The notes beneath the pieces are model-generated. The model made no database searches, was not told the origin of the DNA, and saw only the letters and a program-made list of their open reading frames with translations. A program made the translations under genes and the position numbers. A stretch of 64,000 nucleotides of DNA from Stropharia rugosoannulata (taxonomy: Eukaryota; Basidiomycota; Agaricomycetes; Agaricales; Strophariaceae), in NCBI GenBank assembly GCA_028532985.1, contig JANCIK010000001.1, positions 4,836,001 to 4,900,000 of the forward strand. The letters run 5' to 3'. Below, piece after piece: positions 1-64,000 of this stretch (position 1 is the stretch's first letter; each line of letters begins with the position of its first letter).

Positions 1-1160
1 ATTTCAAAGTAGGCGGTATCGAATGCGGACGGGATTGGAACGACATCAGTGCATTGGGCACCAGCGCTTGAGCATGTATCATTCCATGCCGAGTTTGCGA
101 AGTTGCCGCAAACATCTATTTCCTGAAGATATGTACAACGGTAAGTCATAGGTGAGATTATCATAAAACAGACCACTCAACGAGGATCATGGTTTGGGGT
201 CCGAAGAATTTAGTAGTGTCGCAGGTTGAACTGGGGTAAAATGCAGTAGGCGTGCCCCATCCTGCTGGGTTCGGGTTTGCCGTAGACAGGTCGGACGGCA
301 CCGAAGGGCGTGGGAAGAACCAGATCTTGATGCCGTCGTCATTCCAGAGCACGGCGAATGCACCGCCACCGTTTGCCGCGAAGCCGGCGCCGTATGACTG
401 CGTGCTGTCGACGACCTTGCAACCTTCATCGAACAAGGTCTGGTTGAAACAATCAGGGTTGACAAGATTGCCCGTGAACTGGACGTCAGTTGAGGCCATG
501 CACCCTTGGGTTGTATGAAGGGAGTATGCATTCGTGGTTGCGAGGTTGACGTTCTCAACAATGTCGATTTCCCCGAACGTGGGCCAGTTGGCACCTCCAG
601 TCATCCAGAATGCGGGCCATACGCCACACTAGGTTGCAAGGGGACCAATGTTAGCTGGTTTCTTGGGTGTGATACGTGGAAGACGCACCCCAAACGGCAT
701 GTGCACTGCATCCATAATTACTAAGCTCCCGGGGGTTATTTGCGTCTTGCTGAGAAGCTGCACGCTGTTTCTGCCAAAAGTAGGGTTTCCAACTCCACTA
801 GTGACGTTGTCCACTTTCACAACGACGTTACCAGCCGAGTTGACACTGAGGAGGTTCGTGCTCTGCGCAAAGTTTTTATCCGTAAAGTTGACGTTGCCTA
901 ATCGTTGATGTCAGCCAGCTACGCTTCCTTTTGTCGCAGATGGGCGCACCTTGGTTCCCATTTCCGCCCCAGAAGTCGAATGCATCATTTCCGACTTTGT
1001 ATTCCCAGAGGTCGAAGCTTCACAGGGCGAGGGGTAAGTCAAGGGGGAAACAGCACAAACATGGAACGTACAATGCCTGACCGCTGTAGTTAGTCTGCAG
1101 AGACATCTGCTGGGCAGCAGCAGACCCGAGCAGGAGTGAAAGGATGGCGATGGGGATCAT
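1..1160 (-). CDS. GH16 endo-beta-glucanase, secreted (3' end off the window)
   Basis: Glycoside hydrolase family 16 enzymes of fungi cleave beta-1,3(1,4)-glucans in their own or foreign cell walls. The start codon (1158-1160) opens a typical signal peptide, [16 protein letters not shown], ending before QQ. At least four introns split the gene. Exons in other frames read [10 protein letters not shown], then a beta-rich stretch ending DAVHMPFG, then WPAFWMTGG. The active-site motif GEIDIVE lies at about 551-574, with the nucleophile Glu, the assisting Asp and the acid/base Glu all present. After a short intron near 60-160 the frame continues with a Cys-containing segment and FDTAYFE, as in GH16 C-termini; the stop lies beyond base 1. 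A TATA-like box sits 65-75 bases upstream of the start. I see no inactivating lesion. The exact substrate cannot be told. The family call is firm; exon 1-2 borders are approximate. Confidence 0.88.
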
Positions 1161-1224
1161 CGTCGAGGGTGTGTCGAGCGTTGGGTAGAGGGAAGATGTA
1201 ACCAGCAGCAGTAATGATCACCAA

Positions 1225-1235
1225 CTTTATATATA
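1225..1235 (-). promoter_or_regulatory. TATA-like box of the GH16 gene
   Basis: On the minus strand the sequence reads TATATATAAAG, 65-75 bases before the start codon of the GH16 gene, a usual distance for a fungal core promoter. Position and sequence are seen; function is inferred. Confidence 0.45.
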
Positions 1236-1274
1236 CACGGACAAATTTACATTCTATTTATAGACTGCCTGCCT

Positions 1275-2960
1275 TTGTGCTGCGGTTACATACTCAGCGC
1301 CAGCAGCTCTGATGGTTATGATGTAATGTTCCTATTGTTCCCAAATTGTTTCGTAGATAAGTACAGCCAAGTACGTCGCAGCAGTCCAGGTACTGCAACC
1401 TGTTTAACTTCATTCATGATCGCCTGCGGCGACCTTCACTCATTAATACATCGTGGATCGTACCTCTCCTCGTGTACGCGATGGGTATGATATCATCGAG
1501 TCAGCCGAACCCTAGATATAAGGTGATGAAAACGACGCGCATGTATGCGCTGCCGCTAATGAGGCCAGTTCTTCGCGCAAATATTTGAGAAGCGAGCAGT
1601 CTATCTGTTAAATGCAAAATCAGACTTGCCTTATCGAATGTAGCCGATAAATACAAGGTCGTGGCAGGTGTGTTCAAAGGGGGTTTGCGAACTGACCTAG
1701 GGTGTGTGAGTGGCTCTATAGTCGAACAGGTGTTAAATTTGCCACCTGGGCGAAGGGCGAGCAGAGCCTAGCTGCGTGTCGTCAGGCTAATCCTGGAATG
1801 GCTGTGATCTGGTCACATTTCTGCGATGGAAGAGGCGTACGTACTCTCTAAAGGGCATTCAAAAACACTTAGAAGAGACGGAGGGCGAGAAGGTCATCAT
1901 AGATTTCACTGAACAGTAGCGCCTGGGTATATGTTTATGGGAAGGTGAGCGTGAAAAGGTTATAAACAGAATCGGCGATGGATGCCCGTGTGTTGTTTAT
2001 AAGATACGGAGGTATTCGCCCTCGGCTGGGAGGCGGCAGGAAGCGCGGATAGTTTGATGCGGACCTGGATGAGGCGCAAACTTATTTAACTTGAAAATAT
2101 TATCCTGAGTGTCCATTTATTAATCACAGCGTAGTGAGGTCAACGTGTATGCACATTAACATGTAAACTAGAAAGGAACAGGCATTTTTATTTTATTCCC
2201 CAAATATTTAATATCTCCCTTTAAACCCCGGACACTTTTCCCAATCAAGCATTTCAAGCATAGTCCCGTCAATGGAGATGTAACGAAAACGACGGGCATC
2301 AATTCTACGATCCGAAATGTGCCTATGGAGCTTGAAGTGTCTTCGAATAGCCTTGAGAAAACGCCATGTCCAGCCCTAAACAAGTGGGATCTGTGTCGTA
2401 TACGAGTGAAAAAATGTAAGAAATCTGTGCCTTGTACTGCAATATTTTATCACATTTAATGCAATGCAGAGGTGTTGTTTGGGTGGCTATCAAGTTTCGG
2501 CCATGTACTGGGGTAGGAGCAGAATGGTGCCATCATTGTGCCATACAGAAGGCGGCGTGTCCTCCACATTCTTGGTTTATTCTTTGGATGAGCGAGGTTG
2601 GTGTAACGGAGCCTACACAAGTTGTCGGAAGAGCCGTGGCATTTTGATGAAGGAAACCTCAACATCTGTTGTCTGAGTATAAAAATCACAAAATCATTGA
2701 AATGCCTTCTGCTTAGCAGTTTACGTCCGTTTGTACTGGAATTTGCAATGTGATGCACGAAAGAGTCCAGAAATACCATATCAAAACTGTTTTGTCCTTG
2801 ATCAGTTGTTTATAACGTTAATGACCTATTATCAAAATCCTGTAACTTTGGAGGCATGAGGACGGTAGGACGCCAGTGATCGAGTGTACCAAGCACTGAA
2901 TCGACAATGTTTGCTGCTAGGAAGGGAGTGGATAGGTATTTCTGTATAACATACTGCATA
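1275..2960. other. Intergenic, no gene recognised
   Basis: Only short open frames without family resemblance occur here. A minus-strand stretch near 2820-2930 reads LAANIVDSVLGTLDHW followed by a further twenty codons to a stop. It could be a relic exon of the NACHT-type gene next door, but nothing else supports that. Confidence 0.4.
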
Positions 2961-2970
2961 ATTGGGACTA

Positions 2971-3897
2971 TCAATTCCCACAATATGAAAAGACATGATC
3001 ATTATATTTGTACCACATAGCGCCAAGATCAAGAACCTGATAACAGCCTAGAACATTGCGTGTGAGTTCAGCATCTCCAATGCGCCTCGACATTATTATC
3101 AGATGACACGCTATCTTTGGGAAGGCAGAGGAATGCAGTACCTGAGGATCCGAGTTTAAGGCTTTGACTATTTTTGTGGAATTATCCACCTCTTGGCTGT
3201 ATGTACTGCCCAAGAAAAAAATCCCGCTACGGGTTTCATCGGCAAGAAAATCTTGAAATGAAGCATGAGCAACAGAAATGGTATTTGGGGTCACACTGAC
3301 TATTGAAGAAATTAGAGCTAACGCAATGTGTATGTCGTCTTCTGGCCTGCAAAGTACAATAGCAATGAAACGGGGCATGCGGCCTTCCTTCCATTCGTCG
3401 TAACGGCTGAAAATCAAGTCGACTAGTTTTAACATAGACTTCACGAAATCAAGCTCTTCACTTCCGACAGTTGACATTATATGCATATAAATTGTATCGA
3501 GCTCAGCAAATGGCAGGTTTTTGGAGACAGGGCGTAGTCCCATAACGATATCCAGTTGACGGTGGGGAAGGGAAGTGGGGCTGGAGATGTACTTGATAAC
3601 AACGGATGTAAAAATGAACTGCCCCGAAGATTTGCGCACGAGTCTGTCAATGGCTTTGCGCTCAGGCCAATTTGGTGGAATAAGATGAGCAAACGGGTGC
3701 GTAGCCGCAATAGCAGAGAACGAGTCCTCAAAAAATATGCAGATATCTGCGTCAGGCCTGAAGGTTTTGTTAAGTAAAAGTGAGTTCCACACTCCAGACA
3801 CAGGTGCGACATTGAAAGTTCCCGTTATATCCATCTCATTCTGGCTTGAAATGAGGAATCTGAGAGGAATGCGGTGCTTTCGAATAGTTTGCGCCAT
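2971..3897 (-). pseudogene. NACHT-type NTPase, C-terminal half of the NTPase domain plus following helices (truncated)
   Basis: Basidiomycetes carry many NACHT (STAND) NTPases thought to act in non-self recognition. This frame starts IRKHRIPLRFLISSQNE, the segment after Walker B in that family. Then come WPERKAIDRLVRKSSGQFIF (the winged-helix sensor region), a GLRPVSKNLPFAELDTIYMHI-like helix and VAHASFQDFLADETRSG. All three are characteristic. A splice acceptor (TTCAG) precedes the frame at about 3900, so more exons are expected at higher coordinates. I find neither a Walker A nor a Walker B motif upstream through 4500, and no repeat domain downstream. The copy therefore looks 5'-truncated and probably dead. 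The family call rests on recognised sequence pattern; loss of function is inferred from the missing P-loop. Confidence 0.7.
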
Positions 3898-4197
3898 AGC
3901 CTGAACGAAAACGCGGCATATTTAAAAGTCATGATACTCTTACCGTCGCTGAGGGTATGTTTAAGGTCTACGATGGAAGTAGAGGGAAGTGTGAGAGTGA
4001 ATCACATTCCTGTGCATATATCCTCTAAAGCTGCAACTTATCGTGAGAGAATATGTCTGCTTATGGGTGCGATGTTCATAGCAATGTATGTATATTTAGG
4101 ACATACTACTTCGCTTGCGCCTGCATAATCGCGATGTCGTAAAGACTGTATAGATCGATACTCACACTGGTCATACGCATCGTAAATGCTTTTGTAA

Positions 4198-4362
4198 TAT
4201 TGGTTGTTCATAGTATATAACGAGCGTTTCAAAGCGGATTGGGTGGAAATTTTGGCCGAAGCAACGGCGCGTGCAAAACTGCACAGAGAAGGAGTCGGTA
4301 CAGGTGACGGCGCTGATGCCCCCGGTGACCAGCACGACCCGCGGATGGTTATTGAGCTGTAA
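4198..4362 (+). other. Possible last-exon remnant of an unknown protein
   Basis: An open frame without its own start reads NERFKADWVEILAEATARAK and ends in MVIEL-stop. It has an amphipathic, coding-like composition and better GC at third positions than its AT-rich surroundings. No upstream exon could be joined to it and I recognise no family. It may be a gene fragment left by rearrangement. Confidence 0.22.
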
Positions 4363-4399
4363 TGCGAACACCATGGGTTAAATTTTTGTTATAAATATG

Positions 4400-5212
4400 T
4401 CAATCATAGTTTATTATAATTTTATATATATTTATTAAACATTAGAATTTATAAAACGAGCGTCCCAGTTGTTGGCGCCTTGGCCAAGTAGTTTGTGACT
4501 TGGGGGAGTATGGAGCGTTGTACTTGTAGTTTGCCTGGGAGCACTTGGAGGCAGTTTGGGAGTAGTTTCGGCCGTGACGCGTTTGTTTGGCCGATGCGTG
4601 GCACTTGCCGCAATTGGTTTGTTGGGATCACTTGGGGTGCCGGCCCGAGTTCATCCAAGCGCCCCCAAGTCGCGTGTGATCTTCCTGATGCTACACGAAG
4701 GCAAAGAATTTCCAAATGTTCAAAATACACATTGCGAGGCTGCGTCTCAATCTCACACTAGACAGATTTTGGTAAGGCCGTCTAATCAGGATGTTGTATC
4801 GTGAATCCCTCATCAGACAAGCGCCACTGGATTTTTTGCGTGCATGAGCGTGATGACTTTTATCAAGTACCAGTTTGCTAGCTAATTTTTCTTCTTCTTT
4901 CCGCGGTGCATTAAACCCTATGACAAGCGTCCCCAGTCCAGAAACAAAGTGTTGGAAGAATGATTACGGCAAATGTTCATATATGGTCCCCTCGGGAATA
5001 TGCTGTACGAAAGCCCCGTGCATAGACGAAACGGTCTATAGACAGCATATTGAATTTGCAACACTGTAGAGACTATGTCAATGACCGCAATACAAATCGA
5101 CTTGTTCAGGTATGCTCACCGTTTGTCTTGAGCGAGGGGTCTACACGGTGCTCAAGAACAGCATATTCCAAAGGGATCCAGTGTATGCGTAATGTCGTAA
5201 ACATCTTCGGTA
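4400..5212. other. Intergenic, no gene recognised
   Basis: The left end (4380-4450) is strongly AT-rich, followed by mixed-composition DNA. No frame resembles a known protein. Confidence 0.4.
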
Positions 5213-5712
5213 CAGTGTGTGGACTGGAGGTGGACTACGTGGAGGGATTTCTGGGATCTCCCGGTACCGGTACGCCAATTCATGCGCATTCTGATTATGC
5301 AAAAGGGTGTCTTCTACTCGAGGCAATCCGTATTGCCTGGTATCCTCAACTATGTGTTGCTGGATGTTCTCTGCGCGCGCCCAGACTCGCGACTCGCGAG
5401 TCTGTAATCGATTATCTTCTGGTTTCAGTGCCTTCACCGGCGGTGTATGTCAAGGTCTTCTGAGGTCGTCGTTGTGTAGACTGGCGGTGGACTACGTGGA
5501 CGAATTTCTGGGATCTTCAGTGCGCCAATTTCATGCGCATTCTCGTTATTCGAAGGGGCGTACCTTCTATTCGAGGCAATCAGTATTGCCTGGTATCTAC
5601 GGCGCGACTCAGACTCGCGCGAGTCTGTAATCGAATCGATTGTCTTCTGGGTTCAGCGCCTTCGCTAGCGGCGTCTGATATCTTCCAATGTCTTCTGAGG
5701 TCTTCTGGTAGA
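5213..5712. repeat. Imperfect two-unit tandem duplication, about 250 bp per unit
   Basis: Unit 1 (about 5213-5470) and unit 2 (about 5471-5712) share the same ordered blocks: GTGGACTACGTGGA, TTTCTGGGATCT, CGCCAATT, CATGCGCATTCT, CGAGGCAATC, TATTGCCTGGTAT, AGACTCGCG, GAGTCTGTAATCGA and TGTCTTCTGAGGTC. Small indels separate them. The frames differ between units, so this looks non-coding. Confidence 0.75.
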
Positions 5713-8460
5713 CCTCCGCGCGAGAACGATGCACAGTTTCGCGGAGACAGGTTCAAGTCCTTCAAGGTCGTGTGTGCATGAATCCACCCCCCTGGTGATT
5801 GGGCTCCTTATATATGTGGAAGGCTCTTTATTTACCCGCCACGGTTCTGTACATGGCACATGCTACGTCCATGAGGCCTTCCTTCTAATAATGAATTTCA
5901 TTTCACCACCTAAGAGAAGTACCTGTGCCTCCACATGTCTGTCCTTCCACTGCCAGTGTGGGAAGAGTTTCTCGCATTTCTGGGAACCGCTCAATGTCGT
6001 GTACCCCAAGAACAAATTTCAGCATATGTTATTAGACGAAATATTTGCCCAGCAATGAACGTGTTAGATAAGAGCTATATCCGGCATTGGAAGCCATTGG
6101 GTTCCAGCCCCCTGGTTAAAGATTTCCGTGAATGTTCAGCACAGTAACATTTGAGGTAGGCATGCATGCGAGCCTCGTACAAGGCAGAGATATGCCTACG
6201 CCAGTACTCCGGGGTCACTACGAGGACTTCGGTGGCTCGAGAAAGTAAGAATTAGCCCCCTGAATTGTGTCAGAGGATGGTTCGTGACAATATTGAATGG
6301 GACGCCTGGGGAGTAATTGGGATTTGTAAACGGTAAAACAAATTCTCAAGGAAAAGAAGCCCAGAACGTTTCAAAATGTGAGAAGGTCAGCTGGGCGGCA
6401 GGTGGCGGAGCCACGTACCATACCCGCATACTACTCTGTCTCAAAAAGTAGCGCCTTGTGGGGGAGTTTCTAGAAATATCCTGGCCTTCGATGCATTCGT
6501 CTTCCTCGTCCGAAGCGCGCTTTTTTCCGGCCGAGAGCTGGGGGAGGGTGAACATTCCGGGTGGACAAGATTTATCATGGACGGGGGCAGGCAAAGGAGG
6601 AAATGGCGCGTCCAAACTCGACCTCAGCCCACTTTTTGTCTCAGAGATCGTCATTTTACTCTTTACTCCCCCACGCGCCCCCGCGGAAGCTACGTCATGA
6701 ATGGCCGCAGACCCACAAAACGGGATAGTGGTCGAGTAGCAGACACCGTAGTGGCCTCCTGCCATTAACGGATGCTGGCTAAGCAAGGGTGCAGCGAGCG
6801 GGTTAGCGGGCACTTGTGTTGTGCTTGAGTGCGAGGAAGGGTGGAAACTGCGGGGCACGGCACAAGAGAACGAGGGAATGCTGAAAGGTGGGGTAGGCGA
6901 GAGACGTCCCATTGTCAAAGGCAGGGACTGATGGACGAGAGAAGACACGGAAGACAGTGATTCGGGAATAGGATGGGATCGAGACAATTATAGGGACCTT
7001 GCGCGAGAAGAGTGAGAGCCCCATGGTAGATGTATAACGTGCGAGCGATGACGCTACATATGCAAGCACAGCGGCATAGGAGTGAGGTAGATACATGCAT
7101 GGGGAGCTGGTGAGATCACATTTTGTATAAGGGGGACAAAGTTGAAGAAAGTTATGGGAGACAAAAAAGAAGATGATGAAAAGCGCGGCATGCCAAGAGA
7201 AGGGAGGCGGCATACTCGCCCAGCGGACGGTGTTAACGCGACAGTTCACGCAAGGGCGCGTACTCTGGGATTCAAATATTCATAGATATATAGAGCTCTG
7301 GAGAAACTGATGATGTGAGGGAGTACGGTTACCGCCATGGTGGAATATGCTCGCAGTGCGCAGTGAGCGTTTGACTGCCGGGGAGAATATAACGAGCGGC
7401 AAGAGAGAAACATGGCTGGAATAAGCGGGGCATCAATTGGTAAACCAGGCGAGCTTGTTGGTTAAGGTTAGGCAGGACATACGTGACGCAAGACGTACAG
7501 CAAGAAGAACAGGGGGTACGAAGAACAATGGCAACGTCCCGAATATGCCCGGATTACTAAACGTTACGCGCACGGGCCTATGAGCGAGCTCTCTCGAACA
7601 ATGAGCAACGACAAGTCGCGAGAGCGGGATAGACGTTTGTATGAGCGCTCGTTCCCCTAAGATTTTATCGAAATGCCCAATCGGCCCCAGAAGACCTGTT
7701 GTCTGAGTTGCATCATGTAAGGAACAGAAGCATTGAGAGAAGCTTTCGGCACCTTGAGTTACGCACATAGAGAGAGTGCGCTCCCGTTTCGAACCTAATG
7801 ATATACGCAAGAGTTGCTGTGCTCTCTTACCTCAGTCAACAAAGATCCCTGGCCCCGCCCCTCATTCCCGCAGAGCAACAGCCGAGAGACTGAGCAGACC
7901 GTGTCGTAGAGGACCGTATGGAGGAAGTGGAGAGACGTGTGTGTTGTAGGCACAGGCAAGGTTCGTGATGGCCACAAAGTTAAAGATAAAAATTAGGTTC
8001 AAGAATAGTAGCTGTTAGCCAAGTCAAGGCGTGGGAAATACAATTGCACCCGACGCAAGCCGGCCCCCAGCCGAGCACCATATGCTCCATCACCGACTCA
8101 AACCGAGTCCGATTCAACATTGGCTACACAACGCTACAGCAAATAGAGTAGTGTATGTAGTAACGTACATTACAAATTATTAAACCTGAACTTGTCTGCA
8201 ACGTTTACCCTGCGTAGCGTAGCGTGGCGGACCAGACCCTGCCTACAATCACCTGCCCGTGCGTAGTATACATCATGGTCAGTACGTTTGATCTCTCGCA
8301 GTTCTGTAAGAATCTGAAATAAATAAGTATTCAAGTATGTAGTACCCCTGAACCACTGTTCTGTTTAAGCGGCCTGTCAGAAACTTTGGACATGACACTG
8401 AGATCCTTTATCAAAAGTAACCGCGTTAGTACAAGTCAGTCCATTCAACACGAACTGTAG
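5713..8460. repeat. Purine-skewed non-coding DNA, probable old copy of a dispersed GC-rich repeat
   Basis: From about 6340 to 8030 the plus strand is rich in GAGAG, GGGA and AAGAG tracts. The long minus-strand frames there are low-complexity Ser/Pro/Leu strings without family resemblance. The texture and a shared TTCAAGAATAG block near 8000 resemble 17790-18760 and 28781-30750. The relation is inferred from texture and short blocks only. Confidence 0.35.
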
Positions 8461-8477
8461 CGAAGCACCTTGACAGG

Positions 8478-9512
8478 TCACTGAAGAGTCAATTCAATTT
8501 TCAATGCATCACGGATACATTCTACAGCCATAGCTTCCGTATTCTTCGGGTATGATGCCTGGTCCTGGCAGGTATGTATATACTGGCAATCGTTGCACGT
8601 CAACTTGGTCCACATATTTAATGAGCCGGGGAATGCTTGTGGATTGGCGTATCGTTCCACAGAATACTTCCGATTAAGTGGCCAATCCGATCTAATCATC
8701 TCTCGGATGCGGAAAATGTGCGCCACAGTTAAAGTATTCAGTCCCTTTTCAAGAAGGTCTTCAATGGTGGGGATCCCTTCTCCGAGTATGGTCCCTAGGT
8801 ACCCGTCAACGAGCCAAGAGTGCACGTCGTATCTTTCGCCTAGAACTATCTTTTCGCAGGCAGTGCGACTAGTCAGCAATGATGTCAGTTGCGCGACTGC
8901 GCTTTGCCGAATCTACAAATAATGTAATGCCCGTACGGTCATTTCATGTTCGAAGTGTACATCTCATTATCGCACCTTCTGGAGTCCCCACATATCAGCC
9001 AATGCAGTACACCCACCCATTCATCGTACGTCAATGGGGTAAAATGACCAGTGCTGTGAAGGACTTCGAATATTAGTGGAAAGTTAAAAGCGTCTACAGG
9101 TAAGGACTTATGCCACTCATACAATGGATACATGACCCGCAAAAGTGCGCGGAAGTGCTCCAGAGAGATTCCTTCTAGAACAATGGGCTTAGCAGCGCTC
9201 CCGCCTTCGACGAACACCTTGCCGAGGCTGTCTGCTGGAAGAGGAAGACAGTACATGTCGGAAAAGGCGGATCCATCTTCTATGAATCCATGCTTTGGTA
9301 CACAGAACATTGTGTCTTCCACCTTTTAGAAAATCGCGCATAGTAAGAAAATGGGCAGCCAAATCAGGAGATACTGTCACCACCTCAATCGAAATGAGCT
9401 CAAAGCAAAACGATTCGTCCCACGATTTCTTCACAAAATGTCTGCTGTTGGTTTTCTCGTGTGTATCAGAGTTAGTGGAAGCTCTAGAAGGCGTGTCTAT
9501 CGGTTTGCTCAT
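8478..9512 (-). pseudogene. BTB/POZ domain protein with a one-base frameshift
   Basis: BTB/POZ domains mediate protein-protein contacts; this fungal subfamily is large and mostly uncharacterised. The start reads MSKPIDTPSRAS. After a ~50-bp intron (about 9328-9379) the domain runs VEDTMFCVPKHGFIEDGSAF, then SDMYCLPLPAD, then PIVLEGISLEHFRALLRVMY. A second intron (GTATGAGT...CACAG) gives YPF-TGHFTPLTYDEWVGVL. The next family block, ALADMWGLQK, is present but in another frame, so one base appears to be missing near 9003-9010. A third intron (GTGCGATAAT...TTTGTAG) then leads in phase to IRQSAVAQLTSLLTSRTACE, KIVLGERYDVHSWLVDGY and the C-terminus ending IELTLQ. Apart from that base the gene is complete, so a sequencing error is an alternative to a real pseudogene. 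Confidence 0.8.
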
Positions 9513-9589
9513 TTCGAGGTTTGGGAGTGATGGAGGGTGAAATCAACTTTGTTTCAGCGCCTATCAGTAATTATCGATTGGCCCTGTGC

Positions 9590-9598
9590 TATTTATAG
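9590..9598 (-). promoter_or_regulatory. TATA-like box of the BTB/POZ gene
   Basis: The minus strand reads CTATAAATAG about 80 bases before the BTB start codon. The sequence is seen; the role is inferred. Confidence 0.4.
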
Positions 9599-9970
9599 TT
9601 TGCTTTCACAAAATCGTAGCGATGGCTCATTTTATGGGAAAGACAATCAGCCAGATTTTTCATGAGACATTGAAGCTTGTACAATAACTGTACATAAGTT
9701 CCTGGATCTGGGATCACAGCAGGTATGAAAATTGCAAACTGGAAATCGGTACTATTGTGCAGTTTAATTCCTGCTAGAATCTAACCACGGCTGGTTTCGC
9801 TTCGTCTTGGAACACTGTTGTACGCCATAAAACGTCTGCTATACAGTAATATACATTTGAGCTATCTATCAAAGTGACCTTTCTTGTGTTATAGCTCGGG
9901 ATTAACTCCCCACTAAGCCTACTGGTATACACCCAAGGGCAATAAGTCCATTCTGCATCATCATGTGAAG

Positions 9971-10508
9971 TTAGTCTCTGAGTGATACCTGACAATAATG
10001 CAAAATAAGGCTCACGAAGCTGTTATTGGTGCAGCAGACCAGCTGAGACGGGCTGGGAAAGTAGTGCCGTGTAAGCGACGTCTTTCCTTCTCCGATGCAG
10101 CAGGTGAATGAGCTTACCATGCATTACTGGCAGCTCCAACCACAGAAACCGGGCTACAGTTGACTACATGACGTTGTTAGCCATAAAAACGGGTATATAT
10201 GGAGGGTATCATTAGACGCACGTCCTGCAAGGCCAGGCCCGTCGGTAGGGAGGTTTATGCCTAGGAGTCCGGTTAGAAGGCTTAGTGACGGGTCGCTATA
10301 CTGTACAGACAAAAGTCAGTCATTACACTCCAAGGTCAGGATTAACTTAAAGTAGTAAGGAGCTAAGACGTACCGACACGGTGCTGTTACAACAGAGTAA
10401 GGTACATCCGATAGGGTCGAGGTATTGACGCCTATCCACGGCAGATGCAAATGTATAGGTAGCAGTGGCAGCAAGAGTGCAGGCGATCAGTAAACCGTTG
10501 CAACGCAT
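9971..10508 (-). CDS. Class I hydrophobin
   Basis: Hydrophobins are small secreted amphipathic proteins that self-assemble at hydrophobic/water interfaces and coat aerial hyphae and spores. Four exons join in phase: 10508-10374, 10300-10222, 10163-10118 and 10052-9971. A signal peptide starts MRCNGLLIACTLAATATYTF. All eight cysteines of the family follow: GCTLLCC, LNCSPVSVVG, NACPSQLVCCTNNSF and HYC. Between C3 and C4 is YSDPSLSLLTGLLGIN, and C5-X5-CC is exact. Odd points are a C1-to-CC gap of only three residues (family usually five or more) and a C-terminus (CQVSLRD) lacking the usual GCTPI-like ending. About 110 residues is normal. Introns at these places are typical of basidiomycete hydrophobins. 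The gene was missed by simple frame scanning because no exon exceeds 140 bases. Confidence 0.88.
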
Positions 10509-10639
10509 GATACCAGAGAGGACGTTTAGATGCTTGTTCGTGGGGGTTTCGTTATTTATCTCATTTGTTTTAAACAGGATGTACCTGTAGTACATCCACA
10601 TCTTCTCCGCTCGCCCCACATCATGCTCCATTTCCGTTT

Positions 10640-12440
10640 TTCAAGGGAAGTTAAGGCCAAGAGCTCATCTAGTACACGATCTAAGGGCACATTGTACAAC
10701 CCTGAGAGCCACACAGTGTCTTTCAGTTAACCGAACATTTTCGGGTATGTAGTCTGTATTATAATTGCCGTAGTCAGGATGTCTGAGGATCTCCGGAGCA
10801 CTGCTCCAGATGTGTCAGGACTGCAGGGACAGTCCTCCTGGGTTACCAAACCTCTGGCATGACGCGTTCATCTTCAACTCATATGCCCATTGGGAGGCTA
10901 CGACTTTATCTGCACAATATAGCTGCAAATTGAAGAGTAATGTTATGTGTGTGGTCAGCCATTCGCTTTAATGGTAGATGTATGCAGCTAAAGGGCCGTA
11001 GGGGACACATTGAACAAGGCATGACACAGTCAAATAAGTGAGCATTAAGAGCGGGTTTCTCACGGGGCCATTGTGTTCCGTTTGTCGACGCCACAAAGTG
11101 CTTGTCACTCCGGCCAAATGGGAAATACGGCTGCTCCCCGGGGAAGCTGAATTTCCTCTGATGTATTACGCCCTGTATAGCCGCTCACCTAAAAAAATTG
11201 CCAGTATTAAATTGAGTTGCATAGATGTGTATTTACCTAGGATTCATACTCGCGACGTGTCACTCGTGCACTCGGTTTACAGTAAGAAGTGCCACAAGGA
11301 TTATTATGCAGTTATAGGAACACAGAGACCACGACCCTCGGATAGGTGACGTTTCATCAGCGATGTTTTCATTACAAAGAAGCCTCGAGAAGTCTTGTGC
11401 TTCGTTAGTATAATATATTATAATCATTGCATGTCTTCGAGGTCGTAAAGAAGCACTATTAAGGAACTAATTTGGAATTGAGTACAAAAATAACTAGGTG
11501 GCTGCTCTGCTAGACTAGCCGTGCCAATCCGAGTTGGGTCGGAATCACAGTCCGCGAAGGACTGGTTTCAGAGTACCGTTCAGGTTTTCTATATTGAGCA
11601 CATAAGTAACCAATATTGGATTGTCTATATCACTTCTTACAGCTGTCCATAATCACATCTACCGTTAAACGGCGGAAAAACAAGCGTTATGGAACATGCC
11701 AATACTACTACTTAACAGAAACGCTTCAAAGACATATACATCTAAGCGACATACTACGGCTGAAAGACAAATATACGTGCTGCTGCAGGCAAAACAAAAC
11801 AGCACGAGGCAATTCCGCGGGTTTCGCTTTGTTTCCGCTGGTGTTATTAGCATTGTGTACTATCTGATTGCAAGTCCCAGATGTCAATGATGCTCCACTG
11901 ATGAACGTAATAACTCGACACTGTCATTGTCAACAGAAATATCAGTCACGAGGCCATTATCACAACTAGTTGACCAATTATGGAGGTCTGGTAGTGACGC
12001 CTAACATTTGAGCTACTTACATCTCAAGTGAGCCTCTCTTCGATGTAAAGGTGTACTTAACTGTTTACAGGTTCGCATGATTAGGCTAAAATCCAAAGTA
12101 CTTCATAAAAACACGACTGCACCATACATACGTCCAAGAAGTGCTATTTAAGACCCAGTGACATACTATTGGAACATCCTACACCCTGTACGAAGACAGT
12201 TTTACAAAAAGATAGGCCTGGTGATCTGCGTTATATTTTTCAACATACACGCTGTCCCTTTTTGTTGACACTACTTTAGTCAACGCCGCAAACTCTCCGC
12301 TCATGTTAGTAGACAGACACCTCAAGAAACCTAATGTAGAATACATTACCGGCTCATAGCAGGACTATAAAGCAGAGATACCAGGGCGTACTGGAAAACC
12401 CATCGTCTGGTTTCTCTTTCATTTGGATTGTCGCCACCGA
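10640..12440. other. Intergenic, no gene recognised
   Basis: Short frames at 11038-11349 and 11616-11867 on the plus strand have no family resemblance, signal peptide or splice support. A possible TATA-like ACTATAAAGC lies near 12362-12371, 70-80 bases upstream of the MFS start. Confidence 0.4.
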
Positions 12441-12441
12441 A

Positions 12442-14761
12442 ATGTCTGAGAGCAAGCATGTCTACATATCTCGACCTTTGAAACTTGACGATGCGGGCCT
12501 TCCACTCGTTCCACAGCCTACCGACTCGCCTTCGGATCCGCTCAATTATCCAAGAGTGAGCGCATTACTCGTCAAACTAGATATTCCATGCAAATGCTAA
12601 CATTATCTTTGAATGATAACAGTGGTTGAAATTCGTGATCTTAGCACAGGTCTGCTGCCTGGCATTTCTAGCGACGCTGTCTTCAGCCATGGTTGGCCCC
12701 TCGCGCGTAGTTATCGCAGAGGACTTTAATATCCCTCCGCTGGTCGCAACATACCAGTCTACCGCAGTGATCGGCGCCGGCGCGTTTGGCCCGCTCATCT
12801 ACAGACCTATCGCAAACGTGTATGGACGCCGTCCCGCGTATCTCATCTCTATGATCATTGGGCTGGCATCGGCCGTGGGCTCCGCAACCGCCCCTACCTT
12901 CAGTAGACTTGTGGTATCATCGATGTTCAACGGAATTGGCCCCACCGCTGCTACGGCACTCGGCGCGGGCTCTGTCACCGACTTGTTCTACGGCCATCAT
13001 CGCGGCAGGGCTATGGGGCTATTTATATTTTGCTCTTCTAATGGCGGACACTTGGCTGAGATGGTGCGCTTCCCTGTCATTGCTAAAGCACAGAATTATG
13101 TGTTTTGTTAACAACTGTATAATCATCCAGATTGGTGGATATATATCCAGGGCCCGGGGCTGGAGATGGTGTTACTGGGTCGCAGCATTGTTGAACGCAA
13201 CGTTCTTCATAATAGCTCTTTTCTGCATGCCAGAGACCATATTTGACCGGGAAAGCCACACCACTTCAGAGGAAGCTTCAACTCACGATGAGAAAAAGGA
13301 CGACGAGCAAATCGAAACCGTGTCAGTACAAGATGGGCCGTACGAGCCACCACACATGACGCTCAAGATTTATCTGCGCCGCATGTGGTTCTGGGATCTC
13401 GACCGACCGGCATCCCGTGTTGTCCAGCGCAGACAGTTTTTTATCAAGCCGCTCAGCATGCTCAAATACCCATCCGTGGCAATACCGGTGTTTTATCTGT
13501 GCGTAACATCTTGAATAGGTTTGTGGACCCATCAGTTGATTCATATACTACGATACAGCATGATCGCGCATGCGTACTCAACCAGCGCTCCTTCCGTGTC
13601 TTTCTCGGTCTTATTCACGAAGCTCTACCATTTCGATCCTGCGCGTAATGGGTCAGGACGGTGATTTAGTTATTTCTGGTGCATATGATTGACTGTGTAC
13701 CCAGCCTAGCTGCCGGACTGTCTTTGCTACTCGGCTCGTAAGCAGCTGGTTTGCTTTTAATTGAGTGAGATTACTGATCAGTTATATGCAGCGCCTTGGG
13801 GGAGCTGTGTTCGGGCACTGTGACTGATGCCATGATGCGTCGTGCCAAGAAGCGCGCTTATATAAAAGGAGAGACAGTTCCAGCCGAGCTTCGATTAAAA
13901 GGGATATGGGCTGGCGCAATTGCAGCCCCAATTGGAATGTTGATGTGCGTAAACCGTTTCTTTAGAGCTTATGATGATGACTTAGCTATCTAATTGACCA
14001 CACACATTGTACTTCGTGTAGATGTAAGCGTATTTTCGTTTTTTGTTGTTGTTTTTTTGGTGCTTGCTTCACGTATTTTCTTACGTTCACGCAGATGGAT
14101 TCACACTTCACTATGTAACCACATTCATCGCCCCATGTATTGGAATAGGTATGTATTGTGGTCACCTATCCGATCTTTTAGTTTACTCACGCCGCCTACA
14201 TAGCTGTTGCCTGCTTCGGAAGTAAGTTACCGAACATAACACAGATGATTTCGCTTAATCGGTCTAGTTCAAATCGTATTATCGGTCTGTTACACCTATA
14301 GCTGTGGTGACTGCTATCGCCACAGGAGTAACGATGTTGCGATGTGCTACAAGTATGCCTTTGTGACTTTCTTTGCATGTTACTGAGGCTTATCTATTTA
14401 ACTCCCTAGCTTCTGCAGGGCTCTGTACAGCATGCCACTGAGCTTCTATGTGTGAGTGTCAAGCACGCTTATACCCTATAATTTATCTCATGTGGATTTA
14501 TAAGCATACCCCTTGGAGACAAAGTATGGATTTACCCTGTCTGATTTTGACATATCAACTCATGCCTAATTATAGATTGGATTCCAGTGGACCTACACCC
14601 TTTTCGCCGCCTTCTCGTGAGTACTGTTCGCCAGTCTGATCCTCAGGTATTACCTAATGGCCAAACACCTCACTTTTAGACTGCTTGCATTCATCCCAGT
14701 CATAGTGCTTATGTTCCGCGGTGAGAAGTGGAGGAAAGCATTTGGGGAACCTCCCCTATGA
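12442..14761 (+). pseudogene. Major facilitator superfamily (DHA1-like) transporter, 3' half decayed
   Basis: MFS permeases move small solutes across the plasma membrane with twelve helices. Exon 1 (12442-12555) reads MSESKHVYISRP...PSDPLNYPR. Exon 2 (12623-13063) gives WLKFVILAQVCCLAFL, IYRPIANVYGRRPAYLIS (the loop 2-3 signature) and GLFIFCSSNGGHLAEM. Exon 3 from 13131 gives IGGYISRARGWRWCYW, an acidic central loop and KPLSMLKYPSVAIPVFYL. Further blocks continue in order but need frame changes: VLFTKLYHFDPARNG (~13600-13650), LAAGLSLLLGS, LGELCSGTVTDAMMRRAKKR (~13795-13850), GFTLHYVTTFIAPCIGIG (~14098), YSMPLSFYV (~14425) and FRLLAFIPVIVL...KAFGEPPL-stop. I could not splice the region around 13500 or 13950 in frame. 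The 5' half is intact; the whole is probably a pseudogene or misassembled in places. Confidence 0.72.
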
Positions 14762-14769
14762 ACAGTAGA

Positions 14770-15850
14770 ACTCAGAGTCAAAGGGGAAATTTCTGTACTT
14801 TACGATAGCATCGACATTTTCTGTACCCACTCCATGCGTGATACTTTGTGTGAGAAAATGTGAATATAAAGTTGATTATAGGGAGTTGTAAACTTGCGTT
14901 GGTATATTGAGAGGATTTAGGAGCACAGAGACTCACAGTGAGAACCTTTGTGCATGGATTGATTCTTACCAATCACGCTGTTGTTTATGTTATTGCGACG
15001 AGAAGGTATACCGCATTGGATGGTCGTGTCTGACTCAAGTTAAATTACGGGTTAGGTCTCAGTGGGGCTAGAGGCTCATCCGGATAATACTGCTCCGGAC
15101 GCGTAGTTGAGCCTCCTTAAATTAAGTATGGAACTACTAGGTAGAACCAAATGGGATCAGACAAGACACGGCGCGTTGGCGGCGCCATGGTGCAACCATG
15201 ATGATGTTTTATTTACAATTACTTTACAACATACTTTGTTTACTGAGCGTGACGAGCGCTTCGACTAAAATGCGCATGCCCTAAGCCGCAGTGTAGTAAG
15301 GGGAATGCCGATGCGGAGCCCGAAATTACTCAATATTTGCCGTGACGGGCCGGTGGATCCCTTAGTAGTACTTTGGCTGTCGATTGGCTGTGTATGATCA
15401 CCCTACTTAAGACGCAAATTGACACACAGCACATTGAAACACGCCCTACGTGACAGGAAAGAGTTCTCATGGAATCAACTTTATGTCCGTCACCCGCACA
15501 GTGGACAATAAGTCAAACATATATGGGTACTGAACGACGCTACGAACTAATTGTCGACGGTCATCGTTTTGAGCTTGTTCAGGGATAGTTTGCTTCTTAC
15601 AATTAAAAACAAAACAAAATATTCGGTATCATTAACAATGATGAGAACATAGCATTAACCAAGTGAGCGAAATAAGGTACATATAGACAGATGTTTTGAT
15701 ATACCTTTTCGATTCACGTCTATTATAGCTTCGAGGATATGTTCCTCGCGAATTCCACGTGTCTGCTGTGCATCGGGTTCCGGGTCTGTATAAGGAACGC
15801 AAGGAACGAGTACATGAAGAGTCTCACTACACGTTAATCGCAATACCGGC
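14770..15850. other. Intergenic, no gene recognised
   Basis: No frame with family resemblance. A TATAAGG element at 15789-15795, about 60 bases before the next start codon, may serve the membrane-protein gene. Confidence 0.4.
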
Positions 15851-15853
15851 AAC

Positions 15854-17474
15854 ATGTTGACCTTACTGCTCATCCTTGCTCTATGCCAGCACCTTATTTG
15901 CGCGCCGAGTCCAGACCCTATTCATCAATTAGCTCCGGGACCCTGTTCCAGCAGCGTATTGCCTAGCAAACAATCCGACGTCAAATTCAGCATGCGGGAG
16001 GAGTCTGACATCATCATCACCTGCTTAACGACTATCCTAGCATGTACCTGGACAGCCATGCACAACAACATCCCCTCGTCTTTGGATTCCAGGTGGGATG
16101 TCCTGAAGCGCCGTATTCTCTGGACATTCTACGCATTTATCACACCGGAACTGATCACGGCTTTGGCTTTCAAGCAAAGACTGGCTGTATCAACAATTGT
16201 GGATGCTTATAATAGAGCCATTGTGGAACGTACGTTTTTGTTCGAAGCGTAAGCCGCTCACAACATTTTAACTAACGCAACTCACAGCATCTCTACCGGA
16301 TAATGAGCGTGCAGCGAAAGCAGCGGAGAAAATGAAGATGAAGAACAAAATTAAATGGCATTCAATCTCGTCGCTATGTATGGCGGTAGCTGTCTGGCTT
16401 CGGACACAGGGACAAGTATTTTTCACACGGAAGAGTCTACGAGAAAAGCGTAAGGGGCGGGTCGAAGAATGGACACAGGCGCACGGATTCTTTGTTCAAA
16501 TGGGCGGATTCATGCTCTCCAGGGACGGTCAACCGCTGAAGACGCTCTCTGATACAGCTGATATAATCAAGCTCATTCAGGAGGGAAAAATCGCCGCAGT
16601 GACCGTGTCAGAGGAGGAACTGCAGGACCGCAGCAAGGGCGATGCCATATCGAAAACGTTCGTGATCATCCAGACTACCTGGTTTTTCATGCAATGCATT
16701 GCAAGATGGTCTACCGGGCTCGTCGTCACCCAAATTGAGGTCCTGACGCTGGGATTTGTGTTTCTGAATGGTCTGACATACGCATTTTGGTGGAATAAGC
16801 CGCAGAATGTCGGTTTACCGGTGTATCTTGAATGGCTGGGCGGCGACGCGGAAGAACCACCAGCGCCTATGTCTTCGTCAAAAACGTCCCTCCTCTCTCA
16901 ATACCTGGGTAGCGTAATCCCAAGCAACGGCCGCTTTTCAATCAAAACAGTTGTGGCTGTTTTATCACTGCTGATACGACTCCCGGTTGAAATGTTGATT
17001 GAGCTCGGTTCACCAATCCTTACAATCCTTGGAAAACGGTATCTGGGGGAAGACAAGCCTACACTTCTTTCTGTACCCATGTTCTCTTCAGCACAATTCG
17101 ATCGCACAAAATACTTGCAACTTCTCTCACTTTCCATGACATGTGTTGCCGTCCTTTTCGGTATCGTTCACCTGGCCCCTGCATGGTCGCTCGTTTTTCC
17201 TTCACATAGATACATGGTGCTGTGGCGCGTGTGTGCGGTTATGATAACAGTCATCCCCCTCATGATTGCACCTATCACACAGTTAATTTACCCAAACCTC
17301 GACGAGTTTGATAGGGTCGCTAAGGTATGCACTGTTCTGTTCTTACTTTCTGTAGTTCTGTTGTATTGCACATCACGGATCACCCTCTTCGTTGTCGCCT
17401 TTGTTTCGCTTCGGAACATACCTTCAGCGGCTTTGATTACGATAGACTGGATTGCTTCTTTCCCTCATGTATGA
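15854..17474 (+). CDS. Conserved fungal polytopic membrane protein with signal peptide, function unknown
   Basis: Two exons (15854-16229 and 16288-17474) join at GTACGT...CTCACAG in phase to give 520 residues. The N-terminus MLTLLLILALCQHLICA is a signal sequence or first helix. Further helices are visible at ESDIIITCLTTILACTW, TFVIIQTTWFFMQCIARW, IEVLTLGFVFLNGLTYAFWW, YLQLLSLSMTCVAVLFGIVH, VCAVMITVIPLMIAPITQL and RITLFVVAFVSLRNIP. The blocks HGFFVQMGGF, CIARWSTGLVVTQIEVLTL and a C-terminal ALITIDWIASFPHV match a family common in Agaricomycetes that is usually annotated only as hypothetical membrane protein. No catalytic motif is seen. Frame and splice sites are clean, so the gene is likely active. 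Confidence 0.85.
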
Positions 17475-17789
17475 TTATGCTCATACAGTCAATGATATTG
17501 TTGTTCCGTAGAATCCTGAGTAGTGATGTACCGGCACAGCTTGGGCGGGATGATTCGAGGGAAGGGAAAGTTCTTGTAACAAAGTGGAGCTGCATTATCC
17601 ATTCAAGATGGGGTAGGTTTGATGTAATTGGCAGTGGTAGCGCAAAAAGGGGAGTCACCGTGACAGATGAAAACAAGACGGCAGGAAGGGAAACAGAAGG
17701 GTCGGCGCCAATAAGCTATGTCCGAGACCAAACCCGAGTATGGTCGTTGCGGTATTACAAATTTTCACTCAGGAACGGTATTTGAGGGA

Positions 17790-18760
17790 ATCAGAATAGG
17801 CGAGGATGGTACATGAAAGTTGATAGCGACAAAGAGCGAATTCTGTTTCAAAGGTCACGGGAGACGCCATAAGGTCACCGATATTAGCGTAGTGTCCAGG
17901 GTAAGAGGGTACAAGCAATGACTTCGCGAACTATTGATGGATGCAAAAGCGATCAGGGAGAGGCGCAGATCACGTAGGCGAGCGATCATGAGGACGAAGA
18001 GCTCACTTGGAGTTGCATATGGAAGGCACGAGGCGGACCACGAGGGGACCGCATCGCGGTACACAAGAACGTATAGATGCGGCGAGAGAGATGGGAGAAG
18101 TTGGCTGGCCGTCATATTTGGCTTTGACGAGCATGTTCGAAGTTTTAGCAGACAGACGCAATGAAGAGGGACAGTATACCAGACCAAGCACAACTTGAGG
18201 GAAAGACGGGAGAGACAGTTAGGAACGGCACAAGTCGGGAACAGAAAAGGTGGGAAGGGCAACTCGAACGATAATTGATGCATATAGACGGAGTACAAAT
18301 GGCACATTCCGAAATATGGAGAGCATGGAGGAGCAGAGCCCAACATGGCGTCGCAAAACATTGTCAGAACACAAGAAAGAGTGAGTTCACAAGCCCATGA
18401 GCGCAATGCTGCCTAAAGAGATGCAGAGGAAGTTATGAGATGGTTCAGGGGATCAGGCGGAGTGCCAACAGAGCAGGCAAGAGAGAAGCATGAATGAACA
18501 GACGTACTACTGCATCCAAGAATGACCCGATTTCGCCCTTCTTCTTACTAGTCTGACATACATTCCAAAGAGAGGATAATGTGTATGAACCATAACCTCC
18601 CTCCCACCATCCCTAATCTGTCTCTAATGATATTTCGCTTCCAGTGGGTATAGCGCGAGCTCGCACATATATGCAGTTGTAATGAGGCGAAGTCAAGGTA
18701 GAAATCAAGTTTTCAAGAATAGACACGTCAACGCAGGACGGTCATTTCCAGCAAATATAT
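17790..18760. repeat. Purine-skewed dispersed repeat copy (degenerate)
   Basis: GAGAG/GGGA-rich plus strand with low-complexity minus-strand frames. Near 18715 it holds TCAAGAATAGACACGTC, a block also present at about 30140 (one difference) and about 62743. This points to a diverged copy of the repeat described at 28781-30750. Only this block and general texture were compared. Confidence 0.4.
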
Positions 18761-18859
18761 AGTGAAGGCTATTCACCCAGCAGTTTTTTCGAAACACGTG
18801 TTGGTCCCACAGCGTGACCTTTGCCACACCTACAGGCACTTAAGGTACTTAGGTAGTTT

Positions 18860-20295
18860 TGTCATTTGTTCGTTGTCATACATGTTTCTTGGCACGACCA
18901 GACTTTTCGTAGTACAGTCGAGATCCTCATAACCCATACCCATCGCGAGTCACCCCAAGCTGTGGGTTTTGAGAGGTTATGGGTTGCGAGAAGTGTGATA
19001 AAAATAGATTATAACATTTTTCGTCCGCCAACTCCAGTAATCTCGTCCCAAATGCCCCCAGCTCCTATAACACAATCGTACTATGCAAAATTATCTCTAT
19101 TATTCATACCACAACGAAGATAAATTATTTATTGACTACATCTTTGTCCAACCGCTGCAAGTCGGACAATGATTCGGAGTTTTAATTCTATTATTCTCAC
19201 AAGAAAGAACGATTTGGGACCTTTTTTAGGGGTATCAATACGCTTAAGAGTCATTGGAGGCAAATATTGTGAGTGTATTTGGTAATTCTCAAGATTTCTG
19301 TCCATTGGGTGGATAATCTTGTCAGGTCGGCGCCCATTTTACTAGCAGCAAAACCCATACTTGGCCAAAAAACCCTATGGGTTATGGGTCGCAAATCCCC
19401 GCAAACCAACTCGGTCGACAGATTTTTCTATGGATTATATGGAGTTATGGGTTATGTCAGTTATGGGTTTAAAGGATTTCGACTGTACGTACATACATAG
19501 AAATATGCAATCACATTGTAACATACAGCCTACTGGAGTAAAGTCATATGAAGTCAATATGAAGTGTGACAATCGCGTACTGGACGCGTCTGAAGAAATA
19601 ACATACCTGTCAAGACTAATTGTCAAAGCGGACTCACATCGACCTCAGCAACAACTGAGGCTTCAGTCGATTGGTCTTTATCGATCTAGGCACACCAGGG
19701 TCCAACAGCCTCCGGCTGCCTCATGGTAATGTTGTTTTTTCCACTTACTGTTACAGCTCTTCACAGTGGCTCTGCTGCCGCCCGGTGCAACACGGCACGG
19801 TCGGCGAGCCACTATTGACCACAGTTGCTCTGCTGCCGCCTGCTTGCCACACGGCATGGTTGGCGAGCCACTGACACTTTGTTCTATTTACCTAGATTAT
19901 TACATGCGCATTAGATAGCTAATTACCATAGTGGTACAGTAAAACGCGCACTGAAGGAGACAAAGGAAGTTTAGTTCTTGTTGCACGCCATTGAAAAGCA
20001 ACGATGCGAGCGAGCAAAGTGAAGCAGTCGTAGGAACCAGGAAGATTTCGACTAGAGTCCATTAGGGCCACGGGACTCAAACGGAACTGCATAGCCGCAA
20101 GTCACTGAGCGAGCCACAGATAAATACGGTGCCACTACTTATTATCTTAACCTTAAAGCCCCATTAAATCTTCACACTAAACCAACACTAAGCTAATCAG
20201 ACACAAAAGCATCCCGCTTCCAAGTTCCCACACATCGGCAAGCCGCCACGCCAGCGCAGCTGCAGCAAACGAAACTTGTGCCCGTCAAGTGCCTC
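18860..20295. repeat. Non-coding DNA with short repeats (TTATGGGTT cluster; 60-bp duplication)
   Basis: Between 18930 and 19470 the words TTATGGGTT and GGGTTATGGG recur several times with irregular spacing. At 19767-19873 a unit of about 60 bases is duplicated: both copies hold GCTCTGCTGCCGCC and GGCGAGCCACT. No protein-coding gene recognised. Confidence 0.45.
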
Positions 20296-20299
20296 ATCC

Positions 20300-20570
20300 T
20301 TCCTTATTAATCACAGAAGTGCGCCTCACACCTACTCGCGCTCAGGATCCTCTCACATGCGTTTGGTCTGTGCAGCCGACGGGGTGCATGGGGGAAGGAA
20401 CGCTGAACAGACAACAAGCGGGGTGAGGACGTATATGGCTGATATACAGTACACAAGCGACGCCGCATAGAGCGGCCCAGGAGCAGTGTCGAGGCCGACC
20501 AGACATACGGGGAAGTTAACCCAAATTTGCGGCCCGCGGGAGTAGTGAACATTGAAGGAAAATACCTGTA
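20300..20570. repeat. Dispersed repeat, uninterrupted copy
   Basis: This stretch aligns by eye with 25240-25503 plus 25892-25915. Shared blocks include GGAACGCTG, ACAAGCGGGG/ACAAAGGGCG, GTATGGCT, GAGCAGTGT and GGGAGTAGTG. It ends GGGAGTAGTGAACATTGAAGG, which is the empty-site counterpart of the solo LTR insertion at 25504. Confidence 0.55.
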
Positions 20571-20707
20571 TGCTACAGAAGCATAAACACTTCCATTCTC
20601 TTATCTTATCTATATGGACACAGTTTTTTGTACTTAAGCAGAGAACTCAGAGCGAGGGAGCGGCGGGTGAAGCTCAGTGCGCACAAGCCTGGCTAATATT
20701 CACTGTA

Positions 20708-21373
20708 CAGTCGTCATTTTCATAATGCATATATTCATAATGCATATATGTCATAATGCATAGGATTTGGGCGGGAACGAGCTCGGGAGGCGGGGATTAT
20801 GCATCATTTTCTCATACGGCATAATGCATAGACTTTTTGGGAAAATTATGCATTATGATGTGGGGTCAAACTCAATTTTTGGCACATTGAGATGCCTTTT
20901 TATGTTTTATTTTATGTGCATTTAGACATAACATTTGATTTTATGAGAAAGCGACACGTCAGCAGCAAAAAACCACTATTGCTACACTATTGATACATGC
21001 ACCACCAATGCCTCACATTCCTACGCATAAACCTCGCCCAAATACAGCACCATACCAGCACCGCAAACCTCAAAAGCAGCCCAAGTCCAAAGATATACCA
21101 AAGTCATCTGGAGGCTGTGCATAGAGCATGGAAACTACGAGGATTCTCTCAGCCTTTCTCGTCTTCTGCGGAAGTATAGGGTACATTTAGCAAAGGAACA
21201 GGGAAAGCAGTCAAAGTTGAGTCTAAGCAGACGAAGATCGATGGGTTCTTTCGCAGGCAGTAGATTATGTAACGTAACGTAGTCACAATGTCACAATTGT
21301 CGTTCCGCATAAATCTCATAATGCATAGATATTTCATGGGAACCGAGCTTATGCATTATGAGCATGACGACTG
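20708..21373. mobile_element. pogo/Tigger-type DNA transposon, internally deleted (666 bp)
   Basis: Terminal inverted repeats begin CAGTCGTCATTTTCATAATG (left) and CAGTCGTCATGCTCATAATG (right, reverse complement). The element is flanked by TA on both sides (20706-20707 and 21374-21375), the Tc1/mariner-pogo target duplication. Several extra copies of ATAATGCAT lie just inside the ends. The interior keeps a transposase C-terminal relic. Most of a transposase is missing, so the element is non-autonomous. Confidence 0.78.
21107..21263 (+). pseudogene. pogo-type transposase C-terminal relic with PCNA-binding-like motif
   Basis: Inside the element one frame reads RLCIEHGNYEDSLSLSRLLR then KYRVHLAKEQ. 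Another frame then reads VESKQTKIDGFFRRQ-stop. QTKIDGFF fits the PIP box (QxxhxxFF) known from pogo-family transposases, which bind the sliding clamp PCNA. A frame change near 21205-21215 and absence of the helix-turn-helix and DDE domains make it a dead fragment. Confidence 0.55.
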
Positions 21374-21765
21374 TATATTTAATACTAATTCATACTTTGG
21401 TTCATTTTATGTATACAATATCTTCCGTTTTCACAGGAAATGCCGGAGCGAATAAATGCAGATCTTGTACATTTTAATATTTATGAGGTCCTTCCAGTTG
21501 TTTCCTCAAGTTCATTCTGCTACTGCTTCGGTGTTGATGCAGTTTTGATGCGGTTGATGCGCCGGTTCAAAGCATGCTCACTCAGCTTGTCTTCTATTCA
21601 GTGTTCCTTCACCTCTGCGTATATCCTAAGCGGTACTCAAAAAAATTCACAGTTGTAGATCAGCAACGGTAAACCATAGATTGTCAACAGTTCAAGCAAC
21701 TTGTATATACATGAAGTTGCACACATGTGTGTTCAGGCAAAGGACGACCACGATTCGGACTACAT

Positions 21766-22119
21766 TCATCCCTGGGTCCAAGTCCCCGCACCAGTGAACG
21801 TCTGTGTCTCAGTTGGTCCGCCACTGATAGCGCCCTTGATCGTTATCCCCTTACTGGTCTTCATGAAGATCGTGCCGTTTCCGATGCTCCCACGGAAGGT
21901 CTGGTATCCTGCAATATCTCCGCTGTCATAGAGCAAGGTGAGGCTCTTCTGCCCGGACCAGAATTTGGGAAGGATGATGTCCGAGTTGACGTTGAACGTC
22001 GTGGGCACCACGCCCTCGTCGTGGTCGGCCTGGTTGACCCAGCTCCCGCCCGTCACTGTGAACTTGCTGTACATGGAGAGGTCTTCCGCGTTGATAGTTG
22101 CGTAGCTGACGGAAGACAT
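21766..22119 (-). CDS. Small unknown beta-rich protein, copy 1
   Basis: The 117-residue product begins MSSVSYATINAEDLSMYSKF and ends in a Gly/Thr-rich run (GPTETQTFTGAGTWTQG). It has no cysteine, no signal peptide and no membrane helix. Alternating polar/hydrophobic strands with many Gly, Thr and Ser suggest a small beta-barrel or sandwich. I do not recognise the family. The start was chosen at 22119 because a 5' UTR intron (GTGAGTACATGG...CCCACCAG) ends six bases upstream, placing the earlier in-frame ATG inside that intron. The coding sequence equals that of copy 2. Confidence 0.7.
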   Translation of the reverse strand: MSSVSYATINAEDLSMYSKFTVTGGSWVNQADHDEGVVPTTFNVNSDIILPKFWSGQKSLTLLYDSGDIAGYQTFRGSIGNGTIFMKTSKGITIKGAISGGPTETQTFTGAGTWTQG

Positions 22120-22237
22120 GTTGGCTGGTGGGAAGAAAGTAACTGTAAGATGCGGGGCATATGATGTATGGTACCATGTACTCACTTCAAGCTTTGAGAA
22201 AAAGAGGTTTGAATGAAATGACTGGCCAACGAGGGTC

Positions 22238-22245
22238 GTTTTATA
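22238..22245 (-). promoter_or_regulatory. TATA box of unknown gene copy 1
   Basis: TATAAAAC on the minus strand, mirrored exactly at 22880-22887. It lies about 60 bases before the 5' UTR intron. Role inferred. Confidence 0.55.
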
Positions 22246-22344
22246 TTCTCAACGCAGATTAATGTCGGACTACACTAACCATGATGCATGAACGTTGTAA
22301 ATGCAGATGCATACCGCAGACCACTACTTATGTTCGGAGAACCA

Positions 22345-22780
22345 TGCACACTGTCAGTGCAGAAGCCCAACTTACACTGGGCTTATTCTGGGAGAGCCCT
22401 GGGCCTTGCGGGTGCACATGAACACAGCACAGCCGTACATTGGCATAACACACGCAATGTCATTGTCAGGTTCTATATCTTCAACATCCAGCATACACCT
22501 GGTCTTACTCGCTAGCTATATTCTCACAATATGACTTCGATACCCGGAGCTTTCTGAAGCAATTAAATAAAGCCTTCGATGTACCTTTCAAGCTCCAAGT
22601 AATATTAGCCACTCCGTATATGTGATTCTGCCTACAGCCAGCTCTGCGGCCCATTGATTTCCGTTCTATGAACTACTATGGATGAATGCATAGCAGCTAT
22701 TACATGAAGTTGAGCCAGTCCTCTTTTGTCGTTCAGCGGCGTACTTGTCATTGCTACGTGATCTGCACTTACAGCGCGAA
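22345..22780. other. Spacer between the inverted arms (436 bp)
   Basis: The spacer edges still show partial mirror similarity (for example CTGTCAGTGCAGA versus CTGTAAGTGCAGA) that fades inward. This suggests the exact arms are what recent gene conversion or a recent event kept alike within an older, longer inverted duplication. No gene seen. Confidence 0.5.
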
Positions 22781-22879
22781 TGGTTCTCCGAACATAAGTA
22801 GTGGTCTGCGGTATGCATCTGCATTTACAACGTTCATGCATCATGGTTAGTGTAGTCCGACATTAATCTGCGTTGAGAA

Positions 22880-22887
22880 TATAAAAC
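22880..22887 (+). promoter_or_regulatory. TATA box of unknown gene copy 2
   Basis: TATAAAAC lies about 60 bases before the presumed 5' UTR intron (22940-23000) and 120 bases before the start codon. Role inferred. Confidence 0.55.
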
Positions 22888-23005
22888 GACCCTCGTTGGC
22901 CAGTCATTTCATTCAAACCTCTTTTTCTCAAAGCTTGAAGTGAGTACATGGTACCATACATCATATGCCCCGCATCTTACAGTTACTTTCTTCCCACCAG
23001 CCAAC

Positions 23006-23359
23006 ATGTCTTCCGTCAGCTACGCAACTATCAACGCGGAAGACCTCTCCATGTACAGCAAGTTCACAGTGACGGGCGGGAGCTGGGTCAACCAGGCCGA
23101 CCACGACGAGGGCGTGGTGCCCACGACGTTCAACGTCAACTCGGACATCATCCTTCCCAAATTCTGGTCCGGGCAGAAGAGCCTCACCTTGCTCTATGAC
23201 AGCGGAGATATTGCAGGATACCAGACCTTCCGTGGGAGCATCGGAAACGGCACGATCTTCATGAAGACCAGTAAGGGGATAACGATCAAGGGCGCTATCA
23301 GTGGCGGACCAACTGAGACACAGACGTTCACTGGTGCGGGGACTTGGACCCAGGGATGA
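23006..23359 (+). CDS. Small unknown beta-rich protein, copy 2
   Basis: Identical in sequence to copy 1 at 21766-22119 and transcribed away from it, so the two promoters face each other across the spacer. The start at 23006 follows the acceptor CCCACCAG at 22991-23000. A 5' UTR intron starting GTGAGT at 22940 is predicted. The product has 117 residues, is rich in Gly, Thr and Ser, lacks Cys and carries no targeting signal. A central block reads NVNSDIILPKFWSGQKSLTL. Function unknown. With identical flanks and control regions, both copies are expected to be expressed alike. Confidence 0.72.
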   Translation: MSSVSYATINAEDLSMYSKFTVTGGSWVNQADHDEGVVPTTFNVNSDIILPKFWSGQKSLTLLYDSGDIAGYQTFRGSIGNGTIFMKTSKGITIKGAISGGPTETQTFTGAGTWTQG

Positions 23360-23884
23360 ATGTAGTCCGAATCGTGGTCGTCCTTTGCCTGAACACACAT
23401 GTGTGCAACTTCATGTATATACAAGTTGCTTGAACTGTTGACAATCTATGGTTTACCGTTGCTGATCTACAACTGTGAATTTTTTTGAGTACCGCTTAGG
23501 ATATACGCAGAGGTGAAGGAACACTGAATTGAAAACAAGCAGGGTAAGGACCTAGTACACTCAAAACCCCATCCAAGCGGTACTATATTATTTTGTAGAG
23601 GTGGAGCTAACTGGGCCTACAGAAAAGTCCGTGCAAGTCCGTGCACGTCCGTGCCACCTGCACAGACGCAGCACGGACTTTCACTGAACGGACTTTTGCA
23701 GGATTACACGGACTTTTATAGGATTGCACGGACACTCGAAATCTGTATGAACGCAGCTATTACGCATATAAAGGTCCTATACACAGTCCTAGCATTGTAT
23801 ACATACACATTAGATACTTTAAGACACTAGATTTGTGTTTATGTTCAAACTTTTTAAATGTTTGGTGACTTCAAGTACAGTTAC

Positions 23885-24025
23885 AGCACAGAGTTGCACG
23901 GACGCTGCACGGACTCACACGGACGCTGCACGGACCTGCACGGACGCTGCACGGACTCGCACGGACCTGCACAGACGCACATAGGTGTTGCACGGATGTT
24001 GCCCGGACCTGCACGGACCTGCTCG
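23885..24025. repeat. TGCACGGAC minisatellite (left subterminal array)
   Basis: About ten copies of CACGGAC or TGCACGGAC at spacings of 10-13 bases, with CTGCACGGACC and GCTGCACGGACT variants. A shorter reversed set (AGTCCGTGC, ACGTCCGTGC) lies at 23625-23735. Confidence 0.8.
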
Positions 24026-25067
24026 TACAATGCACGGACGTGGATATGTAATGCACAGAAGCGCACATAGGTACACGGATGTTGCATAGGTATTTTGTCG
24101 GCCCCATTTGCTGACATGTCTGTTTATATGGTCAATTTATATTCTACGTGGACCTTCAACACAAGTGATGGAAAGACATGATAAATACTCACAAGTGCCA
24201 TATCATTGAGTCAGTTACTATTTTACAGTGTTGCACCATAACTGAGACTGAATTCCCTTCTCTGTTATATTAAAACTAACTACCTAATGTTCACTTAATG
24301 TGCACGGATATTTGACCATGCCCCTTCCACGCGGCAAAGGTGAAATTATTAACAGCCGAAATTCGCAATGTCCAGAGTGAGGTTTCTTGATTAATTTCTG
24401 AGTGTTCTCTCACGCAACAGACATTGGCACGGTCGAAAATATTCTTGCCAGTCCAGCATCCGTCCCACACATCTCACATATAGCAGACATCCTCACCCTT
24501 TTCCAGTCGTCTCTACAGCAGCTCCTCTTAGGTGAAAGTGTAAATGACTTTGTTCCGGCAAACATTTACTTCGAAGAGGTCAGAAAGTCGGACAGCACAA
24601 CACTCATGCCATATGTCGTAAGTCTATCTGTCATAGAGCGTGCACATACTTCCAACTTAACTGGCTTGAAACACACATTGCAGATGATCACAAGAGCATG
24701 AGTATTCACTCTGGTGATCATCAGTACTAGAATCTATACGCAAGCTTTCCAGAACAATAAAATCACAACGGCAGGGATGAAATTTACAGAAAGCAAATTA
24801 TACCTCAAATCTCCATCTAGCGTAGTTATAAGAGAGAACACGACCAAGCCAATGTCCAAAAGGAAGTGAATACGTAGATATGCCATTTTTTTCCAAGTTA
24901 TAATTCATAATGCTCAGTAGCTGTTGAATTTAAGTCCAATTTGTTTAATCTAAACGAGACGCATTCAATATTGACAACTAAGGACTGATTCACGGATGAT
25001 TATAAACTTGCACAGATGCATCACATATGTGTAGCAGATCGTTGCTACTTTGCACCAACCTCCTCAC

Positions 25068-25210
25068 AGTTTGCACGGACGCGTGTACAGTTTGCACGGA
25101 CGCGTGTACAGTTTGCACGGACGCATGTCAAGTTTGCACGGACGCGTACACAATTTGCACGGACGTTGCACGGACGCACAGACGTGCCACGGACATGGCA
25201 CGGACTTTTC
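25068..25210. repeat. TTTGCACGGACGCG minisatellite (right subterminal array)
   Basis: Four near-perfect 21-bp units begin TTTGCACGGACGC, followed by shorter TGCACGGACG units up to the end of the element. Unit order and orientation oppose the reversed set at the left end. Confidence 0.85.
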
Positions 25211-25239
25211 ATGGTGCCCGAGCTAACTGATTGAGTGTA

Positions 25240-25503
25240 TGGTCGGGTCATGTCACAAAAATCCAGACGAGAGTGAGACAGCAGACGAGAGTGGTGTAGC
25301 GCATACACGTAAGTACGAGCGGAATCGCCGGGCGCGGGAGGTGCGAGGGGGATGGAACGCTGCACAGAAAACAAAGGGCGTCTGGAGGACATGTATGGCT
25401 AATTTGCAGTCTGTACCTGACGCGGCATGGAGCAGTCCGGTAGCAGTGTGCAGGGCGGCCGGACGTGCGACAGAGGGGAGTGAACCTAAAGTTTCGGGAG
25501 TAG
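25240..25503. repeat. Dispersed repeat, copy interrupted by a solo LTR
   Basis: Diverged copy of 20300-20570. It stops at GGGAGTAG where the solo LTR begins and resumes after the LTR (GTAGTGGTCATTGGAGG from 25892). Confidence 0.55.
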
Positions 25504-25891
25504 TGTAAGGTGCGCTATTTGCATGCGCGCAGAAAAGATCCATTTGGTATAGGTCCACGGAATATCTCTAGGTCTCGGGCATAATAGCAAGAATATTCTG
25601 GAGAGAACTCGGTTGGTCCTCAGGAGTTAGGAGAAGTTCTATATTTTATTTATATATACATGCTTTTACAGTATAAAAGGACTCCGTGTACATGTAGCTA
25701 GGCAGTTAATTTACGACCCACCTTCGTTTTACCATCCACAGCTCAGTTGCAATCAGTTTATAGAGCCTTACCTCGTCAAATTCACTCTACATTAGTTGAT
25801 CATTTATTCTCTTATTTCTCTGCCTTGAACTACCCTCAAGACGACCCCACCAGTCGTCGCTCGCACCTACACACACATTACAAATCTTACA
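25504..25891. mobile_element. Solo LTR, copy A (388 bp)
   Basis: The ends are TGTAAG...CTTACA and the flanking 4-bp duplication is GTAG (25500-25503 and 25892-25895). It holds a TATA-like AGTATAAAAG near 25670. It aligns along its length with copy B at 37412-37798 at high identity (long exact blocks such as AGAAAAGATCCATTTGGTAT). No internal retrotransposon region accompanies either copy, which is what recombination between two LTRs leaves. Confidence 0.85.
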
Positions 25892-25895
25892 GTAG

Positions 25896-26385
25896 TGGTC
25901 ATTGGAGGTGCGCATATACATAGGCGAGGTGGCCGAGATAAAGTAACAGACGCCGTTAATGTGGATGTGAGATGATGGTGACACGAGCGATCCGGCGCGA
26001 TGAGGGCGAGCCAGGGAAGGAAGGGAGGGATGACACAAGAGTGCTGTGGAAGGGGGCGCTGGCACGCGGACCAGAAAGCGATATGGGGCAGAATTTGGGT
26101 TACGCGGTAAGGAATAGGGGATGCACAGCAGTGGCATGCATGTAAATGTGGGGAGGGAGCCTGTGAGCCAACCAAGCCAATCGGTCATTCGTTATGCCAC
26201 GAAGAGCATCCGACTCTACCAACTACCTGCCGGCAGCCGCAACAAATTGTGACGCATACATACAATACTGACGCCCCACTGCAGTCTCGCTCAGGCCTGT
26301 GTCGTACATGCTTCACCACTAACACAATAATTATTATACAATGCAGCGGTAGATGCGGCAAATAATAAACAAGTAACAACCAGTC
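25896..26385. other. Intergenic, purine-rich, no gene recognised
   Basis: The first bases complete the interrupted dispersed repeat. The rest is GGGAAGG-rich DNA resembling the GC-rich repeat class, without a recognisable gene. Confidence 0.4.
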
Positions 26386-26390
26386 AACGA

Positions 26391-27015
26391 CTAAGCCCTG
26401 CCTTCTGCCTTGTCTTTTGCCTCTTTCGCATCCCTCAGCGAGTTCTCGGCTTGAGTCTTTGACTGCATAGCCTTGCCTATAGTTGCTGCGGCTGCAGACC
26501 TGCTGTCTCCAGCCCGCGTCTCACCGTGCAGTGGGATCCTTGTGACCGCGTCGTGGTGATTGTCATGATCCCCCGAGTGCTCATGCACCTTGCCTGCATG
26601 ATGGTTTGCCTTGTCTTCATGATGGTCTGCCTTGGCGTGGTTCCCAGCATTGCGGTAGGCCCTCGAGGCCTCGGAATGCGCGTGCATGGCGTCCGAATGC
26701 GCCATTACTGCGTCTGAGCTTTTATCGGCTGCTTTAAGGTGCTCTCCCGCCGTTTGAAGTCGATCCCTTATGTTGTCGGCCCTCTTTGCGAGATAGAGCC
26801 TATCGGAGCTGCTTAGATCGGCACGCTAGACGGCGAACATGATATATAAGAATTAAATTCTACAATAACAAATTTTGGAAACCCACCCTGAGCATGATAG
26901 ATTCTTCAGAGACGGTGTCTGTAGAGAGCGAGCGCCTCTCGCGTAAGGGAGTTGCCCCGACAGTGGAGCAAAGAAGGGAGCAGGCGGCAAGGAAGATAGC
27001 GATAGTGAAGCGCAT
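26391..27015 (-). CDS. Secreted His/Ala-rich helical protein, paralogue 1
   Basis: Two exons (27015-26887 and 26825-26391) join in phase at GTGGGT...GTCTAG to give 187 residues. The N-terminus MRFTIAIFLAACSLLCSTVG is a clear signal peptide, followed by ATPLRERRS, a likely processing region. The mature part is a long, probably helical chain with heptad-like spacing. It is rich in His, Ala, Asp and Lys (for example KADHHEDKANHHAGKVHEHS) and ends KDKAEGRA. The His clusters would suit metal binding, but that is inference. The plus-strand gene at 27634 has the same design and an intron after exactly 43 codons, so the two are divergent paralogues. A TATAAAAG box lies 100 bases upstream. No named family is recognised. 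Confidence 0.8.
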
Positions 27016-27115
27016 TGTTGTTGTTGTTATGGTGGTTTTCGTCCAGCGAAATATGCAAGTGGTAGTAAAAACTGTGAGGTGAGCGCAGCTGAGGTTCCCT
27101 GTATTTTCCCGCCTG

Positions 27116-27123
27116 CTTTTATA
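27116..27123 (-). promoter_or_regulatory. TATA box of His/Ala-rich paralogue 1
   Basis: TATAAAAG on the minus strand about 100 bases upstream of the start codon at 27015, in the shared region between the two divergent paralogues. Confidence 0.5.
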
Positions 27124-27531
27124 CTAGTCCTGGACAGTCATCGAGCAATACGCGGATACATGTAAGTCGCCGTTGAGCGCCACTGAGCTCGAGGATAGGC
27201 TAATGTGTAACTTGGAGGTGAACCCGATATCCAGAAGATTAGTAAAGTTATAGATTGCAAATCATGGGATTCCAATCCGGAGCCAGCCGCGTATACCTAC
27301 CTCAAGGGATTTGAAAGCGGTGATAAGGCATCCTTCAAAGCTGCGATCCGGGATTGCGATGGTTATCGTGTTTGATATATATGATAGTTAATCTACATGT
27401 ATTACAAGGTGTCCACCGTGACAAAGACACCCCACATATCTCCAAGAGGCTAACCCCGGAGGCTCAGAGTTTCAAGAGGCGCGCCAACTCCTTTTTAGGT
27501 AGTCATGCCCTCAGATATCTATCCAAAGTAG

Positions 27532-27540
27532 TATAAATAA
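27532..27540 (+). promoter_or_regulatory. TATA box of His/Ala-rich paralogue 2
   Basis: TATAAATAA about 95-100 bases upstream of the start at 27634, at the same distance as in paralogue 1. Confidence 0.5.
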
Positions 27541-27633
27541 GCCTCTGCATGGTTGTACTACACTTAGCTGAGCTAAGTTCACCTTTTACCTATACTAGTA
27601 TCTTCGCAGGACGAGATACAGATACCATTCATC

Positions 27634-28269
27634 ATGCGCGTTTTCACCCTACTTGCCCCCTTTGCGCTTCTCTGGATTACCACAAATGCATCGCCTATTC
27701 CATGTCCCACGGACAAATCACTGGCTGTAGACACGACCTCATCTGCAGGCCTTATTCGAAAAGTAAGATATGCTGTCATCTATTCTGCTTTACCCTCTGT
27801 CTAATTCGCACAGCCTGGAATGATTGAGAAACAGGACACCGTCTCGTATTCAACCCGACCGGAGCTCGTAAAGCGTACAGGCGAGGATATGCTCCAACGC
27901 ATGACACTCGCACACGAGCACGACGCAGCAGCAAACGCGAACGCCAACGCCGTCTTCGCGCACCACGCAGCGATGGAAGCGCACCGTACCGCCTCCCAGG
28001 CGCACGTGCGGGCTGGGAACACGCATAAGGCGTCACACCACACGGACAAGATGCATGACCACGCGCGCAAGCTCGACGAGCACTCGACTGAGGGCGAGAC
28101 GCACCGCGAGAAGGCGGCGCGCGCGAGGGATTATAAGCAGAAGCTCAGTTCGACAGATACTGCGTGGAGCGCGCAGATGGCCAAGTTCCATGCGGAGAGG
28201 TCGGGTGCTGATGCTGAGACTTCGGAGAAGGCTGCTGTTGCGTCGGCTGAGGGGGCAAGGCATCGGTAG
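27634..28269 (+). CDS. Secreted His/Ala-rich helical protein, paralogue 2
   Basis: Exon 1 (27634-27762, 43 codons) encodes the signal peptide MRVFTLLAPFALLWITTNAS and a short linker. A GTAAGA...CGCACAG intron leads to exon 2 (27814-28269), giving 194 residues. The mature chain is helical and rich in Ala and His: LAHEHDAAANANANAVFAHH, then repeated AHRTASQAH, KASHHTDKMHDHARKLDEH and REKAARARDYKQK, ending EGARHR. It has one cysteine, just after the signal, so disulphides are unlikely. Gene order, intron position and phase, signal peptide and composition match the minus-strand neighbour. Exon 2 shows high GC at third positions, as in an expressed gene. The role is unknown; cell-wall or extracellular metal binding is a guess. 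Confidence 0.82.
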
Positions 28270-28289
28270 TAGCTGGTTATGGATGATGT

Positions 28290-28780
28290 TATCTGCTCTA
28301 TAAATTTATTTAAGAGTTCAATCAGGTAGCGGTTAAGTGATTGGTATTGTAGTTGCTATTGTAGATGCCAGGGCGGAAGGGAGGAGGGCTAGCTGGGTGA
28401 CAAGAGGGTTTGGAATATATAGAATTAGCTCTAGGGCCGGGATGGTCGCCGTCGCAGTCTCCTTCACAGTTTATTTCCGATCACATTTCTAGTAGTACTT
28501 ATAGTACATGTTCAATACATGTCCCACATAACGTGATTTAACATTTCCGGTATGACAGATCCTGTCTTACTGAAAGTATATATCCGCAGGCACCCTTCCA
28601 CTAGAAATTTAAAAAAAAATTATAGCTCATGATTCACCTGCGGGACACGAGAGCCACTATCAGTGTCGACATTGGTTCTTCGTAAATGGTCTAAAATAAA
28701 CGCCTTCGGGATAAGTAATTAGATTATAAGATAACTTCGGCTAGGCACCGAACGTAGTATGTACCTCCGTCTCTAGCCCT
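28290..28780. other. Intergenic, no gene recognised
   Basis: 3' flank of the secreted protein gene followed by AT-rich DNA with an A9 run near 28610-28620. Nothing further seen. Confidence 0.4.
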
Positions 28781-30750
28781 CATCTCTGCCGTCCACTGCC
28801 AGCAGCTTCCACCAGTTCTTCTGCGTGTTGACGGCGTAGCACGGAGACGCCTGGGGAGGAGCGAAATATGCAGTGGGTTTTACAGGACAGAGGGTGGGTT
28901 GTAGTGTGCGGCGATCCGCGGGACGCATGTGGAACTAAGGCAGCAGGGCGTGATGCGGGATTGGCATGCCTCGTAATACTTCCGCGCAGTCCTCTCGCTC
29001 CCTTCCCAAAGCACTGTGAGCAGAGGACGCGGCGTACACGTATATCCACCCGGGGTCTGGAGAGACAGGACGACTCGAATATCGACGGGGGATGCCCCAG
29101 GTTGAGTGGTGAATGGGGTACAACGGGATAGGATGGCAGTGGGGATGGATCACCGATGGGGCGGGTGATGAGATTACTGCGGGGGGACGAGGTGGACAAC
29201 GAGACAGGCCAAGAAAATACCATCCCCGACGTAGGGACGTGTACGAGGATGGCGATTACACGCGGGGGCTAGGGAAACCGATGGGATATGGTTTACGGCA
29301 TGTACAGCGCAGCCGTAGAGACGTGCATGGTGATATTCAGCCGGTAATTGAGTGATACGTGCAGTGTCAAATACTGGTGAGAAGAAGCATATGAGACAAG
29401 TCCGTGTAATATGTATGCACAGTTCGATGAGTAGGCTTCCCGCAGTCGAAGGCAGGTGAACTGCACTTCAGAGACGGGAGAGATATGGTGCGACAGGCCG
29501 GGACGGGACAGGACACATTCTCAGGCGAGACATCGGGAATCCACGCGGAACAGGTGCGGAAAGTACGGCATCGCTGAGGCTAAAGGCGGTGGATCGAGGA
29601 AACCGCGGAGCCATAGAGTAAACGAGGTACGACGGACCATGCATGTAGTGCAGCACGAGAGATGCGCAGGTGCGGTGACGGTGATACAGGGGCTAGGAGT
29701 CCTAGTCAACGACCACTGGGAGCCAGGACCCAGCGAGAGGGATTTAGGTAGCAGAACTACGGCCGGACGCGACAGGATCGCTCAGGAGAAAGGGTGTCGT
29801 GCGGGGACGCTGGAGAACAGGTCTGTAGAGCAAAGGGCGGAATCACTAGAGGGACAATCCGTACTGCGTCTGCGTACAATAAAGTTAGAAGCCACCCTGG
29901 CGGAGACAGACTTACCATGTGCTGCGTAGCCGAGTAAAATGGAATGGGCGTGGAACAAGATAAGTGACTTGGGGACCGAGTCTGGTTTACGGCCATCTCC
30001 CTAGAGGTATCCCATCCTCCATCCTCCAGTTAACTTGCTTCCACATCTTGGGATTTTCCACATCTCATATTCACGACATTACCTGGGGACGCGATACATC
30101 GGGGCTGGTCTTCGTGCATTGAGGCCTGAGGCCTGAGGTCAAGAATAAACACGTCATGGAAGGTGCCTGTCATCAGTGCCATTGGCACGTCGCGGAAATA
30201 ATGACTAATCTCAGATATTTTTGAGCCCTTGCCGGCCGGTAGAATGACATAAGCCTGCTTGCCTTTCCCTCATGATCACGCATTCTCGCTGTGCCTTTTC
30301 TTGCCGGCCGTGAACCGCTTCTATTCCTGAGCACATTCACCACCAAGTATTTAGTTGTAGCCTTACGTTGTTCATTAAATCCATTCGCCATCGTGCACCA
30401 GGTAAAGTAGCAGCATCGCAAGACGAAGGAAAATTAATAGGCAGAAATCCAAGTCAAGCACAGATACATCGCGTGTAACTATTCAAAATGAATTCAGTGT
30501 TATGACGTTCTCTTATAACGTAACGTTCTTTAAACGTGCTAAGCTTGCGCGTGTTTGCAAAGGCGTTTAGAAAAAAGTAGGATGGAAAGATTTTCCGAGT
30601 CAGCACTAGAATAGGAAACAGAAGACCCGAGAAATAGAACAAGCATCGACTGGTAAAACATTGCTCATGCGGCTTGACGGTATACAAGACGGCTTAAATA
30701 ATTTTGACCATAACAAAAATAGTACACGGAGACAACATGCACGGCAGGGT
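28781..30750. repeat. GC-rich dispersed repeat, longest copy in the window
   Basis: Two parts align by eye with distant places. 29140-29500 matches 45380-45690 (for example GATGGGGCGGGTGATGAGAT, then the order AACCGATGGG, ATGTACAGCG, GTCAAATA). 30000-30650 matches 62620-63180 (CAGCCATCTCC/CGGCCATCTCC, GGTCTTCGTGC, CTCGCTGTGCCTTTTCTTGC, GTTTGCA). The middle has diverged, keeping anchors such as ACGCTGGAGAACA. Long frames in it are low-complexity and differ between copies, so I call none a gene. The element type is unknown. Confidence 0.6.
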
Positions 30751-30759
30751 ATTTGCAAC

Positions 30760-31660
30760 GTCATTGAACTGCTGCGACGGTGGAACAGAGGTTGACAATC
30801 ATGCAGGATAAGGAATTATCTCGAGAACGCGACTTGAAGGGTTGCTCCCTTTCGGTACGTGCGCTAAAGAGTATGAGAGGTCGTGGGGAGCCCGAAGGTC
30901 AAGAACAGACATCCCATCCCTATTCACGTGGCCTACGACATAGTCCAGTCATTCAAACTCAGATCCGCCCGCGCCGCAAAGCTGCTGCAATTACTTATAT
31001 CCCAGAAACCTTCCTCAATCTATTTCTTTTACTTATAGCAGATACTACATAACAAGACCAAATGAGCACGCTGAAATATTACCCTATATATACCTCTCAT
31101 TGGGATACTACAGGACTGTTTGCGCCCTGTGGCCTACATGGCCCAGGTTGCTCTGCACGTACGTACTCCAGAGGAGCGATGAGTACCGATCTCTTTGGTA
31201 CTGCAGAAGCATGAACCGGAGGTTGGACGCTGGTTCAGTTAGCGGTGGACTCGGGAGAGCTGTCTGGGTGCTCAAAATCGGCAGCTGGGGCAAAGCTGGA
31301 CCCTGGGGTAACGAGCCCTAAAGAGGTGGTTAATCTCCAGACGTGGGAGTGGCGGAACCGGGGGCATGGGGTCATCGTGCGCAGGACGGATGACTGCAAC
31401 TAGTGTGTAATTTTGTGAGAGATGCGTTTGAGAAAGATACATTCGAGGGGGATTTGTTGGAGATCAGAGAGATAGGAAGTGGGTTTATCCGACACTGCGA
31501 ACGTTTTTTGCATTGACAACAGGATTAGTACGCAAGAAAGTAGAAAAGAAAGCTTGTGGAAGAGCGTACCTGGATGAATGTCCTACCTGCGTGAGAATGT
31601 GGATGCGAGCGTACTTGCGAAGCTGAAGTAGAATGCATACAGGTACAAGAATGTCCATGA
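30760..31660. other. Intergenic, no gene recognised
   Basis: Mixed-composition DNA with a possible TATATATA near 31086. Short frames show no family resemblance. Confidence 0.35.
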
Positions 31661-31666
31661 GAATGG

Positions 31667-31861
31667 TCATGCATCGTCTAGGTCTAGGTCGAGGTTGAGG
31701 TCGACCCACCCGTCCATGAAGGTCTTGCGAAGATCCTCCCGGAACTGATGGCTGCGATCCTGATGGAGAGTTCTATCGGGGTTTGTTTGGAGAGAGGATG
31801 TTCTGTTCACATTGGGTTTTAGAGCACGGCGAGGAGTTGTTGGAGTTGGGCAAGCCAGCAT
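31667..31861 (-). other. Doubtful short coding exon
   Basis: A 64-residue frame reads MLACPTPTTPRR..., contains LRKTFMDGWVDLNLDLDLDD and ends at once. The mix of a basic N-terminus and an acidic Asp/Leu tail looks coding-like, but no second exon could be joined and no family is recognised. Confidence 0.2.
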
Positions 31862-31869
31862 CGGTTATA

Positions 31870-32780
31870 AGATAGTGTTTGTGTGTTCCTGACTCCGAAG
31901 CACCACACAGATTATTTCTAAAGAAATCGTACCACTGGAAAATTGTACCACAAATCGGCCGGATCCAAGCTCACGCAAATAGCGCTCCTTACACGGTGAT
32001 GGAGCCCATTAATTGGAATGGACGTTAGTAATTAGATTAGTAATCTACCTACGTACAGAATTTTCTAGTAAATACTTCATAATGTATTTAAGCGCCCATA
32101 GGGCAACCCAATATACAACCTTTATTTTGTCTATCTTTCCAATAGGAGTGTTCGTCTTGATTTTATTTTCAAAGGTGACGTTCCGCTGCTTCTATTTTAC
32201 TCATGGCGCTCGAAGCGCATGTCAGGAATAAGCTGGGATTCCATAGCTACCTTGCAAGTATCAACTCTCAGCACAAGCCCGCCCGAATTATGGTGCAACA
32301 GGCTTAGTCACTACATATTTAGAACAAAAAATATTCCACACGGGGAATTTGCCTTTTTCCTTAGTTACTTGGCCGAAATGATTCTTTTGTAGTGACCTAC
32401 CAACAGTGATGGTAAGAACACTGCTTGATGCGGATGGGGCGCACGTATTACGTCGTTTGGGTCGCACAGTTAATTATAGCATGCACCCCCCAAAATAACG
32501 GAAAATCATAGAATATTGCATTTTATTGCACAAGTCATAGAGTGAATTCACTGGGCTACTACTACTGAGCTACTGCCTCTACATTGACTGCTATGTATCA
32601 CCTACATAGGACATGACAGCCGAAGTCCGACCCGTCGCTTAGGCCATCCCTCCGGGAGGCCGGTTCTTTCCCGGCAAACAGGATAATCATGTGTATATTT
32701 GTATACTTACAGAGTTTTTCTTGGCTGTCACAAATTTTGATGTCGCGCGTGGAAATCGAGCAGACCACTCTGGCTTTTCA
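31870..32780. other. Intergenic, no gene recognised
   Basis: AT-rich with short frames only. Around 32620-32680 a GC-rich imperfect palindrome (CCTCCGGGAGG) occurs. No tRNA fold could be drawn. Confidence 0.4.
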
Positions 32781-33300
32781 TAAATTATAGCATGCACCTC
32801 CCGGCGGCCCCTGAATATGCTCTGGGAGACTATATCCCAGTCCGGACAAATTTTGAGCGAAATTAGGCAAACGGCCGTTGTAAAATCGGACAGAAATAGG
32901 CATTTTGGCCTGGTAGGCCATATCCTTAAAAGTGCGGAAGTCCGGACAGACATGCAATTTTGTCGCAAGGCGAGATCTTAGTCCGGACATGGAACGGTTA
33001 TATTGCTCAATGGTATGTTTGGTTCATCGTGCCCAGATGACATGCATCTGTTCTCGGTTATTTAAAGGACCTGGGATGTTGCTGGGATGCCATTTACGGC
33101 CATATCTACCCAAGCGGACAAACTTTGGCATTTTTGAAGGCTGTTTCCAGAAGTCCCGAATAATATCACAGATCTAAAAACGACCGTTGCTTATAGACCC
33201 CGAACCGGACAAAAAGTAACAATTTTTTTAAAAAATGGTTCGGACAAAAATCCCAAAATATGCCGCTTTTAGGATATAGCCTCCCAGTATTGAGTATATT
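32780..33300. repeat. Degenerate CCGGACA repeat block with inverted ends
   Basis: The words TCCGGACAAA, TCCGGACAGA and GCGGACAAAC recur at 32848, 32892, 32942, 32983, 33115 and 33206, near copies of GCCATATC or GACTATATCC. The ends are inverted: CTGGGAGACTATATCC near 32820 mirrors GGATATAGCCTCCCAG near 33272. This looks like a decayed MITE or repeat cluster of about 470 bp. A similar GTCCGG vocabulary recurs at 37300-38030. Confidence 0.5.
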
Positions 33301-33635
33301 TGAGTCCTTAGCCCTATGATTACTACCAGAATACATTTGTAAATAACTTGTTTCAAATATACCACGTATACCATCATCAATGTCATAATCCTCAAGCCCA
33401 GTGAAAAGCCGCTCTATCCCGGCCAAGGGTGGGCAATCTCTGGCAATTAGTTAGACGCTAATTTGTGTTGAAATTCGAGATAATCATACCAATGTGGAAA
33501 ACAGTGCTGTTTCACGCAGGAGACTAAACGTACTAAACACATGCGAAGTGGCCTTGCAAATCGACAGAATTGAACAGGTGGTAAAAGATGGTTTTTGAAG
33601 CAGGCAATCAAGGAACACATGTCATCGAATTAGTA

Positions 33636-33913
33636 TGGAGGCCTATACTGGCCTGCTCACTTTTGTGACAGGCAAGCCATTCGGCAAAAGAAAAACCACA
33701 TGTTCAGTACCTAAATATATCTTTGTTTGTCCCTTCGGCCGGTGGATCCTCCGAGCTCCTCTAGGGCTCCGGCCGTGTGGCAGACTGTCAGACGCGTGCC
33801 GTACGCACGCCGAAATAGACGCCCAGCGTGCGCGCATGCTCAATACCAGCTTGAAGGACCGAAATAAGTGTCGTTAGAGTACAGTACCTGTTGCAGGCCA
33901 GTACAGGCCTCCA
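33636..33913. mobile_element. MITE with TA target duplication (278 bp)
   Basis: The left end TGGAGGCCTATACTGGCCTG and the right end (reverse complement) TGGAGGCCTGTACTGGCCTG differ at one base. TA lies on both sides (33634-33635, 33914-33915). There is no coding capacity. The TA duplication suggests a Tc1/mariner-type mobiliser; PIF/Harbinger is less likely because no 3-bp duplication is seen. Confidence 0.78.
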
Positions 33914-34276
33914 TACGGAAGGGGTATGGGGCGAGCCACGAGCCCCAACCCATCCTTTAGATCGACGACCTTTCCATAACTGATTAGGGCTCTTGAAGGT
34001 GATAGGTATCAATGATTCCTTGTATCTGTCAATACTGAAATGTATTCCGTATTGTAAGCATAAAGAAAGAGTGACAGAACTGAGCTGCATCAGAGCCATC
34101 AAATGTCACGCGTACGGCTGTGTTATGGATGTGCTGATTCTGCGAAGAGTTGGTATGCCAATAAGCCTAGGTTATTCGCTTTCCCTTGCACATTCGGGAT
34201 TATTTGAAGAAATATAGAAGGAGCAGGCGGGAGTATTTAATATCCCTGTATCGCAGAGGTGGCAAAGCCAGTAATC

Positions 34277-35438
34277 ATGTCATCCCCAGACAACAGTCCA
34301 GCCTTTCTTGAGTATGAGAAGCAGATTATGAGTTGTGAACTTAACGCCAACTTGATGCTCGTATTGCTCACAGGTATAATTACTATCTAAATTGAAGCGC
34401 ACAATTCACTAATCTAACAATTTAAGGAGTATACCTTATGGTTTTTTTCTATACTATTTATCTATATGGTATGCAAATATGAGCTTAGTTTGAATCACTC
34501 AAACCAGTAATTTATCGCTTGTTTTGGTTGACAGGAAGACAAAGACATAAACAAAATAGACTCATTATGATAACACTCTCTGCATTGTGTTCATCCACAG
34601 TTGCTTTTGTCGGACTGCAATGGAAATCTGCAAATTTGATGGTCGTGGAACACAGTGATATCAAACTATCCAATACATGGTATACCCCAGTCGGTGATCC
34701 CTCCTTGATTCTATCGACATCCATACTGCATTGCGCGGCCTTTATTTTAGCAGATGGTTTGTTGGTACGCTCAAGATTCCTGTATCCGTTGTAAGAACAC
34801 TTACTTACCTTTCACAGCTTTGGAGGTGCTATTACATGCTTGGGAGATCAAAGTTACCCTTTTACTTCCCATTATTTATGTATGTGTGCGAAATAGGTAA
34901 GACCTTTGGCATAGAACAAGACTAGATGTATCCTGATATTCAAATAGCTCTTTGCTTCGTTTCTCTGGCCCTTTACGGGATGCATTATTTCACCCCCAAA
35001 ATCACACAACAGGTCATATCTGATATCATAGTCACTGGGACTCTCGGTGTTGTCACTGTCGTTACAAGTACCTCAGCCATGTTTATCATTTGCTGCAAGA
35101 TATCCACCTCTGTCAAGGATCAACTTCCCAAGAAGAAGCGGTACACGCACATTATTCGCATGCTCATTCAATCATCATCGCTATATTCCATATCAAGTCT
35201 ATTGTATACCATTGACGTCTTCATATTGGTTACCCCGAATTTTCCAATCTCTGTTAGAGAGACGGCGTTTTACCTGAGTATTTATATATCATATATAAGC
35301 ATGATAACATCAGTAAGTTTACTGCATCTTGCATATTTGAGGTCCCCGCTCACACGACTACGGTTCTCAGGGTCTTGCTCCGACTCTAATGGTGGCACGA
35401 ATTTGCCTGTCATCAGAATCATTGTCACCCGAGACTGA
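34277..35438 (+). CDS. Seven-helix membrane protein of a basidiomycete-expanded family, function unknown
   Basis: Five exons (34277-34373, 34427-34468, 34535-34764, 34818-34896, 34948-35438) join in phase to 312 residues with clean GT/AG sites. The product starts MSSPDNSPAFLEYEKQIMSC. Helices are seen at NANLMLVLLTGVYLMVFFYT, RLIMITLSALCSSTVAFVGL, TSILHCAAFILADGLLLWRC, LPFYFPLFMYVCEIALCFVS, IIVTGTLGVVTVVTSTSAMF, MLIQSSSLYSISSLLYTIDV and YISMITSVSLLHL. The short loop after helix 3 (LLWRCYYMLGRS) and the basic loop PKKKRYTHIIRMLIQSS before helix 6 match a large group of Agaricomycete hypothetical membrane proteins. They resemble receptors in topology only. No ligand or partner can be named. The gene looks intact. 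Confidence 0.82.
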
Positions 35439-35439
35439 A

Positions 35440-36160
35440 CAAACCAGCTACATATCCAGTCTTAGATTTCACCACCCAAATACCACCGAGAATGCGCCTA
35501 GTGAGAGCCGGTCTTCTCCAGGTTTAGATAATAGCATACGAGTTGGGATGCAGCATGTATAAATTCTTATCAATACAATGGACCCCCGGAGGGTACTCAT
35601 AGTAGTCAATGACCTGATCATGGTGGGGTTTACATATTGGGCATGTGAAAGTATTCCCTCACAATCTAGGAGCCGGGCCTGCCACCGACCTGGTACTTGT
35701 GAGTATGTAGCTACTGTGCCATCATCATCATGGAAACCAACTCCCGGGCTGGAAGGTATTACAAAATGCGGCAAGGGCAGGCATTTATATTTGTTCGACT
35801 GCGCATCTTGATAGTAGTCAGTATTTGTGCGAGAATATGACACCTACCATACTAGGGGTGGTTGCATATGTAACTTGTAGAGCTAATTCGCGCCATACAT
35901 AAATTACTGGTATTGATACGCCCATCAGTGCCTGCAACCACGCTACGGGCTCGGGAGCCTGACCAAAGGGAGATTTCCTCGAGCCTTTTAGCTTCAAACA
36001 TGGCCATGCATTCTGCCTGTACAGTTGAGCGCTCCGCTCCACCCGTGGACCCTTCCTTCAATACACCGAAAGCCACTTCACCTTTAGTAATGTGAGTGTG
36101 TGGTGTTAGCAAGTTAGCTTGGTATGTTGCTTTTCTCACCGTCCCGCATGTTCGCTCTGT
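35440..36160. other. No confident gene; long minus-strand frame of unknown status
   Basis: A 114-codon minus-strand frame (35852-36196) reads MVIQDKACVLYETERTCGT... and could be a second exon of the small secreted-protein candidate at 36162-36329. I found no splice pair that joins them in frame. Confidence 0.3.
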
Positions 36161-36161
36161 C

Positions 36162-36329
36162 TCATATAACACGCATGCTTTGTCTTGAATGACCATGTTT
36201 TCTACAACTAGGCTGTGGCCAATGACATGCGTGACAGCAGTTTAGGCCTATGTTCGACCGAGGAGCAACTGCCATTGACATAGGAGCGGCATAAATTACC
36301 AGCGACACAAGTAGTACAAATGTCCGCAT
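36162..36329 (-). CDS. Candidate small secreted cysteine-containing peptide
   Basis: A 55-residue frame begins with a strong signal-peptide pattern, MRTFVLLVSLVIYAAP, then AVAPRSNIG and a short Cys/His part, NCCHACHWPQPSC, before a basic tail. Fungal genomes encode many such small secreted proteins. The frame may be real as it stands or be exon 1 of a longer gene. No family is recognised. Confidence 0.3.
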   Translation of the reverse strand: MRTFVLLVSLVIYAAPMSMAVAPRSNIGLNCCHACHWPQPSCRKHGHSRQSMRVI

Positions 36330-36559
36330 ACGAGACCAACCGAGGAGATTGCACAGTGTATGAACAGTACGTACTTGATCATGTTTTGCTGATGATCTGC
36401 GCATGCAAACCTGCTTTGGGGATTTATATCTCATTTTTTCCTGCTGGTAATTTATACGCTCTCTCTCGTCCAGTAGCTCTGACAAGCACAATACAATTTC
36501 TGACTCTCAGATAGTAGGTGAATTTCCGGTTGTAGGCTTAGTAAAGCTCTTGAGTGGCC

Positions 36560-37040
36560 CAGCAGGCACCACCGAGACCGCATATATATAACGCACTGTT
36601 CCCTTGCCCTCTGCGCCTCTAACATGCATCCACCCACCACCTCCCGCACCTCGTCCTGACCCCCTTCCTGCCAGCCTGCCGTTGTCCGTACAGTTCGCAG
36701 CGCCTACACGCCATCCATAGAGTGCCGAGAGTACGATGTGGGCCGAGGCAGGCGAGGGCAGCAGAGAGCATACATGGGGGGGGGGGGGGGGAGCTGAGAC
36801 GACGGATGGGCGGACGCTCAGACATGCTCCAGAGCCGTCGCGAGGGCGGGCGGGCTGTGCATGAACTGAGGTGGGGATGGAATGTCTTGAGAAAGCAGGT
36901 CGTGGAGGATGGCGGTTCCGGGGAGAATGGAGGGAGACGTAACTCAGCAGGGCAGGAAGCGGCCATGGTGCATGCATGGGCGCACAGATGGCGCCGTAGA
37001 AACGTAGAATGCGAGGACGTGGGATAGAGGAAGGCAAGGG
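36560..37040. repeat. GC-rich dispersed repeat fragment with a poly-G tract
   Basis: It shares blocks with 41340-41560 (CGCAGCGCCTAC near 36700 and 41490; CGAGAGT/GCAGAGT after it). It contains a run of 14-15 G at about 36776-36791. Its long frames are low-complexity and are not called genes. Confidence 0.45.
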
Positions 37041-37085
37041 TAGGTACATGCTCGGTCCCTCCCTGTTCTCGGGCTCATATGCGCT

Positions 37086-38330
37086 ATGCGCGGTCGCCCA
37101 TTGGGTATGCCTTACTTTTTTGGTTCAGGTCCCTGGACACCAGGGCCATCCCACTTGCCTAAAATGGAGCCGTTATCGCGAAAATACCGCCCCCTGTACA
37201 CAACGCGACAGGCCCCTCGGGGTGTCCTCCCACCGCATGTATATAGGACACGGGAAGCTCCTGCCAACCCCTGTCCTGATTTGGCGGATTTGAGACCCCA
37301 AATTTGGGCATTTTTTTGTCCTAAGTTGACGGATTTGAGGGCACCGCAGGCCGACCTTTGTCCGGGCCACGTGGATTTCAGCAGATTTGAGGGACCACAT
37401 TTGGGCCACACTGTAAGGTACGCTATTTGCGTGCGCGCAGAAAAGATCCATTTGGTATAGGTTGACGGAATATCTTTAGGTTTCGGGCATAATGGCAAGA
37501 ATATTTTGGAGAGAACTCGGTTGGCCCTCAGGAGTTAGGAGAAGTTTTATATTTTATTTATATATACATGCTTTTACAGTATAAAAAGATGCCGTGTACA
37601 TGTAGCTAGGCAGTTAAGAAAGGACCCACCCTCGTTTTACCATCCAAAGTACCGTTGGAGTCAGTACATGCAGCTGTACCTCTTCAAGTTCGCCCAACTC
37701 TAGTCTATCATTTATTCTTTAGTCCTATTCCTTGAACCACCCTCAAGACGATCACACAAGTCGTCGCTCGCACTTACACAAACAAACATAATCTTACAAC
37801 ACCATACTTATAGTAACATGTAAATATATGCAATAACAATAAATGTTCATTCTTTCAATGTACTACAGTAGAAATATGAGTAAGAACCTGTTAATAGGTA
37901 GCTAGCCAGGGCAAAAATATGGCCCGCAGGACGGGAAAAAATCTATATATGGTAACTCCCCGTATACCTTGTCCGGTCTCACGGATTTGGGACCCAAATT
38001 CGCCGATTTTCCGGACAGGGGTCGGCAGGAGCTTCCCGGGTCTATGTATATACGCCGTAAGAACCGCTTCATCCCACCCCACACTGCTGGCGCCCATCGA
38101 TTTATGCTGGGTAAAAATATGATAAAATACATTTTATCTTTCTCAGAAATACGTATTTTAGCTAGATTAACATAAGAAATTGTCTCGGGCTTGCCTGAAT
38201 AGGAAGCCCGATACCCCTTTCTCTAGTGAATGGTTGGTAAAAGGGATTCTTTGAAACATATTATACAACTTTTTACATTTTTCCCAACAAAGAACTGGCT
38301 ACTGCCAGCAGTGTGGCCATCCCACCCTCC
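37086..38330. repeat. Imperfect inverted-repeat region with a nested solo LTR
   Basis: 37237-37300 (GGGAAGCTCCTGCCAACCCC then CTGTCC) mirrors 37975-38060 (GGGGTCGGCAGGAGCTTCCC). A further mirrored pair holds CCACACTGCTGGCGCC (38082) and GCCAGCAGTGTGG (38305). Solo LTR copy B sits in the middle. No gene recognised. Confidence 0.5.
37412..37798. mobile_element. Solo LTR, copy B (387 bp)
   Basis: The ends are TGTAAG...CTTACA with flanking 4-bp duplication ACAC (37408-37411, 37799-37802). It is in the same orientation as copy A and clearly homologous to it throughout, including the AGTATAAAAA box near 37578. Confidence 0.85.
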
Positions 38331-38749
38331 TCCGCCTCCCGCCTCCCTGTCGACGTCACGCCTTTCCCAGGCACACGCATCCACGGCCCACCTCTGCCTC
38401 TTCTCGCGCCTCTGCTGCAATGTCGTCCCAGGCAATCACGCAATGCGCAAGCGGACCATGACTCGGACCACATCAGGAAAATGACTTTTGTCCCCAGGGG
38501 CTTTGTATCTCCCTGGCACAGCCTTAGAGATCCTAAGGCAGCCAGGGCATGCAAAGCAGCCAGGGCCCTTAGGTGCACTCAGGGCAAGGTCCCTCTGCAA
38601 ACTACCAGGTACAACTTTCCCAAGGCAATCCAGGGCAGCTCAAGGCATTCTAGGATCCACCAGAAGTACCTTGTATCATTCAAAGATGTTTATATATAAT
38701 GCCATTTAACAAGTACTATTCAAACTTCTTATAAAAAACAAGTTATATA

Positions 38750-41290
38750 TTGACTCTAACTACACTAGATAATACAGTATTCATGTGGATACATATAATA
38801 CAACACAGTGATAGGGCGCTTATGAAGATGGTAATTCTGCACGGAATAACGCGTTCAGGGGCTCGTTAGAAAGCCTGAATTAACGCGAAGAAGCTCGAAA
38901 AAACCGCGATGCAATTGAAGAAGTAGTTCCCAACTTAGAGCAAAATTAGTCCAAGACAGGGAGATGGAGGAGGACATGGCTACTCACAGGCATCCAGGAA
39001 TCTCAAAATTTGTGTAAGGAACGCGTTCAAACCCCACATAAATGGTGAATAAACATGCCAAATTGCGAAAGCCTTTGTTGAAAATTGAAGGAGGGAGATG
39101 ATATATAAGTCTGCAATAGTAGTCATATGGTCAATAGGGACATCGGATATTGAGGGCGTATCGGACGCCGTAAACTGGTCGATTAGTCGATACATATCTA
39201 TAGTAAAAGACTCCAAAAAGAATTAGCCAAAAATACAAACTGGAACCCAAGATATGAAGTACTTTACCTGGAGGAGGGAGGGGGAGGAGGAGCACATGGC
39301 GGATTTTTGGATTCCAAGCGACGATATATAGCGTTTGAGGGCTCGTTAGAAAGCTACAATCACGGTGAGTTCATCATAGAAAGAATTAAGGAGATTGGAG
39401 ACGAACCTATGTCAGAATCAAAGAAATACTCCAAAACTCCGAAGTTGACTAGCAACTTGAGATGAAGGACGCTTGGTGGCCCCAAAAATTAATCCGTCGC
39501 AGGAGAGGGTACCTTATGTAGTTGAGTAAGTTTTCCCAAAGTTTGAGACACTCAGGACATCTAGAAGCGCACCTATGAATTAATTTGTCCCACCTAGGGG
39601 TAGGAGGACACACAGAGTGAGATCGCCCTCAAGCTTGTCAAATCGCGCAATTAATGGTACTGTTCGATAGGTATTAATGAGACAAACCAGGAAATGCAAA
39701 GATCATACTGTTTGGCCGGGTATTGACAGATATATGAGGGAAAATGCGTCCTAGGGGGACTTGACACCTATAAGATGATACTTGGCAAGTACTGGATGAA
39801 TTGGCATGATCTTGGAGACGTTTGGCAGAGGACTAAGATGGTCTTGAAGGTGCAAAAGGAATTAGGAGTGAAGGTGGACAGGATCTGGAGTTATGGCACT
39901 TACAAGCAGAGGCAGTCCAGGGGCAGGAGGAGCACATCACAGTTGTATGGCTTCCAGGCGTCGGAATCGAACGTTCAAGCACTTTATGGAATCCCCTAAT
40001 CTTCAGGAGCTCATATGTGAAAAGAACGACGCAATAAACCCAACACATACCTTTAAAATCGATAAAACATCGGAAATTGGGGGAAGGAGAGAGACATAGC
40101 TGGTTCTCGCCTTCCAGGCAACCAAATCCATCGGTCTTGGGCTCGTTAGAATCGCATAATTGCCCGCAATATGAATATGCGGTGACCGAGGGCTCGGAGG
40201 AAACGGACAAGATAGAAAGTGGTGAAAGGGGACTTGACACCTATAAGATGATACTTGGCAAGTACTGGATGAATTGGCATGATCTTGGAGACGGTTGGCA
40301 GGGGACTAAAATGCTCTTGAAGGTTCAAAAAGAATTGAGAGTAAAGGTGGACAGGATCTGTAGTTATGGCACTTACAAGCAGAGGCAGTCCAGGGGCAGG
40401 AGGAGCACATCACAGTTGTATGGCTTCCAGGCATTGGAATCGAACGTTCAAGCACTCTATGGAATCCCCTAATCTTCAGGAGCTCATATGTGAAAAGAAC
40501 GACGCAATAAATCCAACACATACCTTTAAAATCGATAAAACATCGGAAATTGGGGGAAGGAGGGTAACATAGCCGGTTCTCGCCTTCCAGGCGACCAAAT
40601 CCATTGGTATTGAGCTCGTTAGAATCGCATAATTGCCCACATTCTGAATCTGGGGCGACCGAAGGCTCGGAATAAACGGATGAGAAGGGAAATGGTGAAC
40701 TGTACCAATAGGGGTCTCCAGATGGTGTTAAGTTTGCACGTCGAATACTGGTTTGTTTGGAGTGTTCTTGGGTGCGTTAAAAACGTATAGACGAGCTAAA
40801 AACGTACCAAAAAACCGCTTTATAATGCGGTTCACTGTTCCGACGATATACAGCAATCTCTATTGGAACAGGCCCATTCCATGATCCATCCTTGTCTGCC
40901 CTAAGCCCAGGTCAGGATCCAACAAGGTAGCAGCCATCAAAACTGCCTGAGTAGAGTGAAGCCCAAGCATACAAGTAAAGTTGGGTGAGGGGGGTGGGGA
41001 ACACAAGAGTGCAGTGCAAGTGAACTTAGAGGACTTAGTCAACTTAGTGCAATATTGGATAGGCTTACATAATCAAATTATCGCACTATTTGAAGTACTT
41101 AAATGGGCATGTCACCCACATAATGTGTATAATTTTAATGTTTGAAAATCAACAATGAAGGTGGGAAAAGTCATTCAAGCTGGCTTTATTTCCCCACGTT
41201 GCATGGAAATTCAAAGCATGCCAGGGCATGCCAGGACATGCCAAGGCATCTCATGACATCCTAAAGTAGTTAAAGACCCCATCAATTGAT
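38750..41290. repeat. Modular repeat, left copy (inverted relative to 42278-44819)
   Basis: Ordered blocks are mirrored on the right: GCCTGAGTAGAGTG with AAGCATACAAGTAAAG (about 40947-40980), GGGTGCGTTAGAAACG-like (40770), ACATCGGAAATTGGGGGAAG (40070 and 40545), GGCATCCAGGAATCTC-like (38990). Within it a cassette recurs: a GGAGGAG...ACATGGC word, TTCCAGGC or TTCCAAGC, then GGGCTCGTTAGAA (38861, 39341, 40140, 40612), about every 240-480 bases. Reading frames are short and broken; I see no protein. Confidence 0.6.
39758..40703. repeat. Direct tandem duplication, 473-bp unit
   Basis: Unit 1 starts at 39758 and unit 2 at 40231, both with GACTTGACACCTATAAGATG. They align to the ends near 40230 and 40703 with a few substitutions. 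The right-hand inverted copy holds only one unit, so the duplication arose in this copy. Confidence 0.85.
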
Positions 41291-41329
41291 GATCTGATCG
41301 CACTTTCCTAAAGTGCCCTCCGATCAAAA

Positions 41330-42277
41330 GTCTTTTTCGTGATGCAGGACTATACCCACCACCCCTTATATTCCTGTGTGCGTCCCGCATACACCGGCAC
41401 CCCCTGCGCGTCCAGCATTCAAGACCGTCACCGTCCCGCACCCCCCAGTTCACCCACGCCCTCCGGCTGTCCGCGTCTGAAGGCGCTACAGCACGCAGCG
41501 CCTACGCCTGTCCGGGTGCTGTAGTGGCGCAGAGTCTTGGGTGCACATGAGAGTGCGTCCGGTCACACCAGAGTCCAGTGTGTGCGGTCGCGCCAGTCCG
41601 GTCGTACGTACGGGTACCATCCCGTGTGTGGCCCTGTGTCCCCGCTGCGTGCAGTGCGCAATGCGTCGCGCGGTGGACTGCGTGACACATTCGATGTGTG
41701 CGCTTACGGGTGGTGACTAGAGGTGGAGGAGAGAGGGCCGGGTAGCGGCGAGCATGTGCGGGCGTGGAAGGGGGAGGGGATGGCGTTGCCTTTGGAGGGG
41801 GAGGGAAGGGAGTGCGTAGGACAAGAAGGAGCGAGAGATGCGGGGATGGTCCGTGCGGGGTCACGCGCACGCAAAGTGGTGGCGTCAAGGGGGAACGGGC
41901 GCCGGGGAGATGTAAGATGGGTGGGACGTGAGAACTGTGTGCGGGGGGATGGGCGGGACGTGGACAGTGGGTTTATGTCGCTGCGAGGTCCGTTCGCAGC
42001 GGCGGACAGACAGGTGGGCGGCGCGGATCGGGTATGTCGCCCGTACACGTGCGGGGATAGATGATGGACAGCCGAGGGATGCTGGGAGGGACAAGGAACG
42101 AGAGACGGACAGAGGGGCAGTCGGTGAACCTGCGCCGGGGTGTTATGACCATCTCCTTAGCGGGCGCACGAGGGGACTGCGGAGAGACGCCGGGGTTGAT
42201 GAGAGATATGTGCGGTGTATACGTAGCAGATGGCTAGCAGCAGTCCGGGAAAACAGACTGACAGACTATGTACAGCG
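41330..42277. repeat. GC-rich dispersed repeat, fragment left of the TIR element
   Basis: Purine-skewed from 41700 on (GGGAGGGGA, GCGGGGGGATGGGCGGG). Texture matches 44820-46026. Together they look like one repeat split by the 42278-44819 element, though I could not find a target duplication at the junction. Confidence 0.4.
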
Positions 42278-44819
42278 GCCATCAGCAAATCTGATCATTT
42301 TCTCATAGCATGTCATAATAATAGCACTTGATGTCATAGTGTCACATAATACTTAGGCTAAGCTCATAATAGCTCATAGTATCATAACACTATATAGTAA
42401 AGTATACTAGTTATATAGTATGTTATATTACTTCATAATTCATAAAAACCCTTAGGCTTAGCACTATTGAATTTAGTATACCAGTAGAGCAACAATAGAG
42501 TCAATCTGATACAGGTGGAAGGGTGTTTATCTGAGCTTTGAAAGTTGTGCAATTCAGTATCCATATAATTAAGCATTACAATGCCAAAATTTCTAGATTA
42601 TTGGTTGAAAATTGACTGAGATACAGGGAAAATACTGTCATTGTACCTTAGTGGTGAATTGACTTAGAGTCGACTGCTCCGGAATTATCACGTGACTTGT
42701 TAAAGCCCACAAATCCTAAGTCCCCTTCGGACTTCACTTGCACTTCACTCTCATGTTCCCCAACCCCCTCCCTCAGCTTTACTTGTATGCTTAGGCTCCA
42801 CTCTACTCAGGCATTACTTTGTGGATGCTACCTTGTTAGATCATGAATAGGGCTTGGCTTTATGTCAGGAGGGCAAATGTGGATAGAATGAGTGTATACT
42901 CCTATAGAGATTGCTTCATATCATTGAAACTATTTACCGCATTATCAAACGGTTTCTTTGTACGTCTTCAGCTCATTTATACGTTTCTAACGCACCCAAC
43001 AACGTCCCAAATAGACCTGTATTCAATCCGCAAACTGATCATCATTTTGCGACCCCTATTGGAACATTTCACCACTTTCTATCTTGTCTGTTTCCTCCGA
43101 GCCCTCGGTCACCGCATATTCATATTGTGGGCAATTATGCGGTTCTAACAAGCTCAAGACCGATGGATTTGGTTGGCTGGAAGGCGAGAACCGGCTATGT
43201 TGCCCTCCTTCCCCCAATTTCCGATGTTTTATTAATTCTAAAGGTATGTGTTGGGTTTATTGTGTCGTTCTTTTCACATATGAACTCCTGGGCATTAGGA
43301 GATTCCATCGAGCCCTTAAACGTTCGACTCTGACGCCTGGAAGCCGTCCAACCATGATGTGCTCCTCCTGCCCCTGGACTGCCTCTGCTTGAAAGTGCCA
43401 TAACTCCGGACACTGGCCACCTCTATCCTCAATTCCTTTTGAACCTTTAAGACCTATTTATTCCTCTGCTAACCGTCTGCAAGATCACTGTAATTCATCT
43501 TGTACTTGTTATGTACCATCTTATAGATATCAAGTGCCCCTAGGACGCATTTTCCCTCATATATTCGTCAATACTCGGCCAAACAGTATGATTTTTACAT
43601 TTCCTGATTCTTCTTATTAATACCTATCCAACAGTACCATTCATTGCGCGATTTGACGAGTTTAAGGGTGATCTTAATCTGGGTGTTCTCCTTCCCCTAG
43701 GTGTGACAAATTAATTCATAGGTGCGGTTCTAGTTGTCCTGAGCACTTCAAACTTTGGGAAATCCTACTTAACGTTATTAGCTACCTGCCCCGGCAACGG
43801 CTTGATTTATGGAGCAACGAAGCGTCCTCCATCTCAAGTTATTGGTCAACTTCGGAGTTCTGATGTATTTCAGTGATTCTGACATAGGTTTGTCTCGCAT
43901 CTTTTCAATTCTTGGAATGCTGAATTCACCTTGATTGTAGCTTTCCAATGAGCCCTCAAACGCTCCATATTGCTGCTTGAAATCCAAAAAACCTCCATGT
44001 GGTCCTCCTCCCCCTTCCCCCTCTAGGTAAAGTACTTCATATCTTGGGTTCCTGTTCGTATTTTTGCCTGATTTTTTTTGGAGTCTTCTACTACAGATAG
44101 TAATAAACTAATCGTCTAGTTTGCGGCGTCTGATACACCCTCAATATCCGACCTCCCTGATGACCATACAACTGCTGTTGAAGACTTGAATATCATCTCC
44201 CCCCTTCAGTTTTCAACAGAAACTTTCGTAACTTTGCATGCTTATGCACCCTTCAATTGGTCTTTGAACGCGTCCCTCACACAAATTTTGGGATTTCTGG
44301 ATGCCTGTGAGTAGTCATGTCCTCCTCCATCTCTTTGTCTTGGACTAATTTGGCTCTAAGTCCGGAACGACTCCTGCAATTGCCTCGCGGTTTTTTGGAG
44401 TGTCTTCGCGTCAATTCAAGCTTTCTAACAAGCCCTTAAACGCGTCATTCCGAGCAGATTTTCCATCTTCCTAAGCGTCCTATCATTAAGTACTTTCTTG
44501 ATTACTCAACTAGTATGTATCCTGTATTAGTTTGGTAGTATGTCATATACATTATGTTCTCTGATATGAAAACAAATGAGGACTACTTGCTCTAATCAGC
44601 CATGGCAAGTACTCCTATTATGCTTGCATTATATAGAATATAGCCTAATGTATGTAGTACTACAGAGTGTTATACAATACTATGTAGAGTAGCCTGGATG
44701 CTATATAGTGATGGGCCTATTCTATGGAGTATTAAATAGACAAGAACCCTTACTATGGTGCTATGGTGCTATATAATACTACATAACAGTGTATAGTAAG
44801 GTCCAGATTTGCTGATGGC
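42278..44819. mobile_element. Non-autonomous TIR element, 2.54 kb
   Basis: The ends are exact inverted 16-mers: GCCATCAGCAAATCTG at 42278-42293 and its reverse complement at 44804-44819. Just inside both ends lie AT-rich tracts with recurrent CTATATAGTA/ATAGTATG words. The middle is the modular GCTCGTTAGAA-type repeat, an inverted copy of 38750-41290. No transposase frame and no clear target duplication were found. Confidence 0.6.
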
Positions 44820-46026
44820 TCCCGAGCTGGGAAACGACCTGCGCTGCGCTGCCTGCCTACCTCCTTCCCCTGGCGCCATGGTGCATGACCTGCCCACGTC
44901 CTTATTTCCGAGGATGTCCAAGGCCCATATCTACGTCCCCGCTGTCATGCTGTTCCTTGCACAATACCGCTTCCTGCACACGACACCACTGCCTCCTCGA
45001 CACGACCCCAACTAAAACCGTGTCCGCCCCGCCGCATGTAAGCCACTTAGGACAGCAGCCGAGGCGCGTGTACGCAGCAGGAGCGTGGGCAGGACAGCAG
45101 AGCGCGTATGGGGAAGCAGACACTAACTTATAGACGGACGGAGGGGCAGGCTGCAGAATGGCCTGCGCTGGGGCCATGACCATAACGTGGGCGGACTGCA
45201 CGAAGGTGGAGGACGGCGCGGCAAGGAGGCCGGAGGGATAGTGCACGACGGTCGGAAGGCGTGTCAATCAGGATGGCGGGCCGGGAGGAGGACGGAGGGA
45301 GCATGGGCGAAGAGGGCCCGGTTTACAGGAGATGTCACGGGTGAGCTGCTGAACGAGGCACAACAAGAGAGGAAGGATCGCCGATGGGGCGGGTGATGAG
45401 ATTAGTGTAGGTGGTAAGGTGGACGACGAGATAGGACAAGTCAATTACCATCCCGGACGTCTGGGACCTGGACGAGGGACGGCGATTATACCAGGGGACT
45501 GGGGAACCGATGGGCCATGGTTTAATGTATGTACAGCGTGGCTGAGTGAGTAGTGCGCTGTCAAATATTGATCAGCCGAAACATAAGAGAGAAGTCCGTA
45601 TGTACATACAGTTCGACGATTATGCTTCCCACATGTGAAGGCACGTGTACTGAACTTCGAGGACGGGAGAGATTTGACGAGACAGGCCGGGACAAGACAT
45701 GATACCAAGACACGAAGTGCAGAGGAAGGGAATGATCCTGTATGGACGAGAGGAAACAGGCGTGGAATATATCGCGCTGCCAAATGTGGAAGTGCAGACA
45801 CGGGCCCGGTGAGCGAGATATCTTATGAACGGACGGGATCACGTATATTGTATGTCGTGGGCAGCGCTCGATCGGTGAACCCATCAATCGGAACTGGAGC
45901 ATGCAGTACTGTGAATGGGCGGGGTTGAAAGAAGTATACGGAAGTTGCGGCCTTGAAGAATTTGAAGAGTCAGGGGGAACGGGACAACGGAGGCCGGGCA
46001 AACTTGATCCACCCATGGTCAGCGCG
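44820..46026. repeat. GC-rich dispersed repeat, fragment between the two insertions
   Basis: 45380-45690 matches 29140-29500. The sequence breaks at ACGT (46027-46030), where the Gypsy element begins, and continues at 62150. Frames present are low-complexity. Confidence 0.55.
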
Positions 46027-46030
46027 ACGT

Positions 46031-47444
46031 TGTGAGGTCTGCCGTGGGGCTAGACTCGAATCACAAGAAACACAACACACACAACCCCAGCGGCGCGAGA
46101 TCCTATCACCTAGATCGAGCGACGCTCTTCAGCTAAGCGGGTTATAGATGTCTACGCTCTCCTGGTACCTCTCCGCTGAGCGGATCGTGATGTTTAAGGG
46201 TCTCGTAAGTTTCGTCCAGATGTCCGCTGTACAGTGCCTGCAAGTTCGTTTTTAAGGAGGGGTTTAATTCTAGAAGTCTCAGATTAATGTCTGGGCGACC
46301 TCCGCTGAGCGCAGGGTATCGATAGTAATGTATAGTTTTGATGGTGGCTCTGCGGGGCTTATTCCGCTGAGTGGGTTTGAGGTCCGGTGACCGATGCAAA
46401 CGCTCACACAAGCTGGTATTCCCAATTGTGCCTCGCTCCGCTGACTATCCAAAGTCGTTCCGCTGAGACTGTCCAAAGTCCTATTCCGCTGAGGCTATCC
46501 AGAACCTCGTTCACCCGGTGGTGCAGTCTCAATTCACAAAACACTACAGCGCGAGTTTTCGTACACGGTTGCACTGACTCCCCGCTGAGCTCTCCAAATG
46601 ACCCGGTGGCCAGAAGCTATCCAAAACTTCTATAATTCACAATACACTTCACAGTAAAACCCTAACAAAAGCTAAACACAGCCCGCTGACGGTCTGGGAC
46701 GGAGCCCAACACACAAATCTAGTGGGTAGACAATTGCTTGATTTCCGTAGTTACAATTACAAGTTTATATAGACAGGCCCTGTGTACTAATTTAGATGGA
46801 GAGTAAATACTAGCAACGCCGGACCAAAGGTCCGCCGAGCGCATGTGCCTCCGCTGGGCGTTTTGATGACTACTCCGCTGAGCGCGACCTGGGCCCGTTG
46901 TATTGCCAGACTCCATCGAGAGACGTTGTTAAACTCCGCTGGGCGGTTCCTTCTTGGTCATCGAGGCATGGCTACCGCTGCTAAGGTTTCCCCAGCGGAG
47001 TCCGTGCTGTGTGCATTATTCATTCCCCCGGGCATCACACGCTCCAGCGCGCGCGCCACGGTCACCTGACGAGTGGACTTAGGCAAATTTCGCCTTCGTG
47101 ATGTGTTCCGCTGAGCCCCCTTTGAGACGCCATCTACACACAGTCCTGCTCGTCGCCTTTGATATTTTCCGCTCAGCTGTACTCCTGTCTTCCGCTGAGA
47201 GGACAGTAACCGTTATGTGCTCCGCTGACAGCCGTTACGGTACTTCAACTGTGTACTTATGGCCTGTACAGTCCGCTGAACCCCACATAACTGCCCGCTG
47301 AGCACACGCGTGATGATTTGTGATGCACGCGCTGAGCGCTGAGACGGCTGACCAGGCTAGTCACCGCTCCGCTGGACCCCTGCACTTCGACCCGAACCGC
47401 CCGCTGTGGCCACTTACAGCCTTGAAGTAGATGCAGGCCTGTCA
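46031..47444 (-). repeat. 3' LTR of the Gypsy element
   Basis: 1414 bp, ending TGACAGG (as read on the minus strand at 47444) and CCTCACA at 46031. It contains about 24 copies of CCGCTG or its complement, mostly TCCGCTGAG. It differs from the other LTR at 46736, 46885, 46886, 47132 and 47432 only, as far as I could see. Confidence 0.95.
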
Positions 47445-47457
47445 TCTCCCCCTCACT
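47445..47457 (-). promoter_or_regulatory. Polypurine tract
   Basis: AGTGAGGGGGAGA on the minus strand directly abuts the 3' LTR. This is where plus-strand DNA synthesis is primed in LTR retrotransposons. Confidence 0.8.
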
Positions 47458-47844
47458 AAAAATTTTGACTGTCCTCAGTCAACTTCTGCACTTATTTTTA
47501 GCGTCCCTTGTTCTATTTTCAGATCTCCCAGCGCCTATTTGGCTATTTTTAATCTTTCGCGCATCTCCGCTGGCCAGTTTCATTGTTATCTGGTTCTTTC
47601 TCTTATTAAGGATATTCTTTTCCTATTTTGTGTTTCTTTCCGCTACCTCTAAACCCCGCTCTCTATGTAGGTTGCCTGAAAGTTTATCTGACGCCGCCCC
47701 AACGTATTTTTATTTTCCAGAAGATTCCTCCATTGAACCGGTATTTGGTTAAGAACCTGGGACCTTGCTCCCTTCTGGCCCTCATTCCTTTCCTTCCTCT
47801 CCTCGCAGACCACCTGCCTTCTTTATTTTCTCTACTGAACCGTC

Positions 47845-49862
47845 ATGGCTTTCCGCAACTTCGACCGCCGTCAACGCGACTACGAGCGCTCCGAGCGTCT
47901 CTTGGACGACCAGGATCGTTTTCGCCGTCTACGCCCCGCTCTCCTAGTCTATACGGAATTTGAAACCCTCGCTGGCCGCGACCGCCTTTCCTCTTCGGAC
48001 ACCACGCGCCTCGGCGAGCTCAAGAGTACGATCACCTCCGCCGTCGAACGCCACCTGTCCCGCTATCCTTCCGATGGTCTCTATCACCCCGGCGTCCGCG
48101 AGCTCTGCATTCTGCTGTCCTACATCGCCGAAGTCCAGCTGGCGAGCGGAGACATCGAAGAGCTCCCCACTGAAGCAATGTGGCTCACTAGCGGACACGC
48201 TCCGCTGGAATCTTACATCGAGTATTTCAAGACAGCTTTCCCCACCGCCTGGGACGGCTCAGACACTGCCGCTCCCCTCTCATCGGTCGTCAAGAGACGC
48301 CCCGCGCTGAGCACGTCATTGACTTGTCCGGCGACGTCGACATGGCCTCAGACCGCAACGCCTCGCCCCCTCCCTCCGCTGTCCGTCCAGACAAGCGTAA
48401 ACGCCTTCCTACCCCGCCCGTTGTTATCGTGCCCACCGCTGCGCCCCGTCCCAAGCCCACCAAGCGGCAGCGCCCCGCTGCTCTTGTGGCCACTGCTACC
48501 AATGCCGCCATTGCCGCTGCTGAGTCCGATTGGGACACTCCGGGTTTTGAGCTGGTCGTCCCTCCTTCTTCTGACGGTCCCCCGGCGGCTCTAGTGTCCA
48601 GCGGAATCCCCGAGATCACGAACCTCAAGCCTGATCTAAATAAGGTGGCCTACAAGTCGACTTATCCCATTCTCGACGTTCTCCCTCCTGTATTCTCCGC
48701 TAAAATGGCACTGGCCGGTACTCCGCTGCCAGACGCTATTGGGCTCGAGCTCCTTCCTTCTGAGCGCCGCCTTCAAGGGGCAATCGTGGTAAGTTTTAAT
48801 TTTACTTTTTTATTTGTTTTGTTCCCCTCAGCTGACGTCCCCTTGTCTTTCTTAGAAAGGAATGACTTGCAACCACTGCGCCCGCCCCTTCAATACTCGC
48901 ATGAACGAGGGCTTACATCAATGCATTTGTCGAGGTTGGGCTCGTAATTGCTGCACTTGCAGCACCCAGTCAAAAGGGAAGTGTTTCTTTTGCATGGAAC
49001 CCGCTGAGCTGGACAAGGCCATCGAGGACACTACTCTCTGGCACCGCACTTCCTTGACTAGTACGCCCTCTTTTTCTCCCTTGTCTTTATTATATTTTTC
49101 TTACATCTATTTCCCAATGAACTTTTAGGTCTTTTGTCTGGCTTCTCGCACCTCAGCGCATATTCCGATCAAGCGCGCGTGGCGGAGGAGCAGCGTAGGG
49201 CAGCGGAGCGACTTTACTTCGCTCAGCTGATCGAGCTGTCTCAACTCGCGCGGGCAATGGCATTGACCCTCCCCACTGGCTTGGTTATTGGACCTCGCTT
49301 CCGCGATTGCGAGACTTTCGACGCGCTCCGCAGTCTGGACTTGGATCGCCTCCGCGAAGCGTATGCCTCGCTCTGTGAGCCCGTCGTTATCGAGGACCCC
49401 GCTGTCGTTGCCCCGCTCGCTAAGTTTTATGATCCCAAGCATCCCCGTTACGACCCCTCCACCTTTATCCCCTCCCCCCAGCCAGAGCAGGCCATCACCC
49501 TCGAGGAATTCTTAGCTACAGAGTCGCAAGTTTTTGAAGACGCAGCGGGCCGCCAAGCAAGCGACGCCGACGCCCTCATCTCCGCGGAGAAGAAGAAAAA
49601 GAAGAAATCCAGTAAGAAGGTCTCCCCCGACCTTCCTCCTGCCCCTCTTCCTGAGCCTAGTGCTCCTCTTCCCCCCGCCTCTTCTTCAAAGGGCAAGACT
49701 CCGGTCTCCACTGGCCCTACCCCTCCTCCTGTCGCATCTTCTTCGAAGGGCAAGACTCCTGTCTCCGCTCGCCCTACCCCTCAGCTGCGCCCCGTTTTCT
49801 TGACCCCTTCCCGGGTCCCTAGCGAGGCAGACACCGACGATGCTCGTGCGGAGGGCGCTTAG
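47845..49862 (+). CDS. Antisense gene A: Cys-rich putative zinc-binding protein carried by the Gypsy element
   Basis: Starts MAFRNFDRRQRDYERSERLL. Likely exons are 47845-48218, 48260-48788, 48856-49060 and 49129-49862. The last two introns have excellent sites (GTAAGT...TTCTTAG; GTACGC...TTTTAG). The first (GTATTT...CTCAG, 41 bases) is inferred because it is the only pair I found that restores the frame. About 613 residues: a helical N-terminus, a basic Pro-rich stretch (PDKRKRLPTPP, KPTKRQRP), then a compact Cys cluster MTCNHCARPF...HQCICRGWARNCCTC...KCFFC. After that come a helical part (ARVAEEQRRAAERLYFAQLI) and a Lys/Ser/Pro tail with two SSKGKTPVS repeats. The Cys/His spacing suits a zinc-binding domain and the basic regions suit a nucleic-acid-binding nuclear protein. 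That function is inferred; no family is recognised. Confidence 0.65.
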
Positions 49863-49869
49863 TTCGATT

Positions 49870-50340
49870 GCCCCTGGGAGTTCCTTTCTTCAGGCCTTCG
49901 GGTCTTTTTATTTTCTTTTCTTTTGTGGTCTGCCTCTTGTCTACATTATCTAGCATATGTAATGTAGTTTTAACTGTTTTAGAAATACTCAAAATATGCT
50001 TTTCTTGTCCTTCTTTTTGTGTGACCTCTAAGTTTTCTTTTTCCAGGTGGGGCCCCGCTCAGCTGAGACTAGTCATGCCCACCAGCTCCCTTGTGTAAGC
50101 GTCTTTCCTTGTTTTTCTTCCCTTTTTCTTTTTGAAAAGTCTCTTATCTTCCTTTCTTTCCCGCATCTCTCTCAGCTGAGCTTCTCTCTTCGTTGTAGCA
50201 ACATGCCCCGCTGACCCCGCGCTTCGGCTATGCTGATTGCCCTGACTCTTTTCTCCTTGTGTCTGCTAAAGTCTTCCGTTCTCTGAACCTATGTTCAGGT
50301 CCGCTCAGCGGACTTCTTTCCCCATACGTGCTCCGTGGCC
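49870..50340. other. Spacer between antisense genes A and B
   Basis: Pyrimidine-rich plus strand (CTTTTCTTTTGTG, TTTTTCTTCCC) with several CCGCTGA/TCAGCTGA words. A short frame at 49868-50098 is hydrophobic (FFSFVVCLLSTLSS) but probably arises from the T-rich sequence. Confidence 0.4.
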
Positions 50341-50357
50341 CTCTTTTAGCGGCCTTT

Positions 50358-50375
50358 CTCCCCCTCACTATAAAA
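50358..50375 (+). promoter_or_regulatory. PPT-like/TATA module upstream of antisense gene B
   Basis: CTCCCCCTCACTATAAAA repeats the 13-base polypurine-tract complement (TCTCCCCCTCACT) of 47445-47457 and adds a TATAAAA box 47-53 bases before the gene B start. The downstream words TGTCCTCAGT are also shared with 47470. It may be a promoter, an internal polypurine tract, or both. Confidence 0.5.
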
Positions 50376-50421
50376 TCAGCTGTCCTCAGTTGACAGACTC
50401 TTTATTCTTCTTCCTTTAGTC

Positions 50422-50894
50422 ATGCAACGCTACCAGCGTACCAACGTCGCCCGCCAGTTCACCTGCATCCTCAAGCAGCTGGCTGTCCATGCTGAGCTCA
50501 CCGAAGACTCCGCTGAGACCACGCTCCATTTGCCATTGCAGTCCGCGCAGGCGGTTGTCCGTGCTCTGGTAAGGCCTACTTCTATAGATTCTACTCCGCT
50601 GACTATTTTCCACAGGACCGAATTACCCTTCCGCTGAGATTCGTTGACTTTAATCGTCAATTTCTATCGTTCCTCATGACCATCGTGTTTTACGAGGCCC
50701 GCGCCCAGCGGAAGTTCAGCGATGATCATTTCGACCCTCGCTTACTCAGTAATGCCGCTTTACGCATTCTCGACCGATACAGTCATCTGGGCATGCCCTT
50801 CCATCTGCTGCCTTCTTCTGAGCGAATTGCAGCCGATGTTCAAGAAGTGGACCCTGATGCCGCGCTCATCGTAGACGACGTGTGCTCTGATTAG
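50422..50894 (+). CDS. Antisense gene B: unknown 141-residue protein carried by the Gypsy element
   Basis: Exons 50422-50568 and 50616-50894 join in phase (GTAAGG...TCCACAG). The product begins MQRYQRTNVARQFTCILKQL, is mostly helical, and ends in an acidic tail EVDPDAALIVDDVCSD. No signal, membrane helix or known motif. It is transcribed opposite to gag-pol, with a TATAAAA box at 50369-50375. Size and helical character resemble gene C next to it, which starts 70 bases further on. The ordered frame, consistent intron phase and a promoter-like box argue for a real gene. Function unknown. Confidence 0.62.
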
Positions 50895-50921
50895 GGTGGT
50901 CCGCTGCGCTGACCATCTTCG

Positions 50922-50933
50922 TATATAATATAA
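50922..50933 (+). promoter_or_regulatory. TATA-like box of antisense gene C
   Basis: TATATAATATAA 31-42 bases upstream of the gene C start codon. Role inferred. Confidence 0.45.
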
Positions 50934-50963
50934 CTCCCTCTGTCTGTATTCGTATACGCCAAC

Positions 50964-51560
50964 ATGCCCTCCTTGTCCGCTGAGAGTAATCTCTTATTAC
51001 TTGCACATTCCGATCCTCGCATCCTTCGTCTCGATGCTTTGTCTAGACGTCCGCTGAGTGACATTCCTCCCCACGATGTAGCCCGAGTATGCCGAATCTA
51101 TATAACTGCCCTTCACTATATTCTGGAATCCGCTGCAGAGGAACAGCTACCCATGAGTGTCTGCCTCCCGCTGCTTAACCGAGTTCAAGATCACGCTGTA
51201 AGCCCCTTCTCCACAGTCCATGCACTCCCACTGAGTAGTCCGCGCAGCGCGGCCTGGAGCTGACCGAGTCCACCTGTCATTCACCGCTTCTTTCTCATCT
51301 CTGCGCTCAGCTGTATTACACCGAACTTGTGCTTCGTCTGTGTGGTACCAACGACGCTGAGCGCTACGGCGTTCTTAATCACACCGAACACTTTCAACGC
51401 CTCCATTATGCCGCCCAGCATTTCTACCAGGAGGACTTCTTCCCCGTCTGTCCCCTTTTCTCTTCCTTTTCCGCTGCGCTGAGACCAGGATTATGTCAGG
51501 ATGTTTGAGGTATTGCGCCCCTTCCTTGGTTTACTCCGTAGAGTACCCTTGTTACAGTAA
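50964..51560 (+). CDS. Antisense gene C: unknown 146-residue protein carried by the Gypsy element
   Basis: Three exons (50964-51197, 51311-51445, 51489-51560) join in phase. The introns begin GTAAGC and GTCTGT and end CTCAG and ACCAG. The protein starts MPSLSAESNLLLLAHSDPRI, is helical (DVARVCRIYITALHYILESA; LYYTELVLRLCGTND) and ends FEVLRPFLGLLRRVPLLQ. The last exon is inferred; without the second splice the frame ends a little earlier, at about 51510. No recognised domain. It sits between genes B and D on the same strand, so three compact genes follow each other within 3 kb. Confidence 0.55.
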
Positions 51561-51569
51561 CCAGAGTAA

Positions 51570-51910
51570 ATGGCTCTACATGTGGTGCCTCCATAGCTAT
51601 TTGAAATGACAAGTATCTAGTTAGGCACTATGTATTGTCGGTGCCAGTACCTGATTCGGACATAATTTTTCCAAATGCGGTAATCACACGATCAGCCTCC
51701 GCTGAGCGCTTTCAGCTAGGCGCGCCTCTCCGCTGGATCTCATTTCGTCTATCAACTGCTCCCGCGCTGCACCCCGTTTTATGCGAGCCTGCATGTGGTG
51801 GTCTGTCTCTACCTCCAGCGTTCATACCATAACTCCGCTGGGAGTCTGGTCCGCTGGGATGCCACATTCCTCGCCACTGGCCACCCTTCCTTAGGTCCTC
51901 TGCCTCCGCT
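51570..51910. other. Spacer between antisense genes C and D
   Basis: Contains several TCCGCTGAG/TCCGCTGG words and no recognisable frame of its own. The short plus-strand frame at 51635-51832 lacks support. Confidence 0.4.
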
Positions 51911-51915
51911 GAGCC

Positions 51916-51924
51916 TATATATAT
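51916..51924 (+). promoter_or_regulatory. TATA-like box of antisense gene D
   Basis: TATATATAT 36-44 bases upstream of the start codon at 51960. Role inferred. Confidence 0.45.
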
Positions 51925-51959
51925 GCCCTACTCTCCTACTTTGAATCACTCAGCCACTA

Positions 51960-53274
51960 ATGTCCAACGCACCCGCTCCGCTGTACAACTTTAGTAATGT
52001 CAAGCACCAGCTGGCATTAATCCAAGATATCAGAGGCTTGGCTTCTGCCATGCCTTCCAACTATACCGGGAGCCTCGAGCTTCTGGCTATTGACTTAGTA
52101 CGCACAGCACTCAGCTAGTCCGCTGGGTCTTTTACTCCGCTGACCACTCGAACTTTTTAGAACCGCTGGCGTGATCCCCACGGCGGCATTACTCGTATCA
52201 TTAATAACAGCGAGGCTGTTGATATTCTCAACGAGACGCGTGCCATCTACACCTCCTTGGAGGCGGATCACCACTTCCGCACTTTCTCTCCCGCTGCCAA
52301 CGCTTTTATCACTCTGCATGAGCAAGTTTTAAAAGCGAAAGCCGCTGCCTCGCGCCAGCGCATGCACACTCCCACTGGACCAGTACGCTGTGTGCTTGCC
52401 GCCTCTCTTTATCTTTTTAACCGTCCGCTCAGCGCAACGTTCGCCTCCTCTCGCGCTCCGCTGCCGATCCTGAAACGGTCTCTGCCCCTGGAGGTACCTC
52501 CTCCCCCGATTCTGATGACGACAAGGTGTGACTGACTTCCTTCACCCTTTTAGATATTACTAACATGCAGCTGTACCTCCTCCTTAAAAAGATGGCCCTC
52601 GATGACAAGATCGAGGCTGCCACTGAGGGCGGAGTACCTAGCCGCCAGAATACCCCAGAGCCTAGTCCTTCAAAGAAGCGCTCAGCGCCTCCTCCCGACA
52701 CTCCTCGTCAGGTTCGTTCTATTGCGTTTTTCTTCCCTCGTTACTTTCTCACTTCTATGTCAGCGGGAGCGTACTGAGGCCAGCGGACATCGCACTCGTG
52801 TGCTTGGCCGCGGCATGACACTCCGCTCTTCTGACAACCGGCGCTCTCCGCGCGACACACCGTTCCACGACGCTTCCTCTAAGAAGGCCCATCTCGGCGC
52901 TGACGGCGTTCCTACTTTCGCTGATTCTCCTTTCATTGTACAAGGTGCGCTCTTTGCCCTTATTTTTCTCTGTTGCGTCCGCTGAGCTCTTTCATCTTCT
53001 TTTAGGTACCAATCTTACTCTCTCGAACGACAAGGTCAATGCCTGTCTCGACGCCGCTACCAACCTCCTTAAGGAACCGCTGAACACCGGGAACCCATCC
53101 GAACTCGTCACTCGCCGTCTCATTGGAGACTTGCAAGCTGAGATCATCTGTGACTTGCACAAGATTGACTTCATCCTGAAGCGCCGCGCTCTGCTCGTTA
53201 AAGAGTTAGAGACTTTACAGCGCAGCTTGGATTTGACTGGGACCAGCCCCGCTGAGGAGCCCGCGCCACAGTGA
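51960..53274 (+). CDS. Antisense gene D: unknown six-exon protein (347 residues) carried by the Gypsy element
   Basis: Exons 51960-52097, 52161-52382, 52433-52525, 52571-52711, 52764-52944 and 53006-53274 add up to 1044 bases, an exact multiple of three, with no internal stop. The intron before exon 4 carries a perfect TACTAAC branch site followed by ATGCAG. The product begins MSNAPAPLYNFSNVKHQLAL. It has a helical first part (EQVLKAKAAASRQR), an acidic/Ser-rich linker (TSSPDSDDDK), a basic disordered middle (SPSKKRSAPPPDTPRQ; GRGMTLRSSDNRRSPRD) and a helical C-terminal third (LIGDLQAEIICDLHKIDFIL) ending EEPAPQ. No domain is recognised; the layout is that of a nuclear or nucleic-acid-associated protein. 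It converges on pol, ending 120 bases from the pol stop. Five in-phase introns make chance very unlikely. Confidence 0.72.
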
Positions 53275-53394
53275 CGGCCTTCTTAATTACTCCGCTGAGC
53301 GCCTCAAAGTGGTCCTTAGCTAGTTTCTTTTGTACCTTTCTCCTTTAGTTTACCCAATATATTCTATTGTGGTCTCCTTTTCTACTTTGTGCCT

Positions 53395-56300
53395 CTAAGC
53401 ATCGGGCTCCGCCCACCCATCCTCATCATCATCTTCTTCGTCCGCTGGGACTTGGCCGCTGCCTGAAACCACCCCTGGTTCATCAAAGATATAGTCTTTA
53501 GGTATGGCCGGCTCGTAGTCTGGCGCTGACATCATCTTGTTGAGATTCTCGCGCGTTTGATCAATGATATCGTCTAAGTCCGCTGGCAGCTTCAGCTGGC
53601 GCCTGGCGAAGTAGGGTATTAAGCGGAATGCTGCGACTTTGTCTTTCAGCACCGACCCATCCAGCTCAGCGACTAGATAAGCGCCTCCTTCCTTCCGCGC
53701 GATGACAATGTATGGTCCATTCCAGCGCGCCAACATTTTGCGATTTAAGCTGGACTCAATGCCAGAGTTACGCATCAGTACGACATCGCCAGGTTTGAAC
53801 GCATAGTCCCTAATCTTAGCGGAGTGTTTTCGCTCAAACTCTCTGATAGCATCCCGCTTTATCTTTGACACTCGCTGACGCATTTCCTCCACTGTGTCCC
53901 TATGCTTGGCCAGCGCGCGCGCACGATACCCTACTAACTCCTCTGTGGTAAGTACGCGATCTGGTAACTTGACCAGCCATGTCGCCTCAGCGATGTCCAG
54001 CGGTAGTATCGGGTGCGCGCCAGTGACCATGAAGAAGGGTGAACACCCAAATCCGCGGCGCACTGTAACGCGGTCCGCCCACAGCACATGGTAGAAGAAC
54101 TTGCTCCAGCGCTTATGTGCGCCCTCGGTACCACCACACGCTTTCCACAACATTTGTCTGATGTCCCAATGGGGCCGCTCTATCTTTCCGTTCGCCTGAG
54201 AGTTGTACGCTGAGATTGTAATCCCTGTAATACCATACTTCTTTTCCAAGTACTTGAGCGCTGCGCGGAACGGTCCACCGTTATCCGTGATTATCTCTCT
54301 AAGACATCCCCAGCGGCAGATAATATCCTCAAACATCCACTGCGCTATCGCCCTTGCATTCTCTTTCTTCAGCGGACGACCTTCCACCCATGAGCTCAGC
54401 GCACACCGTCCGTGCACTATGTAGTTATACCCATTTGAGGCAGGCGACATGTGCATAGTGTCCGCGTGTAGCTGCTGGAAGATGGAAGGCGTATGTGTCT
54501 CCGTCCGCGGAATCTGGATGATCGTCTTTTGCCTCAGCTGACACACATGGCATGTCTTGACATACCAGTAGACGTCCCGCTCCAGCTCTGGCCACCAGAA
54601 GCGCTCCATCAGCAGTTTGCGCGTGGCGTATGCGCCTCTGTGCCCCAGACTGTCATGCGCGGCGCGCAACATACGCGTCCGCTGAGCGGGATCAACTACC
54701 AGCTTATGTGCCTCATCCACTGAGCGCCGATACATCCGCCCATCCTTGTCTAAGAAGAAGTTTCGTGCGTTACGGATGAAATTCTGATACTCCCGCTCGC
54801 TCATATCCTTGGGTCTTGTACTGGGATTTTGCAGCCAATACCTTATCATTGGCAGCTTATCATCCATGTCCTTCCCCGCTGACGTTCGGTTCCGCTCATC
54901 GTACTCTTCGTCTTCCAACTCATCTATCTTTGACTCTGGAATTACATGTGCCAGAACAAATTTCTCTAAGTACGCCCGCTGAGCGGGCGACACCTCCTCT
55001 GTCTGTAGGAAGTTACACACTGTTCGCTGTTCTTCTCTCGTCTCTTTTCTCGCCCGCTCCAGCTCTAACTGGAAACAGTCCACCGAATGTGCCTCTGCTC
55101 TAGCTGGCTCAGCGGGACCATCAAACAACTCGTTGAGGAATCCAGCTTGTAGATATCCTCCGCGGTCGTCAATCTGGTCCTTGAACTCTTCTAAACTCAG
55201 CGGATCGGGATCCTCTTCATACACTTTCTCGTACTCCAGCGGACCTACTTCTTGGTCATCATCCTCCGCTGAGTGCTCATACTCTTCATCTCCTGGTTGT
55301 CCTTCTCGTCGCGACAGGCCGTCCGCGCCAAACGTTTTGCCTGCTACATGCTTCAGCTGAAAGTGGTACATAAGGATCTTGTCTATCCAGCGGTTAATGG
55401 TAGCGTTAGGTCCCATGCCCGGATTATCCAACATCCCTTTGAGATATTTGGCATCCGTCTCCACTACCAACTTCCGCGCTCCGATGAGCCAGTAATAGCA
55501 CGCCTGCAGCGCTCGCAATAGCCCATATAGCTCTCTCTTTGGTTGTGAGAACCGCTGTTCCCTCTCAGTTAACAGAATTGACCCAAAGCGGGCGTACACA
55601 CGCTTCTTCGCGTTCAGCGGATCTTGCTGGTAGATATAAAATCCTACAGCGCGCCAAGACGTATCTACTGCCAGCGTGATCGGTCCTGGCAGTGTATAGT
55701 CCAGCGGCTTGACACAGTGTGCGTTCCGCGCTCCATCCTTCAGTGCATCCATACTGGCTTGCTGCGCTGGCCCCCACTCGAAGGGTTCTTTCCCACGCAA
55801 CAATCGCTGTATGTGCTCCGCTCGCTTAGCGTAGTCTGAGATGTAAATACGCAGGAGCCCCATCGTACCCATGAAGGCGCGCACATCGCTGACATTCTTA
55901 CACGGTCCCCAGTTGAGGATAGCGTGCACTTTATCTGGCGCTGGCTTTCGACCTTCGTAGGTACATAAGTGTCCCACCACTACAATCTCCGCTGCGCACA
56001 ATATGGATTTCTTTCCGCTGAAAGTCCCTCCTGAGTACTTCATCCGCTGAACTATCCTATTCACATTCTGCATGTGTTCCCACACGAAACGCCTGATTCC
56101 GCTGTTCTCTGGAATCGTCTCGTACCCTCCATCCTCTAATTCATACCGTGTCTTCGGTCCGCGGATAGGCACATCGTCAATGTACGGCTCCGTGACGTCT
56201 GGTATTTCATCGCGGAGAATATAAGTCACATCTTCATGAAAGATGGGTACAGAATTGGTCCAGCCCATTGGTAAGGTTACTAAGCGGAGCGCACCAAACG

Positions 56301-57330
56301 GTGTCTGGAATGTTGTCAAGTCGCGAGACGACTCCGCTAAGAGTCGCTCGTCGTAGCCGACATACAAGTCCAGTATTCCGCCGCACGCACGCCCAGCGAA
56401 GTGTTCCGCCAGACTCTCCGCTGCCGGTGGCAATCCTGAGTGCGCGATGGTAACAGCGTTCAGCGGCTCTAAGCTATGTACTATTCTAAAGGACACCCCG
56501 TCTTTCTTTGTTACTGTGAACCAGCGCGACCGGTATGATGAACTGGATGGTTCATAAGTCCCAGCGCGGATCTTAGTAGCGATGAACTCGCACACCCGCT
56601 CGTACATGCCTGGCGGAATGGGTATATTTTTCAGTACCCACGGCGTATGTTCTACCGTTGGAATATCTACCGGCGGGAAGAAGTCTGTTCTAAACCTCCC
56701 CTTTTCCGTGTCATCCCACGCGAACGCCTCATTCTGCTGCATGAACACCTGATGTACTAGCTTGCGCTCTTCTGGCCACAGGAAATCTCCTCCGTGCGCT
56801 TTATCTATTTCCTCCTTCCGCTCCGCTGTGTACCTTCCCGTGGGCACGAACTCTGGTGGGTGTACCGTCAGCGGAGGCATTTCCTTCAGCGGATCTCCCT
56901 TTATCTCTCTCACTATTCTGAATTTCTCTGGCAGCTCTTGATAAACGGGCCTGACCTTGTCAGCGACTGGTTTATATTTCTTTCCTGCAAAGACGGTTAC
57001 GGTAGTGGCATTCTTACCAGTTAACCGCTTTCTAGTTACTCCTTTCCGCGCTGACTGGCCTTGCTCGGGGTCCGCTGAGCGGAATTGCCCCCTAGGCTCT
57101 CCTTTCACCGTCTCTTTTTCTCGCCATTCTTTTTGCTGAAAGTACTTATAAATTGATGCTTTCTCTTTATCCTCCATCTTAGCCTCGTGCACAGCTTGAG
57201 CCATGTACACATCTCTCAGCTCAGCGGAGCCAAATCTCCCTCCCTTCTTTGGCAACGCATACCCTGCTATCTCTATCTTTCCAGTCTTATCATCCCGCTC
57301 GAACATTAACGCGACCTCTCCTTGACGCAT
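53395..57330 (-). CDS. pol: Gypsy pol: reverse transcriptase, RNase H, integrase
   Basis: About 1311 residues. RT: LDLYVGYDE (first catalytic Asp, ~322), FQTPFGALRLVTLPMGW and the YIDD box (~384-387). RNase H: AVDTS (Asp ~557), KRELYGLL (Glu ~601), VETDAKYL (Asp ~627) and GADGLSRR (Asp ~671). Integrase: zinc finger H-X4-H-X29-C-X2-C (~893-931), then catalytic Asp in LHADTMHM (~958), Asp in ITDNGGPF (~1017) and Glu in NGKIERPHWD (~1052), a D,D(34)E core. NGPYIVIARKEGGAYLVAEL is the GPY/F module. No chromodomain follows; the tail is acidic. The start is the ATG at 57330, which overlaps the stop of the upstream frame as TGATG. All catalytic residues are present, so the enzyme set should be active. 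Confidence 0.95.
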   Translation of the reverse strand: MRQGEVALMFERDDKTGKIEIAGYALPKKGGRFGSAELRDVYMAQAVHEAKMEDKEKASIYKYFQQKEWREKETVKGEPRGQFRSADPEQGQSARKGVTRKRLTGKNATTVTVFAGKKYKPVADKVRPVYQELPEKFRIVREIKGDPLKEMPPLTVHPPEFVPTGRYTAERKEEIDKAHGGDFLWPEERKLVHQVFMQQNEAFAWDDTEKGRFRTDFFPPVDIPTVEHTPWVLKNIPIPPGMYERVCEFIATKIRAGTYEPSSSSYRSRWFTVTKKDGVSFRIVHSLEPLNAVTIAHSGLPPAAESLAEHFAGRACGGILDLYVGYDERLLAESSRDLTTFQTPFGALRLVTLPMGWTNSVPIFHEDVTYILRDEIPDVTEPYIDDVPIRGPKTRYELEDGGYETIPENSGIRRFVWEHMQNVNRIVQRMKYSGGTFSGKKSILCAAEIVVVGHLCTYEGRKPAPDKVHAILNWGPCKNVSDVRAFMGTMGLLRIYISDYAKRAEHIQRLLRGKEPFEWGPAQQASMDALKDGARNAHCVKPLDYTLPGPITLAVDTSWRAVGFYIYQQDPLNAKKRVYARFGSILLTEREQRFSQPKRELYGLLRALQACYYWLIGARKLVVETDAKYLKGMLDNPGMGPNATINRWIDKILMYHFQLKHVAGKTFGADGLSRREGQPGDEEYEHSAEDDDQEVGPLEYEKVYEEDPDPLSLEEFKDQIDDRGGYLQAGFLNELFDGPAEPARAEAHSVDCFQLELERARKETREEQRTVCNFLQTEEVSPAQRAYLEKFVLAHVIPESKIDELEDEEYDERNRTSAGKDMDDKLPMIRYWLQNPSTRPKDMSEREYQNFIRNARNFFLDKDGRMYRRSVDEAHKLVVDPAQRTRMLRAAHDSLGHRGAYATRKLLMERFWWPELERDVYWYVKTCHVCQLRQKTIIQIPRTETHTPSIFQQLHADTMHMSPASNGYNYIVHGRCALSSWVEGRPLKKENARAIAQWMFEDIICRWGCLREIITDNGGPFRAALKYLEKKYGITGITISAYNSQANGKIERPHWDIRQMLWKACGGTEGAHKRWSKFFYHVLWADRVTVRRGFGCSPFFMVTGAHPILPLDIAEATWLVKLPDRVLTTEELVGYRARALAKHRDTVEEMRQRVSKIKRDAIREFERKHSAKIRDYAFKPGDVVLMRNSGIESSLNRKMLARWNGPYIVIARKEGGAYLVAELDGSVLKDKVAAFRLIPYFARRQLKLPADLDDIIDQTRENLNKMMSAPDYEPAIPKDYIFDEPGVVSGSGQVPADEEDDDEDGWAEPDA

Positions 57331-58595
57331 CAAATCATCGAGGACTGAAAATCCTGGTCGGCGTGCGGCTCCTCCGCTGCGCTGGAGTCCTGCACATCTG
57401 GCTCCCGCTGAAGTATCTTCGCCCGCACTCGATTATACGTAGGTACCACTAGCTTCCGCTGAGTGTTTGGGTCCGTCAGCGTAAGTTCCACTGTGCCATC
57501 CCCGCGCGTCTTCACATTGCTTTCAGTGAGAATCTCAAACGGCTTCCCCAACAGAACCTCGTAAGCGGCCGCGCTGATAACGTGCACTTGTAGGTACACT
57601 GTCAGTCCGCTGAACACAAAAGGTACATTCCGCGCTAAGCCCTTAGTCGACTCGACTTGTTTGTTAGCGCTCTGCATCCTAATGGTAAAGTCAGGATCCC
57701 AGCTTAAGCCTAGTCGCTCCGCGGTATCTTGCGCCATAGACACTATTTGTGATCCGCTGTCGAGCAGAGTCTCTGCACGGCCTTTCCCATTAATCAGTGG
57801 AAATACCGCCTTGAGATGGTGCGACTCTCGTGCCACAATTAATCCCTTGGGCTTTTCGCCTGGTTGTAGCGTCGAGATATACTGCTCATAGGGATCCTCC
57901 ATGATTATTGTGCCGGGTTGTAAGCCACCGCGCTCCTCCGCGCAAGTGAGGAATGTCGCCGCTGGGAGCTCGTCCATTCGCATGAACTCTTCTTCTTCAT
58001 TCTCCTGTTTCAGCTGGGCGATGGCCTCGTCCATCTCCCACTCCTCTGCCTCATAATCCAGCTGCAAAACCCGCATGGTATTTACATCCAGCGGAACCTT
58101 GCGCGGTATGATGCGCTCAACAAACTTCCTCCTAAACCCCGCTGTAGAGATCCCCAATAATTGTCCTTGAGTGATCTCTATTTTCTGGCTCTCTAAACGC
58201 TTAAGGACTTCGTCCGCTTGCGCTTCATCCTCAATGGCCGCGCGCAACTTATACGCTGGCTTCCTCTTCTCTATTACTGGCATCGGCGCCTCTCTTACCG
58301 GCGGCCGACTCTTTTCTGGTACGCGCAACGGAGGAACCATTACATATGGCACCTGCGCTGGCTTTTTATTCTCCCCAATTTTCTGCGCTGGCGCTGCGAA
58401 GCTTACTTTCTTTTTCTCCGCTCCGCTGGGCGCCTGTCTACTGATCTCCTCTATGAACTCTTCCTCATCTCCGCTGTCGACCTCCTCGATAGTTGTCCTT
58501 GGTGTACTTCTTACTGGTAGCTTCTTATTTACGTCTTCCGGGTTCTTGGGTTTATCAGAGCCGCTACGCTGAACTCTGCCCGCGCTTCCCTTCAT
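57330..58595 (-). CDS. Gypsy aspartic protease frame
   Basis: 421 residues. A basic N-terminus leads through a charged helical region to the retroviral-type protease: AETLLDSGSQIVSMA (catalytic Asp ~279), a flap-like region and YEVLLGKPFEIL, which takes the place of the ILG/LLG motif. It would act as a dimer to process Gag and Pol. The frame starts five bases after the gag stop and its own stop overlaps the pol start (TGATG). Protease is thus in a separate frame from both gag and RT, an unusual three-frame layout. Confidence 0.88.
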   Translation of the reverse strand: MKGSAGRVQRSGSDKPKNPEDVNKKLPVRSTPRTTIEEVDSGDEEEFIEEISRQAPSGAEKKKVSFAAPAQKIGENKKPAQVPYVMVPPLRVPEKSRPPVREAPMPVIEKRKPAYKLRAAIEDEAQADEVLKRLESQKIEITQGQLLGISTAGFRRKFVERIIPRKVPLDVNTMRVLQLDYEAEEWEMDEAIAQLKQENEEEEFMRMDELPAATFLTCAEERGGLQPGTIIMEDPYEQYISTLQPGEKPKGLIVARESHHLKAVFPLINGKGRAETLLDSGSQIVSMAQDTAERLGLSWDPDFTIRMQSANKQVESTKGLARNVPFVFSGLTVYLQVHVISAAAYEVLLGKPFEILTESNVKTRGDGTVELTLTDPNTQRKLVVPTYNRVRAKILQREPDVQDSSAAEEPHADQDFQSSMI

Positions 58596-58600
58596 CAGAC

Positions 58601-60550
58601 TTAATCGAAACCCTGGCTCAGCGCTGCATCCCGCTCCGCTTTCATAGTCGCGATCAGCTGCCGCTGTTCCTCTATCACCTCCTCTGGCGTCTTGACCGCT
58701 GAGCGCTCCTTTAAGAACGCCTTCCGACTGTCCAGCTCCTGTTGTAGTGTTCGAATTTGCTCCTCATAAGTCTCATCGAGAGAGCTGGCTGGTTGGTAGA
58801 CCTGGGCGTACACCATGCTCGGCGGAGTCCCCATGTACGCTGGGTGTACCGGCGCCATATAGGTCTGCTGCGCTGGCGGCCCATTCTTCTTATGCCACTC
58901 GTCTACACGTTCTTTGATAGCGCGCGAAGGGTCCCAAGGTAATGACGATCCATCTGGCAGCTGGAGCCTTCCAGCTTCCGTGATGATTATCTTCCCAGCG
59001 GACAGATCCTGTTGCCTCACAATACACTCCGCTACGATGTGTCCCGTCTGTTTACAATAGAAGCACCTCGGTTCCGGTCGTTGTTGGTATTGAAACGGAC
59101 GCGGCGGCGCTCCGCTGAAACCTGGTCCTCCCATTGGCATCATAGGTACCGCTGGCTGGACTGGCGCAGCGACAGGTGCTGCCCGCAACGACATTACATT
59201 GCGCAGAATGTCTTCCAACTCCTTCTTATTGGTCTCCTTTGACTTTGACACTGTCTTTTCTACCAGCGACAACGTATCTTTAAACGACGCTACAAAGCCC
59301 TTCAAGTCCTCAATTTCCCCGCGCAGCGTATGCACCTCCGCTGACTCGGTCTTGATGGCAGGCACAGGCATGAGCCCATCCGCTGAGTCTCGACTCAAGC
59401 TGAGCGAAGTGCTAGGATTCTTGGTGCGCGCCATCTGCTCTGCCATTTCCGCCACCTGTTTCAGCGGATACATGTCCTCAGTCCGCGCCTCCACCTGAAT
59501 CCCCGCTGGCGCCGTAAAGGGTATATTGCGTTCTTTTAGGTACTTGTCAAACGACGTCCTCGTAGTGTAGTCAATATCCAGCTTGTTAAACAACCTCTCC
59601 CTGAACCCCGCTGTGAGACTGTTGGTGAAGTAGGTCACCAGCGTATGATTAGCCAGCAAGGTAGGCGCCTTGGTCAACTTCGCTGCCTCCGCTAAGAATG
59701 CCCGCTTGAAGTCCAACAGCACCTGGAGGTCTTCCTCCGAGATGCGCTGGTTCTCCTTGCAAAGTTTCTTTAGACGCGCGATGGACCCCGTCTGAATACT
59801 GATCACCTCAGGATATTCATTGAGGATCATCTTCTTCAGCTCAGCGTAACTCTTGGTGTCATAGCCTGGTAAATTCTTCCACTCCTCCGCTGTCTGCATG
59901 GGTACATATTTGATTACATAGCCTCTCCTCTCATCATCCTCCGTCACCTCAGCGCGCTTGAACCAGTCCTCTAAGTCCTCGAAGTAGCGTGGGAGTTCAT
60001 CACGCTCCGCGGTGGGGTCGAAGCTTGGTGCACCGCGCGCTCCGCGCACAGGCATAGATGTTTCCTTAGGCATGGTGATAATTTCCGGGGGCGGTTCGTG
60101 TTCACTTGTGGAAAAGTCTGATAATTCTCCTTCAAATATATCTCTGGCCACGCGCTCGGCCTCGCTCTCACTATTATCTGTCGTCCGCTGAGCGGATCTC
60201 TTAGCAGTCTCGAATACTTCCGAAAACGGAGGAGGTGTGTCTTGAGTGGCTTGGCTATCTGATGAGCCAAATGGTGCGACTTCAAGCGTAATGTCTCCGT
60301 CCGCTGAGCGGTCGTCAGTTTCAATTCCAGAAGGCGGTCCCCAGAATCCGCTGGGCCCGTCCTCCCGCTCTGAGTCACTCTCTGTAAGCGCTCCTGGTAC
60401 GCGCTGAGCAAGATCCTGCGTTTCTATCTGTAGCCACGCCTCTTCCCTTGCTTTCCTCTTCGCTTTTCTATCTCGAGTAGGTGTAATCACCAATGGTTCC
60501 ACAAGCTCAGCGTCTTTCTTGCTCCTAGTCGATCGCCCGCTTGGAGGCAA
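58601..60550 (-). CDS. gag: Gypsy Gag (capsid and CCHC nucleocapsid)
   Basis: 649 residues. The N-terminal 170 are charged and probably disordered. A capsid-like helical domain follows, with LPRYFEDLEDWFKRAEVTED and EEWKNLPGYDTKSYAELKKM (~190-270) as in the retrotransposon Gag family. Then comes a coiled segment and one zinc knuckle CFYCKQTGHIVAEC (496-509, C-X2-C-X4-H-X4-C). After the knuckle come a Pro/Tyr-rich linker and a C-terminal coiled coil (YEEQIRTLQQELDSRKAFLK). Gag packages the element RNA into virus-like particles in the cytoplasm. The start ATG at 60550 lies about 185 bases from the 5' LTR. Confidence 0.92.
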   Translation of the reverse strand: MPPSGRSTRSKKDAELVEPLVITPTRDRKAKRKAREEAWLQIETQDLAQRVPGALTESDSEREDGPSGFWGPPSGIETDDRSADGDITLEVAPFGSSDSQATQDTPPPFSEVFETAKRSAQRTTDNSESEAERVARDIFEGELSDFSTSEHEPPPEIITMPKETSMPVRGARGAPSFDPTAERDELPRYFEDLEDWFKRAEVTEDDERRGYVIKYVPMQTAEEWKNLPGYDTKSYAELKKMILNEYPEVISIQTGSIARLKKLCKENQRISEEDLQVLLDFKRAFLAEAAKLTKAPTLLANHTLVTYFTNSLTAGFRERLFNKLDIDYTTRTSFDKYLKERNIPFTAPAGIQVEARTEDMYPLKQVAEMAEQMARTKNPSTSLSLSRDSADGLMPVPAIKTESAEVHTLRGEIEDLKGFVASFKDTLSLVEKTVSKSKETNKKELEDILRNVMSLRAAPVAAPVQPAVPMMPMGGPGFSGAPPRPFQYQQRPEPRCFYCKQTGHIVAECIVRQQDLSAGKIIITEAGRLQLPDGSSLPWDPSRAIKERVDEWHKKNGPPAQQTYMAPVHPAYMGTPPSMVYAQVYQPASSLDETYEEQIRTLQQELDSRKAFLKERSAVKTPEEVIEEQRQLIATMKAERDAALSQGFD

Positions 60551-60717
60551 TATACCAAATGATGGTCTAGCCTCCGCTGGTTCTGCTAGCGACGACGGTG
60601 CAGGAAATTTGCCTCGCTTGTTACTCGTCCCCGTTGTATTTGAAATTTTTGAAATGTTTTGTAATAGGCGCTAAGCCGTGGTCCCCGAAACACTATATGA
60701 GATTTCTGAACCTACCC

Positions 60718-60733
60718 CTCGCGGTGGGCTCCA
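60718..60733 (-). promoter_or_regulatory. Primer-binding site
   Basis: Two bases from the end of the 5' LTR the minus strand reads TGGAGCCCACCGCGAG. TGG pairs with the CCA end of a tRNA. The implied tRNA end, GGTGGGC-U-CCA, has U before CCA, which is typical of tRNA-Cys. The exact tRNA is inferred. Confidence 0.65.
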
Positions 60734-60735
60734 GA

Positions 60736-62149
60736 TGTGAGGTCTGCCGTGGGGCTAGACTCGAATCACAAGAAACACAACACACACAACCCCAGCGGCG
60801 CGAGATCCTATCACCTAGATCGAGCGACGCTCTTCAGCTAAGCGGGTTATAGATGTCTACGCTCTCCTGGTACCTCTCCGCTGAGCGGATCGTGATGTTT
60901 AAGGGTCTCGTAAGTTTCGTCCAGATGTCCGCTGTACAGTGCCTGCAAGTTCGTTTTTAAGGAGGGGTTTAATTCTAGAAGTCTCAGATTAATGTCTGGG
61001 CGACCTCCGCTGAGCGCAGGGTATCGATAGTAATGTATAGTTTTGATGGTGGCTCTGCGGGGCTTATTCCGCTGAGTGGGTTTGAGGTCCGGTGACCGAT
61101 GCAAACGCTCACACAAGCTGGTATTCCCAATTGTGCCTCGCTCCGCTGACTATCCAAAGTCGTTCCGCTGAGACTGTCCAAAGTCCTATTCCGCTGAGGC
61201 TATCCAGAACCTCGTTCACCCGGTGGTGCAGTCTCAATTCACAAAACACTACAGCGCGAGTTTTCGTACACGGTTGCACTGACTCCCCGCTGAGCTCTCC
61301 AAATGACCCGGTGGCCAGAAGCTATCCAAAACTTCTATAATTCACAATACACTTCACAGTAAAACCCTAACAAAAGCTAAACACAGCCCGCTGACGGTCT
61401 GGGACGGAGCCCAACACACAAATCTAGTGGGTAGACAATTACTTGATTTCCGTAGTTACAATTACAAGTTTATATAGACAGGCCCTGTGTACTAATTTAG
61501 ATGGAGAGTAAATACTAGCAACGCCGGACCAAAGGTCCGCCGAGCGCATGTGCCTCCGCTGGGCGTTTTGATGACTACTCCGCTGAGCGATACCTGGGCC
61601 CGTTGTATTGCCAGACTCCATCGAGAGACGTTGTTAAACTCCGCTGGGCGGTTCCTTCTTGGTCATCGAGGCATGGCTACCGCTGCTAAGGTTTCCCCAG
61701 CGGAGTCCGTGCTGTGTGCATTATTCATTCCCCCGGGCATCACACGCTCCAGCGCGCGCGCCACGGTCACCTGACGAGTGGACTTAGGCAAATTTCGCCT
61801 TCGTGATGTGTTCCGCTGAGCCCCCTTTGAGACGCCGTCTACACACAGTCCTGCTCGTCGCCTTTGATATTTTCCGCTCAGCTGTACTCCTGTCTTCCGC
61901 TGAGAGGACAGTAACCGTTATGTGCTCCGCTGACAGCCGTTACGGTACTTCAACTGTGTACTTATGGCCTGTACAGTCCGCTGAACCCCACATAACTGCC
62001 CGCTGAGCACACGCGTGATGATTTGTGATGCACGCGCTGAGCGCTGAGACGGCTGACCAGGCTAGTCACCGCTCCGCTGGACCCCTGCACTTCGACCCGA
62101 ACCGCCCGCTGTGGCCACTTACAGCCTTGAAGTAGACGCAGGCCTGTCA
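60736..62149 (-). repeat. 5' LTR of the Gypsy element
   Basis: 1414 bp, nearly identical to 46031-47444 (offset 14705). It should hold the promoter for gag-pol. It is dense in TCCGCTGAG words, some arranged as the palindrome-like CCGCTGAGCGG. Confidence 0.95.
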
Positions 62150-63650
62150 ACGTGGAAAGGAGTGCGACAGTGCCTAGAAGCGCACAAACAGGACCGAGTA
62201 ATGCAGGAGACTGTCTTGTTAACAACAGCCAGACGCGGAGAGTGGGATGGAGCAGGGCATGTCGTCATTCCAGGGTGTACTGGCATCCGTGACAGGACGA
62301 TGCAGCCAGGCCGTCGTTTTCTGCTCCGTGAGTTTTGCCTAGCCGTGTTTGCGAAGTTGCTACTGAAGAGTGGGGCCATGTGAGCCAAGTTGATGTATCA
62401 TGGGCTTGCTCAGGTGAAAACGGGATCGCGCGAAGACGCTGGAGAACAAACGCATAGAAAGCAACGAGCGAATAATGGGGTGACCAGATAATGGGGTCGA
62501 GTAGGGAATGCTCTTGTGATATGCTGATTAGAGGAGTAGAAACAAATCGACGTAGAAAGAGTTCAGTAGCTTGAACACGGCGGAGAGACACGCATGCGCA
62601 CCTTCATTGGGATCAAGCCTTGTTTACAGCCATCTCCATAGAGGTAATCCATCGCCCCGTCGGAACTTCGACCTCTCATATCCACGACGTCACCTGGGCA
62701 CGCGATGCGTAGGGGTTGGTCTTCGTGCGACGTGCATTGAGGTCAAGAATAGACACGTCGTCTGAACGGCGCCGTCCATGAGTACCGTCAGCAGGTCATG
62801 TGAATGATTCCAAATCAAGCCCCTGCCGGCCCGTAGACCGACAAGGCCTTGTCTTTCATTCACGCATGCTCGCTGTGCCTTTTCTTGCCCGTTATTCACT
62901 ACTAAGTATGAAGATATAGACTTACGCAGATGTTCCATCTATTCTCCGCCGTGTACCAGGTAAAGTCGCAGCATCGCGAAATCAATGAAAATTAAAAGTC
63001 AGAAATCCGAGTCAAGCACCGATATGTCGCGTATAACCAATCAAAATAAATTTAGTGATCACGCTCTCTTACAATTTAACGTATTTGGGACGCGTTAGGT
63101 TTGCACATACTTGCAAGGGGGCCTAGTGAAATGTAGGATGAAAAGAATGTCGACAAAAAAAATAGGAATCAGGCTGAGTCAGTGTGTTTTGATACACTGC
63201 CCGGACACTGCCCCGCTGCCACACTGCCACACAGCCATAACGCGGCTGCACTTTCGATCTCATACTTGTCGACACCGCTTTCTAATAGAAGTGGACATGC
63301 GGGATGGAGGAAACGCGGAGCGCCTCGCGTGCCTAAGGAATGTAGAAGAATACGGTGATTGATGGTGAATGCGCGGCTGTACGTCAGATGGAATATGCGG
63401 CACGGAATGCACTGACAAATAAGATTATGCACAGGCACGCGCAGTATGGTGCGCACGACATGGGTCTATTAATGAATGCCACGTGTGCTGTCCGTGTACA
63501 CTGGTCAGGGCAGCATGAATAGACGCACTAACAACCGAACAGGAGCACGGAAGATATCCCGAGCTAAAATTGGGCGCCAGATGCATCAAAAAACAAGCAA
63601 GTATACAGCATTGCGTTTGTAAAAGGCAAAGACAAAGCACTGTCAACACA
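62150..63650. repeat. GC-rich dispersed repeat, part right of the Gypsy insertion
   Basis: 62620-63180 aligns with 30000-30650. It is the continuation of 44820-46030 after removal of the Gypsy element and one ACGT. No gene is recognised in it. Confidence 0.55.
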
Positions 63651-64000
63651 GAGTCTCCGATTTCGACCCACTGCTCACCCCATTAATGGTCACCATGGTC
63701 TTGCTTCGGAGCGGCTTGTGTAAAAACTGGTGTCCGGACGTCCGTTTAAAACAACCTCCATACCAACGGCATATTACCAATTAATTGGAGATTGACAATG
63801 TTTCAATATAGAAGACGCCGGCCGTGACACAGGCGAGACCATCTGATAATTGATTCATGACACATCTGACGTACGTGTATAATGGTAACAACAGTATAGA
63901 TCGAAGCAGTAGCAACCAAATAGAAGCACGGACGTTATCCTGAGATATGCATGCACACCAAGATGCATCGAAACTCAATGCACTGCTTATACTATTCATG
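63490..64000. repeat. Weak direct repeat, spacing about 380 bp
   Basis: AACAACCGAACAGGAGCACGG near 63529 resembles AGCAACCAAATAGAAGCACGG near 63910, each followed by a similar ATATCC/TTATCC and GATGCATC order. The second unit runs to the window edge. Confidence 0.4.

Follow-up and report, generated by a model that had tools for sequence, protein, structure and literature searches.

A Ty3/Gypsy retrotransposon family of Stropharia rugosoannulata with intron-bearing antisense genes, a dispersed family-specific motif and a hypervariable cassette

Described elements with comparable gene sets

Antisense genes lying between pol and the 3' LTR are a published design, found in the plant Grande/Retand elements and the fungal Boty as treated in PMC11963269; PMC7264820 presents antisense accessory genes of LTR retrotransposons as known in themselves, though not in their function. 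The cargo of the S. rugosoannulata element, initially annotated as an undescribed Ty3/Gypsy design, cannot claim that status, since antisense genes at the same place have been published for these elements. It differs from Grande/Retand and Boty in having four genes (A to D), nine introns, no Pfam domain, a hypervariable gene and a family-specific motif dispersed along the element. The Retand paper makes no use of the word intron, and Boty was compared through its description in PMC7264820. Our literature search did not find four intron-bearing antisense genes combined with such a motif and a hypervariable cassette.

A likeness of system features exists with the plant VANDAL elements, whose VANC proteins bind short motifs specific to each family and strip off methylation. 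According to PMC5735166 and PMC10398659, related VANDAL families have each accumulated their own short motif within the element, and VANC is a rapidly diverging accessory protein whose gene sits beside the mobility genes. The Arabidopsis VANDALs are, however, MuDR-type DNA transposons, whereas the carrier here is an LTR retrotransposon, and the VANC motifs are described as tandem repeats in noncoding DNA, whereas ours are dispersed and also occur in gag-pol. Fungal DNA transposons bearing TET/JBP genes (Kyakuja-Dileera-Zisupton and others) are similar in being fungal transposable elements with genes thought to counter 5mC silencing, but Pfam found no domain, TET/JBP dioxygenase included, in A to D of the window type. 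LTR retrotransposons and terminons of bdelloid rotifers are likewise retroelements with additional ORFs, although these are of esterase, exonuclease or envelope types, and no antisense intron-bearing set or dispersed motif was seen in the portions of text available (PMC5408684, PMC6431247).

The element and its antisense genes

The window is the whole 64,000-nt stretch of DNA analysed, in which the element has the following parts, with LTRs named in element orientation.

46031..62149, gag-pol on the minus strand: Ty3/Gypsy element, 16.1 kb
46031..47444, minus: 3' LTR (left copy), with 22 CCGCTG/CAGCGG motif hexamers
47445..47457, minus: polypurine tract AGTGAGGGGGAGA, abutting the 3' LTR
53395..57333, minus: pol ORF, 1312 aa, RNase H followed by integrase zinc-binding domain (Ty3/Gypsy order), YIDD by eye
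57330..58595, minus: protease ORF, 421 aa, retropepsin-type (PF13975/PF13650)
58601..60550, minus: gag ORF, 649 aa, weak zinc knuckle (19.0 bits, under the Pfam cut-off of 20.8)
60717..60733 (length approximate), minus: primer binding site, separated from the 5' LTR by 2 bases and complementary to a tRNA-type 3' end
60736..62149, minus: 5' LTR (right copy), 5 mismatches against the left copy

Each LTR is 1,414 nt long with TG..CA ends, and a 4-bp target duplication, ACGT, borders the element. Pfam recognized protease, RNase H and integrase H2C2 in that order on the minus strand, with neither a reverse transcriptase nor an integrase-core match in the window element; reverse transcriptase was read by eye only, from YIDD. 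Two other ORFs of the window gave no Pfam match. Genome-wide, a 15-mer of the primer binding site beside the 5' LTR is present 153 times vs. 0 for its reversed control, and the tRNA-type 3' end TTCRANN-CTCGC-GGTGGGC 11 times vs. 0 reversed; ARAGORN found no tRNA at six loci bearing a PBS-like 15-mer. The domains, the 15-mer counts and the position of the polypurine tract bear out the initial annotation of gag, protease and pol running right to left with primer binding site and polypurine tract.

The antisense genes lie between pol and the 3' LTR, all on the plus strand.

47445..50420, plus: hypervariable cassette with gene A (from dS comparison and mosaic pairs)
47845..48788, plus: gene A exon 1, frameshifted here through a small indel, with sister copies open
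48856..49060, plus: gene A exon 2, with Cys domain; candidate motif reader
49129..49862, plus: gene A exon 3, predicted helical region and Lys-rich/low-complexity tail (basis includes a low-confidence model)
50422..50568, plus: gene B exon 1
50616..50894, plus: gene B exon 2; protein of 141 aa
50964..51197, plus: gene C exon 1
51311..51508, plus: gene C exon 2; protein of 143 aa
51960..52097, plus: gene D exon 1
52161..52382, plus: gene D exon 2
52433..52525, plus: gene D exon 3
52571..52711, plus: gene D exon 4
52764..52944, plus: gene D exon 5
53006..53274, plus: gene D exon 6; protein of 347 aa

We compared copies of the window element's family (F1), taking the window copy and the 20 best-scoring of its near-full matches, about seven further near-full matches being left out; because the best-scoring copies were chosen, counts of intact genes lean toward well-kept copies. 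A sister family (F2) has a pol 90% identical to that of F1. One F1 copy elsewhere in the genome, L009, is nearly identical to the window copy (29 mismatches and 6 gap openings in 9,452 aligned columns), yet has different flanks and its own target duplication, CCGG. All introns are kept in both copies, in agreement with the earlier proposal that they survive retrotransposition because, being antisense, they escape splicing of the genomic RNA.

By the window models the nine introns are divided as two in A, one each in B and C, and five in D. GT-AG ends are kept in 21 of 21 copies for the B intron, the first C intron and all five D introns. D does need its five introns to keep one frame, as had been noted, and its exons add up to 1,044 nt in all but one of the 21 copies, while most introns vary in length by a few nucleotides. 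A second C intron, ending at 51560, was rejected: its splice signal is lost in nine of the 21 copies, and a one-intron model ending at 51508 is open in all of them. Of the four consistently spliced genes in the initial annotation, B and D stand as described, C keeps one intron and ends at 51508, and A, although open in 15 of 21 copies, is frameshifted in the window copy (five copies in all have it broken, and in one it is split by an insertion).

dN/dS was 0.114, 0.147 and 0.145 for B, C and D (20 copies, L017 left out), below 1 as had been anticipated, here among copies within the same genome; D read in its two other frames gave 1.8–1.9. The idea of a cargo kept intact by selection is upheld, though A of the window copy is broken. 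Every one of the 21 copies has TATA-like boxes upstream of B, C and D, and own promoters for the antisense genes are plausible on the basis of these sequences. D or part of it lies beside the pol 3' end in 31 of 31 F1 and 8 of 8 F2 ends among the matches listed (compared by hand), and B to D were found in 20 of 20 retrieved F1 copies; at five of the 31 F1 pol ends listed the B-D block beside pol is partial or split in two. This placement, with the purifying selection on B to D, supports a stable cargo. Single-copy passenger DNA is ruled out by multi-copy presence, fixed exon lengths and dN/dS, and nested independent insertion because gene order and place are identical in two families.

That the genes look regulatory rather than structural agrees with the NLS-like KRKR/KRQR runs and the Cys domain seen by eye in protein A. 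No known DNA-binding family was recognized among A to D by Pfam and further profile searches. PDB profile searches gave nothing for A and one chance-level match for D, NCBIfam only weak CopZ-like matches for A far under cut-off, and Pfam a weak DIL match in one of four A proteins (E 0.046). A scan of IMG/VR with A found no relative. Structure predictions from single exons were of low confidence (mean pLDDT 48.5 and 52.2).

Gene A, the motif and CpG decay

Synonymous divergence in F1 is concentrated in gene A: dS between A types is 1.78–2.08, which is near saturation, vs. about 0.3 for B and 0.08–0.14 for C, D and the C-terminal part of pol. F2 behaves likewise, with 0.94–2.13 for the first 500 codons of A vs. 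0.17–0.20 for pol. Comparisons of A omit L012, L019, L021, L026, L027 and the window copy, and group rates omit L017 too, giving 14 A genes; dN/dS for A was 0.11–0.26, with synonymous sites near saturation. Mosaic pairs show A cassettes exchanged between backbones, but A and pol distances remain partly correlated (Mantel r 0.30, 29 of 2,000), so that A is not freely shuffled.

The Cys domain has the pattern C-x2-C-x12-H-x-C-x8-C-x2-C-x7-C (L009 numbering), and its seven Cys/His are invariant in four A proteins from the two families. Its identity is 0.66–0.87 between A types in F1 and 0.26–0.32 between families, vs. 0.51–0.59 between families for its two neighbouring domains. Being well kept within F1 and strongly changed between families, it has a sequence pattern to be expected of a motif reader. 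It is only relative to its neighbours that the domain is distinctive, since the linker (0.25–0.30) and C-tail (0.11–0.17) are as different between families or more so, and the YKSTYP domain is kept in F1 about as well (types a-c and b-c).

The motif is scattered over LTRs, introns and gag-pol coding sequence.

46031..62149, both strands: dispersed F1 motif TCCGCTG(A/G); octamer TCCGCTGA 52 times in the element (both LTRs), 0 in the window's other 47.9 kb

F2 carries the palindromic TGCGCGCA instead. Genome-wide, TCCGCTGAG occurs 1,471 times vs. 280 for its reversed control, and among the first 100 places listed many cluster at F1 copies. Under codon-preserving shuffles the F1 motif was in excess in pol (18 vs. 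2.45, maximum 7 of 500), protease (7 vs. 0.85) and gag (9 vs. 1.05), and under dinucleotide shuffles in the LTR (16 vs. 0.22), the A block (7 vs. 0.63) and the B-D block (21 vs. 0.47), ruling out an effect of codon usage or CpG composition. The F2 heptamer TGCGCGC, for which a full palindrome scores twice, likewise in the shuffles, gave 13–16 vs. 3.0–3.75 in pol, 7–17 vs. 0.3–0.7 in the LTR part and 23–37 vs. 1.5–1.9 in the cargo. Spacing is Poisson-like (CV 1.10), with no tandem-repeat arrangement in noncoding regions. F1 motifs are biased in orientation (62 vs. 23), those in pol about equal (9 vs. 13), and the A block is motif-poor at 2.0 per kb; in the tally of motifs inside and outside exons, A exon bounds are off by one or two bases.

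Motif sites in the LTRs are under constraint. At non-CpG motif positions of 18 LTRs, pi was 0.014 vs. 0.063 in local flanks, and one of 1,402 mask shifts was as low; a 7-base mask including the less fixed last base gave a weaker difference (non-CpG 0.034 vs. 0.046), and CpG motif positions alone a permutation result of 219 of 5,000. The F1 A types tested share one motif, ruling out, for these copies, that A type sets the motif within the family. Eight more 2-kb stretches examined in search of further families or motifs all matched F2. With only two families, the motif and the Cys domain have switched once, and their correlation is that of one event.

CpG sites were changed at 5–31% in six F2 stretches compared with L029, vs. 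2.4–5.0% elsewhere; these are the six with C/D sequence, to differing degrees, L030 and L031 giving no counts (only pieces starting after base 5000 were kept). Among 20 F1 copies, eight had CpG sites in the B-D block changed at 1.5 times the rate of other sites or more, with less of an excess or none in the remainder. The genome has DNA methylase matches, and together with the F2 decay these suggest that the host methylates such elements.

Interpretation of the module

We give about even credence to a VANC-like role, drawn by analogy, in which protein A would recognize its family's own motif and either counter silencing or drive transcription. Such a Ty3/Gypsy family would carry its own antisense regulatory module; A would bind the motif through its Cys domain, coating copies of its own family only, and once bound would counter host CpG-methylation silencing or activate transcription there, with B to D as partners. 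Outside the Cys domain, A would be held as many old variants because it faces host factors or competing copies, and recombination during reverse transcription would shuffle these between backbones. The selection on and structure of B to D, D beside pol, the motif excess, the LTR constraint, the Cys identity pattern, the dS of A, the CpG decay and the VANC precedent speak for this mechanism. Against it speak the single switch of motif and Cys domain, the equally large or larger changes in the linker and C-tail of A, the F1 orientation bias, not required of a protein that reads double-stranded DNA alone, the few motifs in the A block, motifs dispersed and partly coding where those of VANC are tandem and noncoding, a CpG excess that is not general in F1, the remaining correlation of A with pol, the broken A of the window copy, the weaker LTR constraint under the 7-base mask and the failure of the searches to recognize a known DNA-binding family in A to D.

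That last point, the constrained LTR sites and the conserved TATA-like boxes, by which transcription signals matter, would also suit a host transcription factor or insulator protein bound at the motif, each family recruiting another and A to D serving elsewhere, for example in nuclear import or particle assembly. Drosophila gypsy is bound by the insulator protein Su(Hw). We nonetheless think a host factor unlikely, given motif enrichment beyond codon usage in the coding sequence of gag and pol, well away from promoters, a genome-wide excess of about 1,190 over control with its clusters at F1 copies, and a Cys domain so different between families. Lambdoid phages have swapped immunity regions, and A to D might similarly form a repressor or copy-control module, A limiting transcription at its own sites and its diversity letting new variants escape resident copies. 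The own-family sites and a hypervariable cassette exchanged between homogenized backbones fit such control, but F1 A types tested share one motif and a fairly conserved Cys domain, so that DNA sites would not define the immunity types, and we find this improbable.

The F1 orientation bias, the weak zinc knuckle of gag and the selection for different motifs that family-specific packaging would likewise exert are compatible with a motif working in RNA, where sites in the genomic RNA would recruit a family-specific Gag or accessory RNA-binding protein. Near-equal orientations in pol and the palindromic F2 motif point instead to double-stranded DNA, leaving the RNA reading quite improbable. Least credible, and already disfavoured, are tolerated passengers with a neutral or conversion-like spread of the motif and an A varying under weak constraint: the broken and interrupted A copies are as expected, but dN/dS is low for B to D (0.11–0.15) and for A (near synonymous saturation), exon lengths are fixed, LTR sites are constrained, and the synonymous divergence of A, some 15–20 times that of C, D and pol, is beyond what weak protein constraint can give.

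Returning to A as motif reader, we tentatively entertain a fuller form, rather less probable than the reader itself: a fungal retrotransposon self-recognition system parallel to the VANDALs, in which A would read a CpG motif written throughout the element, coding sequence included, by synonymous change, and would lift CpG methylation from copies of its own family. Two non-interfering sister families would have arisen when motif and reader switched, and the rest of A would be an old variant pool kept by an arms race with the host.

In the hypervariable cassette, copies of a retroelement with a homogenized backbone trade alleles from an old pool. The two sister families, set apart by a motif present throughout the element and by a strong difference in one domain of A, offer a clean, testable handle on antisense-gene function. 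If A reads the motif, sequence-specific anti-silencing (or copy control) would, as far as the literature searched goes, have its first known case among retrotransposons and likewise among fungi, and such proteins could be put to use in epigenome editing.

Cargo genes that travel with the element

The element in the window has gag, protease and pol all open from right to left, as the initial annotation had them, with the Pfam domains (protease, RNase H and integrase zinc-binding) in Gypsy order.

60736-62149 and 46031-47444, element running right to left: LTRs, differing from each other at 5 of 1,414 positions
Minus strand: gag, protease and pol, open reading frames
47445-50420: gene A cassette, with intron number dependent on type (window copy and L009-L028, the further copies of its family)

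The genome (48 Mb, 20 contigs) was searched for copies, and one that closely matches the window copy, L009, has unrelated flanks (26% identity) and a different target duplication. The two differ at 29 of 9,452 aligned columns plus six gap openings, introns included; given so few differences, unrelated flanks and introns kept in both, the intron-bearing cargo came through recent retrotransposition, bearing out the expectation that antisense introns survive the retroelement cycle. ACGT stands at both flanks of the window element; this target duplication and that of L009 (CCGG) are both self-complementary 4-bp words, a possible integration preference.

A search with the pol 3' end (41 listed matches, from a scan that scored 40 of its 115 candidates; two matches stop short of the pol end) placed gene D or part of it at most 160 bases from the end of pol in 31 of 31 ends from the window's family (F1) and 8 of 8 from a sister family (F2), comparing by hand the coordinates of the matches listed. 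Cargo-free relatives, of the kind that passenger DNA would predict, were absent among these listed pol ends of this genome. In three F2 copies (L029, L030 and L031) genes A, B, C and D stand beside pol in the order and strand of F1; eight more stretches of the genome also match F2. Between the families the pol proteins are 90-91% identical (805-973 residues compared), D 78-79%, B 70-72%, C 62-65% and A 38-41%, with synonymous sites saturated.

Spliced models were checked on the window and 20 further F1 copies. Gene B (one intron, 141 aa) is open in 19 of the 21, gene C (one intron, 143 aa) in all, and gene D in 20, its five introns and single frame (1,044 nt in 20 of 21; 347 aa) being as initially described. 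GT-AG is present in 21 of 21 copies at all seven B-D introns, though the lengths of most drift; the splice sites first proposed thus stood for B, D and the first C intron, but not for a second C intron, which lost GT or AG in 9 of 21 copies. Values of dN/dS fell below 1, as anticipated, at 0.114 for B, 0.147 for C and 0.145 for D, and were 1.87 and 1.83 for the two other frames of D. Pfam gave no match for A-D of the window type, in agreement with the first reading. That all four genes are kept intact applies to B, C and D but only partly to A, whose full frame is uninterrupted in 15 of the 21; five copies (window included) carry frameshifts or stops in it, and in L012 an insertion breaks it up.

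Gene A as a hypervariable cassette

Gene A of L009 encodes 628 aa and has two introns; among its variants (types a, b and c), type b has three and type c four. Both F2 and type c have an intron some 370 nt downstream of the start codon, and L029 has a phase-1 intron following it, which makes precise, stepwise intron loss in types b and a probable.

Comparison of these types, with 14 A genes and up to 17 pol sequences, gives gene A a mean dS of 1.78-2.08 and a dN/dS of 0.15-0.26. Mean dS is 0.28-0.32 for B, 0.08-0.14 for C, 0.09-0.10 for D and 0.09-0.13 for the C-terminal part of pol. The high-divergence block starts near the inner LTR edge and stops where B starts. F2 behaves likewise (A dS 0.94-2.13 vs. 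pol 0.17-0.20). Distances in A and in the rest of the element are discordant: 2.3% of A residues separate L011 from L018, against 9.6% for B and 2.7% for pol; for L009 and L011 the figures are 33% (A) and 1.8% (pol); and 7 of 66 pairs (12 copies) combine pol below 2% with A above 30%, which indicates that gene A cassettes have moved between backbones. Some link is left between A and pol distances (r 0.30; 29 of 2,000 permutations); none was seen between A and B or C distances (r 0.01 and 0.00; 12 copies). Upstream of gene A in L026 lies a stretch, DIFTKAL, that resembles a Ty1/Copia RNase H end and may belong to a neighbouring or nested element.

A dispersed motif and its candidate reader

The element contains 52 copies of TCCGCTGA, a word absent from the remaining 47.9 kb of the window. 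This word is enriched in all six F1 sequences subjected to k-mer enrichment (window, L010, L013, L016, L022 and L028), which carry TCCGCTG 45-54 times per 9.5-10 kb, and the motif count across the 20 fetched F1 loci is 29-53 per locus, flanks included. With the same cargo, L029-L031 have palindromic TGCGCGCA where F1 has TCCGCTGA, the latter being absent from all three; TGCGCGC is found there 51-69 times (both strands summed, full palindrome counted twice). Spacing in F1 is random (CV 1.10). The LTR is the densest part (13.4 per kb) and the A block the sparsest (2.0 per kb); cargo exons have 3.2 sites per kb and the non-exon sequence of the cargo 6.5.

Against shuffles preserving encoded protein and codon counts, F1 pol had 18 motif sites (2.45 in shuffles) and F2 pol 13-16 TGCGCGC (3.0-3.75; in L029 the top shuffle reached 13 vs. 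14 observed), without clear enrichment of the other family's motif (TGCGCGC in F1 pol 4 vs. 2.3; TCCGCTG in F2 pol 1-2 vs. 0.35-0.68). In 18 aligned LTRs, diversity at non-CpG hexamer positions was 0.014 vs. 0.063 in local flanks, as low in only 1 of 1,402 mask shifts, and at CpG hexamer positions 0.072 vs. 0.126; the non-CpG contrast shrank to 0.034 vs. 0.046 under a 7-base mask, and a separate permutation restricted to CpGs gave 219 of 5,000. Taken together, these enrichments and diversity tests make it appear that selection keeps the motif.

Within protein A, the Cys domain is the most conserved of six parts between types a and b (identity 0.87); to type c it scores 0.66 and 0.71, where the YKSTYP domain does as well (0.66, 0.74). 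Across the two families the Cys domain drops to 0.26-0.32, with its two neighbouring domains at 0.51-0.59 and the linker and C-tail as low as the Cys domain or still lower. Four A proteins share seven invariant Cys/His positions. Conservation under a fixed motif and change under a changed one would be expected of a specificity domain, although only a single switch is involved.

The host genome has six DNA methylase matches and 46 hydrophobin matches above the cut-off, the latter absent from all 14 control genomes, which marks the host as a fungus. In six other F2 stretches, 5-31% of CpG sites have changed relative to L029 (2.4-5.0% of sites elsewhere), nearly all by transitions, and most of the six retain few motif sites; the window copy and L009 differ in B-D at 2.1% of CpG sites vs. 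0.2% elsewhere, and across F1 the CpG excess is uneven, reaching 1.5-fold or more in 8 of the 20 copies. This pattern fits decay after methylation. In L033-L038 (F2) the motif is eroded by CpG transition decay.

Our literature search, with most subscription papers and bioRxiv outside its scope, listed no report combining four antisense intron-bearing genes, a family motif and a hypervariable cassette; according to PMC12730594, no retrotransposon was found to carry TET/JBP. As rival readings, the motif could be a host-factor site or an RNA-packaging signal, or the element could be exerting copy control. The sequences show the anatomy of the element, its conservation, the motif and the constraint on it, and the pattern of variation in A; binding of the motif by A, an effect on silencing, a role for B-D and the cause of the diversity of A are what we infer. 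By analogy with VANC, the anti-silencing proteins of plant VANDAL transposons (PMC5735166 and PMC10398659), the likeliest reading, at about even odds, is that protein A binds its family's motif: A of F1 and of F2 would each bind its own, and, once bound, would protect copies from silencing or activate them, in its own family only.
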